A DNA stretch of 64,000 bases from NCBI RefSeq assembly GCF_902729405.1, contig NZ_LR746496.1, forward strand, positions 2,604,001-2,668,000, in the 5' to 3' direction. Source of the DNA: Acididesulfobacillus acetoxydans. Lineage in GTDB: Bacteria > Bacillota > Desulfitobacteriia > Desulfitobacteriales > Desulfitobacteriaceae. A program made the position numbers and the translations under genes. The notes beneath the pieces were generated by a model, which saw only the letters and a program-made list of their open reading frames with translations, was not told the DNA's origin and did no database searches. Within the stretch, counting starts at the first letter, position 1. Every line of letters begins with the position of its first letter. Below are positions 1 to 64,000 of this stretch, piece by piece.

Positions 1-1
1 A

Positions 2-1438
2 GGTGGGGCCAGGACGGCGCTATTCAATTGGCTCTTTGCGCGCCACAACAGGGGTAAACTGGTTCTTCGCATCGAAGATACAGACAGCAACCGAATGAAA
101 GAAGATTCGGTTGCGCAAATTCTCGGCAGCCTGCGCTGGTTGGGAGTGGATTGGGACGAAGGGCCGGAAAAGGGGGGAGATTACGGGCCATATTACCAAT
201 CACAGCGGCAGGAATTCTATACTGCCGCAGCCAAAGCCCTAGTTGAAGAAGGCAAAGCCTATTATTGCTTTTGCAGCGAGGAGGAACTGGCGGCGGAACG
301 CGAGGTGCGGCGCCGGGAAGGTTTGCCTCTTCTCTACAGCGGCAAATGCCGTTCTCTGGCTGCCAGTGAAGTTCGGGGGAGACTGGAGCAGGGGCTGAAA
401 CCGGTTATTCGCCTCAAAGTGCCGGAGTGCGATCGGATCTTGGTAAAGGATATGATACGCGGGACCGTCAGTTTTCCCCGGGACCAGTTCGATGACTTCA
501 TTATCGTAAAATCGAACGGTTTGCCGGCCTACAATTTTGCCTGTGTGGTGGATGATCATGCCATGCGGATCAGCCATGTCATCAGAGCTGAGGAACATTT
601 GCCCAATACCCCTAAGCAACAGCTGATTTATGAGGCTTTGGCTTACGAAATTCCCCAATTTGCCCATTTGTCTATGATCCTGGCACCTGACCGGAGCAAG
701 CTGAGCAAGCGACACGGAGCGACTTCGGTCAGCGAATTCAAAGAGATGGGCTGCTTGCCGGAAGCCGTGGCTAATTATTTGACACTTCTCGGTTGGTCTC
801 CGGCCGAAGAGCAAGGGGAGATCATATCTCCGGCGGAGGTTGTTCCGTCGTTTTCCCTGGAGAAGGTTTCTAAGACAGCGGCCATATACGATTTACAGAA
901 GTTGTTCTGGCTCAACGGCCGCTACATTACGGATTGTGACTTAGAGAAGCTGGCACTCCAGGCAGTGCCCTTTCTCCTTGAGGAAGGGATCCTGTCCCCA
1001 TTCGAGGCGGAACAAAACCATGGCTACATCTTATCTGTTCTCCGGACTGTCAGGGACCGGGTGAAGACTCTGAAGGAGCTGGCGGAGGCCAGTCGCTACT
1101 TTTTCCGGGATATCGAAGGATATGAGGAAAAAGGCAAAGAGAAATACTTCGGTCGGCCGGGCGCGGCTGATCTGCTCGCCCAAGGGAGAGAGCGCTTGGC
1201 CGAGGTTGAGGTCTTCACGGCGGAAAATACGGAGCGGGCTTATCGCGACTTGATCGCGGAATTAGCCATCAAGGGTGGGCAACTTATTCACCCGACCAGA
1301 CTTGCCCTGACGGGGCGCACCGTGAGCCCCGGTTTGTTTGAAGTCATGGGTGTGCTGGGTCGGGAGAGATGCCTGGACCGTCTTGAACAGGCGGTTAAAT
1401 TCACTAGATTGTATAATGCTGAGAAAAAGGAAACCTAA
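2..1438 (+). CDS. gltX: Glutamyl-tRNA synthetase, 5' end outside window
   Basis: Charges tRNA-Glu with glutamate in the cytoplasm. The reading frame is open from base 2, so the gene starts upstream of the window. The visible N-terminus reads GGARTALFNWLFARH, which normally follows the HIGH-type motif of class I synthetases, then LRIEDTDSNR. The second ATP-binding motif KLSKRHGA (KMSKS type) is present, followed by the helical anticodon-binding domain. About 478 residues are visible, so only a short N-terminal piece is missing. tRNA-Glu(CTC) lies 300 bp downstream. Glu-tRNA is also the substrate of the HemA encoded at 28081, so this gene feeds both translation and the heme cluster. Identification is secure; whether it is a discriminating or non-discriminating enzyme cannot be told. 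Confidence 0.96.
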   Translation, partial: GGARTALFNWLFARHNRGKLVLRIEDTDSNRMKEDSVAQILGSLRWLGVDWDEGPEKGGDYGPYYQSQRQEFYTAAAKALVEEGKAYYCFCSEEELAAEREVRRREGLPLLYSGKCRSLAASEVRGRLEQGLKPVIRLKVPECDRILVKDMIRGTVSFPRDQFDDFIIVKSNGLPAYNFACVVDDHAMRISHVIRAEEHLPNTPKQQLIYEALAYEIPQFAHLSMILAPDRSKLSKRHGATSVSEFKEMGCLPEAVANYLTLLGWSPAEEQGEIISPAEVVPSFSLEKVSKTAAIYDLQKLFWLNGRYITDCDLEKLALQAVPFLLEEGILSPFEAEQNHGYILSVLRTVRDRVKTLKELAEASRYFFRDIEGYEEKGKEKYFGRPGAADLLAQGRERLAEVEVFTAENTERAYRDLIAELAIKGGQLIHPTRLALTGRTVSPGLFEVMGVLGRERCLDRLEQAVKFTRLYNAEKKET

Positions 1439-1741
1439 GGCAGGTAAACGGCGAAAAGTGCCGCTAATGATAAGATAACGGATGTTTGCGGGCATTGCCT
1501 TTGGCGAATATAAAGTATAACATAAAGTCTTGCATGGGCGTGGAGGTTGGGTTCCCCAACTCGTGAAAGAACGGCGTCGGTCGCGGGCTGATGATGATGC
1601 CGGGATGACGTTTGAGGTTGCATGTCGTGGCCCATAGACCGCAGTCGGCCTCGACCCGGGCGTAATCATTGAAGCTGGGTGATGGGGCGGCGGGTTTGTG
1701 TTTTTAGCAGATTCGTGTATAATTGTATAAGGTTGTAGTTT
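1439..1741. other. Spacer between gltX and tRNA-Glu, possibly structured
   Basis: No convincing gene. The stretch is GC-rich, with a perfect small hairpin (AGGTTGGG/CCCAACT type, about 1543-1562) and a longer-range complementarity (ATGGGC near 1535-1545 with GCCCAT near 1630-1640). A sequence resembling a -10 region (TATAAAGTATAACAT) lies near 1508-1524. It could hold a small RNA or simply be spacer; I could not fold it or match it to a known RNA family. Open frames on the minus strand here lack ribosome binding sites and recognisable protein sequence. Confidence 0.3.
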
Positions 1742-1817
1742 GGCCCCATGGTCAAGAGGCCTAAGACGCTGCCCTCTCACGGCAGAAACAGGGGTTCGAA
1801 TCCCCTTGGGGCTACCA
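1742..1817 (+). tRNA. tRNA-Glu(CTC)
   Basis: A 76-nt cloverleaf with encoded CCA end. The acceptor stem is GGCCCCA with TGGGGCT (G1-U72 wobble). The anticodon stem CTGCC/GGCAG (1769-1773, 1781-1785) encloses loop CTCTCAC with anticodon CTC at 1776-1778. The T arm contains GGTTCGAATCC. It lies downstream of gltX. Glu-tRNA is consumed by HemA in the C5 heme pathway as well as by translation. Confidence 0.96.
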
Positions 1818-1826
1818 GAAAAATAC

Positions 1827-1866
1827 CATCTACGGACAGAAGTTCTATCCGTAGATGTTTTCTTTT
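1827..1866 (+). terminator. Intrinsic terminator after tRNA-Glu
   Basis: A perfect 10-bp inverted repeat CATCTACGGA / TCCGTAGATG (1827-1836, 1848-1857) with an 11-nt loop, followed directly by TTTTCTTTT. It begins 9 bases after the tRNA CCA end, so it very probably terminates the tRNA transcript. Confidence 0.85.
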
Positions 1867-2020
1867 GCGAAAACAAAAGCATCTTTCACAAGCCCTAAAG
1901 GTAGCTTGTAAGCAGGCTAAAAGTGCGCTAAAATTGGTCATGAATGGATGGGGTGAAACCTAGCCGAAAATTAACGGAAGAATGTGGAATAATATTTAGT
2001 GCAGGGAAGTGTGTGGGTTT

Positions 2021-2596
2021 ATGCCTATACCGGAAGCGAAGAGAAAATATACCTATGCGGATTATCTAACGTGGCCGGAAGGGGACAGATGGGAGATTAT
2101 CGACGGAGTGCCTTATATGCAGGTAGCTCCCATTTGGCAGCATCAAAGTGTATCAAGAGAATTGCTTAGACAGTTCTCTAATTACTTGCTTCATAAGCCT
2201 TGCCAAGTATTTGCGTCACCGTTTGACTTGCGTTTATCAAACTTGGACACAAAAGATGAAGATACAACCGAAGTTTATCAGCCGGATTTGACGATTATTT
2301 GTGATAAAGACAAGTTGAGTAAAACGGGTTTTTGTGGCGTACCCGAAATGGTCATTGAAATACTTTCACCATCTACAGCAAAAACCGATAAGCTGTTAAA
2401 GTTCAATGCTTACGAAAGTTTTGGAGTTAAAGAATATTGGATTGTGGAACCAGACACGAAACTCGTAAATGCATTTATTTTACAAGGGGACGGGAGATAC
2501 GGAAGAATCGAGGTATATACTGAGGACGATGAAGTAAAGGTGTCTATTTTCCCAGATTTTGCGATCGATCTCAAGTTAGTGTTCGAAGGTGTTTAG
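2021..2596 (+). CDS. Uma2-family (DUF820) putative restriction-endonuclease-like protein
   Basis: A 191-residue protein of the Uma2/DUF820 family, which has a PD-(D/E)XK nuclease fold and is common in Firmicutes and cyanobacteria with no settled function. Family landmarks are YTYADYLTWPEGDRWEIIDG at the N-terminus, QPDLTIICD (catalytic Asp), PEMVIEILSPST (catalytic Glu), then K-x-Y and KEYWIVEPDTK near the C-terminus. A GTG start at 2009 is possible, but AGGGAAG at 2003-2009 fits the ATG at 2021 better. The gene is more AT-rich than its neighbours and stands alone between a tRNA terminator and minus-strand genes, which is compatible with acquisition by transfer. The actual substrate is unknown. 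Confidence 0.85.
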   Translation: MPIPEAKRKYTYADYLTWPEGDRWEIIDGVPYMQVAPIWQHQSVSRELLRQFSNYLLHKPCQVFASPFDLRLSNLDTKDEDTTEVYQPDLTIICDKDKLSKTGFCGVPEMVIEILSPSTAKTDKLLKFNAYESFGVKEYWIVEPDTKLVNAFILQGDGRYGRIEVYTEDDEVKVSIFPDFAIDLKLVFEGV

Positions 2597-2655
2597 GGAG
2601 CTCATGCGGAAGTGACTGGTTTCATTGGCGGGCAGTCCATTTAAACGGATGATGG

Positions 2656-3696
2656 TCAGTGCGCATGTCCCTGATCGTCCTCAGATCCTTTCCAGAGTTT
2701 ATCCTGGCAGAGCAGGGAAGTGCAGGGACACTGGGCGGTTTCCAATTCGATGGTGGCGTGGGAGATGTTAAAGGTTTGCCGAAGATAGGCCTTTATCTCA
2801 TCGATTAAACTCAGGCCTGCGGAGAGGGAGCTGTTGGGCTCTATGACCAGGTGGCAGCTGAGGGCTACCCGTTCCGGCGTGACACTCCAGACATGCAGGT
2901 CATGCAGACTGCAAACTCCGGGGAGGGTTTTGACGAAGGCCAAGAGCGGCTCCGCTTGAAAATCGACGGGTGTTCCCTCCATGAGGATGTGCAGGGTTTC
3001 CTTTACAATTCTCCAGGCCCCCCAAGCGACCAGGAAAGCGATGAGTACAGAGAGGATGGGGTCGATAATGTACCAATGCGTCACCTGCATGACTACCCCA
3101 CCCAAGATTACTCCGGCCGAGGCGGCCGCATCTCCCAGGACGTGCAGCAGAGCGGAACGGATGTTCAGGTTACCCTCGCCTCCGCGGAAGCCCAGGGCAA
3201 TGCCTAAATTGACCAGGATACCGACTCCGGCGCTGATGTACATAATCGTGCTTTGTACGGGTTCCGGATGTTGCAGGCGGTGGAAAGCCTCAATCAGGAT
3301 GATGAGCGCGATGACGATCAGGGTCACGGAATTGGCCAGAGCCGCCAGGATGCCTGTGCGGTGATAGCCAAAAGTGTGCTTTAGGGTCGGAGATTTCTGC
3401 GCCTGAACAGCGGCGAACCAGGCCAGGCCCAAAGCCGCGACATCTGTGAGGACGTGGCCGGCATCGCTGAGAAGGGCCAGGCTGTTGGCCAGGCTGCCGC
3501 CGATGACTTCGACGGCCAGGATGATCATGGTAGCCCAAAAAGCCCATTTCAGTCGATCTCCGCTCGCGTGCACGTGCCCGCCCAGTCCCCCGTGCTTATG
3601 GCTGTGGCCGTCCTCGTGGTTGTGACTGTGCTCATGATCATGCTTATAATCATCTTTATGATCAGGCGCTGTTGCAATCATTTTGCCTTCAGACAT
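2656..3696 (-). CDS. czcD: Cation diffusion facilitator (CzcD/ZitB-like metal exporter)
   Basis: Proton-coupled efflux of divalent metals (Zn/Cd/Co type) across the cytoplasmic membrane. The 346-residue protein begins with a His/Asp-rich cytoplasmic segment (about residues 10-45), typical of zinc-binding tails, then six membrane helices. HVLTDVAALGLAWFA (helix II) and HVLGDAAASAGVILGG (helix V) carry the paired HxxxD metal-site residues. A C-terminal cytoplasmic domain contains DLHVWSVTPERVALSCH. The ATG at 3696 has GGGAGGTG just upstream. The frame extends further upstream, but that part is low-complexity and has no better start. It lies downstream of the ArsR-type repressor on the same strand, so the pair looks like a metal-inducible resistance operon. 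Confidence 0.92.
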   Translation of the reverse strand: MSEGKMIATAPDHKDDYKHDHEHSHNHEDGHSHKHGGLGGHVHASGDRLKWAFWATMIILAVEVIGGSLANSLALLSDAGHVLTDVAALGLAWFAAVQAQKSPTLKHTFGYHRTGILAALANSVTLIVIALIILIEAFHRLQHPEPVQSTIMYISAGVGILVNLGIALGFRGGEGNLNIRSALLHVLGDAAASAGVILGGVVMQVTHWYIIDPILSVLIAFLVAWGAWRIVKETLHILMEGTPVDFQAEPLLAFVKTLPGVCSLHDLHVWSVTPERVALSCHLVIEPNSSLSAGLSLIDEIKAYLRQTFNISHATIELETAQCPCTSLLCQDKLWKGSEDDQGHAH

Positions 3697-3851
3697 GTCA
3701 AAGCACCTCCCTCTCTCATTAAGAATCAGGAAAAGAATAAGAACAAAAATGAAAATAAGAGTAGGAATCCGAAACCGGAGACTCTGAATCTCCCCCTGGC
3801 TCAAGCCGGTTAAAGCGGTTAAAGCCAGGGGCATGCGGCTGAGATTTTTGG

Positions 3852-4232
3852 TCAGTAGGCTCGGGGCTGTTCAGCCCTCAGATGGGCACTGTGTTCCAGG
3901 GCCTTTTCCAAAATTAGGCGTACATGCTCGTCGCTGAGGGAGTAGTGGACCGACTTGCCTTCGCGGCGTGAACGGGCGAGGCCCATGTTTTTCAGCAGCC
4001 GCAGATGATGGGAAGCGGCTGCCGCGGTGAGAGAAGTGATGAGTGCCACATCGCAGACGCAGAGGTCCGGTTCCTGCAGCAAAGCGTAGATAATCTTGAC
4101 GCGGGTTTCATCGGCCAGGGCTTTAAAGATCGGGGTTACACCGTCAGTCAGGCTGATTGCCCGGCGCAGTTCCGCCAGGCGTTGCGGAGTATGGCAAGGC
4201 GTGTCACAGGCCGGGTGGTCGAAACTCGTCAT
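3852..4232 (-). CDS. ArsR/SmtB-family metal-responsive repressor, CadC-like
   Basis: A 126-residue winged-helix repressor expected to leave DNA when it binds Cd/Pb/Zn-type ions. Two metal sites known from CadC are visible. One is an alpha3N-type thiolate site: N-terminal Cys9 and Cys13 in PACDTPC plus DLCVCD. The other is an alpha5 site at the dimer interface, SDEHVRLILEKALEHSAH, with Asp-x-His, then His 11 residues later and His 14 residues later (CadC has Glu at that last position). The helix-turn-helix is TSLTAAAASHHLRLLKNMGL. The ATG at 4232 is preceded by AGGGGG. The gene precedes the CDF exporter and has its own promoter and palindromic operator near 4330-4359. The family is certain; the exact inducing metal is inferred. 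Confidence 0.92.
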   Translation of the reverse strand: MTSFDHPACDTPCHTPQRLAELRRAISLTDGVTPIFKALADETRVKIIYALLQEPDLCVCDVALITSLTAAAASHHLRLLKNMGLARSRREGKSVHYSLSDEHVRLILEKALEHSAHLRAEQPRAY

Positions 4233-4329
4233 CTGCGTGCCCCCTTATTTACCAGGCTATTAGAAATTGTTGCGGGTAGAAATCATATGGCAAGAACCGG
4301 GTTAGAACGACGGGTCACTGCCCGCTTTT

Positions 4330-4357
4330 ATTATAACATTTACTTGAATGTTTGCAA
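4330..4357 (-). promoter_or_regulatory. Sigma-A promoter of the arsR-czcD operon
   Basis: Read on the minus strand: TTGCAA (4357-4352), a 16-nt spacer, then TATAAT (4335-4330). The perfect -10 lies about 100 bp upstream of the repressor start. The spacer and -35 overlap the palindrome at 4342-4359, as expected for repression by the encoded ArsR protein. Confidence 0.75.
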
Positions 4358-4359
4358 GT
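4342..4359. promoter_or_regulatory. Palindromic operator candidate for the ArsR-type repressor
   Basis: ACTTG-N8-CAAGT (4342-4346 and 4355-4359), an 18-bp inverted repeat inside the minus-strand promoter. A plus-strand promoter-like sequence also overlaps it: TTGAAT at 4344 and TATGCT at 4368, with an 18-bp spacer. The site could therefore control both the exporter operon and the ABC transporter genes that start at 4515. The position and symmetry are seen; operator function is inferred. Confidence 0.6.
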
Positions 4360-4514
4360 AAAATTATTATGCTCAAAGATAAATCACGGAGAAAATATTA
4401 CACACGGTTTACGCTCGACGGCAAGAACCTTAACAGAACCGGAAATCAGCCTTTACACTTCAGTGCTATCATGTTCTGGAGCTGATTTAAAGTTTTTGAA
4501 AGGGAGGTTTATTC

Positions 4515-5594
4515 TTGAGACAGGTGAACAGAAAGAGACCTTACGCCAGGATTCTACCCCTGCTGGTTATCATCTCGGTGATTGTGGCAGCCACAGTGAC
4601 GGGCTGCGGCACTTCTACCGGCTCCGCGGCCCCTGCGTCGGCCGCGCCGGCGAAACAATTGGTGTTCTATTCGGCTCAGGGCTATGACAGCGCGATGGCT
4701 AAGGCTTTCCAAGCGAAGACAGGGATCCAGGTCAAGCTGGTAGACGACTCTACCGGAAAAATTGTGGCCAAGATCGATGCCGAGCGCTCCAATCCCCACT
4801 GGGATGTCGCCTGGTTTGACGGGGATTCAACCATGCAAGGTTTGGACAATGAAGGCATGCTGCTGCAGAACTGGACCCCCAAGGATGTAAGCAATTTGAC
4901 AGCTTTGGGGCAGTCCCTGGTTCCGGCGGACAAAGCCTATTATCCCGCGTCAGTGACGGCGGCGGCTGCGATCGGGGTCAATACCAAACTGCTGTCCCCG
5001 GACCAATATCCCAAGGATTGGCGCGACCTCTTGACTCCGGTCTTCAAGAATTCCCTGGCGATGAATGACCCCAGCATCTCCGGTCCCACCTACCCTTACG
5101 TGGCCGGTATCATGGATATCATGGGGACTGCGCAGGGTAAGCAGTATTTTCAAGACCTCAAGGCCAACGGTTTAAGGGTTTTCCCGACCAATGACAACAC
5201 GCTCAAGGCACTTCTCGCCGGTCAGGTCAAGGCTGTGACGATTCAGGATTCCGCCCTGGCAGCGGCAGAGGTCAAGGGAGACCCCATTAAAATCATCTAT
5301 CCTTCGTCGGGAGTATTCACCCTGCCGGGTGTGATTGCCATTAACAAAAATGCTCCCGATATGGCTGCGGCCAAACAGTTTGTAGAATACGTGCTATCTC
5401 CCGCCGGGCAAAAAGTCATGGCCGACGTGAAAAACGGGGGAGGGGACTCCTATTTTAACCCTGTGATTAACGGTATCCAACCGAATCCGGCCCGGCAGCA
5501 GAGCGGGATCAACTGGGTTAAAGTCGATCCCATCAAGGCAGCGAAAGATGAAAACAGTTTGAAGAAGTGGTTCCATGATAACATCGTCCAATAA
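4515..5594 (+). CDS. Ferric-type ABC transporter substrate-binding lipoprotein
   Basis: Captures a substrate outside the membrane and delivers it to the permease at 5575. The 359-residue protein starts with a lipoprotein signal: basic RKRPYARI, a hydrophobic core and the lipobox VTGC (Cys near residue 31). The mature part LVFYSAQGYDSAMAKAFQAKTGIQVKLV is typical of the AfuA/FbpA (Fe3+) and 2-aminoethylphosphonate binding families. The TTG start at 4515 has GGGAGG 8 nt upstream. It overlaps the permease start by 20 nt, so the genes are translationally coupled. Iron is the family-level guess; phosphonate, thiamine or another solute cannot be excluded. A divergent CadC-like regulator upstream favours a metal. 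Confidence 0.88.
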   Translation: MRQVNRKRPYARILPLLVIISVIVAATVTGCGTSTGSAAPASAAPAKQLVFYSAQGYDSAMAKAFQAKTGIQVKLVDDSTGKIVAKIDAERSNPHWDVAWFDGDSTMQGLDNEGMLLQNWTPKDVSNLTALGQSLVPADKAYYPASVTAAAAIGVNTKLLSPDQYPKDWRDLLTPVFKNSLAMNDPSISGPTYPYVAGIMDIMGTAQGKQYFQDLKANGLRVFPTNDNTLKALLAGQVKAVTIQDSALAAAEVKGDPIKIIYPSSGVFTLPGVIAINKNAPDMAAAKQFVEYVLSPAGQKVMADVKNGGGDSYFNPVINGIQPNPARQQSGINWVKVDPIKAAKDENSLKKWFHDNIVQ

Positions 5595-7365
5595 GGCGGA
5601 ACATACCAAGGCAGAGCATATCGGTTCACGTCTTCGGCACTGGGGATCCGGTGCCGGGGACGTGCCTGGGGCCATACTCCTCGTGGTTTTAATAGCCTAT
5701 CCTTTAGCGACGCTTTTGGGGCAGGCTCTTTTGCCCCACCTCTTCAGCAAACCTATGAGCCTGCTCCCTTCTTTAGCGCCGTTGCGGAGCGTATTTGGGA
5801 GCAAACTGAACCTGGAGGCGCTGGTCAATTCGTTATCTATCGGCTTGGCCGAGGCCGTTCTGGCCATTGCCCTGGGTTCCTTTAGCGCTCTGGCTCTGGC
5901 CCGAGTGCCGCGGAAGGTAGGAGTGGTTCTGGATGCCTTCATCTGGGTAGTGTTTTTTGTCCCGTCCTATGTCATTGCCCAAGGCTGGGTTATACTCATG
6001 CAGGATAAAGGTATTTTAGCGCAGTTGACCGGCCTGCCTAACGGTTGGTCTGCTTGGTTTTTTACCCGTTTCGGCTTAGTTTTAATCATGGGCCTGCGCT
6101 ATTTTCCTTATGTGCATTTTGGTATGCAGGAGGCCTTGCTGCACATCAACCAGGATCTGGTGCAAGCAGGACGCGCAGCCGGTGCCGGCCGCCGGCAAAT
6201 CATGACCAAGATTATTTTACCGCTCTTGACTCCGGCGTGGCTGGCCGGGGGGTCGATCGCTTTTGCCGAGGGGTTCGGGGACTTCGGGATTGCCGCGGCC
6301 ATTACCCCGCAGGCCCACATCCCGATGGCGACCTACCAGATTTATGCCTCGCTCAGTGAAGCCCCGGTCAATTACCCGGCGGCCGCGGGCATGTCTATGG
6401 TAGTGGTGCTCGTGACAGCCGCCGCCATCGTGCTTCAGTTTTGGTGGCTGAAAAAGAGAAATTACAATACGCTTTCCTCGGCGGCAAGCAGGGATCCGGC
6501 CGGGGGCAGCAACCGCCGGAGTATGGCGGTCGGGGTAGCCGCACTGCTTTTCGTTGCCCTCTTTTTGCCTTTGGGGGCGACGCTCTGCGCCTCTCTTTGG
6601 AAGACGTGGAGCGGAGGAATGAGCGCAGGCAATTGGACCTTGAGTCACTACTTCCGGGCTTTGCGTCTGGGGGGGGACGGCTGGCAGGCGTTGGGGCGTT
6701 CGCTTGAATATTCCCTGGTCACGGCTTTCCTCACGATGTCCATGGCCCTGGTGGTAGGTTTTCAGATGTCGTTTAAGGACTCGAGGCTGAGCCGCCTGTT
6801 GAACATTTTGACCATGTCGGTAATCGCTGTGCCGGGTATTGTCTTGGCGGCGTCTTTCATTTTTGCCTGGAACGCGGTTTGGCTCATTCCCATTCATCTG
6901 GTTTTGTACGGGACGCCCGTATGTCTGGCCATGGCCTACATCGCCTCCAGCCTCCCTTATGCCATCAGGCTGGAGGTCGGAGCCATGAGTCAGCTGCCCG
7001 CCAACATTCTCAAGGCGGCAGAATCCTTTGGGGCCCGGAACCGCACCGTTATCAGGAAAATCGTCCTCCCTTTGGTACGGGGGACGGCCATTTCAACGTT
7101 TTTCATGACGTTTACGGGGGTTATGTTTGAACTGCCGGCTTCGTCGTTGCTTTACCCTCCGGGGCAGCCGACGTTTTCGGTATTAATTCAATCGAAATTT
7201 GACAATTTTGATTGGTCGGGGGGAGCCGCGCTGACTGTTATCGGACTGGTTGTGGTATTCGCGGCCTATGGCCTGGGGCGCTGTCTGGTTTATTACAGTG
7301 CCCGGGTTCGGGCCGAAAAAGCTCAACAGGCTGACAGGGACATGGTCCCGGCGGCTGGCGGCTAA
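5575..7365 (+). CDS. Ferric-type ABC transporter permease, two fused domains
   Basis: A 596-residue membrane protein of the FbpB/SfuB type, in which two binding-protein-dependent permease domains are fused. Each half carries an EAA-type coupling loop for the ATPase: QAGRAAGAGRRQIMTKIILP (about residues 198-217) and KAAESFGARNRTVIRKIVLP (about 480-500). It overlaps the binding protein gene by 20 nt and is followed after 160 bp by the ATPase gene, completing a BPD-type importer. About ten to twelve hydrophobic segments are visible. The substrate is as uncertain as for the binding protein. Confidence 0.9.
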   Translation: MITSSNKAEHTKAEHIGSRLRHWGSGAGDVPGAILLVVLIAYPLATLLGQALLPHLFSKPMSLLPSLAPLRSVFGSKLNLEALVNSLSIGLAEAVLAIALGSFSALALARVPRKVGVVLDAFIWVVFFVPSYVIAQGWVILMQDKGILAQLTGLPNGWSAWFFTRFGLVLIMGLRYFPYVHFGMQEALLHINQDLVQAGRAAGAGRRQIMTKIILPLLTPAWLAGGSIAFAEGFGDFGIAAAITPQAHIPMATYQIYASLSEAPVNYPAAAGMSMVVVLVTAAAIVLQFWWLKKRNYNTLSSAASRDPAGGSNRRSMAVGVAALLFVALFLPLGATLCASLWKTWSGGMSAGNWTLSHYFRALRLGGDGWQALGRSLEYSLVTAFLTMSMALVVGFQMSFKDSRLSRLLNILTMSVIAVPGIVLAASFIFAWNAVWLIPIHLVLYGTPVCLAMAYIASSLPYAIRLEVGAMSQLPANILKAAESFGARNRTVIRKIVLPLVRGTAISTFFMTFTGVMFELPASSLLYPPGQPTFSVLIQSKFDNFDWSGGAALTVIGLVVVFAAYGLGRCLVYYSARVRAEKAQQADRDMVPAAGG

Positions 7366-7448
7366 AGAACACATTTTGGTGGCGCAGGCATGTGAGCGGA
7401 TAGTTCATAAAGACGGAAGCGACGGGTGAGGAAAGACGTGGAGGGGCT

Positions 7449-7495
7449 AAGCGGCGGAGGAACGGAAGTACCGGCGGCCAAGCGGCGGAGGAACG
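7449..7495 (+). repeat. Short direct repeat before the ABC ATPase gene
   Basis: The 16-mer AAGCGGCGGAGGAACG occurs at 7449-7464 and again at 7480-7495, in the 160-bp gap between permease and ATPase genes. Each copy contains a GGAGG-like sequence. It probably arose by slippage; no function is evident. Confidence 0.7.
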
Positions 7496-7525
7496 AAATG
7501 TGGGAGCGGCCGAGAAGGAGGGTTT

Positions 7526-8662
7526 ATGAATCCTATCATTTTGGAAAATGTCAGGAAATCTTACGGCGATAAACTGGTCTTGGATCGCCTGTCTTTGGAA
7601 ATCCGGGAAGGCCGGTATGTCGCCCTCCTGGGGCCTTCGGGCTGCGGCAAAACGACCTTGATCGGCGCTCTGGCCGGACTGACTTCCATTGACGGCGGAG
7701 TGATCCGGAGGGGGGAGGAGCGCTGGTCCGCCCCGGGGTACAATCTGACGCCTGAGGCGAGAAATGTGGGCCTGGTTTTTCAAGATTACGCTCTGTGGCC
7801 TCATATGAATGTCTTTGCCAACCTGGCTTTCAGTCTGAAGATCAAAAAGAGGCCCCGCCAGGAGATCCGGCGCAGGATTGGGGAGGCGCTGGAGACCGTA
7901 CAGATGACGGGCTTTGAGAATCGTTATCCCCATCAACTTTCGGGCGGACAAAAGCAGAGAGTGGCGATTGCCCGGGCTTTGGTGGCGAAGCCCTCGCTCT
8001 TGCTGATGGATGAGCCCTTGTCCAGTCTGGATGCTCAGTTGCGGGAAACGATGCGCTGGGAGCTTTTGCGCATTATTCGGGACGCCGGCATAACCACGGT
8101 CTATGTCACTCACGATCAGGCTGAAGCCTTGAGTATGGCTGATTATGTGGTATTATTGAACCGAGGGCGCATAGAGCAGGCAGGCAGCCCCACGCAACTC
8201 TACCGGGAACCGTCGACCGTTTTTGCAGCCAATTTCCTCGGACGTTCTAACATCCTGGAGGGTCGGGTCTTGGCCGGGCTGGGGGAATATACACCTGTAG
8301 AATGTGGGGGATTCAGAATCTATAGCAGTGGCTCGCTCCCTATCGGGCAAAGAGCGAAGATAATGATCCGTCCGGCGGATATTGTGATCGACAGGCGGGA
8401 ACCAGGCCCCGGCCAACTGCTCGATGCGGTGGTGGCGCAGCGCTCGTTTCAAGGGGTTAACTGGCAGTACAGGGTGACGCTGCGGGAGGCACCTGACACC
8501 TGTCTGGAGGTGTGGGACACAGCCGAAAGAGCGGTCAGTGATGCCGTTCGGCTGTGGTTGCCGGCGGCTTGCTGCCGCCCAGTGAGCGAGAAATCTTCCG
8601 CTGTCGCAAAAGAGCCCGCAAGAGGAGCGCAGCCGGTCATAAGGGCCGAAGCTCTCGTCTGA
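7526..8662 (+). CDS. ABC transporter ATPase, FbpC/PotA-like
   Basis: Energises import by the permease encoded upstream. The 378-residue protein has Walker A GPSGCGKTT (about residue 36), Q-loop FQDYALWPHMNVF, signature LSGGQKQR, Walker B LLLMDEP and switch His in VTHDQAEALSMAD. A C-terminal regulatory TOBE-like domain follows (about residues 240-355: GRSNILEGRV, MIRPADIVI). Start ATG at 7526 follows GAAGGAGGG. The C-terminal extension after residue 355 is Ala/Glu-rich and not conserved. Within the family this is the iron/spermidine/phosphonate clade. Confidence 0.92.
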   Translation: MNPIILENVRKSYGDKLVLDRLSLEIREGRYVALLGPSGCGKTTLIGALAGLTSIDGGVIRRGEERWSAPGYNLTPEARNVGLVFQDYALWPHMNVFANLAFSLKIKKRPRQEIRRRIGEALETVQMTGFENRYPHQLSGGQKQRVAIARALVAKPSLLLMDEPLSSLDAQLRETMRWELLRIIRDAGITTVYVTHDQAEALSMADYVVLLNRGRIEQAGSPTQLYREPSTVFAANFLGRSNILEGRVLAGLGEYTPVECGGFRIYSSGSLPIGQRAKIMIRPADIVIDRREPGPGQLLDAVVAQRSFQGVNWQYRVTLREAPDTCLEVWDTAERAVSDAVRLWLPAACCRPVSEKSSAVAKEPARGAQPVIRAEALV

Positions 8663-8812
8663 AATCGGGAGGCTGAGGAAGGGACAGACGGCTGACGGGT
8701 GGAGCGGCGGACGCATACATGCTCCAAGGTTTGGGGTTTGACGGACAGTGCCTGCCAAAGCGCGACTTCGGTCATGAGTTGGGACGGCCTTGGATGAAAG
8801 GAGTGAGGTCTG

Positions 8813-8947
8813 ATGAAATGGGTTACCAGAGGGTATGGCTATATCAGCGCCAATGACCACGAAACGCTGGAGAAAGAGTTTTTGCCCTACGATGCCCTGT
8901 ATGCCTACTTTCGGCAGACCTTAGAACATAACGGGCCGACGACCTGA
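8813..8947 (+). CDS. Small hypothetical protein, 44 residues
   Basis: Translated as MKWVTRGYGYISANDHETLE followed by a Tyr- and Phe-rich C-terminal half. It has a good ribosome binding site (AAAGGAG, spacing about 9) and ends in TGA at 8945-8947. I do not recognise the family. The first six residues match the start of chromate-resistance ChrB-like proteins, but nothing after that does. It lies between the ABC ATPase gene and the COG4280-like gene on the same strand, so it may be the last cistron of the transporter operon. Real translation is plausible from the RBS only. Confidence 0.45.
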   Translation: MKWVTRGYGYISANDHETLEKEFLPYDALYAYFRQTLEHNGPTT

Positions 8948-9000
8948 GTCCGGCCGCACAAACAGAAAAGGATTGAGGGTATTCGTTGATTGTAACAGGA

Positions 9001-9046
9001 AGAACTTGGAGCGGACTCAGGTCCCAAGTTCTGAAGTCAGTTTTTA
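9001..9046 (+). terminator. Hairpin with T-run after the ABC transporter operon
   Basis: AGAACTTGG (9001-9009) pairs with CCAAGTTCT (9024-9032), and an inner GGAC/GTCC (9013-9016, 9021-9024) extends the stem. TTTTT follows at about 9041. The U-run is 8 nt from the stem, so it could be a weak terminator or a leader structure of the gene starting at 9111. Confidence 0.55.
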
Positions 9047-9110
9047 CTGAGTTTGGCTGAGTTCTCGGCTGATTCTACTCAATTTCTTACGGAAAGAAAG
9101 GAGAACCTTG

Positions 9111-9893
9111 ATGGTTTGGTCTGCTGTCCTACCGTCTTTCTTCGCTTCAACGGTAGAGTTCGTGGAAGCTTTGACAATCGTCTTGGTCATTGGGGTGACA
9201 ATTAACTGGAAAAGCAGTTTACTGGGAGCGGCCGCGGCCGCCCTCACTTTGGGGGTTCTGGTCCTCATTTTTGGCTCGGCCATCGTTTTCTTCATTCCGA
9301 TTGAGGTCTTGCGGCTGGTTGTCGGTATCATCTTGGTGCTTTTCGGCCTGCAGTGGCTTAAGAAGGCACTGCTGCGCTACAGCGGGCTCAAAGCGCTGCA
9401 CGACGAAGCCGCGATTTACGAGGAGCGCTTGAGTGAATTGAAAGCACGCGGCGAGATTGATGCCGGTAAATGCAACGGTTTCGGGTTCCTCACTTCTTTC
9501 AAAAGCGTACTGCTCGAAGGTCTGGAAGTCGCTTTTATCGTCATCACCTTCGGGGCCAGCGCCGGCACCCATAAGGTGGACGGGCTCTGGGCAGCGGCCT
9601 TCGGGGCTCTGCTGGCGTTTGTGGTTGTCGTTTTACTGGGGGTTGCGGTGCGCGGCCCGCTCACCAAAATCCCGGAGAATACCCTTAAGTATATTGTCGG
9701 TCTGATGCTGGTCACGTTCGGGACCTTCTGGGGCGGCGAAGGGCTGGGTATTGCCTGGCCGTTCGCGGACCTATTTCTGCTGGTGCTCTTGGCTGCCTAC
9801 TTTGTTGTCAGTCTGCTGATTCTGCGCTGGCTTAAACCGTACGGCAGGGCCCAGCAGAGGCTGAAACCCGGAGTGGGAGGGAACCGCTCATGA
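9111..9893 (+). CDS. COG4280-like integral membrane protein with duplicated ExxE motif
   Basis: A 260-residue polytopic membrane protein resembling COG4280 (uncharacterised). It consists of two related halves. Half one has STVEFVEALTIVLVIG (E16, E19), a helix, then LRLVVGIILVLFGLQWLKKAL. Half two has SVLLEGLEVAFIVITFG (E136, E139), a helix, then LKYIVGLMLVTFGTFW. The paired ExxE motifs in helices resemble the RExxE motifs of FTR1/EfeU iron permeases, so a metal-transport role is possible; that is inference. A hydrophilic link (about residues 90-125) joins the halves. ATG 9111 follows AAAGGAGAA; an in-frame TTG at 9108 is less likely. It overlaps the next gene by 4 nt. Confidence 0.82.
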   Translation: MVWSAVLPSFFASTVEFVEALTIVLVIGVTINWKSSLLGAAAAALTLGVLVLIFGSAIVFFIPIEVLRLVVGIILVLFGLQWLKKALLRYSGLKALHDEAAIYEERLSELKARGEIDAGKCNGFGFLTSFKSVLLEGLEVAFIVITFGASAGTHKVDGLWAAAFGALLAFVVVVLLGVAVRGPLTKIPENTLKYIVGLMLVTFGTFWGGEGLGIAWPFADLFLLVLLAAYFVVSLLILRWLKPYGRAQQRLKPGVGGNRS

Positions 9894-10102
9894 AAATGGC
9901 AGTTCGGATCTTAAAGGAAATCTTTGATTTCTTCTGCGGTGATTGGCGCGTCTTCTGGGGCATTGCGCTGACCGTCGTCGTGATCGAGGGGATTGAAGGT
10001 CTGCCGGCCTTGGCAGCGGTGAGGCCGTGGGCCGGCCTCATCTTTTTCGTCGGGGTTGCTTTAAGCTTGGTGAACTCTCTCCAACGGGAAACAAAGGAAT
10101 AG
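9890..10102 (+). CDS. Small membrane protein coupled to the COG4280-like gene
   Basis: A 70-residue protein with two hydrophobic segments (about residues 20-34 and 44-62). It starts at an ATGA overlap with the preceding gene, which implies translational coupling and a shared function. Sequence features are KEIFDFFCGDWRVFWGIALT and a polar tail QRETKE. I know no named family; it may be an accessory subunit of the 260-residue protein. Confidence 0.75.
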   Translation: MKMAVRILKEIFDFFCGDWRVFWGIALTVVVIEGIEGLPALAAVRPWAGLIFFVGVALSLVNSLQRETKE

Positions 10103-10116
10103 GCGGCGGCCCGAGA

Positions 10117-10152
10117 GAAGCCCTTTCGTTGGCGAAACGGAAGGGCTTCTTG
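10117..10152 (+). terminator. Hairpin after the small membrane protein gene
   Basis: GAAGCCCTTTCGTT pairs with AACGGAAGGGCTTC around a short loop; only TT follows the stem, so termination may be inefficient. Confidence 0.5.
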
Positions 10153-10192
10153 ACGCGTGTTGTGCGCTGCTTGGGACATTCGGATTGGGGAG

Positions 10193-10221
10193 TTGAGAGC
10201 TTTGCCTGTTTGTGATATGCT
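10193..10221 (+). promoter_or_regulatory. Sigma-A promoter candidate for the MOSC/suf genes
   Basis: TTGAGA (10193-10198), 17-nt spacer, TATGCT (10216-10221), about 37 bp upstream of the MOSC gene start, with a ribosome binding site AAAAGGAAGG between them. Confidence 0.5.
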
Positions 10222-10257
10222 CTTAACTAAGACATCCCTTCAAAAGGAAGGATACCT

Positions 10258-10683
10258 ATGGGAAAAGTAGTGTCTTTGCATATCAGTCCGCTGAGAGGAA
10301 CCGTGAAAAACGACGTCAGTGAGGTCAATATGGTGCCGGGGTGGGGTCTTGAGGGCGACGGACACGGCGGGGATTGGGATCGCCAGGTCAGCATTTTTCC
10401 GCTGGAAGCTTTGGTTAAAGTGCCGTCCGAGAAGCGGGAGGAAGTTCTCAGCGACGGCTATACGGAAAATGTGACGATCAGCGGGGTGCCCTTGAGTTTG
10501 TTAGGGCCGGGGGCTGTATTAAAACTTGGGGTGGCGGAAGTAGAGATCTGCCATGTCGGGAAAGACGAATGGAAGGAGCACGGGCGCCCTTACATTGTCA
10601 GCCGGGAGGGCCGGTTTGGACGAGTACTCAAAGGCGGCAAGGTTCGGGTGGGGGATGAGGCGGAACTACTCGGCCGTTTCTGA
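10258..10683 (+). CDS. MOSC domain-containing protein
   Basis: A 141-residue stand-alone MOSC domain, the fold of molybdenum cofactor sulfurase C-termini, thought to bind and hand over sulfur to metal-sulfur centres. Motifs are GLEGDGHGGDWDRQVSI (family GxxGDxH), ENVTISG and the conserved cysteine in VEICHVGK. It lies just upstream of the Fe-S assembly pair sufC/sufB (35-bp gap), consistent with a sulfur-transfer setting, although the exact molecular role of such small MOSC proteins is not established. AAAAGGAAGG precedes the ATG. Confidence 0.9.
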   Translation: MGKVVSLHISPLRGTVKNDVSEVNMVPGWGLEGDGHGGDWDRQVSIFPLEALVKVPSEKREEVLSDGYTENVTISGVPLSLLGPGAVLKLGVAEVEICHVGKDEWKEHGRPYIVSREGRFGRVLKGGKVRVGDEAELLGRF

Positions 10684-10718
10684 CGGAAAAGCTTTGCGAA
10701 TACAGGGGGGAATTATCG

Positions 10719-11468
10719 GTGCTGGAAATACAAGGGGTCTCCTTGACCATGGACGAAGGACAGACGGTCGAAATCTTAAGAAACATTAATTTGAGACTGG
10801 CTGAGAAGAAAATATACGTCATCACGGGGCCAAACGGAGGGGGGAAATCCTCGCTGGCCAAAGTGATCATGGGCGTCTATCCGCCGAGCGCAGGCAAGAT
10901 TTTTCTGGACGGGCAGGATATCACGACCAAGACGATTACGGAGAGGGCGCTTTTGGGCCTTGGCTATGCCTTTCAGAATCCGCCTCGCTTTAAGGGGCTT
11001 AAGGTCAAGGAATTGATTAAACTGGCTGCTTCCACCAATCCGGACAAGTTGAACATTGGCGACCTTCTGCACGATGTGGGGCTCTGTGCTCAGGATTATC
11101 TGGACCGGGATGCGGATGCCAGCCTCTCCGGTGGGGAAATGAAACGGATCGAGATCGCTACGGTCTTGGCGCGCAAACTTAGGGTGGCGGTTTTTGACGA
11201 GCCGGAAGCAGGGATCGATCTCTGGAGTTTTCAAAGATTGGCAGAGACTTTCAAATTTATCCACGAAAAGTATGAAACGACCATTCTCATCATTTCGCAC
11301 CAGGAGAGAATTCTCGATCTGGCGGATGAAATTATCCTTATAGCCAACGGCGAAATCAGTGAGCAATCGGACAAAGACAAAATTCTCAATAAGATTTTAA
11401 AGGACGAAGATTGCTGCAGCAGTCAGTGTGAGAAGGGGGTCATTCAGGATGCTGAGTTCGCTGGATAA
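10719..11468 (+). CDS. sufC: Fe-S cluster assembly ATPase, SufC family
   Basis: The ATPase partner of a SufB-type scaffold in cytoplasmic Fe-S assembly. The 249-residue protein has Walker A GPNGGGKSS (about residue 35), Q-loop AFQNPPRFKGLK typical of SufC, signature LSGGEMKR, VFDEPEAGIDLWSF and an H-loop IISHQERI. GTG start at 10719 follows ACAGGGGGG. It overlaps the sufB-like gene by 20 nt. The absence of sufD, sufS and sufU nearby gives the minimal two-gene form described as SMS/SmsCB in archaea and anaerobic Firmicutes. Confidence 0.93.
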   Translation: MLEIQGVSLTMDEGQTVEILRNINLRLAEKKIYVITGPNGGGKSSLAKVIMGVYPPSAGKIFLDGQDITTKTITERALLGLGYAFQNPPRFKGLKVKELIKLAASTNPDKLNIGDLLHDVGLCAQDYLDRDADASLSGGEMKRIEIATVLARKLRVAVFDEPEAGIDLWSFQRLAETFKFIHEKYETTILIISHQERILDLADEIILIANGEISEQSDKDKILNKILKDEDCCSSQCEKGVIQDAEFAG

Positions 11469-12369
11469 ACAAATGCTGGAAAGGGTCGCCGATTTGCATG
11501 AGATTCCGCAGGGTGCTTACAATATCCGCAAGAACGGGGTAGGGGTTCAGAGAAACACGACGGCTAACATCGACATCATGACGAAGAAGGACAAGCCCGG
11601 GATTGACGTGATCGTCAAGCCGTATACGAAGGGTGAAAGCGTCCACATACCCGTCATCGTCACGGAAGAGAATATCACGGATCTGGTTTACAACACGTTC
11701 GAGATCGGAGCTTACTCTGATGTGCTGGTTGTCGCCGGCTGCGGCATCCACAATTGCGGAGATCAGAAGTCCCAACATGACGGTATTCATACTTTCTTTG
11801 TGCGCAAGGGTGCCAAACTCAAATACGTGGAAAAACATTATGGTGAAGGTGACGGCCGGGGGGCCAGGGTCCTCAATCCGAAGACAATCATTGAAGCGGA
11901 AGAGGGGGCGGTTGTCGAACTGGAGATGGTTCAGATCAAGGGCATCGACAACACGCTGAGGGACACTGAGGTCAGATTGGGGGACAAAGCCAAGCTGGTG
12001 GTGACAGAACGTCTCCTGACCTACTTGGGCCAGGAAGCGCAGTCTAAAATAACCGTTGAACTTAACGGGGTGGATTCGTCGGCCCAGATCATTTCCCGCT
12101 CCGTCGCGCAGGATGAATCCAGGCAAGACTTCTATTTCGATTTGATAGGACGCAACCGGTCCAGGGGCCATATTCAGTGCGACGCTATTATTATGCATGC
12201 GGCTCGGGTTCTTTCCACGCCCAGGGTCTCCGCCTATCATTCGGAGGCGCAGCTCATTCATGAAGCGGCCATCGGCCGCATCGAGTCAGAGCAATTGGTG
12301 AAACTCATGTCTTTGGGCCTTTCGGAAAAAGAAGCGGAAGAGACGATCCTAAAGGGATTTTTGGCTTAG
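11449..12369 (+). CDS. sufB: SufB/SufD-family Fe-S scaffold protein (single-subunit form)
   Basis: The scaffold partner of SufC: a 306-residue right-handed beta-helix protein, shorter than the roughly 460-residue SufB of complete Suf operons. It matches the archaeal/clostridial minimal type. Motifs include GCGIHNCGDQKSQHDGIHTF (a Cys/His-rich region), KHYGEGDGRGARVLNP and the C-terminal SufBD core SAYHSEAQLIHEAAIGRIES followed by LMSLGLSEKEAEETILKGFL. The frame is open from a GTG at 11428, but AAGGGGGTC directly upstream of ATG 11449 favours the latter. Start overlap with sufC implies coupled translation and a fixed stoichiometry. Confidence 0.92.
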   Translation: MLSSLDKQMLERVADLHEIPQGAYNIRKNGVGVQRNTTANIDIMTKKDKPGIDVIVKPYTKGESVHIPVIVTEENITDLVYNTFEIGAYSDVLVVAGCGIHNCGDQKSQHDGIHTFFVRKGAKLKYVEKHYGEGDGRGARVLNPKTIIEAEEGAVVELEMVQIKGIDNTLRDTEVRLGDKAKLVVTERLLTYLGQEAQSKITVELNGVDSSAQIISRSVAQDESRQDFYFDLIGRNRSRGHIQCDAIIMHAARVLSTPRVSAYHSEAQLIHEAAIGRIESEQLVKLMSLGLSEKEAEETILKGFLA

Positions 12370-12440
12370 TGTTTGGGAATATGCTCTCATCTCCGGAAAC
12401 GGATTCCTAGGTTTTCTCGCGCATTGCCTATAAACAGTCA

Positions 12441-12480
12441 GCCCCGCGGAGTGGATTCTCTGCGGGGCCGTTGTTGCTTG
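12441..12480 (+). terminator. Terminator after sufCB
   Basis: GCCCCGCGGAG / CTCTGCGGGGC hairpin (12441-12451, 12458-12468, one G-T pair) followed by T-rich CGTTGTTGCTTG. GC-rich stem with an imperfect T-run. Confidence 0.65.
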
Positions 12481-12507
12481 AGCGAAAAAGGGGGCGGCGC
12501 GGACGGA

Positions 12508-12597
12508 GGATATACAGGCGAAAGGTATTCGGGCGAAAGGTATTCGGATGGCGGATATACGGAGAGCGGATATTCGAACGGCGGATTGCGGGAATAT
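12508..12597. repeat. Degenerate 15-bp tandem repeat
   Basis: Five consecutive 15-mers starting at 12508 of the type GGATATACAGGCGAA, AGGTATTCGGGCGAA, AGGTATTCGGATGGC, GGATATACGGAGAGC, GGATATTCGAACGGC, then a decayed sixth. It lies in the gene-free gap 12370-12837. Frames across it encode 5-residue repeats (GYTES type) but run through the sufCB terminator, so I do not call a gene. Confidence 0.8.
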
Positions 12598-12763
12598 TTA
12601 TCTGCCGATCGGCAGAACATAAGCTGGAAGGAGCAGGGAAACGAGAAAGAGTTGAGGGGGGAAGGAAAGGAGAGGGAACAGGGAAGGAACAGATGGACAA
12701 AGAGAGAACACGGAAACAGGGGATGAAGCGGTGAACAAGGAAAGAAGTGAAACCAGGGAAAGA

Positions 12764-12815
12764 TTGAACCAGGAACAAGGAATCAGGAACCAGGAATCAG
12801 GAACAAGGAAAGAAG
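12764..12815. repeat. Purine-rich 7-bp repeat tract
   Basis: Alternating GGAACCA, GGAATCA and GGAACAA heptamers between the 15-bp array and the germination gene. Low-complexity; probably slippage-derived. The tract ends just before the ribosome binding site AGGAGG (12821-12826) of the next gene. Confidence 0.7.
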
Positions 12816-12837
12816 AAGGAAGGAGGAACCGAAGAGA

Positions 12838-14367
12838 GTGGGAATGACAGAACCGTACAGTCAGCCCCTCCCGCCGATCTCCGCTAAGCTTGATGATAAT
12901 GTCAAATACCTGAACGAGCTGCTGGGAGTCGGGCAGGGACCGGGACACAGTTGGGATATCATGGCGAAGCCTTTCGCTTTTTCCAATCTTAACATGATGT
13001 CGTATGTTCTCAACGGCTACTTTTTGACCATGAACATGGTGCTCATCCTCAACGACGTGGAGAAGTGCATTCAAACCTTCGTCAGCCAACATCAGACGTA
13101 TACGCTGCAGGACTTAATGAACTATTTGAACACCAATGTGACCTTTGTCCAGGTACAGCCGGTGACGAAGATGGAGGATGTGGTGCGCTTTATTCTCTCC
13201 GGTCCGATGGTTACGTTTGTCGACGGATATGACGCGGCCTTGCTCATCGACACCCGTATTTACCCGATGCGCAGTATCCAGGAACCGGAGATTGAGCGGG
13301 TAGTGCGGGGGCCGAGAGACGGATTTACGGAAACGATGCTCATGAATACCGCCTTGATCCGGCGCCGCCTCAGGGAGCCGAGCTTGCGGGCGGAATTGAT
13401 GCAGATCGGCTTGCGCTCGAAGACGGATGTCAGTTTGATGTATTTGGAGGATGTGGCCAATCCGGAAACGGTCAACATGATTCGCGAGCGCTTAAAGTCC
13501 ATTCAAGCGGACACGATTGCTATGGCTGAGCAAAGCGTGGTCGAGCTGATTGGCAAGGTGAAGTGGAATCCGTATCCGATCGTGCGCTATACGGAGAGAC
13601 CCGATGTCGCCACCACCGCTCTGGTGGAGGGGCATGTGGTGATCGTCGTGGACACCAGCCCGGAAGTCATCATCGCGCCGATCACCTTCTTTCAGCTGCT
13701 CCAGCATCCGGAAGAATATCATCAATATCCGATGGTTGGGACCTACAGGCGCTGGACCATGCTGCTTGCTACCCTGATTACGATTATTTTGCCGGGATTG
13801 TTCCTTCTGGCCAACTTTCACCCTGATCTTGTGCCTAAACAACTGGCGTTTTTCAAGGCGAAGAAAAATGATCCCCTGCCCCTCTGGGCGGAATTAATTA
13901 TTGCCGAAGTGGCCATCGATATTCTCAGGGTGGCTGTCATGACTTCACCGGTGACTCTGGCCTCGATGGTGAGTATCATGGCGGCCGTCATCTTCGGCCA
14001 GTTTGTGGCCCAAATACATTTGTTACAGCCTGAAGTTCTGGTCTACATGGCCCTGGTCATGGTGGCTCAATTCTCCCTCACCTCCTATGATCTGGCCTCA
14101 GCCAATCTGATGTCCCGCCTCTTTATCCTTCTGTGCACTCAACTGGGGTTTGCGTTCCACCTGCGTGCTCTGGGCTTTGGGGTCGCGCTGGCCGCCTTGC
14201 TGGTGTTCTTGATTACCCGTAAGTCTTTCGGAGTTCCTTATTTTTGGCCCTTGTTTCCTTTCAAGTGGAAAAACGGCCTGGACAATGTCGTGCTGCGCAA
14301 ACCGTTCGCGGACATTCGCGGCCGTCCCGGAGTTCTGCGCCCGAAAATGGGAAGGCGAAACGGTTAG
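12838..14367 (+). CDS. Spore germination protein, GerA/SpoVAF family
   Basis: A 509-residue protein of the GerA family, whose members sit in the spore inner membrane and take part in germinant sensing or ion/DPA release. A soluble N-terminal half includes LDDNVKYLNELLGVG, RGPRDGFTETMLMNTALIRRR and VRYTERPD; the latter two are hallmarks of GerAA/SpoVAF. Four to six membrane segments follow from about residue 300. The N-terminus LDxNVKYLNELLGVG resembles SpoVAF more than GerAA. GTG 12838 lies 11 nt after AGGAGG; ATG 12844 is an alternative. No gerB or gerC partner is adjacent, so it may be an orphan SpoVAF-type protein. Confidence 0.9.
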   Translation: MGMTEPYSQPLPPISAKLDDNVKYLNELLGVGQGPGHSWDIMAKPFAFSNLNMMSYVLNGYFLTMNMVLILNDVEKCIQTFVSQHQTYTLQDLMNYLNTNVTFVQVQPVTKMEDVVRFILSGPMVTFVDGYDAALLIDTRIYPMRSIQEPEIERVVRGPRDGFTETMLMNTALIRRRLREPSLRAELMQIGLRSKTDVSLMYLEDVANPETVNMIRERLKSIQADTIAMAEQSVVELIGKVKWNPYPIVRYTERPDVATTALVEGHVVIVVDTSPEVIIAPITFFQLLQHPEEYHQYPMVGTYRRWTMLLATLITIILPGLFLLANFHPDLVPKQLAFFKAKKNDPLPLWAELIIAEVAIDILRVAVMTSPVTLASMVSIMAAVIFGQFVAQIHLLQPEVLVYMALVMVAQFSLTSYDLASANLMSRLFILLCTQLGFAFHLRALGFGVALAALLVFLITRKSFGVPYFWPLFPFKWKNGLDNVVLRKPFADIRGRPGVLRPKMGRRNG

Positions 14368-14383
14368 TTTTGTCATTCCGGCT

Positions 14384-14430
14384 GCCCCCAAAACCGATCG
14401 TCCGAATCGGCCGCGGGGGTCTTTTTTTTT
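14384..14430 (+). terminator. Terminator after the germination gene
   Basis: An inner hairpin CCGAT/ATCGG (14394-14398, 14406-14410) and an outer CCCCC/GGGGG pairing, followed by C and nine Ts (14422-14430). The T-run is among the best in the window. Confidence 0.75.
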
Positions 14431-14645
14431 GGCTGAAAAGGGTCTACACTATTTAGTGTTCGAACAACCGCCGTTCGCTCACCCTTGCCGCTAACCCTCG
14501 TCAAATAACCAATCATAGCTTTAACCGCTTATAGGGGGTTAGGTCCGCTTAAAGGCGGCGATTGGTGGACAGTATCCCGCCTTGGGTCCCGGTGTCTTCT
14601 GAAGATAAATCGGCTAAGATGAATCGACTAGAAGGGGGAGTCTCG

Positions 14646-15851
14646 TTGTCTCACTGGCTTAATAAGAATCTGGCTTTGCTCTTTGCTGCGCGGGTGATCC
14701 GCAGTATTACCCAGGCTTTTCTCGTGATCGTCGTGCCCATCTATCTGGCGAGGCTGGGGTTCAGTGCGGTGCAGATAGGAACTTTGTTCATGGGCACGAC
14801 GATAGGCGGCGCCTTGCTTATACTGGCAGTCGGTATAGGGGCGGACCGTTGGGGACGCAAGCGCGCCATCATTGTTTTGGCCGTTCTGCAGGCCCTGGGA
14901 GCAGCGGGCTTTGTTCTCAGCGCCAACCTGGCCGTGCTTACCCTTTCCAGCGCGGCCGGCACGATTGGCCGGGGAGGCGGCGCCGGCAGCGGGGGGGCCT
15001 TTGGGCCTTTTTACCCGGCGGAACAACCGCTCCTGAGTGAGCACGCCGAGAGCAAGTACCGCAATGAGGTGTTTGGTTTTCTTTCTTTTCTCGGCGTTTT
15101 GGGAGGAGCGGTCGGCTCACTCCTGGCAGCTGTCCCTCAGCTTTGGCCGGGCGGGCCGTTTGGTTGGCGGACGGGTTACCTTTTTCTTTTTGCCCTGACA
15201 GTCTTTAGCTCGCTCTTGCTCATTGCGGTGGTATTGCCGGTTTCTGAGCGTAAACGCACCGTGAAGAGGCAGCCCTTTCAGCTTTCTTGGCGCCTTCTGG
15301 CTAAGTTCTCGGTTACCAATGTTTTCAACGGTCTCGGCATCGGTTTCTTGGGACCCCTGCTGACTTATTGGTTCTACGCGCGTTTCGGGGCGGGACCCGC
15401 CGCCGTCGGGGTTCTTTTTACTATTGTTAACTTGTTGACAGCCCTTCCGTATCTTATTTCCGCCTACTTGGGAAATCGTTTCGGCGTTGTGCGCACCGTG
15501 GCAGTCACTCGGGCGATCGCGGTGACCCTAACCGGGGTCATGGCTTTTTCACAGACCTATTTTATGGCGGGGACTCTGTTTGCTTTGCGCATGGTGTTCA
15601 ATTCCCTGGGAAATCCCCTGCGCCAGTCTATGGTTATGGGTATGAGCGATGAGGGGGAACGTTCTACCATGGCCGCTTTCAGCAATTTGCCGATGCAAGT
15701 CTCCTCGGCGCTGACGCCGCCTCTCGGCGGCTTCCTGATGGATGAAGGTATGTTGGGCCTGCCCCTGCTTCTCGCAGCCGGGTTCCAAGGGATAAACACG
15801 GTTCTCTATTGGCGCTTTTTCCGGGGAGTCAGAAACAAGGATCTGCATTGA
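14646..15851 (+). CDS. Major facilitator superfamily transporter
   Basis: A 401-residue, 12-helix transporter. The cytoplasmic loop 2-3 motif is GADRWGRKRA; a Gly-rich segment GRGGGAGSGGAFGPFYPAEQ follows helix 4. Substrate unknown; drug or sugar-phosphate type efflux is possible. The frame is open from a TTG at 14562, but the TTG at 14646 has GAAGGGGGAG ideally placed and begins right before the first helix, so I choose it. It is a paralogue of the transporter at 40798: both share the unusual G-x-G-x-GP-F-x-PAEQ element. Confidence 0.85.
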   Translation: MSHWLNKNLALLFAARVIRSITQAFLVIVVPIYLARLGFSAVQIGTLFMGTTIGGALLILAVGIGADRWGRKRAIIVLAVLQALGAAGFVLSANLAVLTLSSAAGTIGRGGGAGSGGAFGPFYPAEQPLLSEHAESKYRNEVFGFLSFLGVLGGAVGSLLAAVPQLWPGGPFGWRTGYLFLFALTVFSSLLLIAVVLPVSERKRTVKRQPFQLSWRLLAKFSVTNVFNGLGIGFLGPLLTYWFYARFGAGPAAVGVLFTIVNLLTALPYLISAYLGNRFGVVRTVAVTRAIAVTLTGVMAFSQTYFMAGTLFALRMVFNSLGNPLRQSMVMGMSDEGERSTMAAFSNLPMQVSSALTPPLGGFLMDEGMLGLPLLLAAGFQGINTVLYWRFFRGVRNKDLH

Positions 15852-15965
15852 GCTTAGTGTAAAGGAATCAGGATCTTCACTGAGCTTTATGTTACGGATA
15901 AAAATGCGCTTTCTGAACCACACTAAGGTCTGTTAAGTCAAAAATCACAGGGGGGGAATTTCAGT

Positions 15966-16178
15966 ATGACGGTTCAACAGGACTTGCAGAAAGCGGTAGC
16001 CAGCGCTCAGTCGTCCCTCGGGACTTACTCTGTGTTCGCCGAATCGACCCAGGATCAGTCGGCCAAACAGATGTTCAAAGACATGTCTAAGGACATGCAG
16101 CGCCACATAGATGTACTCAACAACCGTCTTAAGTACATCAGTGACAACAATGACATGAACCAGCCGCTGAACCAGTAG
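15966..16178 (+). CDS. DUF1657 domain protein
   Basis: A 70-residue helical protein: MTVQQDLQKAVASAQSSLGT, then SxDQSAKQMFKDMSKDMQ-type sequence. This matches DUF1657, small proteins of spore-forming Firmicutes often encoded with spoVA-like and DUF421 genes, function unknown. Ribosome binding site GGGGGGAA lies before the ATG. The presence of a GerA/SpoVAF homologue 1.6 kb upstream fits a sporulation or germination role. Confidence 0.85.
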   Translation: MTVQQDLQKAVASAQSSLGTYSVFAESTQDQSAKQMFKDMSKDMQRHIDVLNNRLKYISDNNDMNQPLNQ

Positions 16179-16239
16179 GAACACAGTTGGGGACAGCGGC
16201 GCGGTTCGGGCCTGCTGTCCCAGTCCGGAATAGAGCCGG

Positions 16240-16270
16240 AGACTCTTGGCCGGGGGCCGGGAGTCTTTTT
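16240..16270 (+). terminator. Terminator after the DUF1657 gene
   Basis: AGACTC (16240-16245) pairs with GAGTCT (16261-16266), with an inner GGCC/GGCC pairing, then TTTT. Confidence 0.75.
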
Positions 16271-16407
16271 GCCGTTATTTCACTATGCCATTAAGGCAAA
16301 CGCTCCGGAATTGAATTGCACTTGACGGCATGCTATACTTAGAAAGAAAGTTATGGAAGAAGTTCTGACGATGGCTTCGACCTTGCGGACGGAGAAGATT
16401 GACGAGT

Positions 16408-17004
16408 ATGGCGTTTTTTCCCTATGGCTTGATAGAAACGGACCACCTCAGAGAGAGGGACGAGAAGCTTGGTGCGGTGATTAAACGGATTGGCCCGATT
16501 CGGAGGGACATTGTCCCGGATCCCTTTGAAGCGTTGATTTTGAGCGTGGTCAATCAGCAAATTTCTAAGCAGGCTGCTCAAACTGTTTGGAACCGGTTGT
16601 GCACTCTGCTTGGGCAGGTGACAGCGGAACGGTTGGCCGGGGTCGCCCCGGCGCAGCTTCGTGCCTGTGGCCTATCCGACAGAAAGGTCGGCTATTTGAA
16701 AGGGATCGCGGAGGCTGCCCTGGGCAGAATTGATTTTGCCGGGTTGTCCAATCTCCCTGACCGGGAGATTATAGACACCTTGTCTGCCTTACCGGGAGTG
16801 GGGGTTTGGACAGCCGAAATGTTCCTTATTTTTTCGCTCTGCCGCCCCGATGTAGTGAGTTACGGAGACTTGGCCCTCCGGAGGGGCATGATGAAGTTAT
16901 ACGGGCTGACGGACCTTCCCCGGGAGAAGTTCCAAATCTACAGAGGGAACTATTCACCTTATGGTTCGGTGGCATCATTGTATCTCTGGGCCTTTTCCGC
17001 GTGA
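16408..17004 (+). CDS. DNA-3-methyladenine glycosylase II-type base-excision enzyme
   Basis: Removes alkylated bases from DNA. A 198-residue HhH-GPD protein of the AlkA/MAG type without the N-terminal AlkA domain. Features are PFEALILSVVNQQISKQAA (conserved QQ-S entry), the helix-hairpin-helix LPGVGVWTAEMFLIF and the catalytic aspartate in VVSYGDLALRRG. YRGNYSPYGSVASLYLWAF is the expected C-terminal helix. The frame opens at TTG 16399, but ATG 16408 with GGAGAAG upstream is preferred. Specificity for 3-methyladenine over other lesions is assumed from family. Confidence 0.9.
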   Translation: MAFFPYGLIETDHLRERDEKLGAVIKRIGPIRRDIVPDPFEALILSVVNQQISKQAAQTVWNRLCTLLGQVTAERLAGVAPAQLRACGLSDRKVGYLKGIAEAALGRIDFAGLSNLPDREIIDTLSALPGVGVWTAEMFLIFSLCRPDVVSYGDLALRRGMMKLYGLTDLPREKFQIYRGNYSPYGSVASLYLWAFSA

Positions 17005-17114
17005 CCGGTTGTGACCGGTATTATGGAAGTATTGGCCCGCGGTGTTATAGATATGGAAGGTATGGGGTATCAGTGAGGTCCCAATTGTGAGATAGAAGAA
17101 CCATAATTGCGAGC

Positions 17115-17164
17115 TGTGATTGAGGTCTGTGATTGAGGTCTATGATTGAGGTCTGCGATTGAGA
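17115..17164. repeat. 13-bp tandem repeat, about four copies
   Basis: TGTGATTGAGGTC at 17115-17127 and 17128-17140, TATGATTGAGGTC at 17141-17153, then TGCGATTGAGA. Lies 30 bp before the start of the radical SAM gene; phase and unit suggest slippage expansion. Confidence 0.85.
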
Positions 17165-17195
17165 AGTATTATTTGAGAAGGAAAGGTGATATCCA

Positions 17196-18686
17196 GTGAA
17201 GATTCTTCTGGTCTACCCCGAATATCCCGTTACATACTGGGGTTTCCAGTATGCCTTGAAGTTCGTTTCCAAACGGGCCAGCTTTCCGCCTCTGGGTCTC
17301 ATGACCGTGGCGGCCATCCTTCCTGCGGACGCTGAGAAGAAACTGGTGGATTTGAATGTGGAACCCCTCAAAGATCGGGACATTCTTTGGGCTGACTACG
17401 TTTTTATCAGTGCCATGGTGGTGCAAAAAGCGTCGGTTCTGGAAATTATTCGGCGTTGTCGGGACTTGGGGGTCAAAACGGTAGGAGGGGGTCCTCTGTT
17501 TACATCCGAGCCGGAGGAATTCGCTCAAGTAGACCATTTGGTCCTGAATGAAGGGGAGCTGACCATTCCCCAATTTCTTCGGGACCTGGAGAAGGGAGAG
17601 GCGGTCCACCTTTATACATCGACCGAATGGGCTGATCTGGAAAAGACGCCGGCTCCTCAGTGGAACCTTATCAAGCAGAAGGCATACGCTACCATGAATA
17701 TCCAATATTCCCGCGGCTGCCCGTTCAATTGTGAGTTCTGCAATATCACAACTCTTTACGGCCGCATTCCCAGAACCAAGGGTGTGCCTCAGCTGCTTCA
17801 TGAGTTGGATACCCTGTATGAGTCCGGCTGGCGGGAGGGCGTATTTTTTGTAGACGACAATTTTATCGGAAACAAGAAAAAGTTGATGCAGGAAGTCCTG
17901 CCCGCCCTGATTGACTGGATGGAGGCCAGGAACCATCCCTTCGCGTTTTTGACCGAGACGTCCATCAATCTGGCGGATGATGAGGAGCTCATGCGGCTGA
18001 TGGTCAAAGCGGGTTTTGATACGGTCTTTATCGGGATCGAGACGCCGAATGAAGAGAGCCTCGTGGAGTGCAACAAGATGCAGAATAAAAACCGGGATCT
18101 CATTGCCTGCGTGAAAAAGATTCAGCGCTTTGGGCTCCAAGTGCACGGGGGCTTCATTGTCGGCTTTGACAACGACACGTCGTCGATTTTTGATTCCCTA
18201 ATCAACTTTATTCAGCAGAGCGGCATTGCCGCTGCCATGGTCGGGTTGCTCAACGCGCCCCGCGGGACCAAACTTTATCAGCGGCTGGCCGGAGAGGGCC
18301 GCCTGATCGAGGGATTCAGCGGCAGCAATACGGACTTCAGCATGAACTTCATTCCCAAAATGGACAAAGAACTGCTGGTCAAAGGCTATAACCGGATTGT
18401 GGAGACGATCTATTCGCCCAAAAAATACTACGAACGGGTGCTGACTTTCCTTCAGGAGTACAGTCCCGTGAAAGCCGGCAAAATCCCGGTAAATTTTGAG
18501 CATGTGATGGCCTTTGCCAAGTCGGTGGTTCGCCTGGGTATCATCGGCAAGGAGAGACGCTATTACTGGCGGCTGATTACCTGGTCTTTGTTCAAGCGGC
18601 CGGACGTTTTTCCTTTGGCGGTTACCCTGTCAATTTACGGTTTCCACTTCCGGAAGAGCTTCAAACATACAGCCATAGAGACGTGA
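17196..18686 (+). CDS. B12-binding domain radical SAM protein (DUF4070 type, HpnP-like)
   Basis: A 496-residue protein. The N-terminal cobalamin-binding-like Rossmann domain (about 1-150) starts MKILLVYPEYPVTYWGF and has GGGPLFTSEPEEF and LNEGELTI. The radical SAM core begins at YSRGCPFNCEFCNITTLYG with the CxxxCxxC cluster ligands, and VFIGIETPNEESL and GGFIVGFDNDT follow. A C-terminal DUF4070-like helical region includes SPKKYYERV. The same architecture occurs in HpnP (hopanoid C-2 methylase) and many uncharacterised homologues. No hopanoid genes are visible here, so methylation of another lipid or cofactor is equally likely. GTG 17196 follows AAGGTGAT. Confidence 0.88.
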   Translation: MKILLVYPEYPVTYWGFQYALKFVSKRASFPPLGLMTVAAILPADAEKKLVDLNVEPLKDRDILWADYVFISAMVVQKASVLEIIRRCRDLGVKTVGGGPLFTSEPEEFAQVDHLVLNEGELTIPQFLRDLEKGEAVHLYTSTEWADLEKTPAPQWNLIKQKAYATMNIQYSRGCPFNCEFCNITTLYGRIPRTKGVPQLLHELDTLYESGWREGVFFVDDNFIGNKKKLMQEVLPALIDWMEARNHPFAFLTETSINLADDEELMRLMVKAGFDTVFIGIETPNEESLVECNKMQNKNRDLIACVKKIQRFGLQVHGGFIVGFDNDTSSIFDSLINFIQQSGIAAAMVGLLNAPRGTKLYQRLAGEGRLIEGFSGSNTDFSMNFIPKMDKELLVKGYNRIVETIYSPKKYYERVLTFLQEYSPVKAGKIPVNFEHVMAFAKSVVRLGIIGKERRYYWRLITWSLFKRPDVFPLAVTLSIYGFHFRKSFKHTAIET

Positions 18687-18971
18687 GGTGCCGCTGATTA
18701 AGCGATCGCCCACTTGCCGATAAGAGCGCTTACGACTACCGGGACGGAAGGGCGAGGAGCCGTTCTATGCAAGCGCTCGCTTACTCGGGCTATCGGGGCG
18801 CGGACCGAGTTTTCTTGGGTGGAGTGATGTCAAAAACATTCCATCCCTAATATAATGGTTTAGCAAGATATAGTGGTTTAGCGAGGAAAATAGAGGAAGG
18901 TGGACTTTGCCCGAATTAATTACGGAAAATCCGATACTAGTCTGAAGGATTGGCTCATTTGTATTTTTTTG

Positions 18972-18999
18972 TTGACAAGCGCAAACTTTATGCTACAAT
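18972..18999 (+). promoter_or_regulatory. Sigma-A promoter of speD
   Basis: TTGACA (18972-18977), 16-nt spacer, TACAAT (18994-18999). Perfect -35 and near-perfect -10, about 95 bp upstream of the speD start, leaving a long leader. Confidence 0.85.
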
Positions 19000-19009
19000 T
19001 TAACTCGAT

Positions 19010-19079
19010 AGGAATTTGGGTCACCGGACCTGGCGGGGTCCGGCTCGGATTCCTTCATATTTTGCCAGCAAAAAGGGGG
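19010..19079 (+). promoter_or_regulatory. Structured speD leader, candidate cis-regulatory RNA
   Basis: An inner GC stem CCGGACC/GGTCCGG (19024-19030, 19037-19043) with loop TGGCGG. An outer AGGAAT/ATTCCT (19010-19015, 19049-19054) encloses it. Downstream TTTTG-CCAG-CAAAA forms a second small stem just before AAGGGGG (19073-19079). The loop TGGC (19031-19034) is complementary to GCCA (19064-19067), so a pseudoknot next to the ribosome binding site is possible. It matches no riboswitch class I can name. It sits between promoter and speD, whose substrate is S-adenosylmethionine. Confidence 0.5.
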
Positions 19080-19092
19080 CAACGATGACAAG

Positions 19093-19470
19093 ATGAGCAA
19101 TTCTTTGGGACGTCATGTGTTGGCTGAGATTTACGAGTGCAGCTTTGACATTCTCAATGACCGGGAGAAAGTCGAGCGCATCATGGTCAACGCAGCTTTG
19201 GAGGCAGGTGCAGAGATCCGGGAAGTGGTTTTTCACAAGTTCAGTCCCCAGGGCGTGAGTGGGGTAGTCGTGATTTCCGAATCCCATCTTGCGATTCATA
19301 CCTGGCCTGAACTGGGGTATGCAGCTGTTGACGTCTTCACATGCGGGGAACGTGTCAATCCCTGGGATGCCTGTAATTACGTTACGGAGCAATTTAAGTC
19401 CGGTCACATGACTGCTACGGAAATTAAACGAGGAATCGTTGAAGATCCTAAGGAAGCAGTAAATCTTTAG
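19093..19470 (+). CDS. speD: S-adenosylmethionine decarboxylase proenzyme
   Basis: Provides decarboxylated SAM for spermidine synthesis. The 125-residue bacterial class 1B proenzyme self-cleaves between Glu63 and Ser64 in [15 protein letters not shown], making the pyruvoyl group on Ser64; His69 and Cys84 (DVFTCGE) are the usual catalytic partners. N-terminal [11 protein letters not shown] is typical. The length is normal for the family. No spermidine synthase gene is adjacent. ATG 19093 is 13 nt from AAGGGGG, a slightly long spacing that may matter for control by the structured leader. Confidence 0.96.
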
Positions 19471-19514
19471 GAGGGATATTTATTTTATTCCGTACTAAGA
19501 TGTGGGTAGGGTAG

Positions 19515-19562
19515 CAGGCCTTGCAATCTCGTAACGAGGTGGGCAAGGCCTGTTGATTTATA
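19515..19562 (+). terminator. Hairpin after speD
   Basis: Perfect 10-bp stem CAGGCCTTGC/GCAAGGCCTG (19515-19524, 19543-19552) with an inner CTCG/CGAG, then TTGATTTAT. Probably terminates speD; the T-run is interrupted. Confidence 0.6.
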
Positions 19563-19585
19563 GCACGGGCGAAGGAAATCGAGCC

Positions 19586-20188
19586 ATGCCGGCGAAATAC
19601 TTAGCAAGAGATACAAGAGATATTGAAAAGTGCGGGCGCCAAGAGTCGGGGAGGACGGAACGGATGTCAATGCTCGTTAACGGAATGGATGTCTATGCTT
19701 GTTATCAGTGCGGCAAATGTTCCGCCAGCTGTCCGGTGTACTTTGCGATGGACATTTTGCCTCATCAGATTCTCAGGTTGCTGCAGATAGGGGAAATGGA
19801 TCAAGTTCTGGACTGTGAGTCGATCTGGCTCTGCACCCTTTGTTCGGCTTGTTCCACCCGCTGTCCGCGCGGTGTCGATTTGCCGGTCATTATAGAGGAA
19901 CTGCGCCGGGCGGGTTTGCGCAGGGTATCCGGCCCGGGAAGGAGCCAGCGCGCTTTTCACAACTCGGTCCTGCGCTCCCTTGAGCGCCACGGCAGGGTCT
20001 ATAAAGCGGGGCTTGCGGTCTCCGGCCATCTGAGCACCGGCAGCCGCCAGAGGGACGCCCGCCTGGTCTTGGCGCTCTTAAAGCGGGGAAAGCTGAGAAT
20101 GTGGCCTTCGCGTATACGGGGGAGGCTTGTCGTTCGGGGTTTCTTTCAGAGGGTACAAGCCGGGCAGGAGGGGGAGAAAGATGTCTAA
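19586..20188 (+). CDS. hdrC: Heterodisulfide reductase subunit C-like iron-sulfur protein
   Basis: An electron-transfer subunit with two [4Fe-4S] clusters. The 200-residue protein has YACYQCGKCSASCPV and WLCTLCSACSTRCPRG, both CxxCxxCxxxCP. Start is uncertain: ATG 19586 has GAAGGAAA upstream; ATG 19664 (MSMLVNGMDVYACYQC) would give the more usual HdrC length before the first cluster. The C-terminal 70 residues are basic. It overlaps hdrB by 8 nt. No hdrA flavoprotein is present in the window, so the pair may receive electrons from another donor, possibly linked to menaquinone given the operon downstream. Confidence 0.9.
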   Translation: MPAKYLARDTRDIEKCGRQESGRTERMSMLVNGMDVYACYQCGKCSASCPVYFAMDILPHQILRLLQIGEMDQVLDCESIWLCTLCSACSTRCPRGVDLPVIIEELRRAGLRRVSGPGRSQRAFHNSVLRSLERHGRVYKAGLAVSGHLSTGSRQRDARLVLALLKRGKLRMWPSRIRGRLVVRGFFQRVQAGQEGEKDV

Positions 20189-21074
20189 CTATGCCTTTTA
20201 TCCGGGTTGTTCTCTGCATAACACTGCCCGGGAGAGCAGTCAGTCACTTCTCTTGGTCATGGACCGCCTGGGGATCGGCTATGACGAGGTACCCGATTGG
20301 AACTGTTGCGGGGGCACCTCCGCCGTGTCGCTGGATGAACAATTGGCCGTGAACCTAGCTGTTCGCAACCTCCTCCAGGCCAAGTCCTTGGCGGGTGACG
20401 GTCTGGTCGTGCCTTGTGCCCATTGTTACCACCGCCTTATGTCAGGGAAAAGGAGGGTGGAGTCCGATCCCGACATGCGCCGGAGAGTGGAGAAGGAGCT
20501 CCGGCATCCCGTTGAGGACCTGCCGCCCGTTTACAATGCCTTGCAAGTCATGGAGAGAGCGGAGATTCTGGAGAAGATCAGGCTCTACGCCGTAAAAAGC
20601 CTGAGTGGTCTTAAAGTAGCTTGCTATTACGGCTGCCAATTGGTACGGCCACCGCGGCTGACTAATTTTGACCATCCCGAAAATCCGACCGGACTGGATA
20701 GAATTGTTGAGATCCTGGGTGGAGAAGCGGTTCCCTGGCCTTTGAAAACGGAATGCTGCGGAGGAAATCTGTCTTTCGCTAAGCGGGACGTTTCCGAAAA
20801 ACTCGCCCAGCGCATTTTGGACATGGCGATCGAATGCGAAGCGGAGTGCATCGTGACGGCATGCCCCATTTGTCAGGCTAACCTCGACCTGCATCAGTTT
20901 CAACTGTTTCACCGCTCCACGGGTGCGGAAGCGGCGTCTGCCCGCAAAAAAATCCCCGTTTTCTTTTTCAGCCAACTGATTGGCTTGGTATTAGGCTTCG
21001 ATTCGCACGCCGTCGGGCTGAGCAGACACTTTATCCCGGCGTGGGAGGCGCTGGCCTTGGCGGGGATTCGCTAG
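20181..21074 (+). CDS. hdrB: Heterodisulfide reductase subunit B-like protein (CCG domains)
   Basis: A 297-residue protein with two cysteine-rich CCG domains that in HdrB hold noncubane [4Fe-4S] clusters and reduce disulfides. Domain one has YAFYPGCSLHNTARE, DWNCCGGTSA and VPCAHCYHRL; domain two has ACYYGCQLVRPPR, KTECCGGNLSF and TACPICQANLDLHQ. All expected cysteines are present. ATG 20181 follows GGAGGGGGAG and overlaps the end of hdrC. The menaquinone genes begin 117 bp later on the same strand. Candidates for its substrate are a thiol-disulfide couple or a protein disulfide; not decidable from sequence. Confidence 0.92.
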   Translation: MSNYAFYPGCSLHNTARESSQSLLLVMDRLGIGYDEVPDWNCCGGTSAVSLDEQLAVNLAVRNLLQAKSLAGDGLVVPCAHCYHRLMSGKRRVESDPDMRRRVEKELRHPVEDLPPVYNALQVMERAEILEKIRLYAVKSLSGLKVACYYGCQLVRPPRLTNFDHPENPTGLDRIVEILGGEAVPWPLKTECCGGNLSFAKRDVSEKLAQRILDMAIECEAECIVTACPICQANLDLHQFQLFHRSTGAEAASARKKIPVFFFSQLIGLVLGFDSHAVGLSRHFIPAWEALALAGIR

Positions 21075-21190
21075 TCCGGAATTGGTAAGTTTCAAATTTT
21101 AGGGGAATACTTAGGCATACGAGTGCAGGAATTCGTGGAGAAATCTAGAATATAATGTAGGTTAGTCTCGGAACAAGGGGAGATAAAAAC

Positions 21191-21946
21191 GTGCCGCAGG
21201 CGCTGAGTTTCAGTGAAGAATTAACGGAAGTCCAATCACAGCTGAGACGCGAGATCCGGTTCAAAGCGGCGGATTTCCGCGAACTTGTGGAGTATTCGCC
21301 GGATGTGTTACAGGCTGACGCATGTCCCGCGATTGTCATTGCGGTGAGCCGGGCGTGCGGTTTTTCGGCTCCGAGTGTAGTCAAGTTAGCGACGATTATT
21401 GAACTCATTTTTCTGGCGGACCAAGTCCATGCTCTGATGAAAGACGATGAGAACCTCAGCGAAGAAGGACGTCAGTTTCCTGTTCTCGTGGGGGACTATC
21501 TCTATGGCAGGTTTTTTCTGGACTTATGTCGGGACGGGTTGTTACCCTTTCTGAAGCCTTTGGCGGAAGTGATCGTCGCCATGAGCGAGGGCGGCATTTC
21601 ACGCTGGCTGGCGCAGGAACGGGAGCTCTCCCCCCGGGAGTGGCTTCGCATATTGAAACAGGAACGAGCCAGCCTGACAGGTTTGGCGGGCCGTCTGAGC
21701 GCGCGGCTGGCGGGAACTTCGGAGGCCGTGCAAGAAACGGCCGCCTGTTGGGGACAGGCTCTGGGGCTGGCCTGGGCCGCACGCCAACAAGGACTGGGAG
21801 AGTCTTTCGTGCAGACGCAGTTAGCCAAAGCCGAGCGGATAATCCGGCAGTTCCCGGAGACGCTGGAGTTCAAGGTGCTCTATGAGCTCGTGGATTTTAT
21901 GGGTGGGGAACTCCTGATGGATGGAGGAATGTTGCGCCATGCATAA
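21191..21946 (+). CDS. Degenerate polyprenyl synthetase-like protein, probably non-catalytic
   Basis: A 251-residue helical protein that aligns with trans-prenyl diphosphate synthases but lacks their active site. IIELIFLADQVHALMKD (about 69-85) corresponds to LELIHMATLVHDDVVD of the active synthase at 26333, with the first two Asp of DDxxD replaced by Ala-Leu. VLVGDYLYGRFFLDLC corresponds to VQTGDYLLAKSLVLI. The second Asp motif (FQIVDDVLD) is replaced by ALGLAWAARQQ. GTG 21191 follows AAGGGGAG. It overlaps mqnP by 8 nt. A regulatory subunit of a heterodimeric synthase (as HepS is to HepT) is a reasonable inference. Confidence 0.7.
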   Translation: MPQALSFSEELTEVQSQLRREIRFKAADFRELVEYSPDVLQADACPAIVIAVSRACGFSAPSVVKLATIIELIFLADQVHALMKDDENLSEEGRQFPVLVGDYLYGRFFLDLCRDGLLPFLKPLAEVIVAMSEGGISRWLAQERELSPREWLRILKQERASLTGLAGRLSARLAGTSEAVQETAACWGQALGLAWAARQQGLGESFVQTQLAKAERIIRQFPETLEFKVLYELVDFMGGELLMDGGMLRHA

Positions 21947-22796
21947 GGTCAAAGTATTCTTGGAAATGATCAAATTCGAACACACGGTTTTTGCTTTGCC
22001 CTTTGCCTATATGGGGGCCTTTTTAGCGGCGGGGACGGTACCGCCCGCAGGTAAGCTTCTCTGGATTACTTTGGCAATGGTGGGGGCCAGAACCGCGGCC
22101 ATGTCGTTGAACCGGCTGATTGACAGGCGCCTTGACGCTTTGAATCCGAGGACGGCCGGGAGAGCGCTGCCGGCCGGGCACCTCGGTGTCGGGGAAGTTT
22201 CTCTTTACGCTCTGCTTTCGTTTCTTCTGCTGGGGTATTCCGCCTACAGACTTAATCTCCTGGCCTTAGAGCTCATGCCCATAGCGGTCTTTTTTTTGGT
22301 CTTTTATTCGTATACCAAGCGCTTTACCTGGGCTTGCCATTTTGCCTTGGGTCTGGCCCTCGGTTTGGCTGTGCCGGGAGCCTGGATTGGAATCACCGGG
22401 CATTGGGCTTTGGCGCCGGTACTCCTGGGCTTGGGCGTTATGAGCTGGGTTGCGGGATTTGACATCATCTATGCGAGCCAGGACATAGAATTCGACCGCA
22501 AGAAGGGACTGAAATCCATTCCGGCAGTCTTTGGGTTGAAGCGGGGGTTTGAAATTTCCGCATTGCTGCATGTGGCAGCTCCGCTGTTATTTATCATGGT
22601 TGGTGTTGTCCTGCACTTGCATGTGCTGTATTACCTTGGGGTGGCAGTGGCTGTCATTCTCCTTTTCCGGCAGCATCGCCTGGTGTCCGTGGACAACCTG
22701 TCTAAAGTGGGAATTGCTTTTTTTAATCTCAACGGCTATTTAAGTGTACTCATGTTTGTTTTTTCTCTCGCGGATGTCCTGCTCTTCAGGTGGTAG
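21939..22796 (+). CDS. mqnP: UbiA-family prenyltransferase of the futalosine menaquinone pathway
   Basis: Attaches the polyprenyl tail to the naphthoate ring in the membrane. The 285-residue, eight- to nine-helix protein has both Asp motifs: NRLIDRRLDALNPRTAGR and DIIYASQDIEFDRKKGLKSIP. N-terminal FLEMIKFEHTVFALPFAYMGAF is typical of the MqnP subgroup. ATG 21939 follows GGAGG by 12 nt and overlaps the previous gene; an upstream in-frame ATG (21921) sits on the RBS and is unlikely. mqnE and mqnC directly downstream support the futalosine role over ubiquinone-type chemistry. Confidence 0.93.
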   Translation: MHKVKVFLEMIKFEHTVFALPFAYMGAFLAAGTVPPAGKLLWITLAMVGARTAAMSLNRLIDRRLDALNPRTAGRALPAGHLGVGEVSLYALLSFLLLGYSAYRLNLLALELMPIAVFFLVFYSYTKRFTWACHFALGLALGLAVPGAWIGITGHWALAPVLLGLGVMSWVAGFDIIYASQDIEFDRKKGLKSIPAVFGLKRGFEISALLHVAAPLLFIMVGVVLHLHVLYYLGVAVAVILLFRQHRLVSVDNLSKVGIAFFNLNGYLSVLMFVFSLADVLLFRW

Positions 22797-22864
22797 AGTG
22801 ACGGAGCCGGATGTAGCCAACTTCGCCCGCCGCCCCTCGCGAAAAACTTAAGGAGATGTTTGCA

Positions 22865-23986
22865 GTGGATAGATTATTCGCCCGCAGTGAGCTTGCCGAC
22901 TTAATCGAGAAAGTCGAGCGGGGTGTGCGCCTGGATTTTGACGAGGGAGTACGCCTGATGAAGAGCAAGGACATTCTGGCCCTGGGCTGCATGGCTAATC
23001 TGGTGCGGGAGCGCAAAAACGCGGACACCACTTATTTTATTGTCAATCGGCACATCAATCATACCAATGTCTGTGTCAATCTTTGTAAATTTTGTGCCTA
23101 TGGAGTCAGGGAAGGGGACCCCGAGGCTTTCACCTTGTCCTTGGAAGAGATTGAGTCGGCGGCAAGAAAAGCGGCCGCCGAAAATGTTTCCGAAGTTCAT
23201 GTGGTGGGCGGCCTTAACCCGGCGCTTCCTTTCGATTATTATCTGGAGATATTGAGAAGGATCAAACGGATTCTGCCGGATGTGTGCCTGCAAGCGTTCA
23301 CTGCGGTTGAGGTCGATTATTTTACGCAAATTACCGGCCTGAGTGTGGCGCAAGTGCTGAGGGAACTGATGCAGGCCGGGCTGGATTCGCTGCCGGGAGG
23401 CGGGGCTGAGGTTTTTTCGCCCCGGGTCCGCGCCCTGATCTGTGAGAAAAAGATTTCCGGTGAGCGCTGGCTGGAGATTCAGGCCGAGGCGCACCGGTTA
23501 GGGATGCGCACAAATGCGACCATGTTGTACGGGCACGTGGAGAACGCGGAGGAACGAATTGACCACTTGTTGCAACTGAGGAAGCTGCAGGATCAAACCC
23601 ATGGCTTTCTGACTTTCATTCCTCTCCCTTTTTATCCGAAGAATACTCAGCTGGAGGGGAATATGGGGGTCGGCAGCACCACGGGCTTTGAAGATTTGCG
23701 CATGCTGGCCGCGGCGCGTATTTTTCTTGACAATTTCGACCATATCAAGTCGTTTTGGATCATGCTGGGTCCGAAATTGGCCCAGGTATCTCTCAGTTTC
23801 GGAGTGGATGACCTGGACGGGACGGTGGTGGAGGAGCGCATTATTCACGCGGCCGGGGCGGAGACAGGGCAAGTTATGGCCAAAGAGACTCTCATCCGCC
23901 TGATTCAAAAAGCCGGGCGTACCCCGGTTGAACGGGATACACTCTACCGTGTCCGGAAATCCTATGAGTTAAAGGAGAAGCCGTGA
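22865..23986 (+). CDS. mqnE: Aminofutalosine synthase (radical SAM)
   Basis: Joins chorismate-derived 3-enolpyruvyl-benzoate and SAM to make aminofutalosine in menaquinone synthesis. A 373-residue radical SAM protein with cluster motif CVNLCKFCAY (CxxxCxxC), VVGGLNPALPFDYYLE, GLDSLPGGGAEVF and FIPLPFYPKNTQL, all shared within the MqnE/MqnC/CofH group. GTG 22865 has AAGGAG at 22850-22855; the in-frame ATG at 22856 touches the RBS. Its stop codon overlaps the mqnC start. Distinguished from MqnC by IVNRHINHTNVC and the pairing with mqnC. Confidence 0.95.
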   Translation: MDRLFARSELADLIEKVERGVRLDFDEGVRLMKSKDILALGCMANLVRERKNADTTYFIVNRHINHTNVCVNLCKFCAYGVREGDPEAFTLSLEEIESAARKAAAENVSEVHVVGGLNPALPFDYYLEILRRIKRILPDVCLQAFTAVEVDYFTQITGLSVAQVLRELMQAGLDSLPGGGAEVFSPRVRALICEKKISGERWLEIQAEAHRLGMRTNATMLYGHVENAEERIDHLLQLRKLQDQTHGFLTFIPLPFYPKNTQLEGNMGVGSTTGFEDLRMLAAARIFLDNFDHIKSFWIMLGPKLAQVSLSFGVDDLDGTVVEERIIHAAGAETGQVMAKETLIRLIQKAGRTPVERDTLYRVRKSYELKEKP

Positions 23987-25068
23987 TGGAAGCAAAGACT
24001 TGGGCGATCCTGGCAAAGCGGCTGGCGGGAAAACGCCTGACCTGGGAGGAGGGGACGGCCCTGCTGCGAGAAGCAGACCTGCTCACTTTGGGACAGGCTG
24101 CCGACACCGTCCGGGAAGAAATGCATCCGGAGAAGACAGTGACCTTTGTCATTGACCGAAATATTAATTATACCAATATCTGTGCTTGCCGGTGCCGATT
24201 TTGCGCCTTTTACAGGCAGCCGGACGATCCGGATGCCTATGTTTTGTCAGAAGAGGAGTTACATGATAAAATTAGGGAGACCGTGAACTTAGGCGGAACA
24301 CAGTTGCTCATCCAGGGGGGATTGAACCCGGACCTCTCCCTTGAGTATTTCGAAAATATGCTGAGAAGGATAAAAGAACGTTTCGCCATTCATATTCATT
24401 CGTTCAGTCCCCCGGAAATCTGGGACCTGGCCCGGAAATCCGGTTTGAGCATTGAGGAAGTAATCCGGCGCCTGAAAGAGGCAGGGTTAGATTCCATCCC
24501 CGGCGGCGGCGCGGAAATTCTGGCGGACCGGGTGCGCGGAAAAATCAGTCCCAATAAAATCGGCTGGCAAGCCTGGATGGACGTCATGACCACGGCACAC
24601 CGGCTGGGCATGAAGACGACGGCCACCATGATGTTCGGCCATGTGGAGACAGCGGCCGAGCGCGTCTTGCATATGGTGCGCGTGCGGGAGGCGCAGGATG
24701 TGAGCGGGGGTTTTACGGCCTTCATCCCCTGGAGCTTTGCTCCGAAAAATACTGAGCTGGGGGGAGAAGGGAGCACGGGGGTGGATTATTTGCGGACCTT
24801 GGCTGTGGCTCGCCTCATGCTGGACAATGTGCCGAACCTCCAGGCCTCCTGGGTAACTCAGGGAGCGAAGATGGCCCAGGTAGCCTTGCGTTTTGGCGCC
24901 AACGATTTTGGCAGTACCATGCTGGAAGAAAATGTTGTGCGGGCGGCCGGGGTGCAGACACGGGTTCCCTTGAAAGAGATTGTGCGCTGCATTGAGGATG
25001 CGGGTTATACCGCTGTGCAAAGAAACACGCATTATGAAACATTGCATGTCTATGGAAAGGAAGTGTAG
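23986..25068 (+). CDS. mqnC: Cyclic dehypoxanthinylfutalosine synthase (radical SAM)
   Basis: Performs the radical cyclisation of dehypoxanthine futalosine in menaquinone synthesis. The 360-residue protein has the cluster motif CACRCRFCAFYR, LLIQGGLNPDLSLEYFE, IHIHSFSPPEI, GLDSIPGGGAEIL and TAFIPWSFAPKNTELGG, all close to characterised MqnC. The ATG overlaps the mqnE stop in TGATG; GTG 23983 is an alternative with a similar ribosome binding site. mqnA, mqnB and mqnD are not in the window. Confidence 0.95.
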   Translation: MEAKTWAILAKRLAGKRLTWEEGTALLREADLLTLGQAADTVREEMHPEKTVTFVIDRNINYTNICACRCRFCAFYRQPDDPDAYVLSEEELHDKIRETVNLGGTQLLIQGGLNPDLSLEYFENMLRRIKERFAIHIHSFSPPEIWDLARKSGLSIEEVIRRLKEAGLDSIPGGGAEILADRVRGKISPNKIGWQAWMDVMTTAHRLGMKTTATMMFGHVETAAERVLHMVRVREAQDVSGGFTAFIPWSFAPKNTELGGEGSTGVDYLRTLAVARLMLDNVPNLQASWVTQGAKMAQVALRFGANDFGSTMLEENVVRAAGVQTRVPLKEIVRCIEDAGYTAVQRNTHYETLHVYGKEV

Positions 25069-25073
25069 GGCCG

Positions 25074-25844
25074 GTGCGCAGGAGGCCACGGAGTGATCTT
25101 AACATGCCTTTGATGGAACACATCAAGGCTTTGCGCCGGGTGCTGATCATTGCGGCCTATGCCGTTGCGGCCGGTACGGTGATCGGTTGGTTTCTGAGTG
25201 ATCAAGGTTTCGCTTTTTTGGCCCGTCCGCTGCTCGATGTGAACAGGACCTTGTTTATCACCACAACTCCGCTGGAGCCTGTTCTGGTCAAGATAAAAGT
25301 CTCGGTCGTTATCGGTATCGTGATCGCACTTCCGGTTCTGATGTGGCAGCTCTGGTCTTTCATTTTGCCGGCCTTGAAACAAAACGAACGCAGGTACCTC
25401 TATTTGCTGGTTCCCAGTTCGATCATACTTTTTCTGGCCGGGGCTTCTTTTTGCTTTTTTGTCGTTCTGCCCATCGGCATCAAGTTTTTGATCTACGCCG
25501 GAGGGCATGCAGTGCCGGCGACCCCTTTCGTGACCAAGACTTCCTATCTTAATTTTATCCTCACGTTTCTGCTCACTTTCGGCCTGGTTTTTCAACTTCC
25601 CATCATCTTGCTGGTCCTCATACGCATCGGGGTCCTGACCCCACGGGCTTTAGCCAAGAAACGGCGCTGGGCGCTGCTGATTATCATTGTGCTGGCGGCT
25701 GCTTTTGCGCCCACACCGGATTTGTTCACCCAAGGCCTGATGGCCGTGCCTATGTATATGTTATACGAAGTGAGCATTTGGCTGGGATATTTGGTGGCCC
25801 ACAAGCGGAAAAAAGCCTTGGCCCGGAAGCAAGACGGGACTTGA
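25074..25844 (+). CDS. tatC: Twin-arginine translocase subunit TatC
   Basis: The multi-spanning receptor of the Tat system that exports folded, often cofactor-containing proteins. The 256-residue, six-helix protein has MEHIKALRRVLIIAAYAV at the N-terminus, PLEPVLVKIKVSVVIGI, ALPVLMWQLWSFILPALKQNER and the C-terminal FAPTPDLFTQGLMAVPMYMLYE. GTG 25074 lies 5 bp after mqnC; ATG 25104 is an alternative with GGAG upstream and a more typical N-terminus. Location in the quinone operon with a tatA/B gene fits export of respiratory enzymes. Confidence 0.95.
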   Translation: MRRRPRSDLNMPLMEHIKALRRVLIIAAYAVAAGTVIGWFLSDQGFAFLARPLLDVNRTLFITTTPLEPVLVKIKVSVVIGIVIALPVLMWQLWSFILPALKQNERRYLYLLVPSSIILFLAGASFCFFVVLPIGIKFLIYAGGHAVPATPFVTKTSYLNFILTFLLTFGLVFQLPIILLVLIRIGVLTPRALAKKRRWALLIIIVLAAAFAPTPDLFTQGLMAVPMYMLYEVSIWLGYLVAHKRKKALARKQDGT

Positions 25845-25881
25845 GGTTCGGATCATATTTTGACGCAGGGAGGGATGACGG

Positions 25882-26325
25882 ATGGGTTTCAGTGAAATTG
25901 TTTTGCTTATGGCCATAGCCTTGATTCTTTTTGGGCCTGAGGACCTGCCGGAAATTGCCCGGACCCTCGGCAGGGTCGTCTATGAAATCCGCAAGGCCAC
26001 CGGGGAACTCACCGGCGGATTTTCAGATATTGTGCGGAATCCGACAGACGCCTTAAACAAGGCGTTTGAGGAGAAGGAGAGGGGTCAAAGGGGCCCGGAC
26101 GGCTCGGACAGTGGAACAAAGAGCTCTGAGACCGGGGAAAACGCCGCCGAGTCCGAGGAGGAACTTCTGGACTACGAGGGCAAGCCGGTGCAAGCGGAGG
26201 GGGCCCCCAAGCCGGCTGCCGGGGAAGGTGAAGAGGCCGGTGAAAAGCAGAGCGACGATCCTTTAGCCAAACTGCCGGCGGGCGTGGTATCGTACGAAGA
26301 AAAAGAAAAGGACGCGAGCAGGTGA
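25882..26325 (+). CDS. tatB: Tat translocase TatA/TatB-type subunit
   Basis: A single N-terminal helix (MGFSEIVLLMAIALILFGPE) with the FGP hinge, then the amphipathic helix DLPEIARTLGRVVYEIRKAT. At 147 residues with a long acidic, Pro-rich tail, it is TatB-like in length, although TatA/TatB cannot be separated reliably in Firmicutes. It follows tatC by 37 bp. A second, shorter TatA gene lies at 38985. Confidence 0.88.
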   Translation: MGFSEIVLLMAIALILFGPEDLPEIARTLGRVVYEIRKATGELTGGFSDIVRNPTDALNKAFEEKERGQRGPDGSDSGTKSSETGENAAESEEELLDYEGKPVQAEGAPKPAAGEGEEAGEKQSDDPLAKLPAGVVSYEEKEKDASR

Positions 26326-26332
26326 ACCGGTT

Positions 26333-27301
26333 TTGAAGCAGTTGTGGTTATTCAATCAGATTAATGCGGATTTGCAGCGTGTGGAGGAAGAACTCAGACG
26401 CTTTGTGGGAACAGATTATCCGCTGCTGGACGAATCCTCGGTTCATTTGTTAGCGGCCGGGGGTAAGCGCTTGCGCCCCGCGTTCACCCTTCTTGCCGGC
26501 AAATTCTATGACTATTCTTTCGAAAAGTTATTACCCATCGCTATGGCTCTCGAACTCATACATATGGCCACCCTTGTCCATGATGACGTGGTGGACGCGT
26601 CCCTGACCCGGCGCGGCCGGGAAACGGTCAAAGCCAAATGGGGTAATGTCGTGTCAGTGCAGACGGGGGATTATCTGCTGGCTAAGTCACTTGTCTTGAT
26701 TGCTCAAATCGACCATCCGGTGATCTCCGGGATTTTGGCCCGGGTCAGTGTTGAAATGTGTCAGGGAGAGATTCAACAAATCAAGTCGAGTTTTGATACC
26801 AAACAGACGCCGAAACAATACTATTACCGAATCAAGCGTAAGACGGCTTTACTCATCTCGGCCAGCTGTAAACTGGGGGGGATTGCCAGTTCAGCGCCGC
26901 CGCGGCAAATCTGGGCCTTGGGTGCTTATGGGCATGCCCTGGGCATGGCTTTTCAAATCGTCGATGATGTCCTCGATATTACGGCCAGACCTACCGAATT
27001 GGGAAAACCGGTAGGGGGCGATTTACACCAAGGGATTATGACCTTGCCCATGATCTTGGCCTTGCGCTCTTCTGCCGAAGGCGGCCGCTTGGAAGAGTTA
27101 CTGGCAAAACCGGACAAGAGTGGGGAGGAAATCTCGACAGCGATCGAATGGATTCGGCGCTCGGGGGCTATCGAGGAATCCATGCATTGGGTTGAACGCT
27201 ATGTGGCCAAAGCGGTGGGGTACCTGGAGGAGCTGCCGGATGTCACAACTCGGAGAGCGCTGCAGGAACTGGCGGAATTCATCAGGGTGAGGAAGTTTTG
27301 A
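26333..27301 (+). CDS. hepT: Polyprenyl diphosphate synthase (heptaprenyl type, catalytic)
   Basis: Makes the isoprenoid chain used for menaquinone. The 322-residue trans-prenyltransferase has both Asp-rich motifs, LVHDDVVDASLTRRG (D84, D85, D88) and FQIVDDVLDI, plus GGKRLRP and the KTALLISASCKLG segment. TTG 26333 follows AGGTGA and lies 7 bp after the tat gene. The product length (C35 to C45) cannot be read directly. It may pair with the active-site-less homologue at 21191. Last gene of the quinone/Tat operon. Confidence 0.93.
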   Translation: MKQLWLFNQINADLQRVEEELRRFVGTDYPLLDESSVHLLAAGGKRLRPAFTLLAGKFYDYSFEKLLPIAMALELIHMATLVHDDVVDASLTRRGRETVKAKWGNVVSVQTGDYLLAKSLVLIAQIDHPVISGILARVSVEMCQGEIQQIKSSFDTKQTPKQYYYRIKRKTALLISASCKLGGIASSAPPRQIWALGAYGHALGMAFQIVDDVLDITARPTELGKPVGGDLHQGIMTLPMILALRSSAEGGRLEELLAKPDKSGEEISTAIEWIRRSGAIEESMHWVERYVAKAVGYLEELPDVTTRRALQELAEFIRVRKF

Positions 27302-27466
27302 CATTTTGACGAATAAAGTCGATTTTTGCAGGGAAGTTATTTGTAGAGTCGAATATAAAGAGTGGGCTTCAGGGACCGACAGAAAAAGCGGTTCATTGAA
27401 CTAAGAATGCCCGGGGCGGATGAAAGCCGTACGAGAGATTAGGCGAACTGAAAGCAGTGAGAAGAG
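27302..27466 (+). promoter_or_regulatory. Leader of the heme gene cluster
   Basis: A 165-bp gap that must hold any promoter of the heme genes. It contains TTTTTGCAGGGAAG and GAGTCGAATATAAAG but no good -35/-10 pair and no riboswitch I recognise. The long purine-rich stretch before the met8 start may be leader RNA. The cluster could also be read through from the upstream operon, since no terminator is visible. Confidence 0.3.
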
Positions 27467-28105
27467 ATGTCACAGTATTATCCGGTTTTTATGGATTTAA
27501 AGGAAAAAGAGGTGCTGGTGGTCGGCGGCGGAGCGGTGGCAGAGCGTAAGATTGTGACGCTGCTGGCGCACTCGGCCCGGGTGCGTGTAGTAGCGCCCGC
27601 CTTGATCCCGCCGCTTCTCAGTCTGGTGCGCGAGGGTAAATGCCTCTGGGAGCAGAAGGAATATGCGGACGGAGACGTCCGCGATGCCTTGTTGGTCTTT
27701 TCCTGCACGGACAAAGAAGAAGTGAATGCCCGGGTCGCCGCCGATGCCCGGGCCATGGCCAGATGGGTCAACGTTGCAGACGACCCGGATAAATGCGGTT
27801 TTATCGTACCGTCGATTTTGGAACGGGGAGATTTGACAATCGCTGTGTCTACAGCGGGCAGCAGCCCGCTGGTGGCTCGGCAGATCCGCGCTGAGATAGA
27901 GCAGTCTTATGGGGAGGAGATGGCAGAATACTTGGCCTTGCTGAAGAAATGGCGCGTAGAGGTAAAACGGAGTTTGCCGCCGGAAAAACGGGCGGAATTT
28001 TGGGCCGGCGTCACCGACGGAAAGGTGAGAAACCTGATTGAACAGGGACAGGTGAAACTGGCGGAAGGGGTGGTTGAGCAGTGTTTCCGATCGCTGTTGG
28101 TCTAA
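27467..28105 (+). CDS. Precorrin-2 dehydrogenase / sirohydrochlorin ferrochelatase (Met8/CysG-B type)
   Basis: Oxidises precorrin-2 to sirohydrochlorin with NAD and may insert iron to make siroheme. The 212-residue protein has an N-terminal Rossmann fold VLVVGGGAVAERKI, then VFSCTDKEEVNARVA, WVNVADDPDKCGFIVPSI, LTIAVSTAGSSPLVARQIR and a C-terminal helical domain. First gene of the heme cluster; it overlaps hemA by 25 nt. In this cluster siroheme is the heme precursor, so the protein is on the main route rather than a side branch. No separate SirB-type ferrochelatase is visible, which favours a bifunctional enzyme. Confidence 0.93.
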   Translation: MSQYYPVFMDLKEKEVLVVGGGAVAERKIVTLLAHSARVRVVAPALIPPLLSLVREGKCLWEQKEYADGDVRDALLVFSCTDKEEVNARVAADARAMARWVNVADDPDKCGFIVPSILERGDLTIAVSTAGSSPLVARQIRAEIEQSYGEEMAEYLALLKKWRVEVKRSLPPEKRAEFWAGVTDGKVRNLIEQGQVKLAEGVVEQCFRSLLV

Positions 28106-29418
28106 ATCACCGCACGGCGCCGCTCGAAGTCCGTGAAAAGATTAGTTTTCACCACAGCCAGATCCCGGCCGCTCTGAAGGATCTTCTGGGGTATCCCGGC
28201 ATGCAGGGGGTTCTCATCTTAAACACCTGCAATCGTCTGGAGATTTACGCGGCGACGACGGATGTGGAAACCGGAAAGAAGTCCATTCTGGAGTTTCTGG
28301 CCCACCACGCCGGGTTGGATGAGGGGCAGCTGCACCAGTATCTTTATGTCCACACCCTGTACGATGCGGTGCGGCATCTCTACCGGGTGACTTCGGGACT
28401 TGACTCTATGGTTCTGGGGGAAACTCAGATCCTGGGGCAGGTCGCCAAAGCGTATGAGGTAGCGGCGGCGACGGGGGTGACGAACAAGGTCATCAACGTG
28501 TTTGTGCAGAATGCGCTCACGGTGGGCAAGAGAGTGCGTACCGAGACCCTGATCGATCAGCATCCGGTTTCGATTAGCTATACGGCTGTGGAAATGGCCA
28601 AACAGAAATTGGGCTGCTTGACAGACATCCCGATCTTGCTTTTGGGAGCGGGAGAGATGAGTACACTGACTGCCAAGCACCTGGCGGCTGCGGGGGCCTC
28701 GCAAGTGATCGTTTCCAACCGGTCGCATGGGCGGGCTGTAGGTTTGGCTGAGAGTTCGGGAGGCCGGGCACTCCCGTTTGACCGTCTGGACGAGGGGTTG
28801 GCGGAAGCCGACGTGGTTATTTCGGCGACGTCTGCCTTGAGCTTTATCCTCATGCCGGAGCGGATGGAGAAGATCATGCGGGAACGCGGGGGGCGCCCCC
28901 TCTTGCTGATTGATATTGCGGTGCCCAGGGATATACATCCCGAGGTGGGGAAAATTCCCGCGATCACGCTTTACGATATTGATGATTTGCGTGAGGTCGT
29001 CGATCAACACCGGCAGGCCCGGGAACTTGCGGCCCTGGCGGCAGAAAAGATCATCGACGAAGAAATGGCGGCTTTTGCCAAATGGCACAATTCCCTTTTT
29101 GTTATCCCCACCATTGTGGCCCTGCAGGAGCGCGGGCAACAGATTAAAGAGGCCTTGCTGGCGCGCACTCTGGAGCGCATTGGGGCGCTGACGCCGAAAC
29201 AGGAGAAAGCGATTTGCTCCCTGGCCAATTCTATCGTGAATCAGCTCCTGCACACGCCGATAACCAACCTGAAAGAATGCGCCAACACGCGGCAGGGGCA
29301 TCTTTACACGGAAATTTTGCAAAACCTTTTTGACTTGGATGTCGACGAGGAGACAGAGCGGCCTCTGCGAGTCATTGCCAAAGGCCAGACACAGCCGGGA
29401 AGGACAGAATCGTCATGA
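28081..29418 (+). CDS. hemA: Glutamyl-tRNA reductase
   Basis: Reduces Glu-tRNA to glutamate-1-semialdehyde, the committed step of tetrapyrrole synthesis. The 445-residue protein has catalytic Cys50 in [12 protein letters not shown], the substrate-site [31 protein letters not shown]-like sequence, an NADPH domain [16 protein letters not shown] and a C-terminal dimerisation helix. GTG 28081 lies inside the end of met8, so the two are coupled; the stop overlaps hemC by 4 nt (ATGA). Its substrate is made by gltX and tRNA-Glu at the start of the window. Confidence 0.96.
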
Positions 29419-30326
29419 ACATTTGGCGTATCGGGACCAGGGACAGTGCCCTCGCCCTCTGGCAGGCTGAGTGGGTTCGGGATCGCTTGGAGGGTGTTTA
29501 TCCGGAGCAGGAGTTTGTCCTGGTTCCGGTTAAGACCAAAGGAGACAAAATCTTGGATGTGCCGCTGGCGAAGATCGGAGACAAGGGGTTGTTTACCAAA
29601 GAGCTGGAAGCGGCCCTCCTTCGGGGGGAGATTGACCTGGCCGTCCACAGCCTGAAGGACCTGCCGACCGTCTTGCCGGACGGTTTAGTGATCGCGGCTT
29701 ATTGCGCGCGGGAGGAAGCGCGGGACGTCTTTCTGGGACGCGGGGGGGCGGGCTTGCGGGACCTGCCTTGGGGAGCGATCATCGGCACCAGCAGCCTGCG
29801 CCGTAAAGCCCAACTCAGATATTTCAGGCCGGATTTACGCTTTTCCGACCTGAGAGGGAATTTGCAGACCCGCTGGCGCAAACTTGAGGAGTCCGAGATG
29901 GCCGGAATTGTCCTGGCGGCTGCCGGGGTGAAAAGGCTGGGCTGGGAAGAGAGGATCACCGAAGTCATACCGGAGGAAATTGTTCTGCCGGCTGTGGGTC
30001 AAGGTTCGATTGCCGTGGAAATTGCCGCTTCCCGCCGGGACATGAAAGAGAAGCTGAATCGTCTCAATCACCGGGAGACGGAACAAGCCGTCGTGGCCGA
30101 ACGCGCGCTTATGCGCAGGCTGGAGGGCGGCTGCCAGGTGCCGATCGGGGCACTGGCCCGTTTGGAGGCTGATAAAATCCGGCTGAAGGCGATGGTGGCG
30201 AGTTTGGATGGCACAAGAATCTTGCGTGCACAAACCTACGGCGACAACCCGGCAACGGTGGGCCTGGAAGCAGCCGAGAGACTGCTCGGACAGGGGGCCG
30301 GGGAGATCCTGGCCGCCCTGAAGTGA
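29415..30326 (+). CDS. hemC: Porphobilinogen deaminase (hydroxymethylbilane synthase)
   Basis: Polymerises four porphobilinogens to hydroxymethylbilane. The 303-residue protein has [64 protein letters not shown] and the dipyrromethane-cofactor Cys in [10 protein letters not shown]. Starts at an ATGA overlap with hemA. Family length and all motifs are normal. Confidence 0.96.
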
Positions 30327-30387
30327 ACGGGCCGGCAAGCTTTCCGGTTTCTGACTTCTGACTTCTGATTAGATTGGAGTGTATAGA

Positions 30388-31902
30388 TTGGGCCAAGGTT
30401 ATGTTTATTTAGTGGGTGCGGGTCCGGGGGATCCCGGGTTAATCACGGTTAAAGGGGCGGACTGCCTGGCACGGGCGGAGGTGCTGGTCTATGATCGCCT
30501 GGCTTCCGGGCGTTTCTTGAGTTTGGTTTCGCCGGGGTGTGAGCTGATCTATGTGGGAAAATCCCCGGAAAGGCACACGTTGACCCAAGATGAGATTAAC
30601 GCCCTGCTGGTCCGGAAAGGTGCGGAAGGAAAAACCGTGGTCAGGCTCAAAGGCGGGGATCCTTTTGTTTTCGGGCGCGGCGGAGAAGAAGCCGAAGCAT
30701 TGCTTGAGGCCGGGATTCCTTTCGAGATCGTGCCGGGCATTACGTCGGCTGTGGCGGTGCCGGCTTATGCCGGAATTCCTGTGACTCACCGCGATTTGAC
30801 TTCGACTCTGACAATTATCACCGGCCACGAAGATCCTAATAAGAACACATCGGCGGTCAATTGGGAGCAGATTGCGCCCGGAGGGGGGACCCTCGTGTTT
30901 CTTATGGGCATGGAGAACCTGGATCTCATTGCCAAGAAGCTCAGAGAGCACGGACGGCCGGCAGAGACCCCGGTTGCCGTCATCCAGTGGGGGACCCGGC
31001 CTGAGCAAAGAGTGGTCAGCGGACGTTTGGATGAGATTTATGCCTTGGCCAGAGAACAAGGTTTTACCTCTCCGGCCGTTATTTTAGTGGGAGATGTTGT
31101 TTCCCTGAGAACCAGGTTGCAGTGGTTTGAGAAGAAACCCCTGTTCGGCCAGAGAATTGTGGTCACCCGAGCTCGCCGGCAAGCGAGTGTATTGTCCAGG
31201 GTGATTGAGGAGTTAGGCGGCGAGGCTTGGGAGTTTCCGGCAATCGACTTTGCGCCGCCCACGGACCCCGGCCGTTTAGCTCAAGCGGTCGAAAAGATTA
31301 AGAGTTTTGAATGGCTGGTGTTTACCAGCGTTAACGGAGTGGAGGCTTTCTTGGCCGAGTTAAAGCGGCAGGCCAAAGATATCCGGGACTTGGCGGGAGT
31401 TGATCTCGTAGCGATCGGTCCCTCGACGCAGGCGGCTTTGGAAGAGATGGGCCTGCGTGTTTCCTTTGTGCCGCCTGAGTACCGGGCAGAGGCGATCATC
31501 AGCGGCTTGGCCAGCCGGGTCTTAAGAGGGCAGCGGGTGCTTCTGGCCCGGGCCGAGGAGGCCAGGGACATCCTGCCCGAGTCCGTGAAAGCGTTGGGAG
31601 CCGACGTCTGGGATGTCCCCGCTTACCGCACGGTTTTGGGGGGAGCGGATCGGGAGATGCTCAAAAGTTTATTAGCACAGAAGTCGGTGCAGGCGGTGAC
31701 TTTTACCAGCTCTTCTACAGTGAGAAATTTTATGAAGATGATCGATGGGGACAGAATTCTCTTGGAGGGGATCAAATTATTTTCCATCGGTCCCATCACC
31801 AGTGCCACGGCCCGGGATCTCGGCCTGACGATTGACGGCGAGGCGCAGAAATACACCATTAAGGGGTTGATTCAAGCCCTGGTAAAGGGGGTTAAAGGAT
31901 GA
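30388..31902 (+). CDS. cobA-hemD: Fused uroporphyrinogen-III C-methyltransferase / uroporphyrinogen-III synthase
   Basis: A 504-residue two-domain enzyme. The N-terminal SUMT domain (about 1-245) has YLVGAGPGDPGLIT, VVRLKGGDPFVFGRGGEE and GITSAVAVPAYAGIPVTHR and methylates uroporphyrinogen III to precorrin-2. The C-terminal HemD domain (about 250-500) has IVVTRARRQAS, WLVFTSVNGVEAF and VTFTSSSTVRNFM and cyclises hydroxymethylbilane. The fusion is common in Firmicutes and channels flux to siroheme. TTG 30388 has TTGGAG 8 nt upstream and is preferred over GTG 30379. It overlaps ahbC in ATGA. Confidence 0.95.
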   Translation: MGQGYVYLVGAGPGDPGLITVKGADCLARAEVLVYDRLASGRFLSLVSPGCELIYVGKSPERHTLTQDEINALLVRKGAEGKTVVRLKGGDPFVFGRGGEEAEALLEAGIPFEIVPGITSAVAVPAYAGIPVTHRDLTSTLTIITGHEDPNKNTSAVNWEQIAPGGGTLVFLMGMENLDLIAKKLREHGRPAETPVAVIQWGTRPEQRVVSGRLDEIYALAREQGFTSPAVILVGDVVSLRTRLQWFEKKPLFGQRIVVTRARRQASVLSRVIEELGGEAWEFPAIDFAPPTDPGRLAQAVEKIKSFEWLVFTSVNGVEAFLAELKRQAKDIRDLAGVDLVAIGPSTQAALEEMGLRVSFVPPEYRAEAIISGLASRVLRGQRVLLARAEEARDILPESVKALGADVWDVPAYRTVLGGADREMLKSLLAQKSVQAVTFTSSSTVRNFMKMIDGDRILLEGIKLFSIGPITSATARDLGLTIDGEAQKYTIKGLIQALVKGVKG

Positions 31903-33098
31903 TCAGCGTGACCAAGCTTCTTTTTGACCGGGAATATTTCGGCGACACCTTGCGCTACAATAAGGGTTCTCGGGGAGCGATGCACGGGACGACTCTGGGG
32001 TCCGGGCCGGTCGTGGTCTGGAACTCTACCCGCACCTGCAACCTGAAATGCCGGCACTGCTATATGGACTCCAACGCCGAGAAGTACACCGGAGAAATGA
32101 ATACGGAAGAGGCGAAACGGTTTATTGACGATCTGGCCGATTTTCGGGTGCCGGTTCTTCTTTTTTCCGGGGGAGAGCCTCTGATCCGGCCGGATTTCTT
32201 TGAGCTGGCCGAGTATACCATTCAGAAGGGGATTCGGACGACTCTCTCGACCAACGGGACCCTGATTACTCCGGAAGTGGCCCGGCACCTGAAAGCGATA
32301 GGTGTGGGTTATGTGGGGATTTCACTGGACGGGTTGAGGGAGGTCAATGACCGCTTCCGCGGCAAAGAGGGCGCTTTTGAAGCGGCCATGCACGGGATTC
32401 AAAACTGTGTCGCGGCCGGGCAAAGAGTGGGACTGAGGTTCACGATCAACCGGCACAACTATGAGGAACTGGACAACATCTTTGATTTTATCGAAGAGGA
32501 AAAAATCGACCGGGTTTGTTTCTACCATCTCGTTTATTCCGGGCGCGGTCAGAAAATGATGGCGGACGACCTGACGCCTGAGGAATCCCGGGAGGCCATG
32601 GATATCATCATTCGCAGGACGGAAGACTATGAGAAGCGGGGATTGAAAAAGGAAATTCTCACGGTCGACAATCACTGTGACGGGGTGTATCTGTATCTGC
32701 GCGCGCTTAAGCAAGACCCGGCCCAAGCGGAAAGGATTTACAACCTGATTGCCCTCAACGGGGGAAACCGGTCCGGGATGGCTTTTGCGGAAGTGGACCC
32801 TTACGGCAATGTCCATCCGGATCAGTTTACTCAGCATGTATCTTTCGGTAATGTGCGTGAGCGCCCGTTCGGTGAGATCTGGACGGATCTTTCCCAGCCG
32901 ATTCTCGCGGGACTGAAAGAGCGCAAACCCCTCTTGCAGGGACGCTGTGCGAACTGCCGTTTCCTGGATATTTGCAACGGCAATTTTCGTACCCGGGCGG
33001 AAGCGGTGACCGGGGATTTCTGGGCATCGGACCCGGCATGCTATTTAACGGATGAAGAAATAGGGATCAAGGATAGGGACGGGGGGAATCTAAAGTGA
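31899..33098 (+). CDS. ahbC: AhbC-type radical SAM enzyme (12,18-didecarboxysiroheme deacetylase)
   Basis: Removes the two acetate side chains of 12,18-didecarboxysiroheme, giving iron-coproporphyrin III. The 399-residue radical SAM protein has cluster ligands C47, C51, C54 in [26 protein letters not shown] and [11 protein letters not shown]-terminal SPASM-like Cys region contains [15 protein letters not shown] and DPACYL. The N-terminal [17 protein letters not shown] is typical of AhbC/NirJ. NirJ of heme d1 synthesis is the close alternative, but hemB, ahbD and ahbAB follow and no nitrite reductase genes are present. Starts and stops overlap the neighbours. Confidence 0.93.
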
Positions 33099-34069
33099 AT
33101 CTGAAGAAACGTCCGCGCCGGCTGCGGGCCGGCGCAGAGATTCGGAGGATGGTGCGGGAAAACCATGTGCGCGTTGACGATTTGATTTATCCCATGTTTG
33201 TCATGCCGGGCAAGGGCCAAAAAGCGGAAGTGGCTTCGATGCCCGGCGTCTGTCAGTATTCCCTGGACGAATTTGTCCGGGCTCTCAGTGAAGTGGTCGA
33301 ACTCAAGATCCCGGCCATTCTCCTTTTCGGTATTCCGGAGAGCAAGGATGCCCTGGCCAGCGGAGCCTATCATGAACACGGAATTGTTCAGGAGGCCGTG
33401 CGTCTGGCCAAAGCGCACTATCCTTCCCTCTACGTGATCACGGACGTGTGTCTCTGTGAGTACACCGACCACGGCCATTGCGGCATCGTTCGGGATGGGG
33501 TGATCTTGAATGATCCCACTCTCGATTATCTGGCGCGGACTGCGGTTTCCCACGCGGCGGCGGGGGCGGATATGGTGGCTCCGTCGGACATGATGGACGG
33601 ACGGGTGGGGGCCATTCGCGAGGCCCTGGACGAACACGGGTTTGAGCAAGTGCCGATCATGGCCTATGCGGCCAAATTTGCCTCCGGCTTTTACGGACCT
33701 TTTCGGGAGGCCGCCGGGTCTGCTCCCCAATTCGGAGACCGGCGCACTTATCAGATGGATCCTCCCAACGGAGAGGAAGCGATGCGGGAGACCGCCCTGG
33801 ACGTTGAGGAAGGGGCCGATCTGATCATCGTGAAGCCCGCGCTGGCTTACGGGGACATTATTTACCGGACCAAAGAACGCTTTGGCCTGCCGGTGGCCGC
33901 CTACAATGTGAGCGGTGAATACGCCATGGTCAAAGCCGCCGCGGCCAACGGCTGGATCGAGGAGGAGCGCGTAGTCATGGAAGCCCTGGTAGGGATGAAG
34001 CGGGCCGGGGCGGACCTCTTGATCACGTATCATGCCTTGGATGCGGCTCGTTGGCTGAACAGAGGCTGA
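33095..34069 (+). CDS. hemB: Delta-aminolevulinic acid dehydratase (porphobilinogen synthase)
   Basis: Condenses two 5-aminolevulinates to porphobilinogen. The 324-residue TIM barrel has the zinc-type cysteine cluster [14 protein letters not shown], the Schiff-base lysines in [19 protein letters not shown] and [13 protein letters not shown], and [17 protein letters not shown] 33095 overlaps the ahbC stop. It is followed by a strong GC hairpin (34083-34114) before ahbD, the only real intergenic break inside the late heme block. Confidence 0.96.
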
Positions 34070-34082
34070 AGCGGGGGTAGAG

Positions 34083-34114
34083 CCCGGGGGCTGCCGACGG
34101 GGGCAGCCCCCGGG
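34083..34114 (+). other. Perfect 13-bp GC hairpin between hemB and ahbD
   Basis: CCCGGGGGCTGCC (34083-34095) pairs exactly with GGCAGCCCCCGGG (34102-34114) around a 6-nt loop. There is no T-run, so it is not an ordinary terminator; it lies 20 bp upstream of the ahbD start and may be an mRNA stability or translation element. Confidence 0.75.
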
Positions 34115-34133
34115 CCTGAAAGGGGTAGTGTGC

Positions 34134-35129
34134 ATGATCGTCTCTTGGAATACAACCAATGCCTGCAACATGTATTGTGAGCATTGTTACCGGGATGCGG
34201 GGTGCCCGGCCGAAGAAGAGCTGAGCACGGCCGAGGCCAAGAAAATGCTGGGGGAGATTGCCCGGGCCGGTTTTAAGATCATGATTTTCAGCGGGGGTGA
34301 ACCCCTGCTGCGCCCGGATATCGTCGAACTGGTGGCTCACGCTAAATCGGTCGGACTCAGACCGGTGTTTGGCACCAACGGCACTCTCTTGACCCCGAAA
34401 TTGGCACGGGAGCTGAAAGAAGCCGGGACGATGGGGATGGGCATTTCCCTTGACTCCCTGAACAAGGAAAAGCACGACCAATTCCGACATTATGCCGGGG
34501 CCTGGGAGGAAGCCGTGCGAGGGATGCGCTATTGCCGTGAGGCGGGGCTCCCTTTTCAGATTCACACTACGGTTATGGATTGGAATGCCGCCGAATTGGA
34601 AGCGATGACGGATTTTGCCGTGGCTCAAGGGGCACTCGCCCATCATTTCTTTTTCCTGGTTCCGACAGGCCGGGCTGTGAGTATCGAAGAGGAGTCCTTG
34701 CGTGCCGAACAGTATGAAGAGGTCTTGACCCGGATTATGCGCAAACAGCAAACGGTGGATATCGAACTGAAACCGACCTGTGCTCCTCAGTTCATGCGCA
34801 TTGCCAAACAGATGGGGATCAATCTGCGTTTCGGCCGCGGTTGTTTGGCAGGGACCTCTTATTGCATTATTGGGCCGAAGGGCATCGTCCAACCCTGCGC
34901 CTACCTCAACATCCCGTTGGGGGATGTGAGGCAGACACCGTTTGACGAAATATGGCGCAGCAGCGAGGTCCTGCAAACTCTGCGTACCCTGGAATACAAG
35001 GGTGGGTGCGGAACCTGCGAATACAACAAGATCTGCGGCGGCTGCCGGGCCAGAGCCGCCTATTATCACGAGGGCGACTATATGGCGGAAGAGCCCTGGT
35101 GTCTGTACCACGGGCGCAAGGGGGTTTAG
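34134..35129 (+). CDS. ahbD: AhbD heme synthase (radical SAM)
   Basis: Decarboxylates two propionates of iron-coproporphyrin III to vinyl groups, giving heme b. The 331-residue protein has cluster ligands C11, C15, C18 in NACNMYCEHCYRDAG, FSGGEPLLRPDI, GTNGTLLTPKLA and SLDSLNKEKHDQFRH. A C-terminal SPASM-type Cys set contains GCLAG, GGCGTCEYNKICGGCRARA and PWCLYH. ATG 34134 (spacing 9 from AGGGG) is preferred over GTG 34128. Identification rests on these motifs plus neighbours ahbC and ahbAB. Confidence 0.93.
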   Translation: MIVSWNTTNACNMYCEHCYRDAGCPAEEELSTAEAKKMLGEIARAGFKIMIFSGGEPLLRPDIVELVAHAKSVGLRPVFGTNGTLLTPKLARELKEAGTMGMGISLDSLNKEKHDQFRHYAGAWEEAVRGMRYCREAGLPFQIHTTVMDWNAAELEAMTDFAVAQGALAHHFFFLVPTGRAVSIEEESLRAEQYEEVLTRIMRKQQTVDIELKPTCAPQFMRIAKQMGINLRFGRGCLAGTSYCIIGPKGIVQPCAYLNIPLGDVRQTPFDEIWRSSEVLQTLRTLEYKGGCGTCEYNKICGGCRARAAYYHEGDYMAEEPWCLYHGRKGV

Positions 35130-35130
35130 T

Positions 35131-36189
35131 ATGGAGAAGGTTGAACGCAGCCTGCTCAACATCGTGCAAACGAAGTTTCCCCTGGAGAGCCGGCCTTATC
35201 GGAAATTGGGAGAACTGCTGGGGATTGACGAGGCGGCAGCCTTCGGACACATGAACCGCCTGTACGCTGCGGGAATTGTCCGTCGCCTGGGCGGTATTTT
35301 TGACTCGCGCCGGTTGGGGTATTTCAGCACGCTCTGTGCAGCCAAAATCCCCGCGGACAAAGTCGCTCAGGTAGCGGGTCTTTTAGCGGACATCCCGGGG
35401 GTAACTCACAACTATCTGCGTGAACATGAGTACAACATGTGGTTTACCCTCATTGTTTCCTCAGAAGAGGAGGCGGAAAGGATCCTGGCCGGGGTGCGTG
35501 AGGAGGCCGGAACGCCGGATATCTACAGTCTGCCGGCCGTGCGCCTGTTTAAGATCCGGGTGGACTTGGACTTGAATAGCGATGATGTTGCGGAGACGCC
35601 CGAAGCGCCGCATAGACCTGCGCAGGGGGGTGCGGGGTGGGAAAAGTTCCCGCCGGAAGGAGAGTCCGAAAGGGAAGTCATGGGACTTTCGCCACCCGGG
35701 GCGGCCGAGAGCGCGGGCTTAACGGAGGCAGATCGGGCCTTAGTCAAAACGCTCCAGACGGACCTGCCGCATGCCCTTAAGCCCTTCGCCCTGGTGGCGG
35801 AGACGCTGGGACGAAGCGAGAAGGAAGTTCTGTCCAGGACGGAAGAGTTTTTGCAAGAAGGAATTATGCGCCGTTTCGGGGTCATCCTCAGGCATCAAAA
35901 AGCCGGGTTCACGGCCAATGCCATGGGCGTCTGGCAGGTGGAGGAGGACCGGGCGGTGCAGGTGGGAAAGCAAATGGCCAAATTTCGTGAAGTAAGCCAT
36001 TGTTACCAGCGTCCCACTTTACCCGACTGGCCGTATAATATTTTCACCATGGTTCACGGGCGTACCCCGGAGGAATGCCGCCGGGTGATGGAAAAAATCT
36101 CCCGGGCAACCGGGCTTAAAGGATACAGAATGCTTTTCAGTACGGTGGAATTGAAAAAGAGCAGTATGCAGTATTTTGGTGAAGATTGA
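35131..36189 (+). CDS. ahbAB: Fused siroheme decarboxylase AhbA-AhbB
   Basis: Converts siroheme to 12,18-didecarboxysiroheme. AhbA and AhbB are normally two separate Lrp/AsnC-like proteins of about 150-160 residues that form a heterodimer; here one 352-residue frame contains both. Residues 1-150 are AhbA-like (helix-turn-helix [49 protein letters not shown]). Residues 151-197 form a Pro/Glu/Gly-rich linker, and 198-352 are AhbB-like ([41 protein letters not shown]). ATG 35131 is one base after the ahbD stop and has AAGGGGG 7 nt upstream. Both halves keep the His/Tyr/Arg-rich active-site segments, so both look functional. Confidence 0.92.
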
Positions 36190-36238
36190 GGCGGGAAGGC
36201 CGGTCGCCGCTTTGCGGCCGAAGAAAGGAGTCATCAGG

Positions 36239-37531
36239 GTGTCATTTCAAGATGTTAGGAGCCGGGCAGCGTTTGAACGAGCGGAAAAGGTCATTCCGGG
36301 CGGGGTGAATTCTCCGGTCCGGGCTTTCCGAGCGGTGGGCCGTCACCCGGTCTTCATTGAACGGGGAGCGGGGCCGCGCCTGTGGGATATAGACGGCAAT
36401 GAGTATATCGATTATGTGGGGTCCTGGGGGCCGTTGATCTTGGGTCACGCCCGTCCGGAAGTGATTAAAGCCATCAAAGAGGCGGCGGAACGAGGAACCA
36501 GTTACGGGGCTCCCACTGTGCCGGAGACTGAATTGGCAGAGGAAGTGCTCAAGGCCTATCCTTCGATGGACATGGTGCGCATGGTAAATTCGGGAACGGA
36601 AGCGACGATGTCCGCCTTGCGTCTGGCTCGCGCGGTGACCGGCCGGTCTAAGATTGTCAAGTTTGAAGGCTGCTATCACGGACACTCGGATCAGCTGTTG
36701 ATCAAGGCGGGAAGCGGGGCCTTGACTCTGGGCGTTCCCACTTCCCCCGGGGTGCCGGAAGCAACAGCGTCCACAACCCTTTCCACAGTCTACAACGATT
36801 TGGACGGGCTTAGGGAAATGTTCCGGGTCCAAGGTGAAGACATTGCCGCGGTCATTGTGGAACCGGTGGCCGGCAACATGGGGGTTGTCCTGCCGGAGGC
36901 GGGCTTCTTGGAGGGGCTCAGGGCCCTCACCCAGTCCTACGGAGCCCTGCTGATCTTTGACGAGGTGATGACCGGATTCAGGGTCGGCTACGGCGGAGCC
37001 CAGGCTCACTTCGGTATCGATCCGGATTTGACTTGCTTGGGCAAGGTGATCGGCGGTGGACTGCCTGTGGGTGCTTACGGAGGCAAACGCCGCTATCTGG
37101 AACAGATTGCCCCCAGCGGTCCTGTTTACCAGGCGGGCACTCTTTCCGGCAATCCCTTGGCTATGGCGGCGGGCCTCGCGACCCTGCGGCTGTTGCAGAA
37201 GCCGGGAACTTACGAAGGATTGAATGCCGGGAGGCGCCGGCTGGCAGACGGCCTAGCCGGATTGGCCCGGGAACTCGGGATTCCGCTTCAGATTAACGGC
37301 GTCGGGGCCATGTTTTCCCTCTTTTTCACGCCGGACCCAGTGAAGGATTATGCCACCGCTCTGCGGGCGGATGCGGAGTTTTTCGCCCGCTATTTCCGGG
37401 GGATGCTGGAACGCGGGGTCTATCTGGCTCCCAGCCAGTTTGAAGCGCTTTTTGTATCCACGGCTCACACGGAACGGGAACTTGACTTTACTCTGGAGCA
37501 AGCCCGGGCCACGCTCAGGAGTTTGCGTTGA
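36239..37531 (+). CDS. hemL: Glutamate-1-semialdehyde 2,1-aminomutase
   Basis: Converts glutamate-1-semialdehyde to 5-aminolevulinate, the step after HemA. A 430-residue fold-type I PLP enzyme: [56 protein letters not shown], the PLP lysine in [16 protein letters not shown], and [19 protein letters not shown] 36239 has AAAGGAG with 8-nt spacing; the frame is open further upstream without a better start. Last gene of the heme cluster, 49 bp after ahbAB. Confidence 0.96.
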
Positions 37532-37544
37532 TGAAAGAGAGTCC

Positions 37545-37625
37545 GAAGGGTTTCGAACCCCAAGGGTATTTCGGGTCTGAAGGGTTTTGGGGTTCGAAGG
37601 GTATTTGGGGCCTGAAGAGTACTTC
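37545..37625. repeat. Degenerate 17-19 bp repeat after hemL
   Basis: Successive units beginning AAGGGT: AAGGGTTTCGAACCC, AAGGGTATTTCGGGTCTG, AAGGGTTTTGGGGTTCG, AAGGGTATTTGGGGCCTG, then AAGAGTACTTCT. It lies in the 210-bp gap after hemL. No terminator with a T-run is evident. Confidence 0.7.
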
Positions 37626-37742
37626 TAAAGGTTTTCTTTCCTCAGGTCCCAGGTCATTGCGGGATTCATGAAGACGGGAAAGGCACTTCCCCCTCCTGGC
37701 TGGAATATAGTGGTATATGATCCAGCGTGAGGGGGGTAGAAG

Positions 37743-38510
37743 GTGGATGCAGAAGAGCGCATTGCCTACCTGGAACGCCTAGGGGAGTTACGCGGTTCTA
37801 AGGTTCTGGTGTATTTTTCTTATCGGCCTCTGGATGATACGATCTTGGTTCCTCTCTATAAACAGCTTAAAGAAATCGGGCACACAAAGCGTATTGATCT
37901 TCTCCTGCACAGCTATGGGGGGGCTGTGGATACCCCTTTTAAAATTGTCATGTTGATTCGGGAATTCTGCGATGAATTCTCCGTGATCGTCCCTTTTGTG
38001 GCCAAATCGGCGGCATCTATGGTGGTACTGGGGGCGGATGAGGTCGTGATGGGTCCGGTTTCCGAACTCGGTCCGATTGATCCTCTGGTCAAGCATCCCG
38101 TGTACAAAGACCTTTGGGTGCCCGTTCAGGCTGTCCAGCACTGTCTGGATTATCTGCAGCGTTCCATCGTTGACAGTCCGGATCAGGATGTGGCTATCTC
38201 TATTTTATCGCCGGTGCTGAACAAGTTGGATCCTTGGTTGATTGGGGATTATGAAAAAGCACTTAAGGCCTCGCGGCAGTATGCGGAGGCGTTGCTGTCC
38301 CGGTATATGCTGCGCGACAATCCTGAGTTGGTTCAGGTGGTGACCAAAGTCCTGACCGAAGGGTATTTTTCCCACGGTTATCCCATCGGGCGGCAGGAAG
38401 CAAAACAGCTGGGATTGAAGGTTTTTGAAGCGGACGGGGAATTATGGGATGTCATCTGGGAACTTTACCTGGGGTATGAGGAACTCTTTCTGGTCGGTGA
38501 GGAAGAGTAG
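37743..38510 (+). CDS. SDH-family Clp-fold serine protease (serine dehydrogenase proteinase)
   Basis: A 255-residue protein of the SDH_sah/SppA-like ClpP-crotonase fold group. LLLHSYGGAVDTPFKIVMLIREF is the oxyanion-hole region (SxGG), VPFVAKSAASMVVLGADEVVMGPVSELGPIDP holds the nucleophile Ser (KSAAS) and the following GP-S-x-LGPIDP motif. No signal peptide or transmembrane helix is visible at the N-terminus, so it is probably cytoplasmic or peripheral. GTG 37743 follows AGGGGGG. The substrate is unknown; some family members act on membrane proteins. Confidence 0.85.
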   Translation: MDAEERIAYLERLGELRGSKVLVYFSYRPLDDTILVPLYKQLKEIGHTKRIDLLLHSYGGAVDTPFKIVMLIREFCDEFSVIVPFVAKSAASMVVLGADEVVMGPVSELGPIDPLVKHPVYKDLWVPVQAVQHCLDYLQRSIVDSPDQDVAISILSPVLNKLDPWLIGDYEKALKASRQYAEALLSRYMLRDNPELVQVVTKVLTEGYFSHGYPIGRQEAKQLGLKVFEADGELWDVIWELYLGYEELFLVGEEE

Positions 38511-38586
38511 GATGTGAAAGCGAGCCGCAGAGGCGGGGGCGTGCCGGTGCCGCGACAAGCGGGAGAGGCGTCGGGAAGGCACACCC

Positions 38587-38608
38587 CCTGCCACCGGTGC
38601 GGCAGGGC
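38587..38608. other. Hairpin after the SDH protease gene
   Basis: CCCTGCC (38587-38593) pairs with GGCAGGG (38602-38608). GC-rich, without a T-run; possibly a weak terminator or stability element. Confidence 0.45.
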
Positions 38609-38832
38609 GGATAGGCCGCCTCCTCGTCCCGGCGGCTGTGCCGATATCCGGGGTATCTGCGGTATCAGCGGTATCCTGCAAGCCCCGGGTTAAACCCGTT
38701 TGCCGGCGGAAGAATGTCGGGAAAGCCGGGAAAAATCGGACTGGCGGTCAAGACCACGTTATGGTATAGTTAAACCACTGTAATGAGTTGTTAAAATTCG
38801 GGTTTTGCGCTCGGCTAAGCGGTGGCTCGGCA

Positions 38833-38938
38833 GCGGTTTAACGGACGACTAAGCTGTGATGCCGCGGCCGATTTAGCGGCGGTTCGGCGGTCAAGCAGGC
38901 TGTGGTCCGGCGCGGGTTCAGCGGCCAATTGGCCTGTG
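38833..38938. repeat. Three diverged 26-27 bp repeats upstream of tatA
   Basis: Copies at 38833-38858, 38879-38904 and 38912-38938 share the frame GCGGTTnnnCGGnCnAnnnGGCTGTG (allowing changes). They fill the gap 38511-38984, which otherwise holds no gene. Some TGGTATAGT (extended -10-like) lies at about 38761, so a tatA promoter may be there. Confidence 0.55.
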
Positions 38939-38984
38939 TTAACCGGTGATCCAGATTGAGTTGAAGCGGGGAGGTGGTACACTT

Positions 38985-39167
38985 ATGTTCAGTACATTCG
39001 GTTTTTTGTCGCCCATGGAAATCGTCATTGTGTTAGTTATTGCGCTGGTAATTTTCGGACCGGGAAAGCTGCCCGAACTGGGTAAATCCTTGGGCCAAGG
39101 AATCAACGAATTCAAGTCTGCTACAAGCGGCAAGGAAGAAGCGAAAGGTGACAGGGATAAGGCTTAA
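38985..39167 (+). CDS. tatA: Tat translocase subunit TatA
   Basis: A 60-residue protein: short N-terminal membrane helix LSPMEIVIVLVIALVIFGPG with the FGPGKLPELG hinge, amphipathic helix KSLGQGINEFKSA and a charged tail. This is standard TatA, shorter than the TatA/B-type gene at 25882, so the organism has two such subunits in this window. ATG 38985 follows GGGGAGGTGG. An upstream in-frame ATG (38949) would add a polar stretch before the helix and is unlikely. Confidence 0.93.
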   Translation: MFSTFGFLSPMEIVIVLVIALVIFGPGKLPELGKSLGQGINEFKSATSGKEEAKGDRDKA

Positions 39168-39221
39168 GGCTGCAAGCGAAAGGCGTGCTTTTACACAAAA
39201 TGCCGGTTGACCGTAAATCAG

Positions 39222-39246
39222 AGAGCCTAACGAGGGCTCTTTTTTT
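39222..39246 (+). terminator. Terminator after tatA
   Basis: AGAGCC/GGCTCT stem (39222-39227, 39235-39240) followed by TTTTTT. Confidence 0.85.
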
Positions 39247-39339
39247 CCTGCCTGCCGTACGGGACATTCCGCAACTCGTGCCCGGTCCGGGGGACCTTCA
39301 AGGTGCCGCCGAGCATAGGATACACAAGGGGTGTCTGTT

Positions 39340-39561
39340 GTGGCGGAGTCAAAATGCAGCGTTTGTGGCGGCTCACATTTCGAAGTGGTGCACGCCCGTG
39401 CTTTAGAGGGCACGACCCGGGCGGTTCTATTCGTGCAGTGTGCCGATTGCGGGGCCGTCGTGGGAGCCCTGGACTTCGTTAATCTTGGTGTCCAAATCAA
39501 CCACATGAAGGAAGACCTGCAACGAACCTTGGAAAAGCTGAGGGCCCAGTTTAAGTCCTGA
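39340..39561 (+). CDS. Small zinc-ribbon protein
   Basis: A 73-residue protein with two Cys pairs: KCSVCGGSHF and VQCADCGAVVG, the pattern of a zinc ribbon, followed by a C-terminal helix KEDLQRTLEKLRAQF. GTG 39340 lies 9 nt after AAGGGG; GTG 39331 is another choice. No specific family recognised; may bind nucleic acid or protein. Confidence 0.75.
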   Translation: MAESKCSVCGGSHFEVVHARALEGTTRAVLFVQCADCGAVVGALDFVNLGVQINHMKEDLQRTLEKLRAQFKS

Positions 39562-39589
39562 AGGAGGCGCGCAGGTCTTGGGCGCCGGA

Positions 39590-39622
39590 CTCCCGCTTTC
39601 ATGGGCTGCCGGAAGGCGGGAG
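39590..39622 (+). other. Hairpin in the gap after the zinc-ribbon gene
   Basis: CTCCCGCTTTC (39590-39600) pairs with GGAAGGCGGGAG (39611-39622) with one bulge; no T-run. The rest of the gap 39562-39879 shows no gene and no clear promoter. Confidence 0.45.
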
Positions 39623-39879
39623 CGGTTTCCCCGCGTGGCGAAGGTCAATTCGGATCGCAGGATTGGCGCGGCAGCGAAGAGGTGGGTCCGGGAGCGGCAG
39701 AGGTTCGCGCTGATCCTCCGTGGTATGAGTGTGGGCTCAGCCTTCACGACTGCGTGATTAAGTGTATGGTGTGGCCTTCCGAAACGGCTCTGTCCCGGAA
39801 TGGATCGTGTTTCCGCGGTACATACTGAAAAGAAAGCCCTAAAAAAGGTTTCACAAGAAAGCGCGAGGAAGTGAAGTTT

Positions 39880-40419
39880 ATGCTTGAAGAAGTGAAGGAT
39901 ATGCCGAAAAAAGCAGTGGAGAATCCCGGGGGAGAAGTTAATGTTCTCAAAATCTATGCGGTAGAGGGTTTCAATCTTGAACTTCTGAAAAGGATGGTGG
40001 ATTTTAGTTCGAATATTTTTGGGGAATCGGGGACCAGGGAGTGGAGCTTGGTGCCCCAAATCCGGCATGGCAATGTCTTCGTGCTGAAGGAAGAGGGCAA
40101 GAAGACGATCAGCGGGGTTGCCATTCTCATGCGGGACTGGGACGATGTCGACAAAGCCTATCTGTTCGAGTACGCGATTGCCGAGGAACTGCAAGGGCAA
40201 GGGCTGGGGTATCATTTTCTGCACAGTATTTGCGAAAATCTGAAAGACCAAGGCTTCAAGCGCGTCAGCCTGACGGTGGATACCGAGAACGAACCCGCGA
40301 TCCGGCTTTATCGTGACAAACTGGGCTTTCGTCTGGTTCAGTATAGGAGGGATGAGTACGGCCCGGGACATGACCGTTATATTATGGAGCTGGAGCTTGC
40401 ACCTGCCAGGGCAAATTAA
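39880..40419 (+). CDS. GNAT-family N-acetyltransferase
   Basis: A 179-residue acetyl-CoA-dependent acetyltransferase. The core motif A is EYAIAEELQGQGLGYHFLHSI (Q/RxxGxG), followed by VSLTVDTENEPAIRLYRDKLGFRLV, the usual motif B. The N-terminal 40 residues are extra. The acceptor is unknown. GTG 39871 and ATG 39880 are both in frame; GAGGAAG fits ATG 39880 better. Confidence 0.88.
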   Translation: MLEEVKDMPKKAVENPGGEVNVLKIYAVEGFNLELLKRMVDFSSNIFGESGTREWSLVPQIRHGNVFVLKEEGKKTISGVAILMRDWDDVDKAYLFEYAIAEELQGQGLGYHFLHSICENLKDQGFKRVSLTVDTENEPAIRLYRDKLGFRLVQYRRDEYGPGHDRYIMELELAPARAN

Positions 40420-40797
40420 CGCCGGGCAGCGAATCATCACTTATGTGTCAAAGGACATCACAGAGGGCTATGTCCCCGTCGTGGACATGGTTGGAAACCC
40501 ATAGCTGTTCTCTGAGAATTGCTTTTCGGGCTGCCGGCAAATCACTGCTATTTCCGGCGCATTATTATCGCCTGAGTCAAAGGGTATAAAAAGCCAAGAA
40601 GCCGCAGACACGGGCCGGGTAACCGTAGACCACGAAAGTTTAGACTGCGATATTTACTCCGACGGGAAATAGCGTTAAAATATGAAAGAGTTACCGACGC
40701 CGTGCGGGCGGAGGTCAGGGTTCTTTGCCGGCTGACCGCCGGTTGAATTCGATTTGGCCACAGGCTGGCCGGGATGGTAAAGGAAGAGAAGAATATT
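40420..40797. other. Gap between the GNAT and MFS genes
   Basis: No gene supported. A possible -10 element TAAAAT lies near 40676 without a convincing -35. Frames on the minus strand that cross into the MFS gene are shadows. I see no terminator with a T-run. Confidence 0.3.
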
Positions 40798-42252
40798 TTG
40801 GCGAAAATTGAGCTGAAAAGCGCGGCAAAACGTTTGGTGTTAATTCGTGGTTTACGGAGTCTGGGCCAAGGGGCCATGGTGGTGGATCTTACGCTATACT
40901 TGAAAGCTCTGAATTGGAGCGGCGCCGCGATCGGGGGTGTGACCTCGGCCGCCGGCCTGGCGGGGGCAGCGCTTATCCTCATGGTGGGGATTCTCAGTGA
41001 TCGAAAAGGGCGAAAGCCTTTTTTGCTGATTTACGAATTTCTTACGATCACGGCGGCAGTGGCGGCCAGCATAACAACCCACGCGCTCGTCTTGGTCCTA
41101 GCCATCGTTGTTGCGGGTTTCGGCCGGGGTCAAAGCGGTGCGGCCGGGCCTTTTTCACCGGCGGAACAGGCCTGGCTGGCCAGGTTGATCAATCCTGCCC
41201 AGCGCGGCTTGATCTTCAGTTTGAATAACGCCGTGGGGTTCATCGGCATGGCTGTAGGTGCGGTGATCGGGGGAATTCCCGCGTTGTTCCCGGGTAAGGA
41301 TCCTTTGACGGCCTATCGCCCCGTTTTTCTCATGGTGGGGGTGGTATCCGTCATCTGCATGCTGATTCTGTTAGGCATGCGGGAGGACAGCGGCGATTTC
41401 CCGGTTCCTGCCGATCGTGCGGTTTCCGGCGCAGTTCCCGCCGCCGCGGGTCCCGGGGCGGCAACGATAGCGGGGATTCCCGGGACGGGTGCGGCGGCCG
41501 GGGCTGCGGGGGTCGCAGCGGCAGCACGGGTTCCCCGTATCCGTGAAGGCGAAAGAGAGTTTAAGGCTGAGGCGGACAGAAGCAACGAGAAAGTCTTGGT
41601 TACAGCCGGAGCAGCACCTCCGGAGGAGGCGGAGGAAGTAATTGGGGTCGGGGAAAGAGAAAAGGCCGTCAGAAAACAGGAGAACGCCTCCATGCTGAAG
41701 TTGGCCCTGGTCAACGCCTTGAACGGCCTCGCTATTGGCCTGACCGGGCCTATGATGGCTTATTGGTTCAACATCCGCTACGGCGTAAGCCCGGCCGCTA
41801 TCGGCATGACCCTGTCCGTAGGTTACCTGCTGACAGGTATCTCTTCCGTCATGAACGGGTTCTTGGCCCAGCGGGTTGGGGTGGTAAAGTCTGTAACCTG
41901 GATGCGTGTCCTCGGGTCTATCCTCATGCTTACCTTGCCCTGGATGCCGAATTTCGCCCTGGCTTCTGTCATCTTTGTCATTCGCAACGCCATTAACCGG
42001 GGAACGACCGGAAACCGCTTCGCGTTGAGTGCCAGCCTGACCAGAGACCGGAGGCGCGGTTTGGCAACCAGCATTAACGCCCTTTCGATGAGACTGCCTT
42101 CGTCCATCGGTCCGGGTATTACCGGCTATCTTTTTGACATGGGTTTTCTCTCTTTGCCTCTCTATTTGACCGCTACTTTGCAGCTCGTCAACGCCGCGAT
42201 TTTCCAAGTCGTTTTTGGCCGCTATGATAAGGCTGCCAAGCAGGCATTATGA
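40798..42252 (+). CDS. Major facilitator superfamily transporter with large central loop
   Basis: A 484-residue, 12-helix MFS protein paralogous to that at 14646 (shared GRGQSGAAGPFSPAEQ element and GILSDRKGRKPFLLI loop). The cytoplasmic loop between helices 6 and 7 (about residues 200-300) is unusually long: Ala/Gly/Pro-rich, then Glu/Lys-rich. TTG 40798 has AAGGAAGAG 9 nt upstream and begins MAKIELKSAAKRL; ATG 40774 is an in-frame alternative with a poor RBS. Substrate unknown. Confidence 0.82.
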   Translation: MAKIELKSAAKRLVLIRGLRSLGQGAMVVDLTLYLKALNWSGAAIGGVTSAAGLAGAALILMVGILSDRKGRKPFLLIYEFLTITAAVAASITTHALVLVLAIVVAGFGRGQSGAAGPFSPAEQAWLARLINPAQRGLIFSLNNAVGFIGMAVGAVIGGIPALFPGKDPLTAYRPVFLMVGVVSVICMLILLGMREDSGDFPVPADRAVSGAVPAAAGPGAATIAGIPGTGAAAGAAGVAAAARVPRIREGEREFKAEADRSNEKVLVTAGAAPPEEAEEVIGVGEREKAVRKQENASMLKLALVNALNGLAIGLTGPMMAYWFNIRYGVSPAAIGMTLSVGYLLTGISSVMNGFLAQRVGVVKSVTWMRVLGSILMLTLPWMPNFALASVIFVIRNAINRGTTGNRFALSASLTRDRRRGLATSINALSMRLPSSIGPGITGYLFDMGFLSLPLYLTATLQLVNAAIFQVVFGRYDKAAKQAL

Positions 42253-42353
42253 ACTATCCTATCCCCGCTGACGCTTTGGCGGGCAGCGGACCATCCGGGT
42301 GCTCCCATCCCTAGCGTGGGGCCCAGGCTTGGCGTCACATTAAAGCCGGGTGT

Positions 42354-42392
42354 CTGAAAAGAAAAGCCCTTCTCCCTGTTGGGAGGAGGGCT
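42354..42392 (-). terminator. Terminator of the minus-strand dsrE operon
   Basis: The stem AGCCCTTCTCCC/GGGAGGAGGGCT (42365-42376, 42381-42392) has only GTAAG after it on the plus strand, but on the minus strand it is followed by TTTTCTTTTC. It thus terminates the minus-strand genes and may also serve the MFS gene. Confidence 0.75.
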
Positions 42393-42481
42393 GTAAGCTT
42401 GCGGATATTCGGCCGGATCCGGGTTTGACGAGTAACATCTGAATTGGCTGCGCCTCCTTGTCGTCGCGCCCAATGCTTGGT

Positions 42482-42838
42482 TTAGAAGGTGAACACTTTG
42501 GATTCGGCGGCCAAGTCAATCAGATGGGCTGCCGTAGATAGCCCTGCTCCCTCGATGAACTGGGCTTCGTTCAGCTGCCGGGTTCGGGCACAGGGGGTAC
42601 AGACGAAGAACGGAACCTTCTGCGCGGTCAAATAGTCCAGGTATTGACGGGCAGTGTCCCCGGTCGGTGCCATGACGCTGCCGGCCAGCCCGGTCATGGC
42701 ATAAGCAACCGCATCGTCTAACAGGAAGATGTTGACTTCGTGGCCTTGCTCTTTGGCCACTTTGGCGAGTTGAAAAGTCCGGGTCGCACGTGTGGGATCC
42801 TCAAGACCCCTGCTCAGCACAAACAGGAATTTTGCCAA
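42482..42838 (-). CDS. DsrE-family small sulfur-relay-like protein
   Basis: A 118-residue DsrE/DsrF-like protein: MAKFLFVLSRGLEDPTRATR, EVNIFLLDDAVAYA, then VPFFVCTPCARTRQL with cysteines at the position used for sulfur transfer in TusD/DsrE, and a C-terminal LIDLAAESKVFTF. TTG 42838 follows AAGGGAGAT; the frame is open to a TTG at 42859. Downstream of an unknown 102-residue gene in the minus-strand block behind the thiamine-precursor operon; thiamine synthesis needs sulfur relay, but a functional link is only suggestive. Confidence 0.82.
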   Translation of the reverse strand: MAKFLFVLSRGLEDPTRATRTFQLAKVAKEQGHEVNIFLLDDAVAYAMTGLAGSVMAPTGDTARQYLDYLTAQKVPFFVCTPCARTRQLNEAQFIEGAGLSTAAHLIDLAAESKVFTF

Positions 42839-42958
42839 GATAATATCTCCCTTCGTCAAGCAATTCGCCGGGTATAAAATCCGACGTCGTTTTACCAGGG
42901 CTTACAGCTGGGCGTCGTTTTACCGGGGGCTTACAGTTCGGTGTTGTCCTATCGGGAC

Positions 42959-43267
42959 TTAAACCTCAGTGTCTTGAAATGATTGGGGCTTTAACAGGTC
43001 CACATCGACGCTCAGCGGCTCCCAGGCCATTTCTTTAACGGGGATGGTTTCCAGAAAGCTGACAAGGTCCGGCCGGCCGAAATAACCGGGTTCTCCTTTG
43101 CCGTTGAGGGTCATGAGAACCACCGGAATTCCGTCAAAAGACGGGAGTAAAGCCTTGATGATGTTAGTCGCGTCATTGGCGCTTTGGAATACGAAGGAAT
43201 GAACGGAAACGACAGCTACGGGTTTGCCCCCGCGGTCAACGATAGCCCGTTCTATTTGCGTCCTCAT
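42959..43267 (-). CDS. Hypothetical 102-residue protein
   Basis: MRTQIERAIVDRGGKPVAVV with alternating strands and helices (VSVHSFVFQSANDATNIIKALL, GIPVVLMTLN, YFGRPDLVSFLETI). ATG 43267 follows GGAGGG closely. The pattern suggests a small alpha/beta fold, perhaps a distant DsrE-like partner of the next gene, but I do not recognise the family. It has no cysteines. Confidence 0.7.
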   Translation of the reverse strand: MRTQIERAIVDRGGKPVAVVSVHSFVFQSANDATNIIKALLPSFDGIPVVLMTLNGKGEPGYFGRPDLVSFLETIPVKEMAWEPLSVDVDLLKPQSFQDTEV

Positions 43268-43516
43268 GATATTTCCCTCCAAGTTTTGTGCTGCAATTTG
43301 ACAAGTTACGTTTGCTAATCATGTCCGACTTTTATTATGTTCGACAGGCGCAGAAAAAAACCTCCCTTTCTGACGACGAAAAAGATGTTCGCGACCATAG
43401 GAAAAGACGATGAACCCGGTCGCCGGGGCGAGGCAAAGCGACTGAACCATGGGAGGAAATGGGCGCAGAGTGAAGAACGCACGCAGCATGAAGAACGAAT
43501 ATTGAAAATATGAGCG

Positions 43517-43557
43517 AAGCCCTCCCCCACTGCGGTTGCAGGAAAGAGGGCTTTTTT
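43517..43557 (+). terminator. Terminator-shaped hairpin with T-run on the plus strand
   Basis: AAGCCCTC/GAGGGCTT (43517-43524, 43546-43553) with nested CTGC/GCAG and a TTTTTT run on the plus strand. There is no plus-strand gene upstream; on the minus strand the T-run is absent. Either it acts weakly on the ABC operon, or a plus-strand antisense RNA ends here. Confidence 0.6.
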
Positions 43558-43559
43558 GG

Positions 43560-44318
43560 TCAAGAATGGCCCCGCAGCAAGCCCAAGAGCTGCCGTTTCA
43601 CCGCCAGGGCCTCAGGCGAAAGTAGGAGGTCGGGATCCCGCGGCCGGGAAAACGGCAGGATGATCTTATTCAGAATACGGGCGGGCCTTTGGCTGAAGAC
43701 GACAATTTGGTCAGACAAGAGGATCGCTTCCTCAATATCGTGAGTGATGAAAACAACGGTGGGATCGCTTTGACTCCATACGTCCAGAAGCCACTGTTGC
43801 ATGTCACGGCGAGTCAAGGCATCAAGCGCGCCGAAAGGCTCGTCCAGAATCAGTGTGGTCCGGCCGAAGAGAAAGGTGCGCAAGAGTGCTCCTCTCTGGC
43901 GCATTCCGCCTGAAAGTTGTTGGGGATAGTGCCCGGCAAAAGAGCCCAGGCCGAAGCGCTCAAGCCAAAGCCGTGCCTTCTCTCTGGATTCACGTTTGTT
44001 TTCCCGTCGAATGTCACAGCCCAAAGCCACATTGTCCAGTAAAGTCCGCCAAGGGAGAAGGAGGTCTTTTTGGGGCATGTAGCCCACCTGCCCGGCCAGG
44101 CCGAGAATAGAGCGGCCGTCGAGCAGAATCTCTCCCCGGTTCGGCTCCTGCACACCGGCGATCAGGTTGCACAACGAGCTTTTGCCACAACCTGACGGGC
44201 CGATGATAGAGATGAAGGAGCCTGTCGGGACCTCCAGGCAGATATCTTCCAGGACTTTAACTTCCGCTGAACCATTGTCCCGGTAAGTGAGGGATAAATC
44301 GCGCAAAAGTAAAGTCAT
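43560..44318 (-). CDS. Thiamine-precursor ABC transporter ATPase (ThiZ/SsuB/TauB type)
   Basis: A 252-residue ATPase: Walker A GPSGCGKSS, Q-loop MPQKDLLLPWRTLLDNVALG, signature LSGGMRQRGALLR, Walker B TTLILDEPFGALD and H-loop FITHDIEEAILLSDQ. This is the nitrate/sulfonate/taurine/thiamine-precursor clade. It lies 3 bp downstream of the binding-protein gene on the minus strand, in an operon behind a TPP riboswitch, which points to the ThiXYZ system. Confidence 0.92.
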   Translation of the reverse strand: MTLLLRDLSLTYRDNGSAEVKVLEDICLEVPTGSFISIIGPSGCGKSSLCNLIAGVQEPNRGEILLDGRSILGLAGQVGYMPQKDLLLPWRTLLDNVALGCDIRRENKRESREKARLWLERFGLGSFAGHYPQQLSGGMRQRGALLRTFLFGRTTLILDEPFGALDALTRRDMQQWLLDVWSQSDPTVVFITHDIEEAILLSDQIVVFSQRPARILNKIILPFSRPRDPDLLLSPEALAVKRQLLGLLRGHS

Positions 44319-44321
44319 GGC

Positions 44322-45437
44322 TCAGCCTTGGGGTAGAAAAGCGTTTGTAAATGCCTTGTTGGTATCGATCATTTTGCCCAGGAGTTTGTTGTCATACATC
44401 CACTGAGCGTAGTTGTGCCAAACGGATGCCTTCTGCAGGCCCCACTGGGAAGCGTCCGCCTGGTAGCGGGGGCTCAACCAGGCCTGGCTCTTTCTGATGA
44501 GCTCGGGGTTTGTTTCCGGAGCATATTTAATCAGGATGTCGGCTGCCTGAGCCGGGTTTTTAATGGCATAATCATACCCTTCACTGACGGCTTTCATAAA
44601 ACGGCGGACCACATCCGGTTTTTTCTGAATCATGTTTTCGTTCGTAACAATAATGGGGGTGTAGTCGTCCAAAGCCGGGTTAATGTCCTTTACCCAGATC
44701 ATGTTCAGAGGTATTCCGGCCAGTTGGGCCTGAATGCCTTCCCAACCGTAAAAGATCCAGGTGAAATCGATATCCCCTTTGGTCAGGCTGGCGATGGGGT
44801 CGGCGTCGCCGATATTAATCATTTTGACCTTGCTGAAATCCGCGTGACCTTTGGCCATTAAGGCCTTGATCGTCGCGGCCTCTGACGGAAGTCCCCAGCC
44901 GCCGTAGGTTTTGCCTTCAAAGTCTTTGGCCGTACGCAGGTTTTTGCTGGCCAAAGAAGCAAAACCGGAGGTATTGTGTTGGATGATGGTGGCGATGGAG
45001 ACCAAAGGCAAGCCTTGTTCACGGGCGTAGGTCACCTGCTCTTGGGCGCTGATGCCAAAGTCGGCCTTGCCTGTCGCTACCAATTGTTCCACCGTGCCTT
45101 GGCTGGCAGGGGGGACGATGTGCACAGCCAGCCCTTCCCGAGTGAAATATCCTTTGTCCGCTGCCACATAGAGTCCGGTATGGTTCGTGTTGGGCGTCCA
45201 GTCCAGCATGACTGTGACGTTGTCCTTCGGCGTGGCAGCTTTCGTTTGGGTGCCTGCGGTCTGCCCTTGGGTGCCTGTGCCGCAGCCGCTCAGCAAGAAC
45301 AAAATGCTCAGGCTGAGCACCAGAGCCGAACTTAGGATGGCCCTGGCCCGGGATCGTTGGTGTCCCTCCCCGGAGTAAGATACCCCGCGCTTCTGTGCTT
45401 GATTCGGGGTACGCTTTTGTTTTATGGAACTTGCCAT
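44322..45437 (-). CDS. Thiamine pyrimidine precursor-binding lipoprotein (ThiY/NMT1-like)
   Basis: Binds a thiamine pyrimidine precursor (formylaminopyrimidine/HMP type) outside the cell. The 371-residue protein has a lipoprotein signal ending LFLLSGCG, then the NMT1/THI5-like signature VMLDWTPNTNHTGLYVAADKGYF, VPPASQGTVEQLVATGKADFGIS and WIFYGWEGIQAQ. ATG 45437 has GGGAGGC just upstream; the frame opens earlier without an RBS. Spacing of 162 bp to the permease gene upstream and 3 bp to the ATPase gene downstream. TPP riboswitch control supports the substrate assignment. Confidence 0.92.
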   Translation of the reverse strand: MASSIKQKRTPNQAQKRGVSYSGEGHQRSRARAILSSALVLSLSILFLLSGCGTGTQGQTAGTQTKAATPKDNVTVMLDWTPNTNHTGLYVAADKGYFTREGLAVHIVPPASQGTVEQLVATGKADFGISAQEQVTYAREQGLPLVSIATIIQHNTSGFASLASKNLRTAKDFEGKTYGGWGLPSEAATIKALMAKGHADFSKVKMINIGDADPIASLTKGDIDFTWIFYGWEGIQAQLAGIPLNMIWVKDINPALDDYTPIIVTNENMIQKKPDVVRRFMKAVSEGYDYAIKNPAQAADILIKYAPETNPELIRKSQAWLSPRYQADASQWGLQKASVWHNYAQWMYDNKLLGKMIDTNKAFTNAFLPQG

Positions 45438-45599
45438 GTCGTTTGCCTCCCTACTGGTTTTTATTCGATAAGTAAGAAAGTATGAAGAAAGCCATCTCTC
45501 GCTCGGACAGAAACTCGCGCCGGCCCGAGTTTGGTTGTTCGCTCTTTGAACGATTGCCTCGCCTGCCAAGTTTGCTTTGCGAAAAGCTTTTCATGGCCA

Positions 45600-46385
45600 T
45601 CAGTTTTCTTTTGTGTTCAGCCAGGGCAAGGCAAAATGCCTGATACCGGCAATCAGGATGAAATAGATGAGGCTTAGAACCGTGATCGCGAAGATGGCGG
45701 CAAATACCTGAGCCGTCAGGAAAGAGTGTGAGGAGAGGGTTAAATAAACGCCCAGACCGGAGCTGGCCCCAAGCCATTCCCCTATGACCGCTCCCATCAC
45801 GCTGTATGTTGCGGCTATCTTGAGCCCGGCAAAGAGAGAGGGCAGGGCGTTGGGCCAACGCACGGTATAAAGGATTTGCCAAGGCGTCGCCCCCATGCTT
45901 TTGAGAAGATTGAGCAGGTCAGGGTCACTTACTTCCAGCCCCTCAATCAGGCTGATGGTGACAGGGAAAAAACAGACCAGGACGACGGTCACAATTTTGG
46001 GCAGCAGACCATACCCGAGCCAGAGGATCAGGAGGGGAGCCACCGCTATCAAGGGGACCGTCTGGGAAATGATGAGCAGAGGGTAAAACAAACGCTTGAG
46101 CAGCGGTGAAAGGACCATAGCGAGGCCTGCCGCCAGAGCGAGGGCTACGGAAAGGATGAATCCGGTCGTGGTTTCCCAGACAGTGGTCAGGGTATTTGTC
46201 CAGAGCAAGGCGCGGGTGCGCCACAGTGCTTTGGTTACAGCAACGGGCGAGGGCAGGAGCCAAAGCGGTACTTTTAAGTAGTCCACACTCACCTGCCAGA
46301 CGGCCAAACAGGCGAGAACGAAGATTAGCGGAGGGATGCTAGTCTGCCATTTCTTGCGGCGTCTTTTCTCAAAGTGTGCCGGCAT
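45600..46385 (-). CDS. Thiamine-precursor ABC transporter permease (ThiX/SsuC type)
   Basis: A 261-residue, six-helix permease with the EAA-like loop DPDLLNLLKSMGATPWQILYTVRWPNALPSLFAGLKIA, and IGEWLGASSGLGVYL, as in SsuC/TauC/ThiX. ATG 46385 follows the MTH1187-type gene by 3 bp. Forms the membrane part of the importer with the products of 44322 and 43560. Confidence 0.92.
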   Translation of the reverse strand: MPAHFEKRRRKKWQTSIPPLIFVLACLAVWQVSVDYLKVPLWLLPSPVAVTKALWRTRALLWTNTLTTVWETTTGFILSVALALAAGLAMVLSPLLKRLFYPLLIISQTVPLIAVAPLLILWLGYGLLPKIVTVVLVCFFPVTISLIEGLEVSDPDLLNLLKSMGATPWQILYTVRWPNALPSLFAGLKIAATYSVMGAVIGEWLGASSGLGVYLTLSSHSFLTAQVFAAIFAITVLSLIYFILIAGIRHFALPWLNTKEN

Positions 46386-46388
46386 CAA

Positions 46389-46685
46389 CTATTTCGCCCG
46401 GTACTTATGGATTTTTTCGTCAATCGTCGTCAGGCCGGGGTTGTAATCCATCTTGATATAAGTCAGAACCCGGGAAGCTCCGGCTTTGACGCAGGCGTCT
46501 TGGGCTTGACGAATGATAGCCCATAGTTGGTCCGGCTCTCCTTCCATCGTCGTTTCCATCGGACCGACCTCATAGTTCACTCCGCTGGCCGCTACGACGG
46601 CGATTGCCTCGTCCACGACTTCGAACAGCCGCTCATCCTCCACCTTGGGCAGCACTTGAAAAGCCATCATGATCTTGTTGCTCAT
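46389..46685 (-). CDS. MTH1187/YkoF-type thiamine-binding protein
   Basis: A 98-residue ferredoxin-like protein: MAFQVLPKVEDERLFEVVDE, VNYEVGPMETTMEGEPDQLW and YIKMDYNPG. Members of the MTH1187 family bind thiamine or its hydroxymethylpyrimidine part and are common first genes of TPP-riboswitch operons. It is the first gene after the riboswitch and terminator here, with GGAGAGTG before the ATG. Confidence 0.92.
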   Translation of the reverse strand: MSNKIMMAFQVLPKVEDERLFEVVDEAIAVVAASGVNYEVGPMETTMEGEPDQLWAIIRQAQDACVKAGASRVLTYIKMDYNPGLTTIDEKIHKYRAK

Positions 46686-46722
46686 AGTTGGTCACTCTCC
46701 TTGACATGTTTATTTGTTCTTG

Positions 46723-46762
46723 AGAAAAAAGAAGACACCGCTCACAGAATATGAACGGTGTC
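46723..46762 (-). terminator. Riboswitch-controlled terminator
   Basis: On the minus strand GACACCGTTCA pairs with TGAGCGGTGTC (plus coordinates 46734-46762), followed by TTCTTTTTT. It lies between the TPP aptamer and the first gene, the standard arrangement for transcriptional control by thiamine pyrophosphate. Confidence 0.9.
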
Positions 46763-46779
46763 ACTTTTTAGCCAAGTCT

Positions 46780-46862
46780 TCCCTCCGCTGGCATTACCCA
46801 GATCAGGTTCGGTCGGCGGTAACGTTAACCACCCTCTCAGCCCAATTCCTTGGGCTCCCGTT
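46780..46862 (-). ncRNA. TPP riboswitch (THI element)
   Basis: On the minus strand it reads GGGAGCCC, then GGGCTGAGAGGGTGG, ACCTGATCTGGGTAATGCC and AGCGGAGGGA. CTGAGA, CTGATCTGG and TAATGCCAGCG are the invariant parts of the TPP aptamer. A terminator follows at 46723-46762, so high thiamine pyrophosphate should switch off the MTH1187-permease-binding protein-ATPase operon. Confidence 0.97.
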
Positions 46863-47290
46863 CAATATTCCATTGATCTTCCTTTAAGGTAGCACAGATG
46901 CCGAATTTCTTCAAGCGTTCCTTTGTTTTTTTGCTTTTTCCGTCTCTCATATATACACCCCCTCGTTTGGATCGCCTCCATTATTTCCGCCCGTTCCTCA
47001 TTCAAAAGAGCATAGTCCTTGAAAGTCCCGGAGCGCGTTACGCCCACGGATCTGCGACGGGCTAAGGGCGAAGCTGGTAAAAAAGCCGGTGAAGAAAAAT
47101 AGGTGAGCCGTCACTGTGGATAGCCTCCGAGCATTGCGGTTGAGTCAAAGAGGATGTTGCAAGCTTTTTTAATATTGACCGGGAAGAAAAAACTCGGGTG
47201 GGAAACCTAAAATAATTGATGTTTTGCCGGAATTGCTGCATAATGTAAAATACGGGTAGTAAATGTTCAGTGAACCATTCAATGAACATT
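46863..47290. other. Gene-poor start of the accessory patch
   Basis: No supported gene. A minus-strand frame at 46862-47047 (61 codons, KDYALLNEERAEIME then a Lys-rich stretch) looks like decayed coding sequence but I cannot name it. AT-rich, unlike the neighbouring operons. Confidence 0.4.
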
Positions 47291-47330
47291 TAAAAGTCAA
47301 CAAAACGGGCCGGACTTAGTCCGACCCGGC
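47291..47330 (-). terminator. Terminator of the DruA-like remnant
   Basis: On the minus strand CGGGTCGGACT/AGTCCGGCCCG followed by TTTTGTTGACTTTT. It begins at the end of the DUF4338 remnant. Confidence 0.65.
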
Positions 47331-47580
47331 GAGAATTTGACGAAAGTTCTTATGGAGTGGATAGAGGTAAATACTTTTAACGGGCAGTTTGTACTCGTTG
47401 AGCCGATCCCATTTACCCCGTCCCTGCGTTTCCCCCACGTAAGACCAGTTGGCCGCTTTGTAACAGGTTCCCCTATAGCGCTCTTTGTCAACAAACGTTG
47501 TATACCGCCGAATCTGCGGATAGCCAGTGCGAGTGCCAACAATGGAGTGGCAGGAGTCGGGGTAAAAATACAGCTTTGCT
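47316..47580 (-). pseudogene. C-terminal remnant of a DUF4338/DruA-like gene
   Basis: The minus-strand frame ending at 47316 reads TTFVDKERYRGTCYKAANWS, then YVGETQGRGKWDRLNEYKLPVKSIYLYPL. This is the conserved C-terminus of the DUF4338 family (DruA of the Druantia defence system, also in transposon-associated proteins). Only about 75 residues remain of the normal 300-plus. Just upstream the match continues in another frame (LALALAIRRFGG), so a frameshift with a small deletion is likely. It is a relic; no other druantia genes are visible. Confidence 0.75.
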
Positions 47581-47627
47581 AAACTCGATAATAACTGCAA
47601 ATAGGTGAAAAGATTCGAGGAGGAAGC

Positions 47628-48806
47628 ATGAAAGCTCAAGTAACAGAGACGGTAAACGCATTACAAGACCAGCTAATATCGTTTGCAAGTGAATTGGTCA
47701 AAATCAAAAGCCCCACCTGCCATGAAGAGGAAGCTGTTAAGCGTGTCGCGGACGAAATGCGAAAACTGAATTATGACCAGGTCATCATTGACAAAGTAGG
47801 GAATGTAATCGGTGTAATCGGCAATGGTCCCGAAAAGCTGCTGTTTGATTCCCATATTGATAATGTGGCGGTCAACGACTCTAAAGCGTGGGAAAAGGAT
47901 CCTTACGGCGGCCTTATCATCGACGAAAAGCTCTATGGCCGTGGTTCCTCGGATATGAAGGGTTCCGCCGCTGCGACAGTTTATGCGGGTGCAATGATAA
48001 AAAAACTGGGACTGGATAAAGGGAAAACCATCTATGTCTGCTGCTCGGTAATGGAAGAGGATTATGACGGCGAAGGACTGTATCGTGCGATTGTGGACAA
48101 CAATCTAAGCCCTGACTACGTGGTCATCTGTGAACCGACCCATTTGCAGATTTCTTTGGGCCATCTTGGAAGAGCCATCTATAAAATTACGGTGGAGGGA
48201 GTTTCCGCTCATGGAGCGGCTCCGGAGAAAGGTGTCAATGCAGTCTATGGGATGGCGAAAATCATTGAACGGGTTGAGGCGTTAGGTAATAGGTATATGC
48301 AGCTCGAAGGGGAACGCCCTTCAATCGCCTTGACAAAAATTGAGAGTGAGGCAGTCTCACTCAATGCAATTCCCCAAACTTGTCACATTTATCTCGACCG
48401 TAGAATGACGCTGGGCGAAAATGAAGAAACGGTGGCCATGGAGATGGATGCGCTCATTGCCGGATTTGACGCGACATGGAAAGTCCATGATGTTGCCGGA
48501 ACAAGCTGGGCGGGAGAGAAAGTAAACCTTCACTCTTTTCTTCCGGCATGGGAAATCGAAAAAGACCATAAGCTTACGCAAGGTTGTGTAACAGCGTATC
48601 GGGATTTGTTTGATCACGAACCGAGCATGTATAAGTGGAATTTCTCTACGAACGGAGTGGCTTCTGCTGGGAAACTGGGGATTCCAACCATTGGATTCGG
48701 TGCGGGTATCGAAAAGATGGCGCATATGACAAACGAATATTGTCCGGTACCTGATATCGTTAATGCGTGTAAGTTCTATACATTGCTGCCTCGGTACCTA
48801 TCTTAA
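47628..48806 (+). CDS. M20-family metallopeptidase, YgeY-like
   Basis: A 392-residue zinc hydrolase of the ArgE/DapE/YgeY group. Metal-site segments are LLFDSHIDNVAVND (His, Asp), GRGSSDMKGSAAATVYAGA, MEEDYDGEGLYRA (catalytic Glu) and a late His in GIEKMAHMTNEYCPVPDI. The dimerisation domain starts near SLGHLGRAIYKITVEGVSAHG. ATG follows AGGAGGAAGC. Intact between broken mobile genes and lower in GC than the rest, so it was probably acquired. Similar proteins act on dipeptides, carbamoyl compounds or purine breakdown products; the substrate here is unknown. Confidence 0.85.
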   Translation: MKAQVTETVNALQDQLISFASELVKIKSPTCHEEEAVKRVADEMRKLNYDQVIIDKVGNVIGVIGNGPEKLLFDSHIDNVAVNDSKAWEKDPYGGLIIDEKLYGRGSSDMKGSAAATVYAGAMIKKLGLDKGKTIYVCCSVMEEDYDGEGLYRAIVDNNLSPDYVVICEPTHLQISLGHLGRAIYKITVEGVSAHGAAPEKGVNAVYGMAKIIERVEALGNRYMQLEGERPSIALTKIESEAVSLNAIPQTCHIYLDRRMTLGENEETVAMEMDALIAGFDATWKVHDVAGTSWAGEKVNLHSFLPAWEIEKDHKLTQGCVTAYRDLFDHEPSMYKWNFSTNGVASAGKLGIPTIGFGAGIEKMAHMTNEYCPVPDIVNACKFYTLLPRYLS

Positions 48807-48943
48807 AAATTGTCCACTCTTCCACGAGGTGGTATTCTTCCCTGGGGTAACATTCGGGCAACGCAATCAGAAAACAGCAATGATCTTTCCGTTCAAGATG
48901 TTACAGCTCTGTGGGGCATGCTGCCTGATGGGCGGAATAGGCG

Positions 48944-49072
48944 CTGGGCCACGCGAAGGACAGCCGGCCCGATCTGCCCCAAATTATGATCAGCCTGGCG
49001 GTCACACGGGACGGGATCCCGATTCGCTCTTGGGTCTGGCCCGGCAATGCCTCCGATATGTCGGTAGTGTGT
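48944..49072 (+). pseudogene. IS1634-like transposase fragment
   Basis: The frame reads LGHAKDSRPDLPQIMISLAV, then TRDGIPIRSWVWPGNASDMSVV, matching the central DDE-region segment of IS1634/IS1549-type transposases (G-x-SKDxRPDLPQ... VTRDGIPV). No start, no remaining catalytic domains. A 43-residue relic. Confidence 0.75.
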
Positions 49073-49121
49073 TTTGCGGGCTCAAGTGCCAGGCCGTGTG
49101 TAAGAAGGCGAGCTGAGAGTT

Positions 49122-49412
49122 CTAGCGCGCAAAATTCGGCTGCTCAGCTTCCAGAACAGCCGCCACAAAACAGGTTTTTTCAAGGATGTTGAATACGGGA
49201 ATCCAAAACTTGCCGGCAGATTCCATACAAACTTCGATACAGGAGAATTTCGCAAGCCAATCAGCCAACTCTCTAAGGCCCTTGGAAAAGGAAGAGAAGC
49301 GAGCTTGCTTATACTCAGTACGGCCATTTGTATCAGTAATACCGATGCAGGCATAGATCCAGGTTTTGTGGACATCAAGTCCACAGCAGTTTTTACGAAA
49401 GATTTTGAACAA
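49122..49412 (-). pseudogene. N-terminal fragment of an IS110-family transposase
   Basis: Starts at a TTG with GGAGG nine nt upstream and reads FRKNCCGLDVHKTWIYACIG, then IEVCMESAGKFWIPVFN. This is the DEDD RuvC-like N-terminus (first Asp in GLDVHK, Glu in MESAG). It stops after about 97 residues of about 400, at LEAEQPNFAR. The C-terminal serine domain is missing, so it is inactive. It abuts the IS1634-like relic. Confidence 0.85.
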
Positions 49413-49430
49413 AAGAAGTACCTCCAGCAA

Positions 49431-49680
49431 AAATACTTGTAGGGATGGCAGGGACTGGTCATCCGGCGAAATCGAGTCAACTTCGGAAGAGATAAGTTTA
49501 CGGGCTACTGTTTTGCGCCATTCATTGATGCCTTAACGGATGACCGACACCATATACACATACGGGGTTGCCGCTATACAGCCCCGCCACTCACCTCCTC
49601 GGGTTCTGTAGTATACCAGCGACCTACAAGAGGAGGATAGCACAAAAAGAGTGAAAGGATGATGGGTTTTTGTTTCATAA
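49431..49680 (-). other. Leader region of the IS110 relic
   Basis: In IS110-family elements the non-coding end upstream of the transposase gene encodes a bridge RNA. This 250-bp stretch is in that position and contains several short inverted repeats, but I cannot define a bridge RNA fold or the element end. Confidence 0.3.
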
Positions 49681-49719
49681 CCCCATCGGTGCCTTTCGCA
49701 GAAAGGCGGATTTATACGC

Positions 49720-49920
49720 ATGACCCAAATCGAACAATGGTTAAGAGAAGAAGGCAGGGAACAAGGCAGAGCAGAAGGCAGAGCAGAAGGCAGAGAAGAA
49801 GGCAGGTTGGAGACGGCCCGAAACGCCTTGACGAAGGGACTTTCAGCAGAAGATGTAGCCGAGATAACGGGTCTGTCTCTGGAAACTGTGCGGAGGCTGA
49901 AAACTGAGTTTCTGATCTGA
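49720..49920 (+). pseudogene. C-terminal tail of an Rpn/transposase-like PD-(D/E)XK nuclease
   Basis: A 66-residue frame: REEGREQGRAEGRAEGREEG, then TARNALTKGLSAEDVAEITGLSLETVRRLKTE. Glu/Gly/Arg repeats followed by a small helix-turn-helix are the usual C-terminus of Rpn-family recombination-promoting nucleases (about 300 residues). The nuclease domain is absent. Underlying DNA is a 12-bp repeat (GCAGAGCAGAAG type, about 49752-49805). Confidence 0.7.
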
Positions 49921-50000
49921 GTCTGGCACGAGTTTCCGATTTGGGTGGGGCACCTTTTTTCCCAACTGCGGCTTGCCTAAGGGCCTGAATCCATTGGCCA

Positions 50001-50033
50001 CCACAAATAAAGCCGAGGTTAATCCTCGGCTTT
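50001..50033 (-). terminator. Terminator of tRNA-Leu
   Basis: AAAGCCGAGG/CCTCGGCTTT (50009-50018, 50024-50033); on the minus strand it is followed by ATTTGTGG after the AAA/TTT pairs. Lies just downstream of the minus-strand tRNA-Leu. Confidence 0.7.
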
Positions 50034-50065
50034 GCGAACCACGTGTGTACAGGCGTAAAAGAAGG

Positions 50066-50152
50066 TGGTGCGGTCGAGAGGACTTGAACCTCCATGGAGT
50101 TGCCCCCACTAGAACCTGAATCTAGCGCGTCTGCCAGTTCCGCCACGACCGC
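50066..50152 (-). tRNA. tRNA-Leu(CAG)
   Basis: An 87-nt class II tRNA with encoded CCA. Acceptor GCGGTCG/CGACCGC, anticodon stem CTAGA/TCTAG with loop TTCAGGT (anticodon CAG), long variable arm TGGGGGCAACTCCA and T loop GGTTCAAGTCC. It stands at the edge of the accessory patch, a typical integration position, though I see no attachment-site duplication. Confidence 0.96.
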
Positions 50153-50428
50153 GTGACAGCAATTATTATATTCAGTCCGCGCCAGATTGTCAATATGCTT
50201 AGACGAAAAAGTTGTTAATCAGTGATAATGTCATGGTATAACTCATCAGGAAAAGCAAAGCAAATTAGGAGCAAAAACGACGAAATCCACGCAACGTCGT
50301 CAACTTTGCGCGCCGGTGAGGCTGAAAAAAGGCAGTCGTTCCGGCTTAAAAAGATGGTATAATGGGCTGCAGGAGAAAGAACGGTTCGGCGAAGGACCGG
50401 TTGAGGCAAAGGAAGGAATCAAGACTTA

Positions 50429-51412
50429 ATGGCCAAAGGGAAGTCGTTGGAGCTATTGCTTTTTTCGGTGGTGGTTTTTTGGGGAGCCAATTATACTGTG
50501 GGAAAGTGGGGCATGTTAGGCTTCAGTCCTTTGAACTTTACCTTGTTGCGCTTTGCGGCGGCGGCCCCACTGCTTTTGTTGATGCTCTACTTATTGGAAA
50601 GGGATCTTCGGGTGAGCCTGCGCGATTTGCCGCAAATGGCGCTGATCGGGTTGGTCGGTACGACAGTCTATCAGACAGTGTTTATGGCGGCGGTCAAATA
50701 CGCCAGCGCGGCTAATGCTTCATTGCTCCTGGCGGCTTCTCCGGTTTTTACGGCAATTTTCGCCGGCGTGGCCAGGCAGGAGACCCTGCCTGCGCGGGGA
50801 CGCTGGGGAAGTGCGCTGGCTCTGGGCGGGGTGGTTTTGGTGCTCATGTTCGGAACCACTAAATTGAAGGCGGGTTCCGGCGCCTGGCTGGGCGATATTT
50901 ACGGTCTCGTGGCCTCCGGGGTGTGGGGATTATATCCGGTCCTGACCCACAAGATGCTGCGGCGGTATTCCGCTCTGAAGACGGTCGCAGTTTCTTCTTT
51001 CTTTGGGGCCTTGTTTCTTCTCGCCGCGGGCCTGCCCGGACTTCTGAGGGTCTCTTGGCAGGGTGTGCCCCGGCAGTCCTGGGCTTCTTTGTTCTACTCG
51101 ATTGGCCCGGTTACGGTTTTCGGATTAGTGGCCTGGTATTATGGCATCGGCAAGGTCGGGGCGAATCGGGTTATGGCCTACATGTATTTGGTTCCGGTGG
51201 TGGCCGTGGCGACGGCCGCCCTCCTGCTGGGGGAAGGGATTCACCCCCTGCAAATTGTCGGGGCGGCGGTGATTTTTGCGGGCATCCAGGTTATCCGCAG
51301 CGGCAAAAAGACGCCGGCCGGGACAGCCGGAAGTGCCACGGCTGCCACGACGGCCGGAACAACGGGGACAGATGAAGTCAGTTTGCGTGCCGGTGGCGAC
51401 GGTCAAGGTTAG
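50429..51412 (+). CDS. EamA-family (DMT) transporter
   Basis: A 327-residue protein with ten helices in two EamA repeats (FWGANYTVGKWGMLGFSPLN and YGLVASGVWGLYPVLTHKML) of the drug/metabolite transporter superfamily. Substrate unknown, often amino acid or metabolite efflux. C-terminal 40 residues are Ala/Gly/Thr-rich. ATG 50429 follows AAAGGAAGGAA. It is convergent with and overlaps the kamA 3' end by 35 bp. Confidence 0.88.
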   Translation: MAKGKSLELLLFSVVVFWGANYTVGKWGMLGFSPLNFTLLRFAAAAPLLLLMLYLLERDLRVSLRDLPQMALIGLVGTTVYQTVFMAAVKYASAANASLLLAASPVFTAIFAGVARQETLPARGRWGSALALGGVVLVLMFGTTKLKAGSGAWLGDIYGLVASGVWGLYPVLTHKMLRRYSALKTVAVSSFFGALFLLAAGLPGLLRVSWQGVPRQSWASLFYSIGPVTVFGLVAWYYGIGKVGANRVMAYMYLVPVVAVATAALLLGEGIHPLQIVGAAVIFAGIQVIRSGKKTPAGTAGSATAATTAGTTGTDEVSLRAGGDGQG

Positions 51413-52622
51413 CGGGCTCCAGTACCCGGTTTTTGTGGTTTAGCAATTCCAGCACGCCCACGCCTTCTTCTTGTTCACGGCAATATTCGCAGGTGCATTT
51501 TTCCTGCAGGTAGTTCGGTTCATCATACACGGTTATGACTCCTTCGTAGTTGCGGAGAACCACTTTATTGGCTCCCATGGAGATGAGGTACTGGGGACTG
51601 AGAGGAATTTTACCGCCTCCTCCGGGCGCATCTATGACATAGGTGGGTACGGCGTAGCCGCTGGTGTGCCCGCGCAGGCTTTCGATGATTTCGATGCCTT
51701 TGGAGACAGAGGTGCGGAAATGTTCGATGCCGCGAGAGAGGTCGCACTGGTAAAGGTAATAAGGCCGGACCCTATTTTTCACCAGTTCCTGTACCAGTTT
51801 CTTCATGATGTGGGGACAATCGTTAACCCCGCGCAAGAGGACGGATTGATTCCCCAAAGGAATGCCGGCATCGGCTAAGCGAGCTAAAGCAGCCGTTGCT
51901 GCGGGTGTGAGTTCTTTGGGGTGGTTGAAGTGGGTGTTGATCCAGAGAGGATGATATTTGCCTAGCATCCGGACCAGGGCTTCGGTAATGCGCATCGGCA
52001 GGACCACGGGAACGCGTGTGCCGATGCGGATAATCTCCACGTGGGGTATGGCGCGCAGATTGGAAATGATATACTCCAAACGCTCGTCGGACAAGGTTAA
52101 AGGATCGCCCCCCGAGATCAAGACATCCCGGATTTGCGGGGTAGACCGGATATAGTCCAAGGCCTTTTTGAACTGTTCCAGAGGGAGCGCTTCATCGGTT
52201 TGGCCGGCCAAACGCCGCCGCGTGCAGTGCCGGCAGTAAGTTGAGCACTGGTCGGTAACTAAGAGCAGGACCCTGTCGGGGTAGCGGTGGGTGAGGCCTG
52301 CCACAGGGGAGTCAGTGTCTTCATGCAAGGGGTCCCGCAGATCGTACTCTCCGACATGGAGTTCCAGAGAAGTGGGGACGGCCTGCCTGCGGACGGGGCA
52401 GTTTTGGTCTTGGGGATCGATCAGGGTGCTATAATAAGGGGTAATGGCCATGCGCAAACTTTCCAGGCAGCGGGTGATGCCTGTGCTTTCTGCTTCCGTT
52501 AGGGGAATGACTCGGTTCAGTTCCTCGGCATTAGTGATGCGGTGGGACATCTGCCAATGCCAATCCTGCCATAGTTCATCGGGAACGTCTGCCCATAGGG
52601 GAATCTGACTCCGTGAATTCAT
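51378..52622 (-). CDS. kamA: Lysine 2,3-aminomutase
   Basis: Interconverts L-lysine and L-beta-lysine using SAM, PLP and a [4Fe-4S] cluster. The 414-residue protein has LWADVPDELWQDWHWQMSHRI, the cluster motif DQCSTYCRHCTRRR (CxxxCxxC), DVLISGGDPLTL, the PLP lysine region YVIDAPGGGGKIPLSP, and the zinc-site Cys in KCTCEYCREQ. ATG 52622 follows GGAGGAAG. A sigma-54 promoter lies 60 bp upstream and a RocR-like activator gene follows upstream. Beta-lysine may serve lysine fermentation or the osmolyte N-acetyl-beta-lysine; no ablB acetyltransferase is adjacent. Confidence 0.95.
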   Translation of the reverse strand: MNSRSQIPLWADVPDELWQDWHWQMSHRITNAEELNRVIPLTEAESTGITRCLESLRMAITPYYSTLIDPQDQNCPVRRQAVPTSLELHVGEYDLRDPLHEDTDSPVAGLTHRYPDRVLLLVTDQCSTYCRHCTRRRLAGQTDEALPLEQFKKALDYIRSTPQIRDVLISGGDPLTLSDERLEYIISNLRAIPHVEIIRIGTRVPVVLPMRITEALVRMLGKYHPLWINTHFNHPKELTPAATAALARLADAGIPLGNQSVLLRGVNDCPHIMKKLVQELVKNRVRPYYLYQCDLSRGIEHFRTSVSKGIEIIESLRGHTSGYAVPTYVIDAPGGGGKIPLSPQYLISMGANKVVLRNYEGVITVYDEPNYLQEKCTCEYCREQEEGVGVLELLNHKNRVLEPANLDRRHRHAN

Positions 52623-52681
52623 GAACTCTTCCTCCTTAGCACTTGCGAAGTAGCGTGGTAACAGTGTGGTGAAACCACTCC

Positions 52682-52697
52682 TGCAAGAGTCGTGCCA
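52682..52697 (-). promoter_or_regulatory. Sigma-54 (-24/-12) promoter of kamA
   Basis: On the minus strand TGGCACGACTCTTGCA, that is TGGCAC-N5-TTGCA, with GG and GC separated by exactly 10 bp. This is a perfect match to the RpoN consensus and lies 60 bp upstream of the kamA ATG. The RocR-like sigma-54 activator encoded at 53306 is the obvious regulator. Confidence 0.93.
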
Positions 52698-53305
52698 GGG
52701 GGCGGGGGGAGGCGGCAGGGACGCACAGGACGGCACAGAGGCGGCAGGCCGGGGCAGCAAAGTGAAGGGAAGAGAAGGCCGAACGAAAAAGAAAGCCGGC
52801 GGCGAAGCAGGCTAAGAGAAAGCGAGCGTCGAGTGGAAGCGAAAGCTGTGCGGAAAAGCGGGCTGAGCGGCGAAAAAGGCTAAGAAAGGAAGCGGGCTGA
52901 GCGAAAAGAGGGTCGAGTCGAAGAGGGGGCTGAGCGGCAAAGGAAGCCGGACGAAAGAGAGCTGAGCGGCGAAAAAAGATACATCGACGCAGAAATCTAT
53001 GACAGAGCTCAAAGCCTGGCCGGCCATAGGCGCCAGTTCGGAACTCCGTGATCTCAGGGAAACGAGCGGCGGGGTGCCAAGGCCGGGCTGCTCACACGGA
53101 GAAATTGAAACCGCTGTGACATTAGCGCAGACGACAGGCGGCGGCACTTGTCGCAGAGACCTACCGCAGAGATGGATTGCCGGTCTTTGGGCGGGTGCCG
53201 CCGGAAATCCGGCGGAGGGGAAGGGCCGGCACCTTGGGGGAGCCGCACAAGCGTCACTGTGCGGCAAAGAATTCCCTAATTGCGTCCCTTGCAGCCGCGC
53301 TTACT
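52698..53305. repeat. Gap upstream of kamA with degenerate GGCTGAGCGGC repeats
   Basis: No supported gene in 608 bp. Between about 52795 and 52980 there are diverged direct repeats around GGCTGAGCGGCGAAAAA (52861, 52895, 52929 and 52961 vicinity, spaced about 32-34 bp). Frames across the rest lack recognisable protein. Enhancer sites for the sigma-54 activator should lie here; I could not identify them. Confidence 0.55.
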
Positions 53306-54721
53306 TCAGTCCGGGGGCGAGTCCCGCTCGATCCGGAGGGATTGGATTTTGTACTGCAGGGTTTGCCGGGGCAAGCCCAGAATGCGTGCGGTTCGGGAGA
53401 TATTCCAGGCCGATTTGCCAAGGGCGGAGCGGATTAGGGTTTCTTCCACTTTGCTCAGGGCCTCTTGCAGAGGCAAGTTCTCCACATCCTTCAGGTTGAC
53501 GGGAGGGTTTTGGACGAGTTTCTGCAAGAGGTAGGGTGGCAGATGGTTGATTTCGAGTTGTCCGCTATCGGCCAGGTTCATGGCCCCCTCCAAAGTGCAA
53601 TAAAGTTCCCGGATGTTGCCCGGCCAGGGGTAACGCAGGCAGATTTCATGCACGTCGGGTGAGACGCCGGATATTTGGCAGCCCAACTTGTGATTGAGAT
53701 CGCAAATCAAGCGGGAGATTAAAAGGGGGATGTCGCTGCGACGGTTGCGCAGGGCGGGCAGGGACAGGTTGACTACGTTTAAGCGGTAATACAGATCCGC
53801 GCGCAGGCGGTTCTCCCGCACCGCCTGAAGCGGGTCGATATTTGTGGAAGCCATGATCCGGACATTGACGTTCCTCAACCGTGTTTCTCCCAGCCGCCGG
53901 ACGCTGCCTTCCTGGATAAAACGCAAGAGCTTGGCCTGGAGTTCCCGATCCAAGCAGGTAATCTCATCCAAAAACAAGGTGCCGCCGTCGGCCAACTCGA
54001 CCAGGCCCGGGCGGTTCTCGGCGCCTGTGAAGCTGCCCTTGGCGGTGCCGAAAAGAATACTTTCCATCAAAGTGGCCGGCAGAGCGGCGCAGTTTTGGCT
54101 GATGAAGGGGGCTTGACGGCGCGGACCGGCGTTGTGGATGGACTGCACGAGCAATTCTTTGCCGGTTCCGGTTTCACCCGAGACGAGGATAGGGGAATTG
54201 GTGCGAGCGGCCTTGCGCGCTTTCGACAAAACGTCCAGCAAAGCGGGATGTTCTCCGTAAATACTGTCAAAGGTATAGACAGCCTGTTCGGTGCGGGTGT
54301 GTTTATTCCTTGCTTTCAAATCAGCTTGCAGGCCGACTACTTTTTCGGCCAGTGCTTTGACCTGGGTGAGGTTTTGCGAGATGTCCATGGCAGCCAGGAT
54401 TTTACCGTTCACTTTTATGGGGACTGTCGTGGTGACCAGATAGACGGGGACACCGTAAAGGTTGCGGATTTCCTGTTCCCGATGCAGGATCTTTTCTCCG
54501 GTGCGCAAAACCTGTAAAATGGTACTGGTTTCCTCGGTTAAGGAAGGAAACATCTCTAAGATATGTTTGCCTAAGGCGGTTGTTTGCTCAATGCCGTCAA
54601 TGGCGGCGGCCGAGCGATTATAAAAACGCGTGATCCCGTTGCGATCCGCGATATGGACTCCTTCGTTCACATGATTAAGCAACCCGGTGAACCCCTCGCG
54701 CCAGAAGTCTGGTTCAAACAA
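53306..54721 (-). CDS. Sigma-54-dependent activator, PAS-AAA-Fis (RocR-like)
   Basis: A 471-residue enhancer-binding protein. The N-terminal PAS domain (about 10-120) contains NEGVHIADRNGITRFYN. The AAA+ domain (about 150-390) has Walker A SGETGTGKEL, the sigma-54 contact loop GSFTGAENRPG (GAFTGA type), Walker B GGTLFLDEI and arginine fingers in LRADLYYRLNVV. A C-terminal Fis-type HTH reads NISRTARILGLPRQTLQYKI. The TTG start at 54721 has GGAGGCG nearby. It lies upstream of kamA, whose -24/-12 promoter it probably drives, sensing an amino acid such as lysine through the PAS domain (inference). Confidence 0.93.
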   Translation of the reverse strand: MFEPDFWREGFTGLLNHVNEGVHIADRNGITRFYNRSAAAIDGIEQTTALGKHILEMFPSLTEETSTILQVLRTGEKILHREQEIRNLYGVPVYLVTTTVPIKVNGKILAAMDISQNLTQVKALAEKVVGLQADLKARNKHTRTEQAVYTFDSIYGEHPALLDVLSKARKAARTNSPILVSGETGTGKELLVQSIHNAGPRRQAPFISQNCAALPATLMESILFGTAKGSFTGAENRPGLVELADGGTLFLDEITCLDRELQAKLLRFIQEGSVRRLGETRLRNVNVRIMASTNIDPLQAVRENRLRADLYYRLNVVNLSLPALRNRRSDIPLLISRLICDLNHKLGCQISGVSPDVHEICLRYPWPGNIRELYCTLEGAMNLADSGQLEINHLPPYLLQKLVQNPPVNLKDVENLPLQEALSKVEETLIRSALGKSAWNISRTARILGLPRQTLQYKIQSLRIERDSPPD

Positions 54722-54847
54722 GTTCTACGCCTCCTTCGCCACTTAATATATAATTCGAAAAAAGAAAAAAAAGTCCTTCTTCGGGAAAAAGTATCATAGG
54801 GATCAGGGAACCTGTCTTATCCGGAATGGGAAAAGGGGTCGGTTGAT

Positions 54848-55420
54848 GTGACAAAACGCATGGTCGTTGGCGTTACGGGAGCCAGCGGTTCGGTCTATGC
54901 CTATTCTTTGCTCAGGACTTTAGTCTCCTTAGATTGGCTTGTGGAGGGAATCGCCACTCCCATGGGGGAACGGGTCTTTGCCTACGAATGCGGTATGCCT
55001 GTGGATCACGCGGAGGCAAAGGTGCATTGGCAGGCGAATGATGATTTGTTCTCCCCCCTGGCCAGCGGTTCTTTCCGGACGGATGGGATGGTCGTCATTC
55101 CCTGTTCCATGAATACGCTCGGTTCGATGGCTCAGGGGAGTGGGGATAGTTTGCTCCTGCGGGCCGCTCAGGTGACATTGAAAGAACGCCGGCCCCTGGT
55201 CGTGGTTCCCCGGGAAATGCCCTACAATATTATCCAGCTGGAAAATATGCTGCGCTTGGCCCGGGCCGGGGCTGCCATCTTGCCGGCTTCACCGGGTTTT
55301 TATCACCGTCCGGAAAAAATAGAGGACTTGGTAAATCATGTGGTGGGAAGAGTTCTTGATCAATTGGGTATTGAGCATACTCTCTACCGCCGCTGGAACG
55401 GGGGTGGGCCCCGCGATTAA
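54848..55420 (+). CDS. ubiX: UbiX-family flavin prenyltransferase
   Basis: A 190-residue UbiX/Pad1-like protein that makes prenylated FMN for UbiD-type decarboxylases, or acts in a related flavin role. GVTGASGSVYAYSLLRTL is the FMN-binding loop, VVIPCSMNTLGSMAQGSGDSLLLRAA and VVVPREMPYNIIQLENMLRLARAGA complete the active site. GTG 54848 follows AAAAGGGG. Menaquinone synthesis by the futalosine route ends with a UbiD-type decarboxylation, so a link to the mqn operon is possible. No ubiD gene is adjacent. Confidence 0.92.
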   Translation: MTKRMVVGVTGASGSVYAYSLLRTLVSLDWLVEGIATPMGERVFAYECGMPVDHAEAKVHWQANDDLFSPLASGSFRTDGMVVIPCSMNTLGSMAQGSGDSLLLRAAQVTLKERRPLVVVPREMPYNIIQLENMLRLARAGAAILPASPGFYHRPEKIEDLVNHVVGRVLDQLGIEHTLYRRWNGGGPRD

Positions 55421-55682
55421 GTTCGGTCTATAGGCCATGGGACCAAAGGGAAAATTTACGAGACCGGTTGAGCGGGGGCAGGGTTTGGGCGAAGTGTGAC
55501 GAAAGAAGTATGACGAAAAAGGGACATAAGGCAAAACGAAAGCGATTAATTGCCGGAAAAGAGCGATTAGTTGTCAGCATACTCAGTTTTCCCCTTCAAT
55601 CACGGAAGGCAGAAAGGCGTTATTTAGACATCAAAAACTAAGATAAGGCAGGGACAGCAGCTTTGTCTGAAGGAGTATTCGT

Positions 55683-56750
55683 ATGCGATTGGTCAGCACG
55701 CGGTATGTTCAAGAGGGGGCGGTGTTAGCCAGGCCTGTGGTGAGTGCCGCGGGACAGGTTCTTCTGCGGGCGGAAGTTATGCTGACGTCCGTTTATATTG
55801 AACGGTTAAAAAAACTTGGCTTCGATGTAGTTTTCGTCAAGGACGATAGGCTGGAAGATATAGAAGTCCATATCGCTTTGAGCAATCGGACGCGGGAGAT
55901 GGCTTACCGGACGGTTCATTCGATCATGAAAAATGTCGAATGCGGTCGAGAGAGTGAATTAGGTCTGGACGCGGTGCAGAAAACAGTCGCGGAGATGATT
56001 GACGACCTACTCTACAGCCGGGATGTGATCACTAATTTGTCCGAAATCCAGGGCTATGATGATTATACCTTCCATCATTCGGTCAATACGACGGTGATGG
56101 GCCTTATTCTGGGCATTGCCGCGGGCTATTCGAAAAACAAACTGTTGGAACTGGGTATGGGCATCCTAATGCATGACGTCGGAAAAACAAAGGTACCGCC
56201 GGGGATTCTAAATAAACAAACTCCCCTGACCAAAGAGGAGTTCGACGAAATTAAGCGCCACACCGTTTATGGGTATGAAATTTTGCGGCGCAACCGGGAC
56301 TTTAATGTGGTTTCCGCTCACGTGGCCCTGGAGCATCAGGAAAAGTGGGATGGGTCCGGCTATCCACGGGGCCTGAAAGGCAGGGAAATCCATGAATTCG
56401 GTCGTTTGGCCGCCGTAGCCGACGTTTACGAAGCCTTGACCAGCCGGAGAATATACCGGTCTGCGCTTGAGCCCTATCAGGCCTACGAGTACATTATCGC
56501 CCATTCGGGGACTCATTTTGAGCCCGCCATGCTCAGTATTTTTGCCAAACATATCTCGGTCTATCCCAGCGGTACCGGAGTTAGGTTAAACAACGGGCAA
56601 AGGGGAAATGTTATTAAACAAAACCCGTGTTTCCCCGGCCGACCCTATGTGCGTATATTCTATCAGGGAGAAGAGCCTTTGAGCGTCCCGATTGATTATA
56701 ACTTGATGGAGCACCCGTCTTTAGTTATCGTCGGGGTGGATAACCGTTAG
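55683..56750 (+). CDS. HD-GYP domain protein, putative c-di-GMP phosphodiesterase
   Basis: A 355-residue protein. N-terminal region (about 1-120) resembles the DUF3391-type extension of HD-GYP proteins. The HD-GYP core (about 130-290) has HHSVNTTVMGL, MHDVGKTKVPPGIL (HD), HTVYGYEIL, HVALEHQEKWDGSGYPRGLKG (HHExxDGSGYP type, here EHQEKWDGSGYP) and VYEALTSRRIYR. A C-terminal beta domain NGQRGNVIKQNP follows. ATG 55683 follows GAAGGAG. It should hydrolyse c-di-GMP; no sensor domain is evident. The gap 55421-55682 shows no gene. Confidence 0.92.
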   Translation: MRLVSTRYVQEGAVLARPVVSAAGQVLLRAEVMLTSVYIERLKKLGFDVVFVKDDRLEDIEVHIALSNRTREMAYRTVHSIMKNVECGRESELGLDAVQKTVAEMIDDLLYSRDVITNLSEIQGYDDYTFHHSVNTTVMGLILGIAAGYSKNKLLELGMGILMHDVGKTKVPPGILNKQTPLTKEEFDEIKRHTVYGYEILRRNRDFNVVSAHVALEHQEKWDGSGYPRGLKGREIHEFGRLAAVADVYEALTSRRIYRSALEPYQAYEYIIAHSGTHFEPAMLSIFAKHISVYPSGTGVRLNNGQRGNVIKQNPCFPGRPYVRIFYQGEEPLSVPIDYNLMEHPSLVIVGVDNR

Positions 56751-56840
56751 ATCATGTGCCGGAATTCTTCACGGACGACCGTGAGAGACGATTCGGGCAG
56801 GGTGATGCGGAGTTGTTGGGGAAAGGTCAGGCGGAGTCAG

Positions 56841-58988
56841 TCACGGAGAGTCATTGAGCAGGGTCAGAAGTTCCCGCGCGCGGACAACGGGGGCGAGACA
56901 GGCATGCTCCCGGCAAAGGTAAGCTGCGGTGGTTTCATCCGGCACGGGATAGTCCTTGAGCCAAGGGACGACTCGGTCAACGTTTTCCTCTCGGTAGAGG
57001 AGGGTGGCGAAGGGATGAAAACCGCGGAAGAATACCCGGCGCATGTCTTCCAGAGTGGGAGCTTCCAGGGAACCGGCGAGGACCAGCTCTTGGCCGCCGT
57101 AACGGGCAAATTGCAAGGCTTGCAGGTAGGCCGTGCAGCCTTCCGGATGAGAACTCACGGTTTCCTGCCAGGCAAGCAGCAGTTTTTGGGCTTGGTCTTC
57201 CCAGTGGGGCTCGCCGGTTAAGCGGGCAAGGCGCAACAGGTTGAGGGCTGAGACGGAGTTGCCGGAAGGCAGGGCACCGTCGTACAGCTCTTGGGAGCGG
57301 AAGAGGAGCTCCTCACCGTCGAGACCGGTGAAGAAGTAGCCCCCTCCCCGCGTATCGCGAAAGAGCCGGTCTTGCTCAGTCTGAAGTTCTATGGCTGTTT
57401 TAAGGCGGAACGGTTCGCCGGCGGCTGTGTAGACCTCCAGCAAGCCCCAGATAATATAAGCGTAATCGTCAAGGTAAGCCGGATAAGCGGACTCTCCCTC
57501 GCGATAGCGGGCCAGGAGCCGTCCGTCCGGCCGGCGCAGGCGACTCATGATGAAATCCAGGGCCTTTTCGGCCGCGCCCAGGTAGCTTTGCCGATCCAAG
57601 ACGCGGGCCGCTTTGCTCAGGGCCGCGATCATGAGCCCGTTCCAACCCGCCAGGATCTTGTCGTCTTTATGAGGGTGAACCCTCTGTTCGCGCGCTCTGA
57701 AAAGTTTTTGCCTGGATTCGGTCAATCGGCGCTCGAGTTCGGTTGAGGTGAGGTTTCTCTCCCGGGCCAGCCGTTGAAAATCCGTGCCAATCAGATTGGG
57801 AACGCTTTTCCCTTCGAAATTCCCTGCTTCCGATATGCCGTAAGCGGCACAAAACAGCTCCGCCGCCTCGGTTCCCAACACTGCGGCGATTTCCGCGGGG
57901 GACCAGGTGTAGAATTTTCCTTCGCTTCCTTCGGAATCGGCGTCTTCGGCGGAGTAAAAACCTCCTTCGGGGGAAGTCATTGTTCTGAGGACGTAGGTCA
58001 CAATCTCCTCGACTTTACGCCTATCCTGATCTCTGTGGCTTGCCTGGAATGTCTCGGTGTAAGCGAGCGCCAGCAGGGCGTTGTCGTAGAGCATTTTTTC
58101 AAAGTGCGGGATGAGCCAGCGCTCATCTGTGCTGTAACGGGAAAAACCCAAGCCGATATGGTCAAAGATTCCTCCCTGTCCCATCCCGTCCAAGGTTTTC
58201 TCAACCATGGCCAAGGCGCCGCTTGAGGGGTGGGTTAGGGCGTAGCGGAGAAGGAAAGTGAGAGTATGGGGAGTGGGAAATTTGGGTGGACGCCCGAAAC
58301 CACCCCACTCCGGGTCAAAAGACCGGCTCAAAGCCGCGAAGGTCCGGTCGAAAAGGGCATCCTGATCCACGGATTCCAATCGAGTTTTACTTTGTACCAA
58401 GGAGGCCCTGCCCTCGTGCTCAACCGGGAGGGCGTCAGTGTGAGCCGGTCCTTTTTGCCGGTTTTGCAGGGAGGACACGATTTCCCTGGCCGACGTCCTC
58501 AGGTCCGCTTCCCGGCTTGACCACAGGTCTCTTATTTGTCCCAGGATCTCGATCAGTCCGGGCCGGCCCCAGCGTTGGGTTTTGGGAAAGTAAGTCCCCG
58601 CGAAAAACGGCTCCCTCTCCGGGGTCATGAGAATGGTCAGGGGCCAGCCCGCAGACCCGGTAAGGGCTTGGCAGAATTCTATGTATTGGTGATCGACATC
58701 CGGACGTTCTTCACGATCGACCTTGATCGAAACGAAATGGGAGTTTAACAATCCGGCTACAGAGTCGTCTTCAAAAGATTCGTGCGCCATGACGTGGCAC
58801 CAATGACAACAAGATTATCTTCACAACTAAGAATACCCAATAGATAAGAAAATAGGTTTGTTCTCGGCTTTCGCCTTATCAAACGCTTCTTTTCCCCAAG
58901 GAAACCAGTCAACAGGATTATTGGCATGCTGAAGCAAATATGGTGATTTTTCCTTGGATAATCTATTGGGTTTATACATGACAGTCAT
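56841..58988 (-). pseudogene. yyaL: yyaL-type DUF255 thioredoxin-domain gene, interrupted by triple stop
   Basis: The DUF255/YyaL family joins an N-terminal thioredoxin-like domain to a six-hairpin glycosidase-like domain, total about 680 residues. The N-terminus is open from ATG 58988 ([20 protein letters not shown] to FLSIGYS) and the rest from 58811 (CHWCHVMAHESFEDDSVAG to the end) in the same frame. Between them 18 nt (58812-58829) are inserted with in-frame TAG, TGA and TAA. The insert sits directly before the CxxC active site. The first part is AT-rich, the remainder GC-rich. Restart at ATG 58790 has no good RBS, so the gene is probably inactive. Confidence 0.85.
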
Positions 58989-58989
58989 A

Positions 58990-59480
58990 TTGGCAACACC
59001 TCCTTCCGGCATCTGCCCAAGGCGTAAGACTCCCACTTCTACAACTGCGAGCGGGTCCCACGTCCCCGCTTCGGTGGGGGTAGACTCAGCCTTTGGCCGT
59101 CATTGTCCACCGGACAATGACGGCTTCGGCACAAAAGCATAATTTTAATTTCACGCTCTGTGCCTACGGCGATAGTCATCCTCACCGCACAAGTATTCTT
59201 TGAAAGCTTGCGGTTCGGCGATAGTGTCCACAGGACACTATCGTGATGTTCAGCTTAAGCCAAACGAGTTCACTGCGATTAGTATATCCAAGCAAATGTT
59301 CCACTACGCATTTGCGGGATGTTGTTGCAACACTTTAGAATATGGAAGAACGATATTATATGACCAAGAAATTTATAGAACGTGCGCGGGAAAACCTCGG
59401 AATTCGATGCGGGGGATGAGAGCGCTTCCCTCAAGAAATTCATGCACATGACCATGTTCACCTGTTTACTAGTTAAAGAG
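58990..59480. mobile_element. IS200/IS605-like relic with strong hairpins
   Basis: Three perfect or near-perfect hairpins: CCCCGC-TTCG-GTGGGG (59064-59079), a 13-bp stem GCCGTCATTGTCC/GGACAATGACGGC (59096-59124) and an 11-bp stem CGATAGTGTCC/GGACACTATCG (59219-59243). At 59438-59473 a frame reads IHAHDHVHLFTS then stop, like the HUH (HxH) segment of Y1 transposase TnpA. Hairpin ends plus a Y1 fragment suggest a decayed IS200/IS605 element; boundaries cannot be set. Confidence 0.5.
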
Positions 59481-59484
59481 GAGG

Positions 59485-60096
59485 TCAGAGGTTCGTATGA
59501 GCGAACAAGTCTGCCATGACCCGGTGCCCCAGGACATTGGGGTGAAAATGGTCGGGCCCGAGAAGAAGCTGTTCTTGGCCGCGGAAAGCGCGATCCACCG
59601 GAACAAGGACGGCATGGTATTGTGTGCACCAGGCGGCGAGAATCCGGTTGGCCCCCAGCAAGACTTCTTCGGCCAGCCCGCTCCAAGGTGCGTAAGGGCC
59701 GCCCGGAAGCGGGTTGTAGAGTGAAGCGATCTTAATAGCGGCCAGGCCGTTGAGACGACGCAGACTATAGCCTAGTCTCTCCAGGTTGCGCCCGAGCGGC
59801 AAGAGGGGAGAGTTCTGTGCCGACTGATTTGCGGACTGGGCCTCTGTGAGAAGATCATTGGAACCAATGGTCAAAGTAATGAGCGTAGATCGACTTACTT
59901 GGCTTTGGATGGCCCGATCGGATAACATGGTGACGAGACCCGCCGTGGTCAGCCCGTTTGTCCCAAGGTTGGCATACGAAAGGGCGGGGTTGTGGCTGCA
60001 CAGCATTTTGTAATAGACGGTGGCGAAGGCCCTCTTGGGTCCCACGCCATAACCGGCGGTCAGGGAGTCTCCCAAAGCGAGGTAGAGCGGAGTCAT
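59485..60096 (-). CDS. SGNH/GDSL-family hydrolase
   Basis: A 203-residue esterase/lipase-type hydrolase. Block I LYLALGDSLTAGYGVG (catalytic Ser), block II GTNGLTTAG (Gly), block III TIGSNDLL (Asn), block V DHFHPNVLGHRVMAD (Asp, His). No signal peptide. ATG 60096 follows GGTGGTGAT; ATG 60123 is in frame too. Spore-related or cell-wall deacetylation roles occur in this family; substrate unknown. Confidence 0.9.
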   Translation of the reverse strand: MTPLYLALGDSLTAGYGVGPKRAFATVYYKMLCSHNPALSYANLGTNGLTTAGLVTMLSDRAIQSQVSRSTLITLTIGSNDLLTEAQSANQSAQNSPLLPLGRNLERLGYSLRRLNGLAAIKIASLYNPLPGGPYAPWSGLAEEVLLGANRILAAWCTQYHAVLVPVDRAFRGQEQLLLGPDHFHPNVLGHRVMADLFAHTNL

Positions 60097-60240
60097 TGAC
60101 AGATCACCACCAGAGTTTTTCATACACTATTTTCCGATACAGGATATGATTTCCCTCTACTATTGGTGACCCGAAAGCCCGGCGTTATCCAATCGTGAGA
60201 TTCCCGCCTCTGTCAGTGGGAGTACTTCCCCTGTACGAGT

Positions 60241-60588
60241 TCACTGATCGCCTTCTTCCGGCACGATGCAAAGGAAACGGAAGTCTTCGCTACCGCCGTT
60301 AAGAAATTGGTGTACTTCTCCCGCCGGAACATAGGCATAAGAACCCGGTTCAAGGTTGAAGTCCTTGCCGCTCAGATGCAACACTCCCTTGCCCGAGACG
60401 ATGTAGTTGATGTGGGGCCAGGGATGGCTGTGCCGAGGGGAGCAGCCGTTTTCTCCCAAAGCAAACAGGCGCATAACCCAGCCTTCCCAACCCTCGCGGG
60501 GTGAGACAAGGACCTTTTTCACCACGTTTCGCATTTGTCCGTGATCCAGGCGGGTGCCCAATTGATCTCTTTCATGTCCGACGATCAT
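60241..60588 (-). CDS. Single-domain cupin protein
   Basis: A 115-residue cupin. The metal motif is GENGCSPRHSHPWPHINYIVSGKG (HxHxxxH-like) and PGSYAYVPAGEVHQFLNGG (second His). GAGGAAT precedes ATG 60588; GTG 60591 is adjacent. Sugar-binding or dioxygenase-like chemistry is possible. It is divergent from the riboswitch promoter region. Confidence 0.85.
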   Translation of the reverse strand: MIVGHERDQLGTRLDHGQMRNVVKKVLVSPREGWEGWVMRLFALGENGCSPRHSHPWPHINYIVSGKGVLHLSGKDFNLEPGSYAYVPAGEVHQFLNGGSEDFRFLCIVPEEGDQ

Positions 60589-60709
60589 CACGGATTCCTC
60601 CTCATCTTCGACTTTGGCTCTAGTTTACGCTAATCCGAGACCGTATACAATCGGTAGCCGTATACCATGGCCGAGGTTAATTATTTTTCTGTTTTCGTCC
60701 CGCAACCCC

Positions 60710-60738
60710 TTGACAATCGTCCGGGTTGGACCTAATAT
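60710..60738 (+). promoter_or_regulatory. Sigma-A promoter upstream of the Mn riboswitch
   Basis: TTGACA (60710-60715), 17-nt spacer, TAATAT (60733-60738). A near-perfect vegetative promoter; the riboswitch starts about 30 bp further. Confidence 0.88.
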
Positions 60739-60769
60739 GCTCCTTGTAACATGCATATTGCTCTTAACG

Positions 60770-60895
60770 CATGTTAAGGGGAGTAGCGAGCGGCAGGAGT
60801 GCCGTGGATAGGTCGTCAGAACGGTTGAATTTCAACCCGGCCTATCCCCAAGAATTTTGGTTGCCAGACCTTACCTGAGGGTGAGGTCTTTTCTG
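60770..60895 (+). ncRNA. yybP-ykoY (manganese) riboswitch
   Basis: Contains GGGGAGTAGC (60778-60787), then GTCGTCAGAACGG and CCAGACCTTACC, the conserved parts of the yybP-ykoY family that senses Mn2+. It ends with a 10-bp hairpin AGACCTTACC/GGTGAGGTCT (60866-60889) followed by Ts, which can act as a terminator. The expected target would be an Mn exporter (MntP, TerC, UPF0016 or P-type ATPase), but none follows; the next frames are a basic 75-codon ORF at 60939 and pspA at 61198. Confidence 0.8.
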
Positions 60896-60938
60896 GTTTC
60901 CAGCCACAGGCCTATCCTTCAGGCGAAAGGAGCAACTT

Positions 60939-61166
60939 TTGGCCGGGAAAGGAGGAATAAGCAAAAGAGCACTCCGTAACGACGACAAATCTGCTCTCAA
61001 TCCGCAAGAAAAGATCTGCAACAAAAGGTCCTCCCAAAACGTAGTTAAAGCGAAGAAGAGAGGTTTGCGCAGCGCGTCGCGGAAGGCGCACTCACCGGAA
61101 ATGGCGAAAAGCGTATTCCGAAAGCGTATTCCAAGGAGAGGTATTCCATTGTATCATGTATCATGA
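60939..61166 (+). CDS. Basic 75-residue ORF downstream of the Mn riboswitch
   Basis: Begins with TTG (60939) 5-7 nt after AAAGGAG. The product is rich in Lys and Arg (KKRGLRSASRKAHSPEMAKS region) with one Cys and no recognisable domain. It is the only frame directly behind the riboswitch, but low-complexity basic composition also fits non-coding sequence. It overlaps nothing and ends 31 bp before pspA. Confidence in translation is low. Confidence 0.3.
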   Translation: MAGKGGISKRALRNDDKSALNPQEKICNKRSSQNVVKAKKRGLRSASRKAHSPEMAKSVFRKRIPRRGIPLYHVS

Positions 61167-61197
61167 AAGGTTCAGCAAAGAAAGGGGACGTTTAACC

Positions 61198-61875
61198 GTG
61201 GGTGTATTCAGCAAAGTCAGGGACCTGTTGCAAGCGAACATTATGGATATCGTGAACAAGGCCGAAGATCCGGAGAAGATGCTCAACCTTTATGTCGACA
61301 GGGCCACGGAAGAAGTGCGCAATTTCCAGATTCAGGTCAATCGGGCGGTGGCGGACAAAATCCAACTTGAGGAGAAAATCCAGGCTCTGAACAAAGAAAT
61401 TTCTCAGCGGAGCGAGCAAGCCACCTTAGCGGTGCAACAGAACCGGGACGATCTGGCGCGGACTGCGTTGACGCTGAAGAAAGAAGCGGAGAACAGTCTG
61501 GCCGACTATCGGGCGCAGCTGAGTGACCAAGAGAAAGCGGTCAGCGATTTGCAGGAAAATCTGCGCCTGCTGACGGAGAAATTGGGTAAGGCTAAGATGG
61601 AGCGGGACAATCTGGTCATGCGGGAACGCCGGGCGCAGACTATGAAGAAGGCAAACGAGGCGGTCTCCGGTTTGTCGAGCCGCGATCCGCTGGGGGACAT
61701 TGACCGGATGAAGGACCGCGTAGACCGCATGGAGGCGGAAGCCAAAGCGTCTCGGACTATGGTGGAGTTCAATAGCGTCGAGGATCAATTTGCGGACTTG
61801 GAGAAAGGAAAGACAGCTGCGGCCGTGGAAGATGAGTTGGCACAGCTTAAGGCCAGTCTGAAAAAAGACGAGTAA
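61198..61875 (+). CDS. pspA: PspA/IM30-family membrane-stress protein
   Basis: A 225-residue coiled-coil protein that assembles on the inner face of the membrane and protects it under stress. The N-terminal amphipathic helix MGVFSKVRDLLQANIMDIVN is followed by NKAEDPEKMLNLYVDRATEEV and long heptad regions (residues 60-225: KEISQRSEQATLAVQQNRDD). GTG 61198 lies 11 nt after AAAGGGG; an in-frame ATG at 61156 would add a nonconserved 14-residue stretch. The Tim44-like membrane protein gene follows, a plausible partner. Possibly in the transcript that begins at the Mn riboswitch promoter. Confidence 0.93.
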   Translation: MGVFSKVRDLLQANIMDIVNKAEDPEKMLNLYVDRATEEVRNFQIQVNRAVADKIQLEEKIQALNKEISQRSEQATLAVQQNRDDLARTALTLKKEAENSLADYRAQLSDQEKAVSDLQENLRLLTEKLGKAKMERDNLVMRERRAQTMKKANEAVSGLSSRDPLGDIDRMKDRVDRMEAEAKASRTMVEFNSVEDQFADLEKGKTAAAVEDELAQLKASLKKDE

Positions 61876-61954
61876 TAGTGAAAATATAGGGAGAATCGCC
61901 GGGAGCAAATTCTGAGCGAGGGAAAAAACAAGAGGTAAAAGAAGAAGAGGGAAA

Positions 61955-62003
61955 AACCGGCCGGTCCCGGTCAAAGAAGTACACAGACGGGACCCGGCCG
62001 GTT
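61955..62003. repeat. Long inverted repeat after pspA
   Basis: AACCGGCCGGTCCCG (61955-61969) pairs with CGGGACCCGGCCGGTT (61988-62003), 15 bp with one bulge. The adjoining AAAAA gives a T-run only on the minus strand, where no gene exists; it may still fold and protect or end the pspA mRNA. The rest of 61876-62284 shows only a small GC hairpin at about 62159-62181. Confidence 0.7.
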
Positions 62004-62284
62004 CCTGCCGGAGGATGCGGACAGACGGCCTGCATCCGTTGCCGCAGCAGGAATCTTCACAGGAAGTATACGGAAAAAAATAAGAGGAGTAAGCCAGCCT
62101 CATTCGGTGTACTATTAAGAAGGGCACTGGAAGCTAATGCCTGAGTTTTCGCCAAGAAGCCCCGGCTTCCGGCGGGGCGCAAATGACAGCAGTTCACTTT
62201 CCGGTGTTGAGAGAAGGTTAAGAGCGGGATTCTAGAAAAGCGTTAAAGGCTTGACAGCCTATCTGGGAATTGCAAGGTGATAAG

Positions 62285-63262
62285 ATGAGGACAGGGACGA
62301 AAAGAGTTCTTCTAATCTGCTCAACTCTGGCTCTGTTGGCGGTCCAGGCCAATTTAGCCTTGGCCCGCGGAGGGGGAGGAGTGGGCGGAAGTTTGGGCGG
62401 GGGCAGTTTCGGGGGCGGTGGATTTTCCGGAGGGGGTTTCTCCGGGGGAGGATTCTCCGGCGGGTTTTCCGGCGGCATGGGCGGCTTCAACTTCATGCCC
62501 TTTTTCTTGGGGGGCGGCTTTGGCGGAGGCGGTTCCGGCGGGCTTTTCAGCCTGATTTTTCTTTTGGTAGTTCTCTATCTCGTTTTCAAAGCGATGCGCT
62601 TGGGCGGGGGAGGCTGGCAAAACCGGCAAAACCGGCCTTATAACCGGGGCAACGGCAATCCTTACAATCGCGGCCCCAGACCGTTGAGACGGGAGGAATC
62701 GGCTGAGCCGGTTGATTTGACGGGCCGCCCGATCAGCAACCATGAGGAATTGCAGCGTTTTGCGAAAGCGATTTCGTTTACCCGGGAAAACATGGCGTAT
62801 TTTGCTCAGACGTTTCCCCGTTGGGATCGCCCCCTGTTGGTGGCCCGGGTGAGACAGGTCTTCTTCTGGCTGCAGGATGCCTGGAGCCGGGGAGACCTTT
62901 CGGACGGTGAGGGTTACTTGGCCCCGAAGTTGACGGCGGACTACCGGGAAAAACTGGCGGCGATGCGGGGACGCGGCGAACGCAACATGATCAAAGAGCC
63001 CATTCTGGAACCCGACGAAGTAGAATTTGTTCACAGCCATTTGGACGAAAACAGCCAGCATTTCATGGCCATGATTTTTGCCAGCCTGATTGACTACACC
63101 ATTGACGCCCAGGGACGCCGGGTTTCGGGCGACGATACCCACCGCTTGTATTTTACCGAGTTCTGGGAATTTTACTGGCAAGATGACAAGTGGGTTCTCG
63201 CGAATATCTACCAGGAAGATGCCCTGGAAGTGGCCAGATTGGCCCGGGGCGACGAACAATAG
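62285..63262 (+). CDS. Tim44-like domain membrane protein
   Basis: A 325-residue protein with signal-like helix VLLICSTLALLAVQANLALA, a Gly/Phe-rich region (GGGSFGGGGFSGGG, about 30-80), a membrane helix LFSLIFLLVVLYLVFKAM and a C-terminal Tim44-like domain (about 140-325) including WSRGDLSDGEGYLAPKLTADY and DDTHRLYFTEFWEFYW. Such proteins are secreted or membrane-anchored with the domain facing outwards. ATG 62285 follows AAGGTGAT. Its position after pspA suggests an envelope-stress role. Confidence 0.88.
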   Translation: MRTGTKRVLLICSTLALLAVQANLALARGGGGVGGSLGGGSFGGGGFSGGGFSGGGFSGGFSGGMGGFNFMPFFLGGGFGGGGSGGLFSLIFLLVVLYLVFKAMRLGGGGWQNRQNRPYNRGNGNPYNRGPRPLRREESAEPVDLTGRPISNHEELQRFAKAISFTRENMAYFAQTFPRWDRPLLVARVRQVFFWLQDAWSRGDLSDGEGYLAPKLTADYREKLAAMRGRGERNMIKEPILEPDEVEFVHSHLDENSQHFMAMIFASLIDYTIDAQGRRVSGDDTHRLYFTEFWEFYWQDDKWVLANIYQEDALEVARLARGDEQ

Positions 63263-63370
63263 ACCCGGAAGACAGCAGACCCGGAAGACAGCGGAGAGAC
63301 AAAGCGGAGAGACAAAGCCCGGAGACAAAGCCCGGAGACAAAACGGAGATGAGTTGCGGAAACAAAGCGC
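63261..63370. repeat. 16-bp and 13-bp tandem repeats after the Tim44-like gene
   Basis: AGACCCGGAAGACAGC occurs twice (63261-63276, 63277-63292), then GGAGAGACAAAGC twice (63293-63318) and CCGGAGACAAAGC/CCGGAGACAAAAC (63319-63344) in 13-bp phase, followed by decayed copies to about 63370. Gene-free region 63263-63604. Confidence 0.85.
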
Positions 63371-63402
63371 AGAGGCAGGGCAGAGAAACAAAACGGAGAC
63401 AG

Positions 63403-63446
63403 CAAAAAGAGATGACTCAGGGAATTTGGCCCTGAGTCATCTCTTG
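63403..63446 (-). terminator. Terminator of cobS (minus strand)
   Basis: Perfect 15-bp stem AGAGATGACTCAGGG/CCCTGAGTCATCTCT (63408-63422, 63430-63444). On the minus strand it is followed by TTTTTGCTG, so it should end the cobS transcript; it also lies in a convergent position for the Tim44-like gene. Confidence 0.85.
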
Positions 63447-63604
63447 TCTCCGGCGCTGTCCCAGTGCGGCAGGCGGTGCCGGCACAGTGGGGGATTGCGG
63501 CAGGCGGGTCCAAACCGTGATTGCGGCAAGCGGGGAGGGGAGAGAGCCGCGCGAGAGGCCGGAGAATCTCCGGACGGCCGCGGTCCCGGTTCTCCGGCCC
63601 CGGG

Positions 63605-64000
63605 CTAGTGCAGGAAGGGAAAAGCGGCAAGCAAGGCAAAAACTTCGGCCAATTCAATGGTGGCCCCATAGATGTCACCGGTGAGGCCCCCCAGGTGCCC
63701 GGAGACCCGCCAGGAAAACAACCCGGCTAAAGCGGAGGCAGCCAAAATGGCCGCCAGCCCCGCCGGACCGAGAAACCAAACGGCGAAGCCCAGGATGATT
63801 AGGCCCTCCGCGGCGAAAACCAGCCAGCGTGAAGCTTCATGAAACCCTTGCCCCAGTCCTTCCTTACGGGCGTAGGGAAAGCCGATGACGCCGATGAGGA
63901 AAGCCCAGCGGGAGATCATGGGCATCAAAAGGAGGATTCCCATGTCCGCCGGTTTGAGGCTGGCCAGCAGGGAGAACTTGAGAAGGAGGAGAGCCGCCAG
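63605..64000 (-). CDS. cobS: Adenosylcobinamide-GDP ribazoletransferase (cobalamin synthase), 5' end outside window
   Basis: Joins adenosylcobinamide-GDP and alpha-ribazole in the last steps of B12 synthesis, in the membrane. The frame is open through the window edge; 131 C-terminal residues are visible, including MISRWAFLIGVIGFPYARKEGLG (CobS RxxM...ARxxGLG motif) and the terminal LTGDIYGATIELAEVFALL (G-D-x-x-GA-x-x-E-x-x-E). The CobA domain encoded at 30388 makes precorrin-2, the common B12 precursor. Strand is opposite to the neighbours, and a shared terminator separates them. Confidence 0.93.
   Translation of the reverse strand: MAALLLLKFSLLASLKPADMGILLLMPMISRWAFLIGVIGFPYARKEGLGQGFHEASRWLVFAAEGLIILGFAVWFLGPAGLAAILAASALAGLFSWRVSGHLGGLTGDIYGATIELAEVFALLAAFPFLH

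Follow-up and report, generated by a model that had tools for sequence, protein, structure and literature searches.

A predicted fused AhbA-AhbB siroheme decarboxylase within a heme operon of Acididesulfobacillus acetoxydans

In the 64,000-nucleotide stretch of the Acididesulfobacillus acetoxydans genome analysed here (the window), the frame at 35131-36189 (+), here ahbAB, encodes two Lrp/AsnC-like halves joined by a linker. We asked whether this is a siroheme decarboxylase with both subunits in one chain, whether the joining is genuine, which heme such an enzyme would serve and how it relates to fused enzymes described elsewhere. Coordinates of all features are collected in Table 1.

Results

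One frame encodes both AhbA and AhbB

A first-pass annotation of the DNA had read the locus as a single 352-codon frame comprising AhbA, a Pro/Gly/Glu-rich linker and AhbB, and each of these elements held up. Translation gave an uninterrupted product of 352 residues ending at a stop codon. Pfam places two AsnC_trans_reg2 and two NirDL-like HTH domains in the product, and these are the only two AsnC_trans_reg2 domains in this single-contig genome. Both NCBIfam equivalog cut-offs are passed, by the AhbA domain (residues 6-148; cut-off 140 bits) and by the AhbB domain (residues 204-348; cut-off 125 bits), and P, G and E make up 47% of the linker of about 45 residues (~151-195), in which Ala is also abundant. 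The annotation was likewise right that conserved motifs are intact in both halves, but it had given them as HxY/WP segments; the true motif is HxYxR, described for both AhbA and AhbB (PMC4145669) and present here as H93-Y95-R97 (HNYLR) and H290-Y292-R294 (HCYQR). Sequence evidence supports the product as a putative fused siroheme decarboxylase, with AhbA N-terminal and AhbB C-terminal.

Table 1 Features of ahbAB and of the surrounding heme operon (window positions)
Feature	Position	Strand	Basis
Precorrin-2 dehydrogenase / siroheme synthase N-terminal type	27467..28105	+	TIGR01470
hemA, glutamyl-tRNA reductase	28081..29418	+	recognised by eye from reading frame
hemC, hydroxymethylbilane synthase	29415..30326	+	recognised by eye from reading frame
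cobA-hemD fusion, uroporphyrinogen III methyltransferase + synthase	30379..31902	+	family profile search
NirJ1-type radical SAM protein, AhbC-like	31899..33098	+	TIGR04054, 706 bits
hemB, porphobilinogen synthase	33095..34069	+	NF006762
NirJ2-type radical SAM protein, AhbD-like	34128..35129	+	TIGR04055, 616 bits
ahbAB, predicted fused siroheme decarboxylase, 352 aa	35131..36189	+	translation, family profiles, predicted fold
AhbA half, residues 1-150, HNYLR motif H93/Y95/R97	35131..35580	+	NF040708, 238 bits; H93 alignment
Inter-domain linker, residues 151-195, Pro/Gly/Glu/Ala-rich	35581..35715	+	pLDDT <50 at 160-183; L003 comparison
AhbB half, residues 196-352, HCYQR motif H290/Y292/R294	35716..36186	+	NF040707, 271 bits; R294 alignment
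hemL, glutamate-1-semialdehyde aminomutase; start codon may be further downstream	36176..37531	+	TIGR00713

The predicted model of the protein alone (mean pLDDT 88, pTM 0.84) has a disordered linker and an Lrp/AsnC-like fold in both halves that matches solved siroheme decarboxylase structures. By sequence and by fold, the best full-length match is NirDL (4CH7), which aligns over 291 residues with a Z score of 27.9 and covers both halves. Residues H93 and R97 align with the iron-binding His115 and with Arg119 of Desulfovibrio desulfuricans AhbA, and H290, Y292 and R294 align with His98, Tyr100 and Arg102 of its AhbB, the numbering of which was corrected for a 20-residue tag on that chain. In the D. 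desulfuricans enzyme, replacement of AhbB Arg102 by Ala abolishes activity (PMC4145669). The shared fold, together with the statement that DNA binding by AhbA/B is not established (PMC4145669), could also suggest a double Lrp/AsnC transcription regulator. We consider this extremely unlikely, given that the LysM, LrpA and AsnC regulator models score far under their cut-offs where AhbA and AhbB score well over theirs, and that the catalytic motifs are intact in both halves.

The single frame is genuine

Other Bacillota usually carry adjacent, separate ahbA and ahbB genes, and a sequencing error could in principle have joined two such genes here by removing a stop codon, an outcome that the first-pass annotation had named as a possible refutation. 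In the nearest named relative, Peptococcaceae bacterium CEB3 (L003), the same single frame is present with an identical linker length; identity to ahbAB is 67% in the linker and 90% and 88% in the domains, and the differences fall mainly at third codon positions. Both domains also share one frame in about 38 genomes of the host's family (a count taken by eye from the listed rows). A survey of 83 genomes of the class showed the two domains sharing a frame in nearly every same-family genome that had a match; in another family of that class (f4), two separate adjacent genes take their place. A read-through artefact is excluded because frame and linker are conserved in L003, the differences are mostly at third positions and the same frame recurs in these ~38 genomes; a sequencing error is vanishingly improbable, since independent genomes from the host's own genus, family and order carry single-frame ahbAB as well. 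Across that family and order, the fused form keeps HxYxR in each half. An internal start for a separate AhbB was also considered, at ATG codon 184 with an SD-like stretch upstream, and was rejected; L003 has no start at that codon.

A heme operon surrounds ahbAB

The predicted siroheme decarboxylase lies in an operon-like run that is complete for heme: hemA, hemC, cobA-hemD, nirJ1/ahbC-like, hemB, nirJ2/ahbD-like, ahbAB and hemL. The NirJ2-type frame stops 1 base upstream of the ahbAB start, and cobA-hemD in one frame is another known fusion (PMC11237513). The two radical SAM proteins score above the NirJ1 and NirJ2 cut-offs but below those of AhbC (541 bits for the first protein) and AhbD (358 bits for the second). 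Although the NirJ1 and NirJ2 models carry 'putative heme d1' in their titles, cytochrome cd1 is missing from the genome; these family names look misleading for heme b operons of this kind.

Genome-wide searches for ferrochelatase, HemQ and cytochrome cd1 nitrite reductase (PF02239) found none of them. HemE is not among the two best URO-D proteins of the genome, both of which fall well below the HemE cut-off and score as corrinoid methyltransferase relatives. In these searches, no terminal heme route other than the siroheme route, and no use of heme d1, was seen.

The names of the neighbouring radical SAM models, and of NirDL as the best solved relative, would fit an enzyme of NirDL type that serves heme d1 rather than heme b. 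We judge this very unlikely: besides the missing cytochrome cd1 and the location of ahbAB in a full heme operon, ahbAB groups with Bacillota AhbAB, away from the 4CH7 clade, and the chemistry of this step is identical in both pathways. The likely purpose of ahbAB is to make heme b through siroheme, given the heme operon, the lack of ferrochelatase, HemQ and cytochrome cd1, and the finding that the best two URO-D proteins are not HemE.

The joined or separate state has changed more than once

Loci gathered by similarity comprised 41 with a fused pair and 25 with a separate pair, one locus having both. Other fusions, a search for which the first-pass annotation had proposed, are common among archaea and in numerous bacteria. 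In a tree of both halves, made by a quick search in which some long branches are unsure, ahbAB falls within a starred clade of 18 sequences, all fused. This clade is nested in a starred set of 43, of which 19 are separate and all are from Bacillota or the host's own phylum; the set stands apart from the fused clade that holds 4CH7. Placing all fused forms in one clade was rejected (p-AU 0.00116), and the starred branches force at least 5 changes of state, the tree giving no direction of fusion or fission. The fused or separate state has changed more than once (single clade rejected, AU p 0.001), and the ahbA-ahbB fusion in this Bacillota order probably has an origin separate from those of the archaeal and NirDL-type fusions, as repeated evolution of the same fusion. 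Such changes between fused and separate forms offer a small natural experiment on why two subunits are joined.

Individual loci add variety. G055, a genome from the same order, has two fused ahbAB copies (L078 and L079), with AhbA-half motifs HCYLR and HSYIR; a distant phylum member (G100) has a fused ahbAB (L090) with a longer linker still, of about 60 residues; and in G044, from the same family, ahbA and ahbB are separate, highly diverged and placed on a long branch (L075).

Discussion

We consider it very probable that ahbAB encodes a siroheme decarboxylase, with AhbA and AhbB fused, that serves the alternative, siroheme-dependent heme b pathway in this member of the Desulfitobacteriaceae; its activity and substrate are predictions. 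Its two Lrp/AsnC-like halves would pack together into an intramolecular pseudo-dimer within a single chain, leaving one cavity for siroheme between the C-terminal beta-sheet domains. If these residues act as their counterparts do in D. desulfuricans AhbA/B, the iron would be bound by H93 and a propionate by R97, and H290, Y292 and R294 would together help to decarboxylate the C12 and C18 acetates, one after the other. The most likely product is 12,18-didecarboxysiroheme, formed en route to heme b, to which the adjoining radical SAM proteins may convert it.

In D. desulfuricans, the product sits in an inter-subunit cavity lined by both subunits, and kinetic data are consistent with one active site for each AhbA/B pair (PMC4145669). 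The first-pass annotation had named activity confined to one half as a second possible refutation; such activity would not suit a siroheme decarboxylase, because the two halves together form the walls of a single cavity and the kinetics point to one active site per pair. Its proposal that fusion fixes a 1:1 stoichiometry of AhbA and AhbB is plausible, and the archaeal fusion has already been tied to instability of the separate subunits (PMC4145669).

Comparison with known fused and separate enzymes

The fusion is not new. The first-pass annotation had described characterised enzymes as AhbA+AhbB heterodimers or single homologous proteins, and heterodimers do exist (4CZD, 4UN1), but it omitted the fused siroheme decarboxylase NirDL of Hydrogenobacter thermophilus (4CH7, 4CZC), which secondary sources (PMC4835899) and PDB titles describe as one fused chain and whose crystal structure dates from 2014. 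Like ahbAB, NirDL has one chain, the same order of halves, HxYxR twice and the same full-length fold; it differs in its shorter linker, its 33-38% identity, its position on another tree branch and its naming for heme d1 synthesis.

Among archaea, ahb-nirDH fusions occur in almost all that have these genes, methanogens excepted (Storbeck 2010, PMC3004389), and ahbA-ahbB gene fusion has likewise been reported (PMC3942049; PMC11237513). What these have in common with ahbAB is the joining of ahbA and ahbB within the alternative heme pathway (PMC3004389, PMC11237513); a halobacterial member (L049) reaches just 32% identity and sits on a separate branch. In Dehalobacter, another of the anaerobic Firmicutes, DCF50_1080 was reported as a fused AhbAB next to AhbC- and AhbD-like genes (PMC4751268); it is a sequence prediction only, likened to the window protein by description. 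D. desulfuricans AhbA/B (4CZD, 4UN1) resembles the two halves (AhbA 53% identical, AhbB 41-42%, Foldseek match) and has the same residues but, unlike ahbAB, forms a heterodimer of two separate polypeptides.

With fused siroheme decarboxylases already published, the ahbAB of the window is an unremarkable example of an established type. It adds one more fused AhbAB to the known set, of little significance alone, and bears out siroheme-dependent heme synthesis in these anaerobes.
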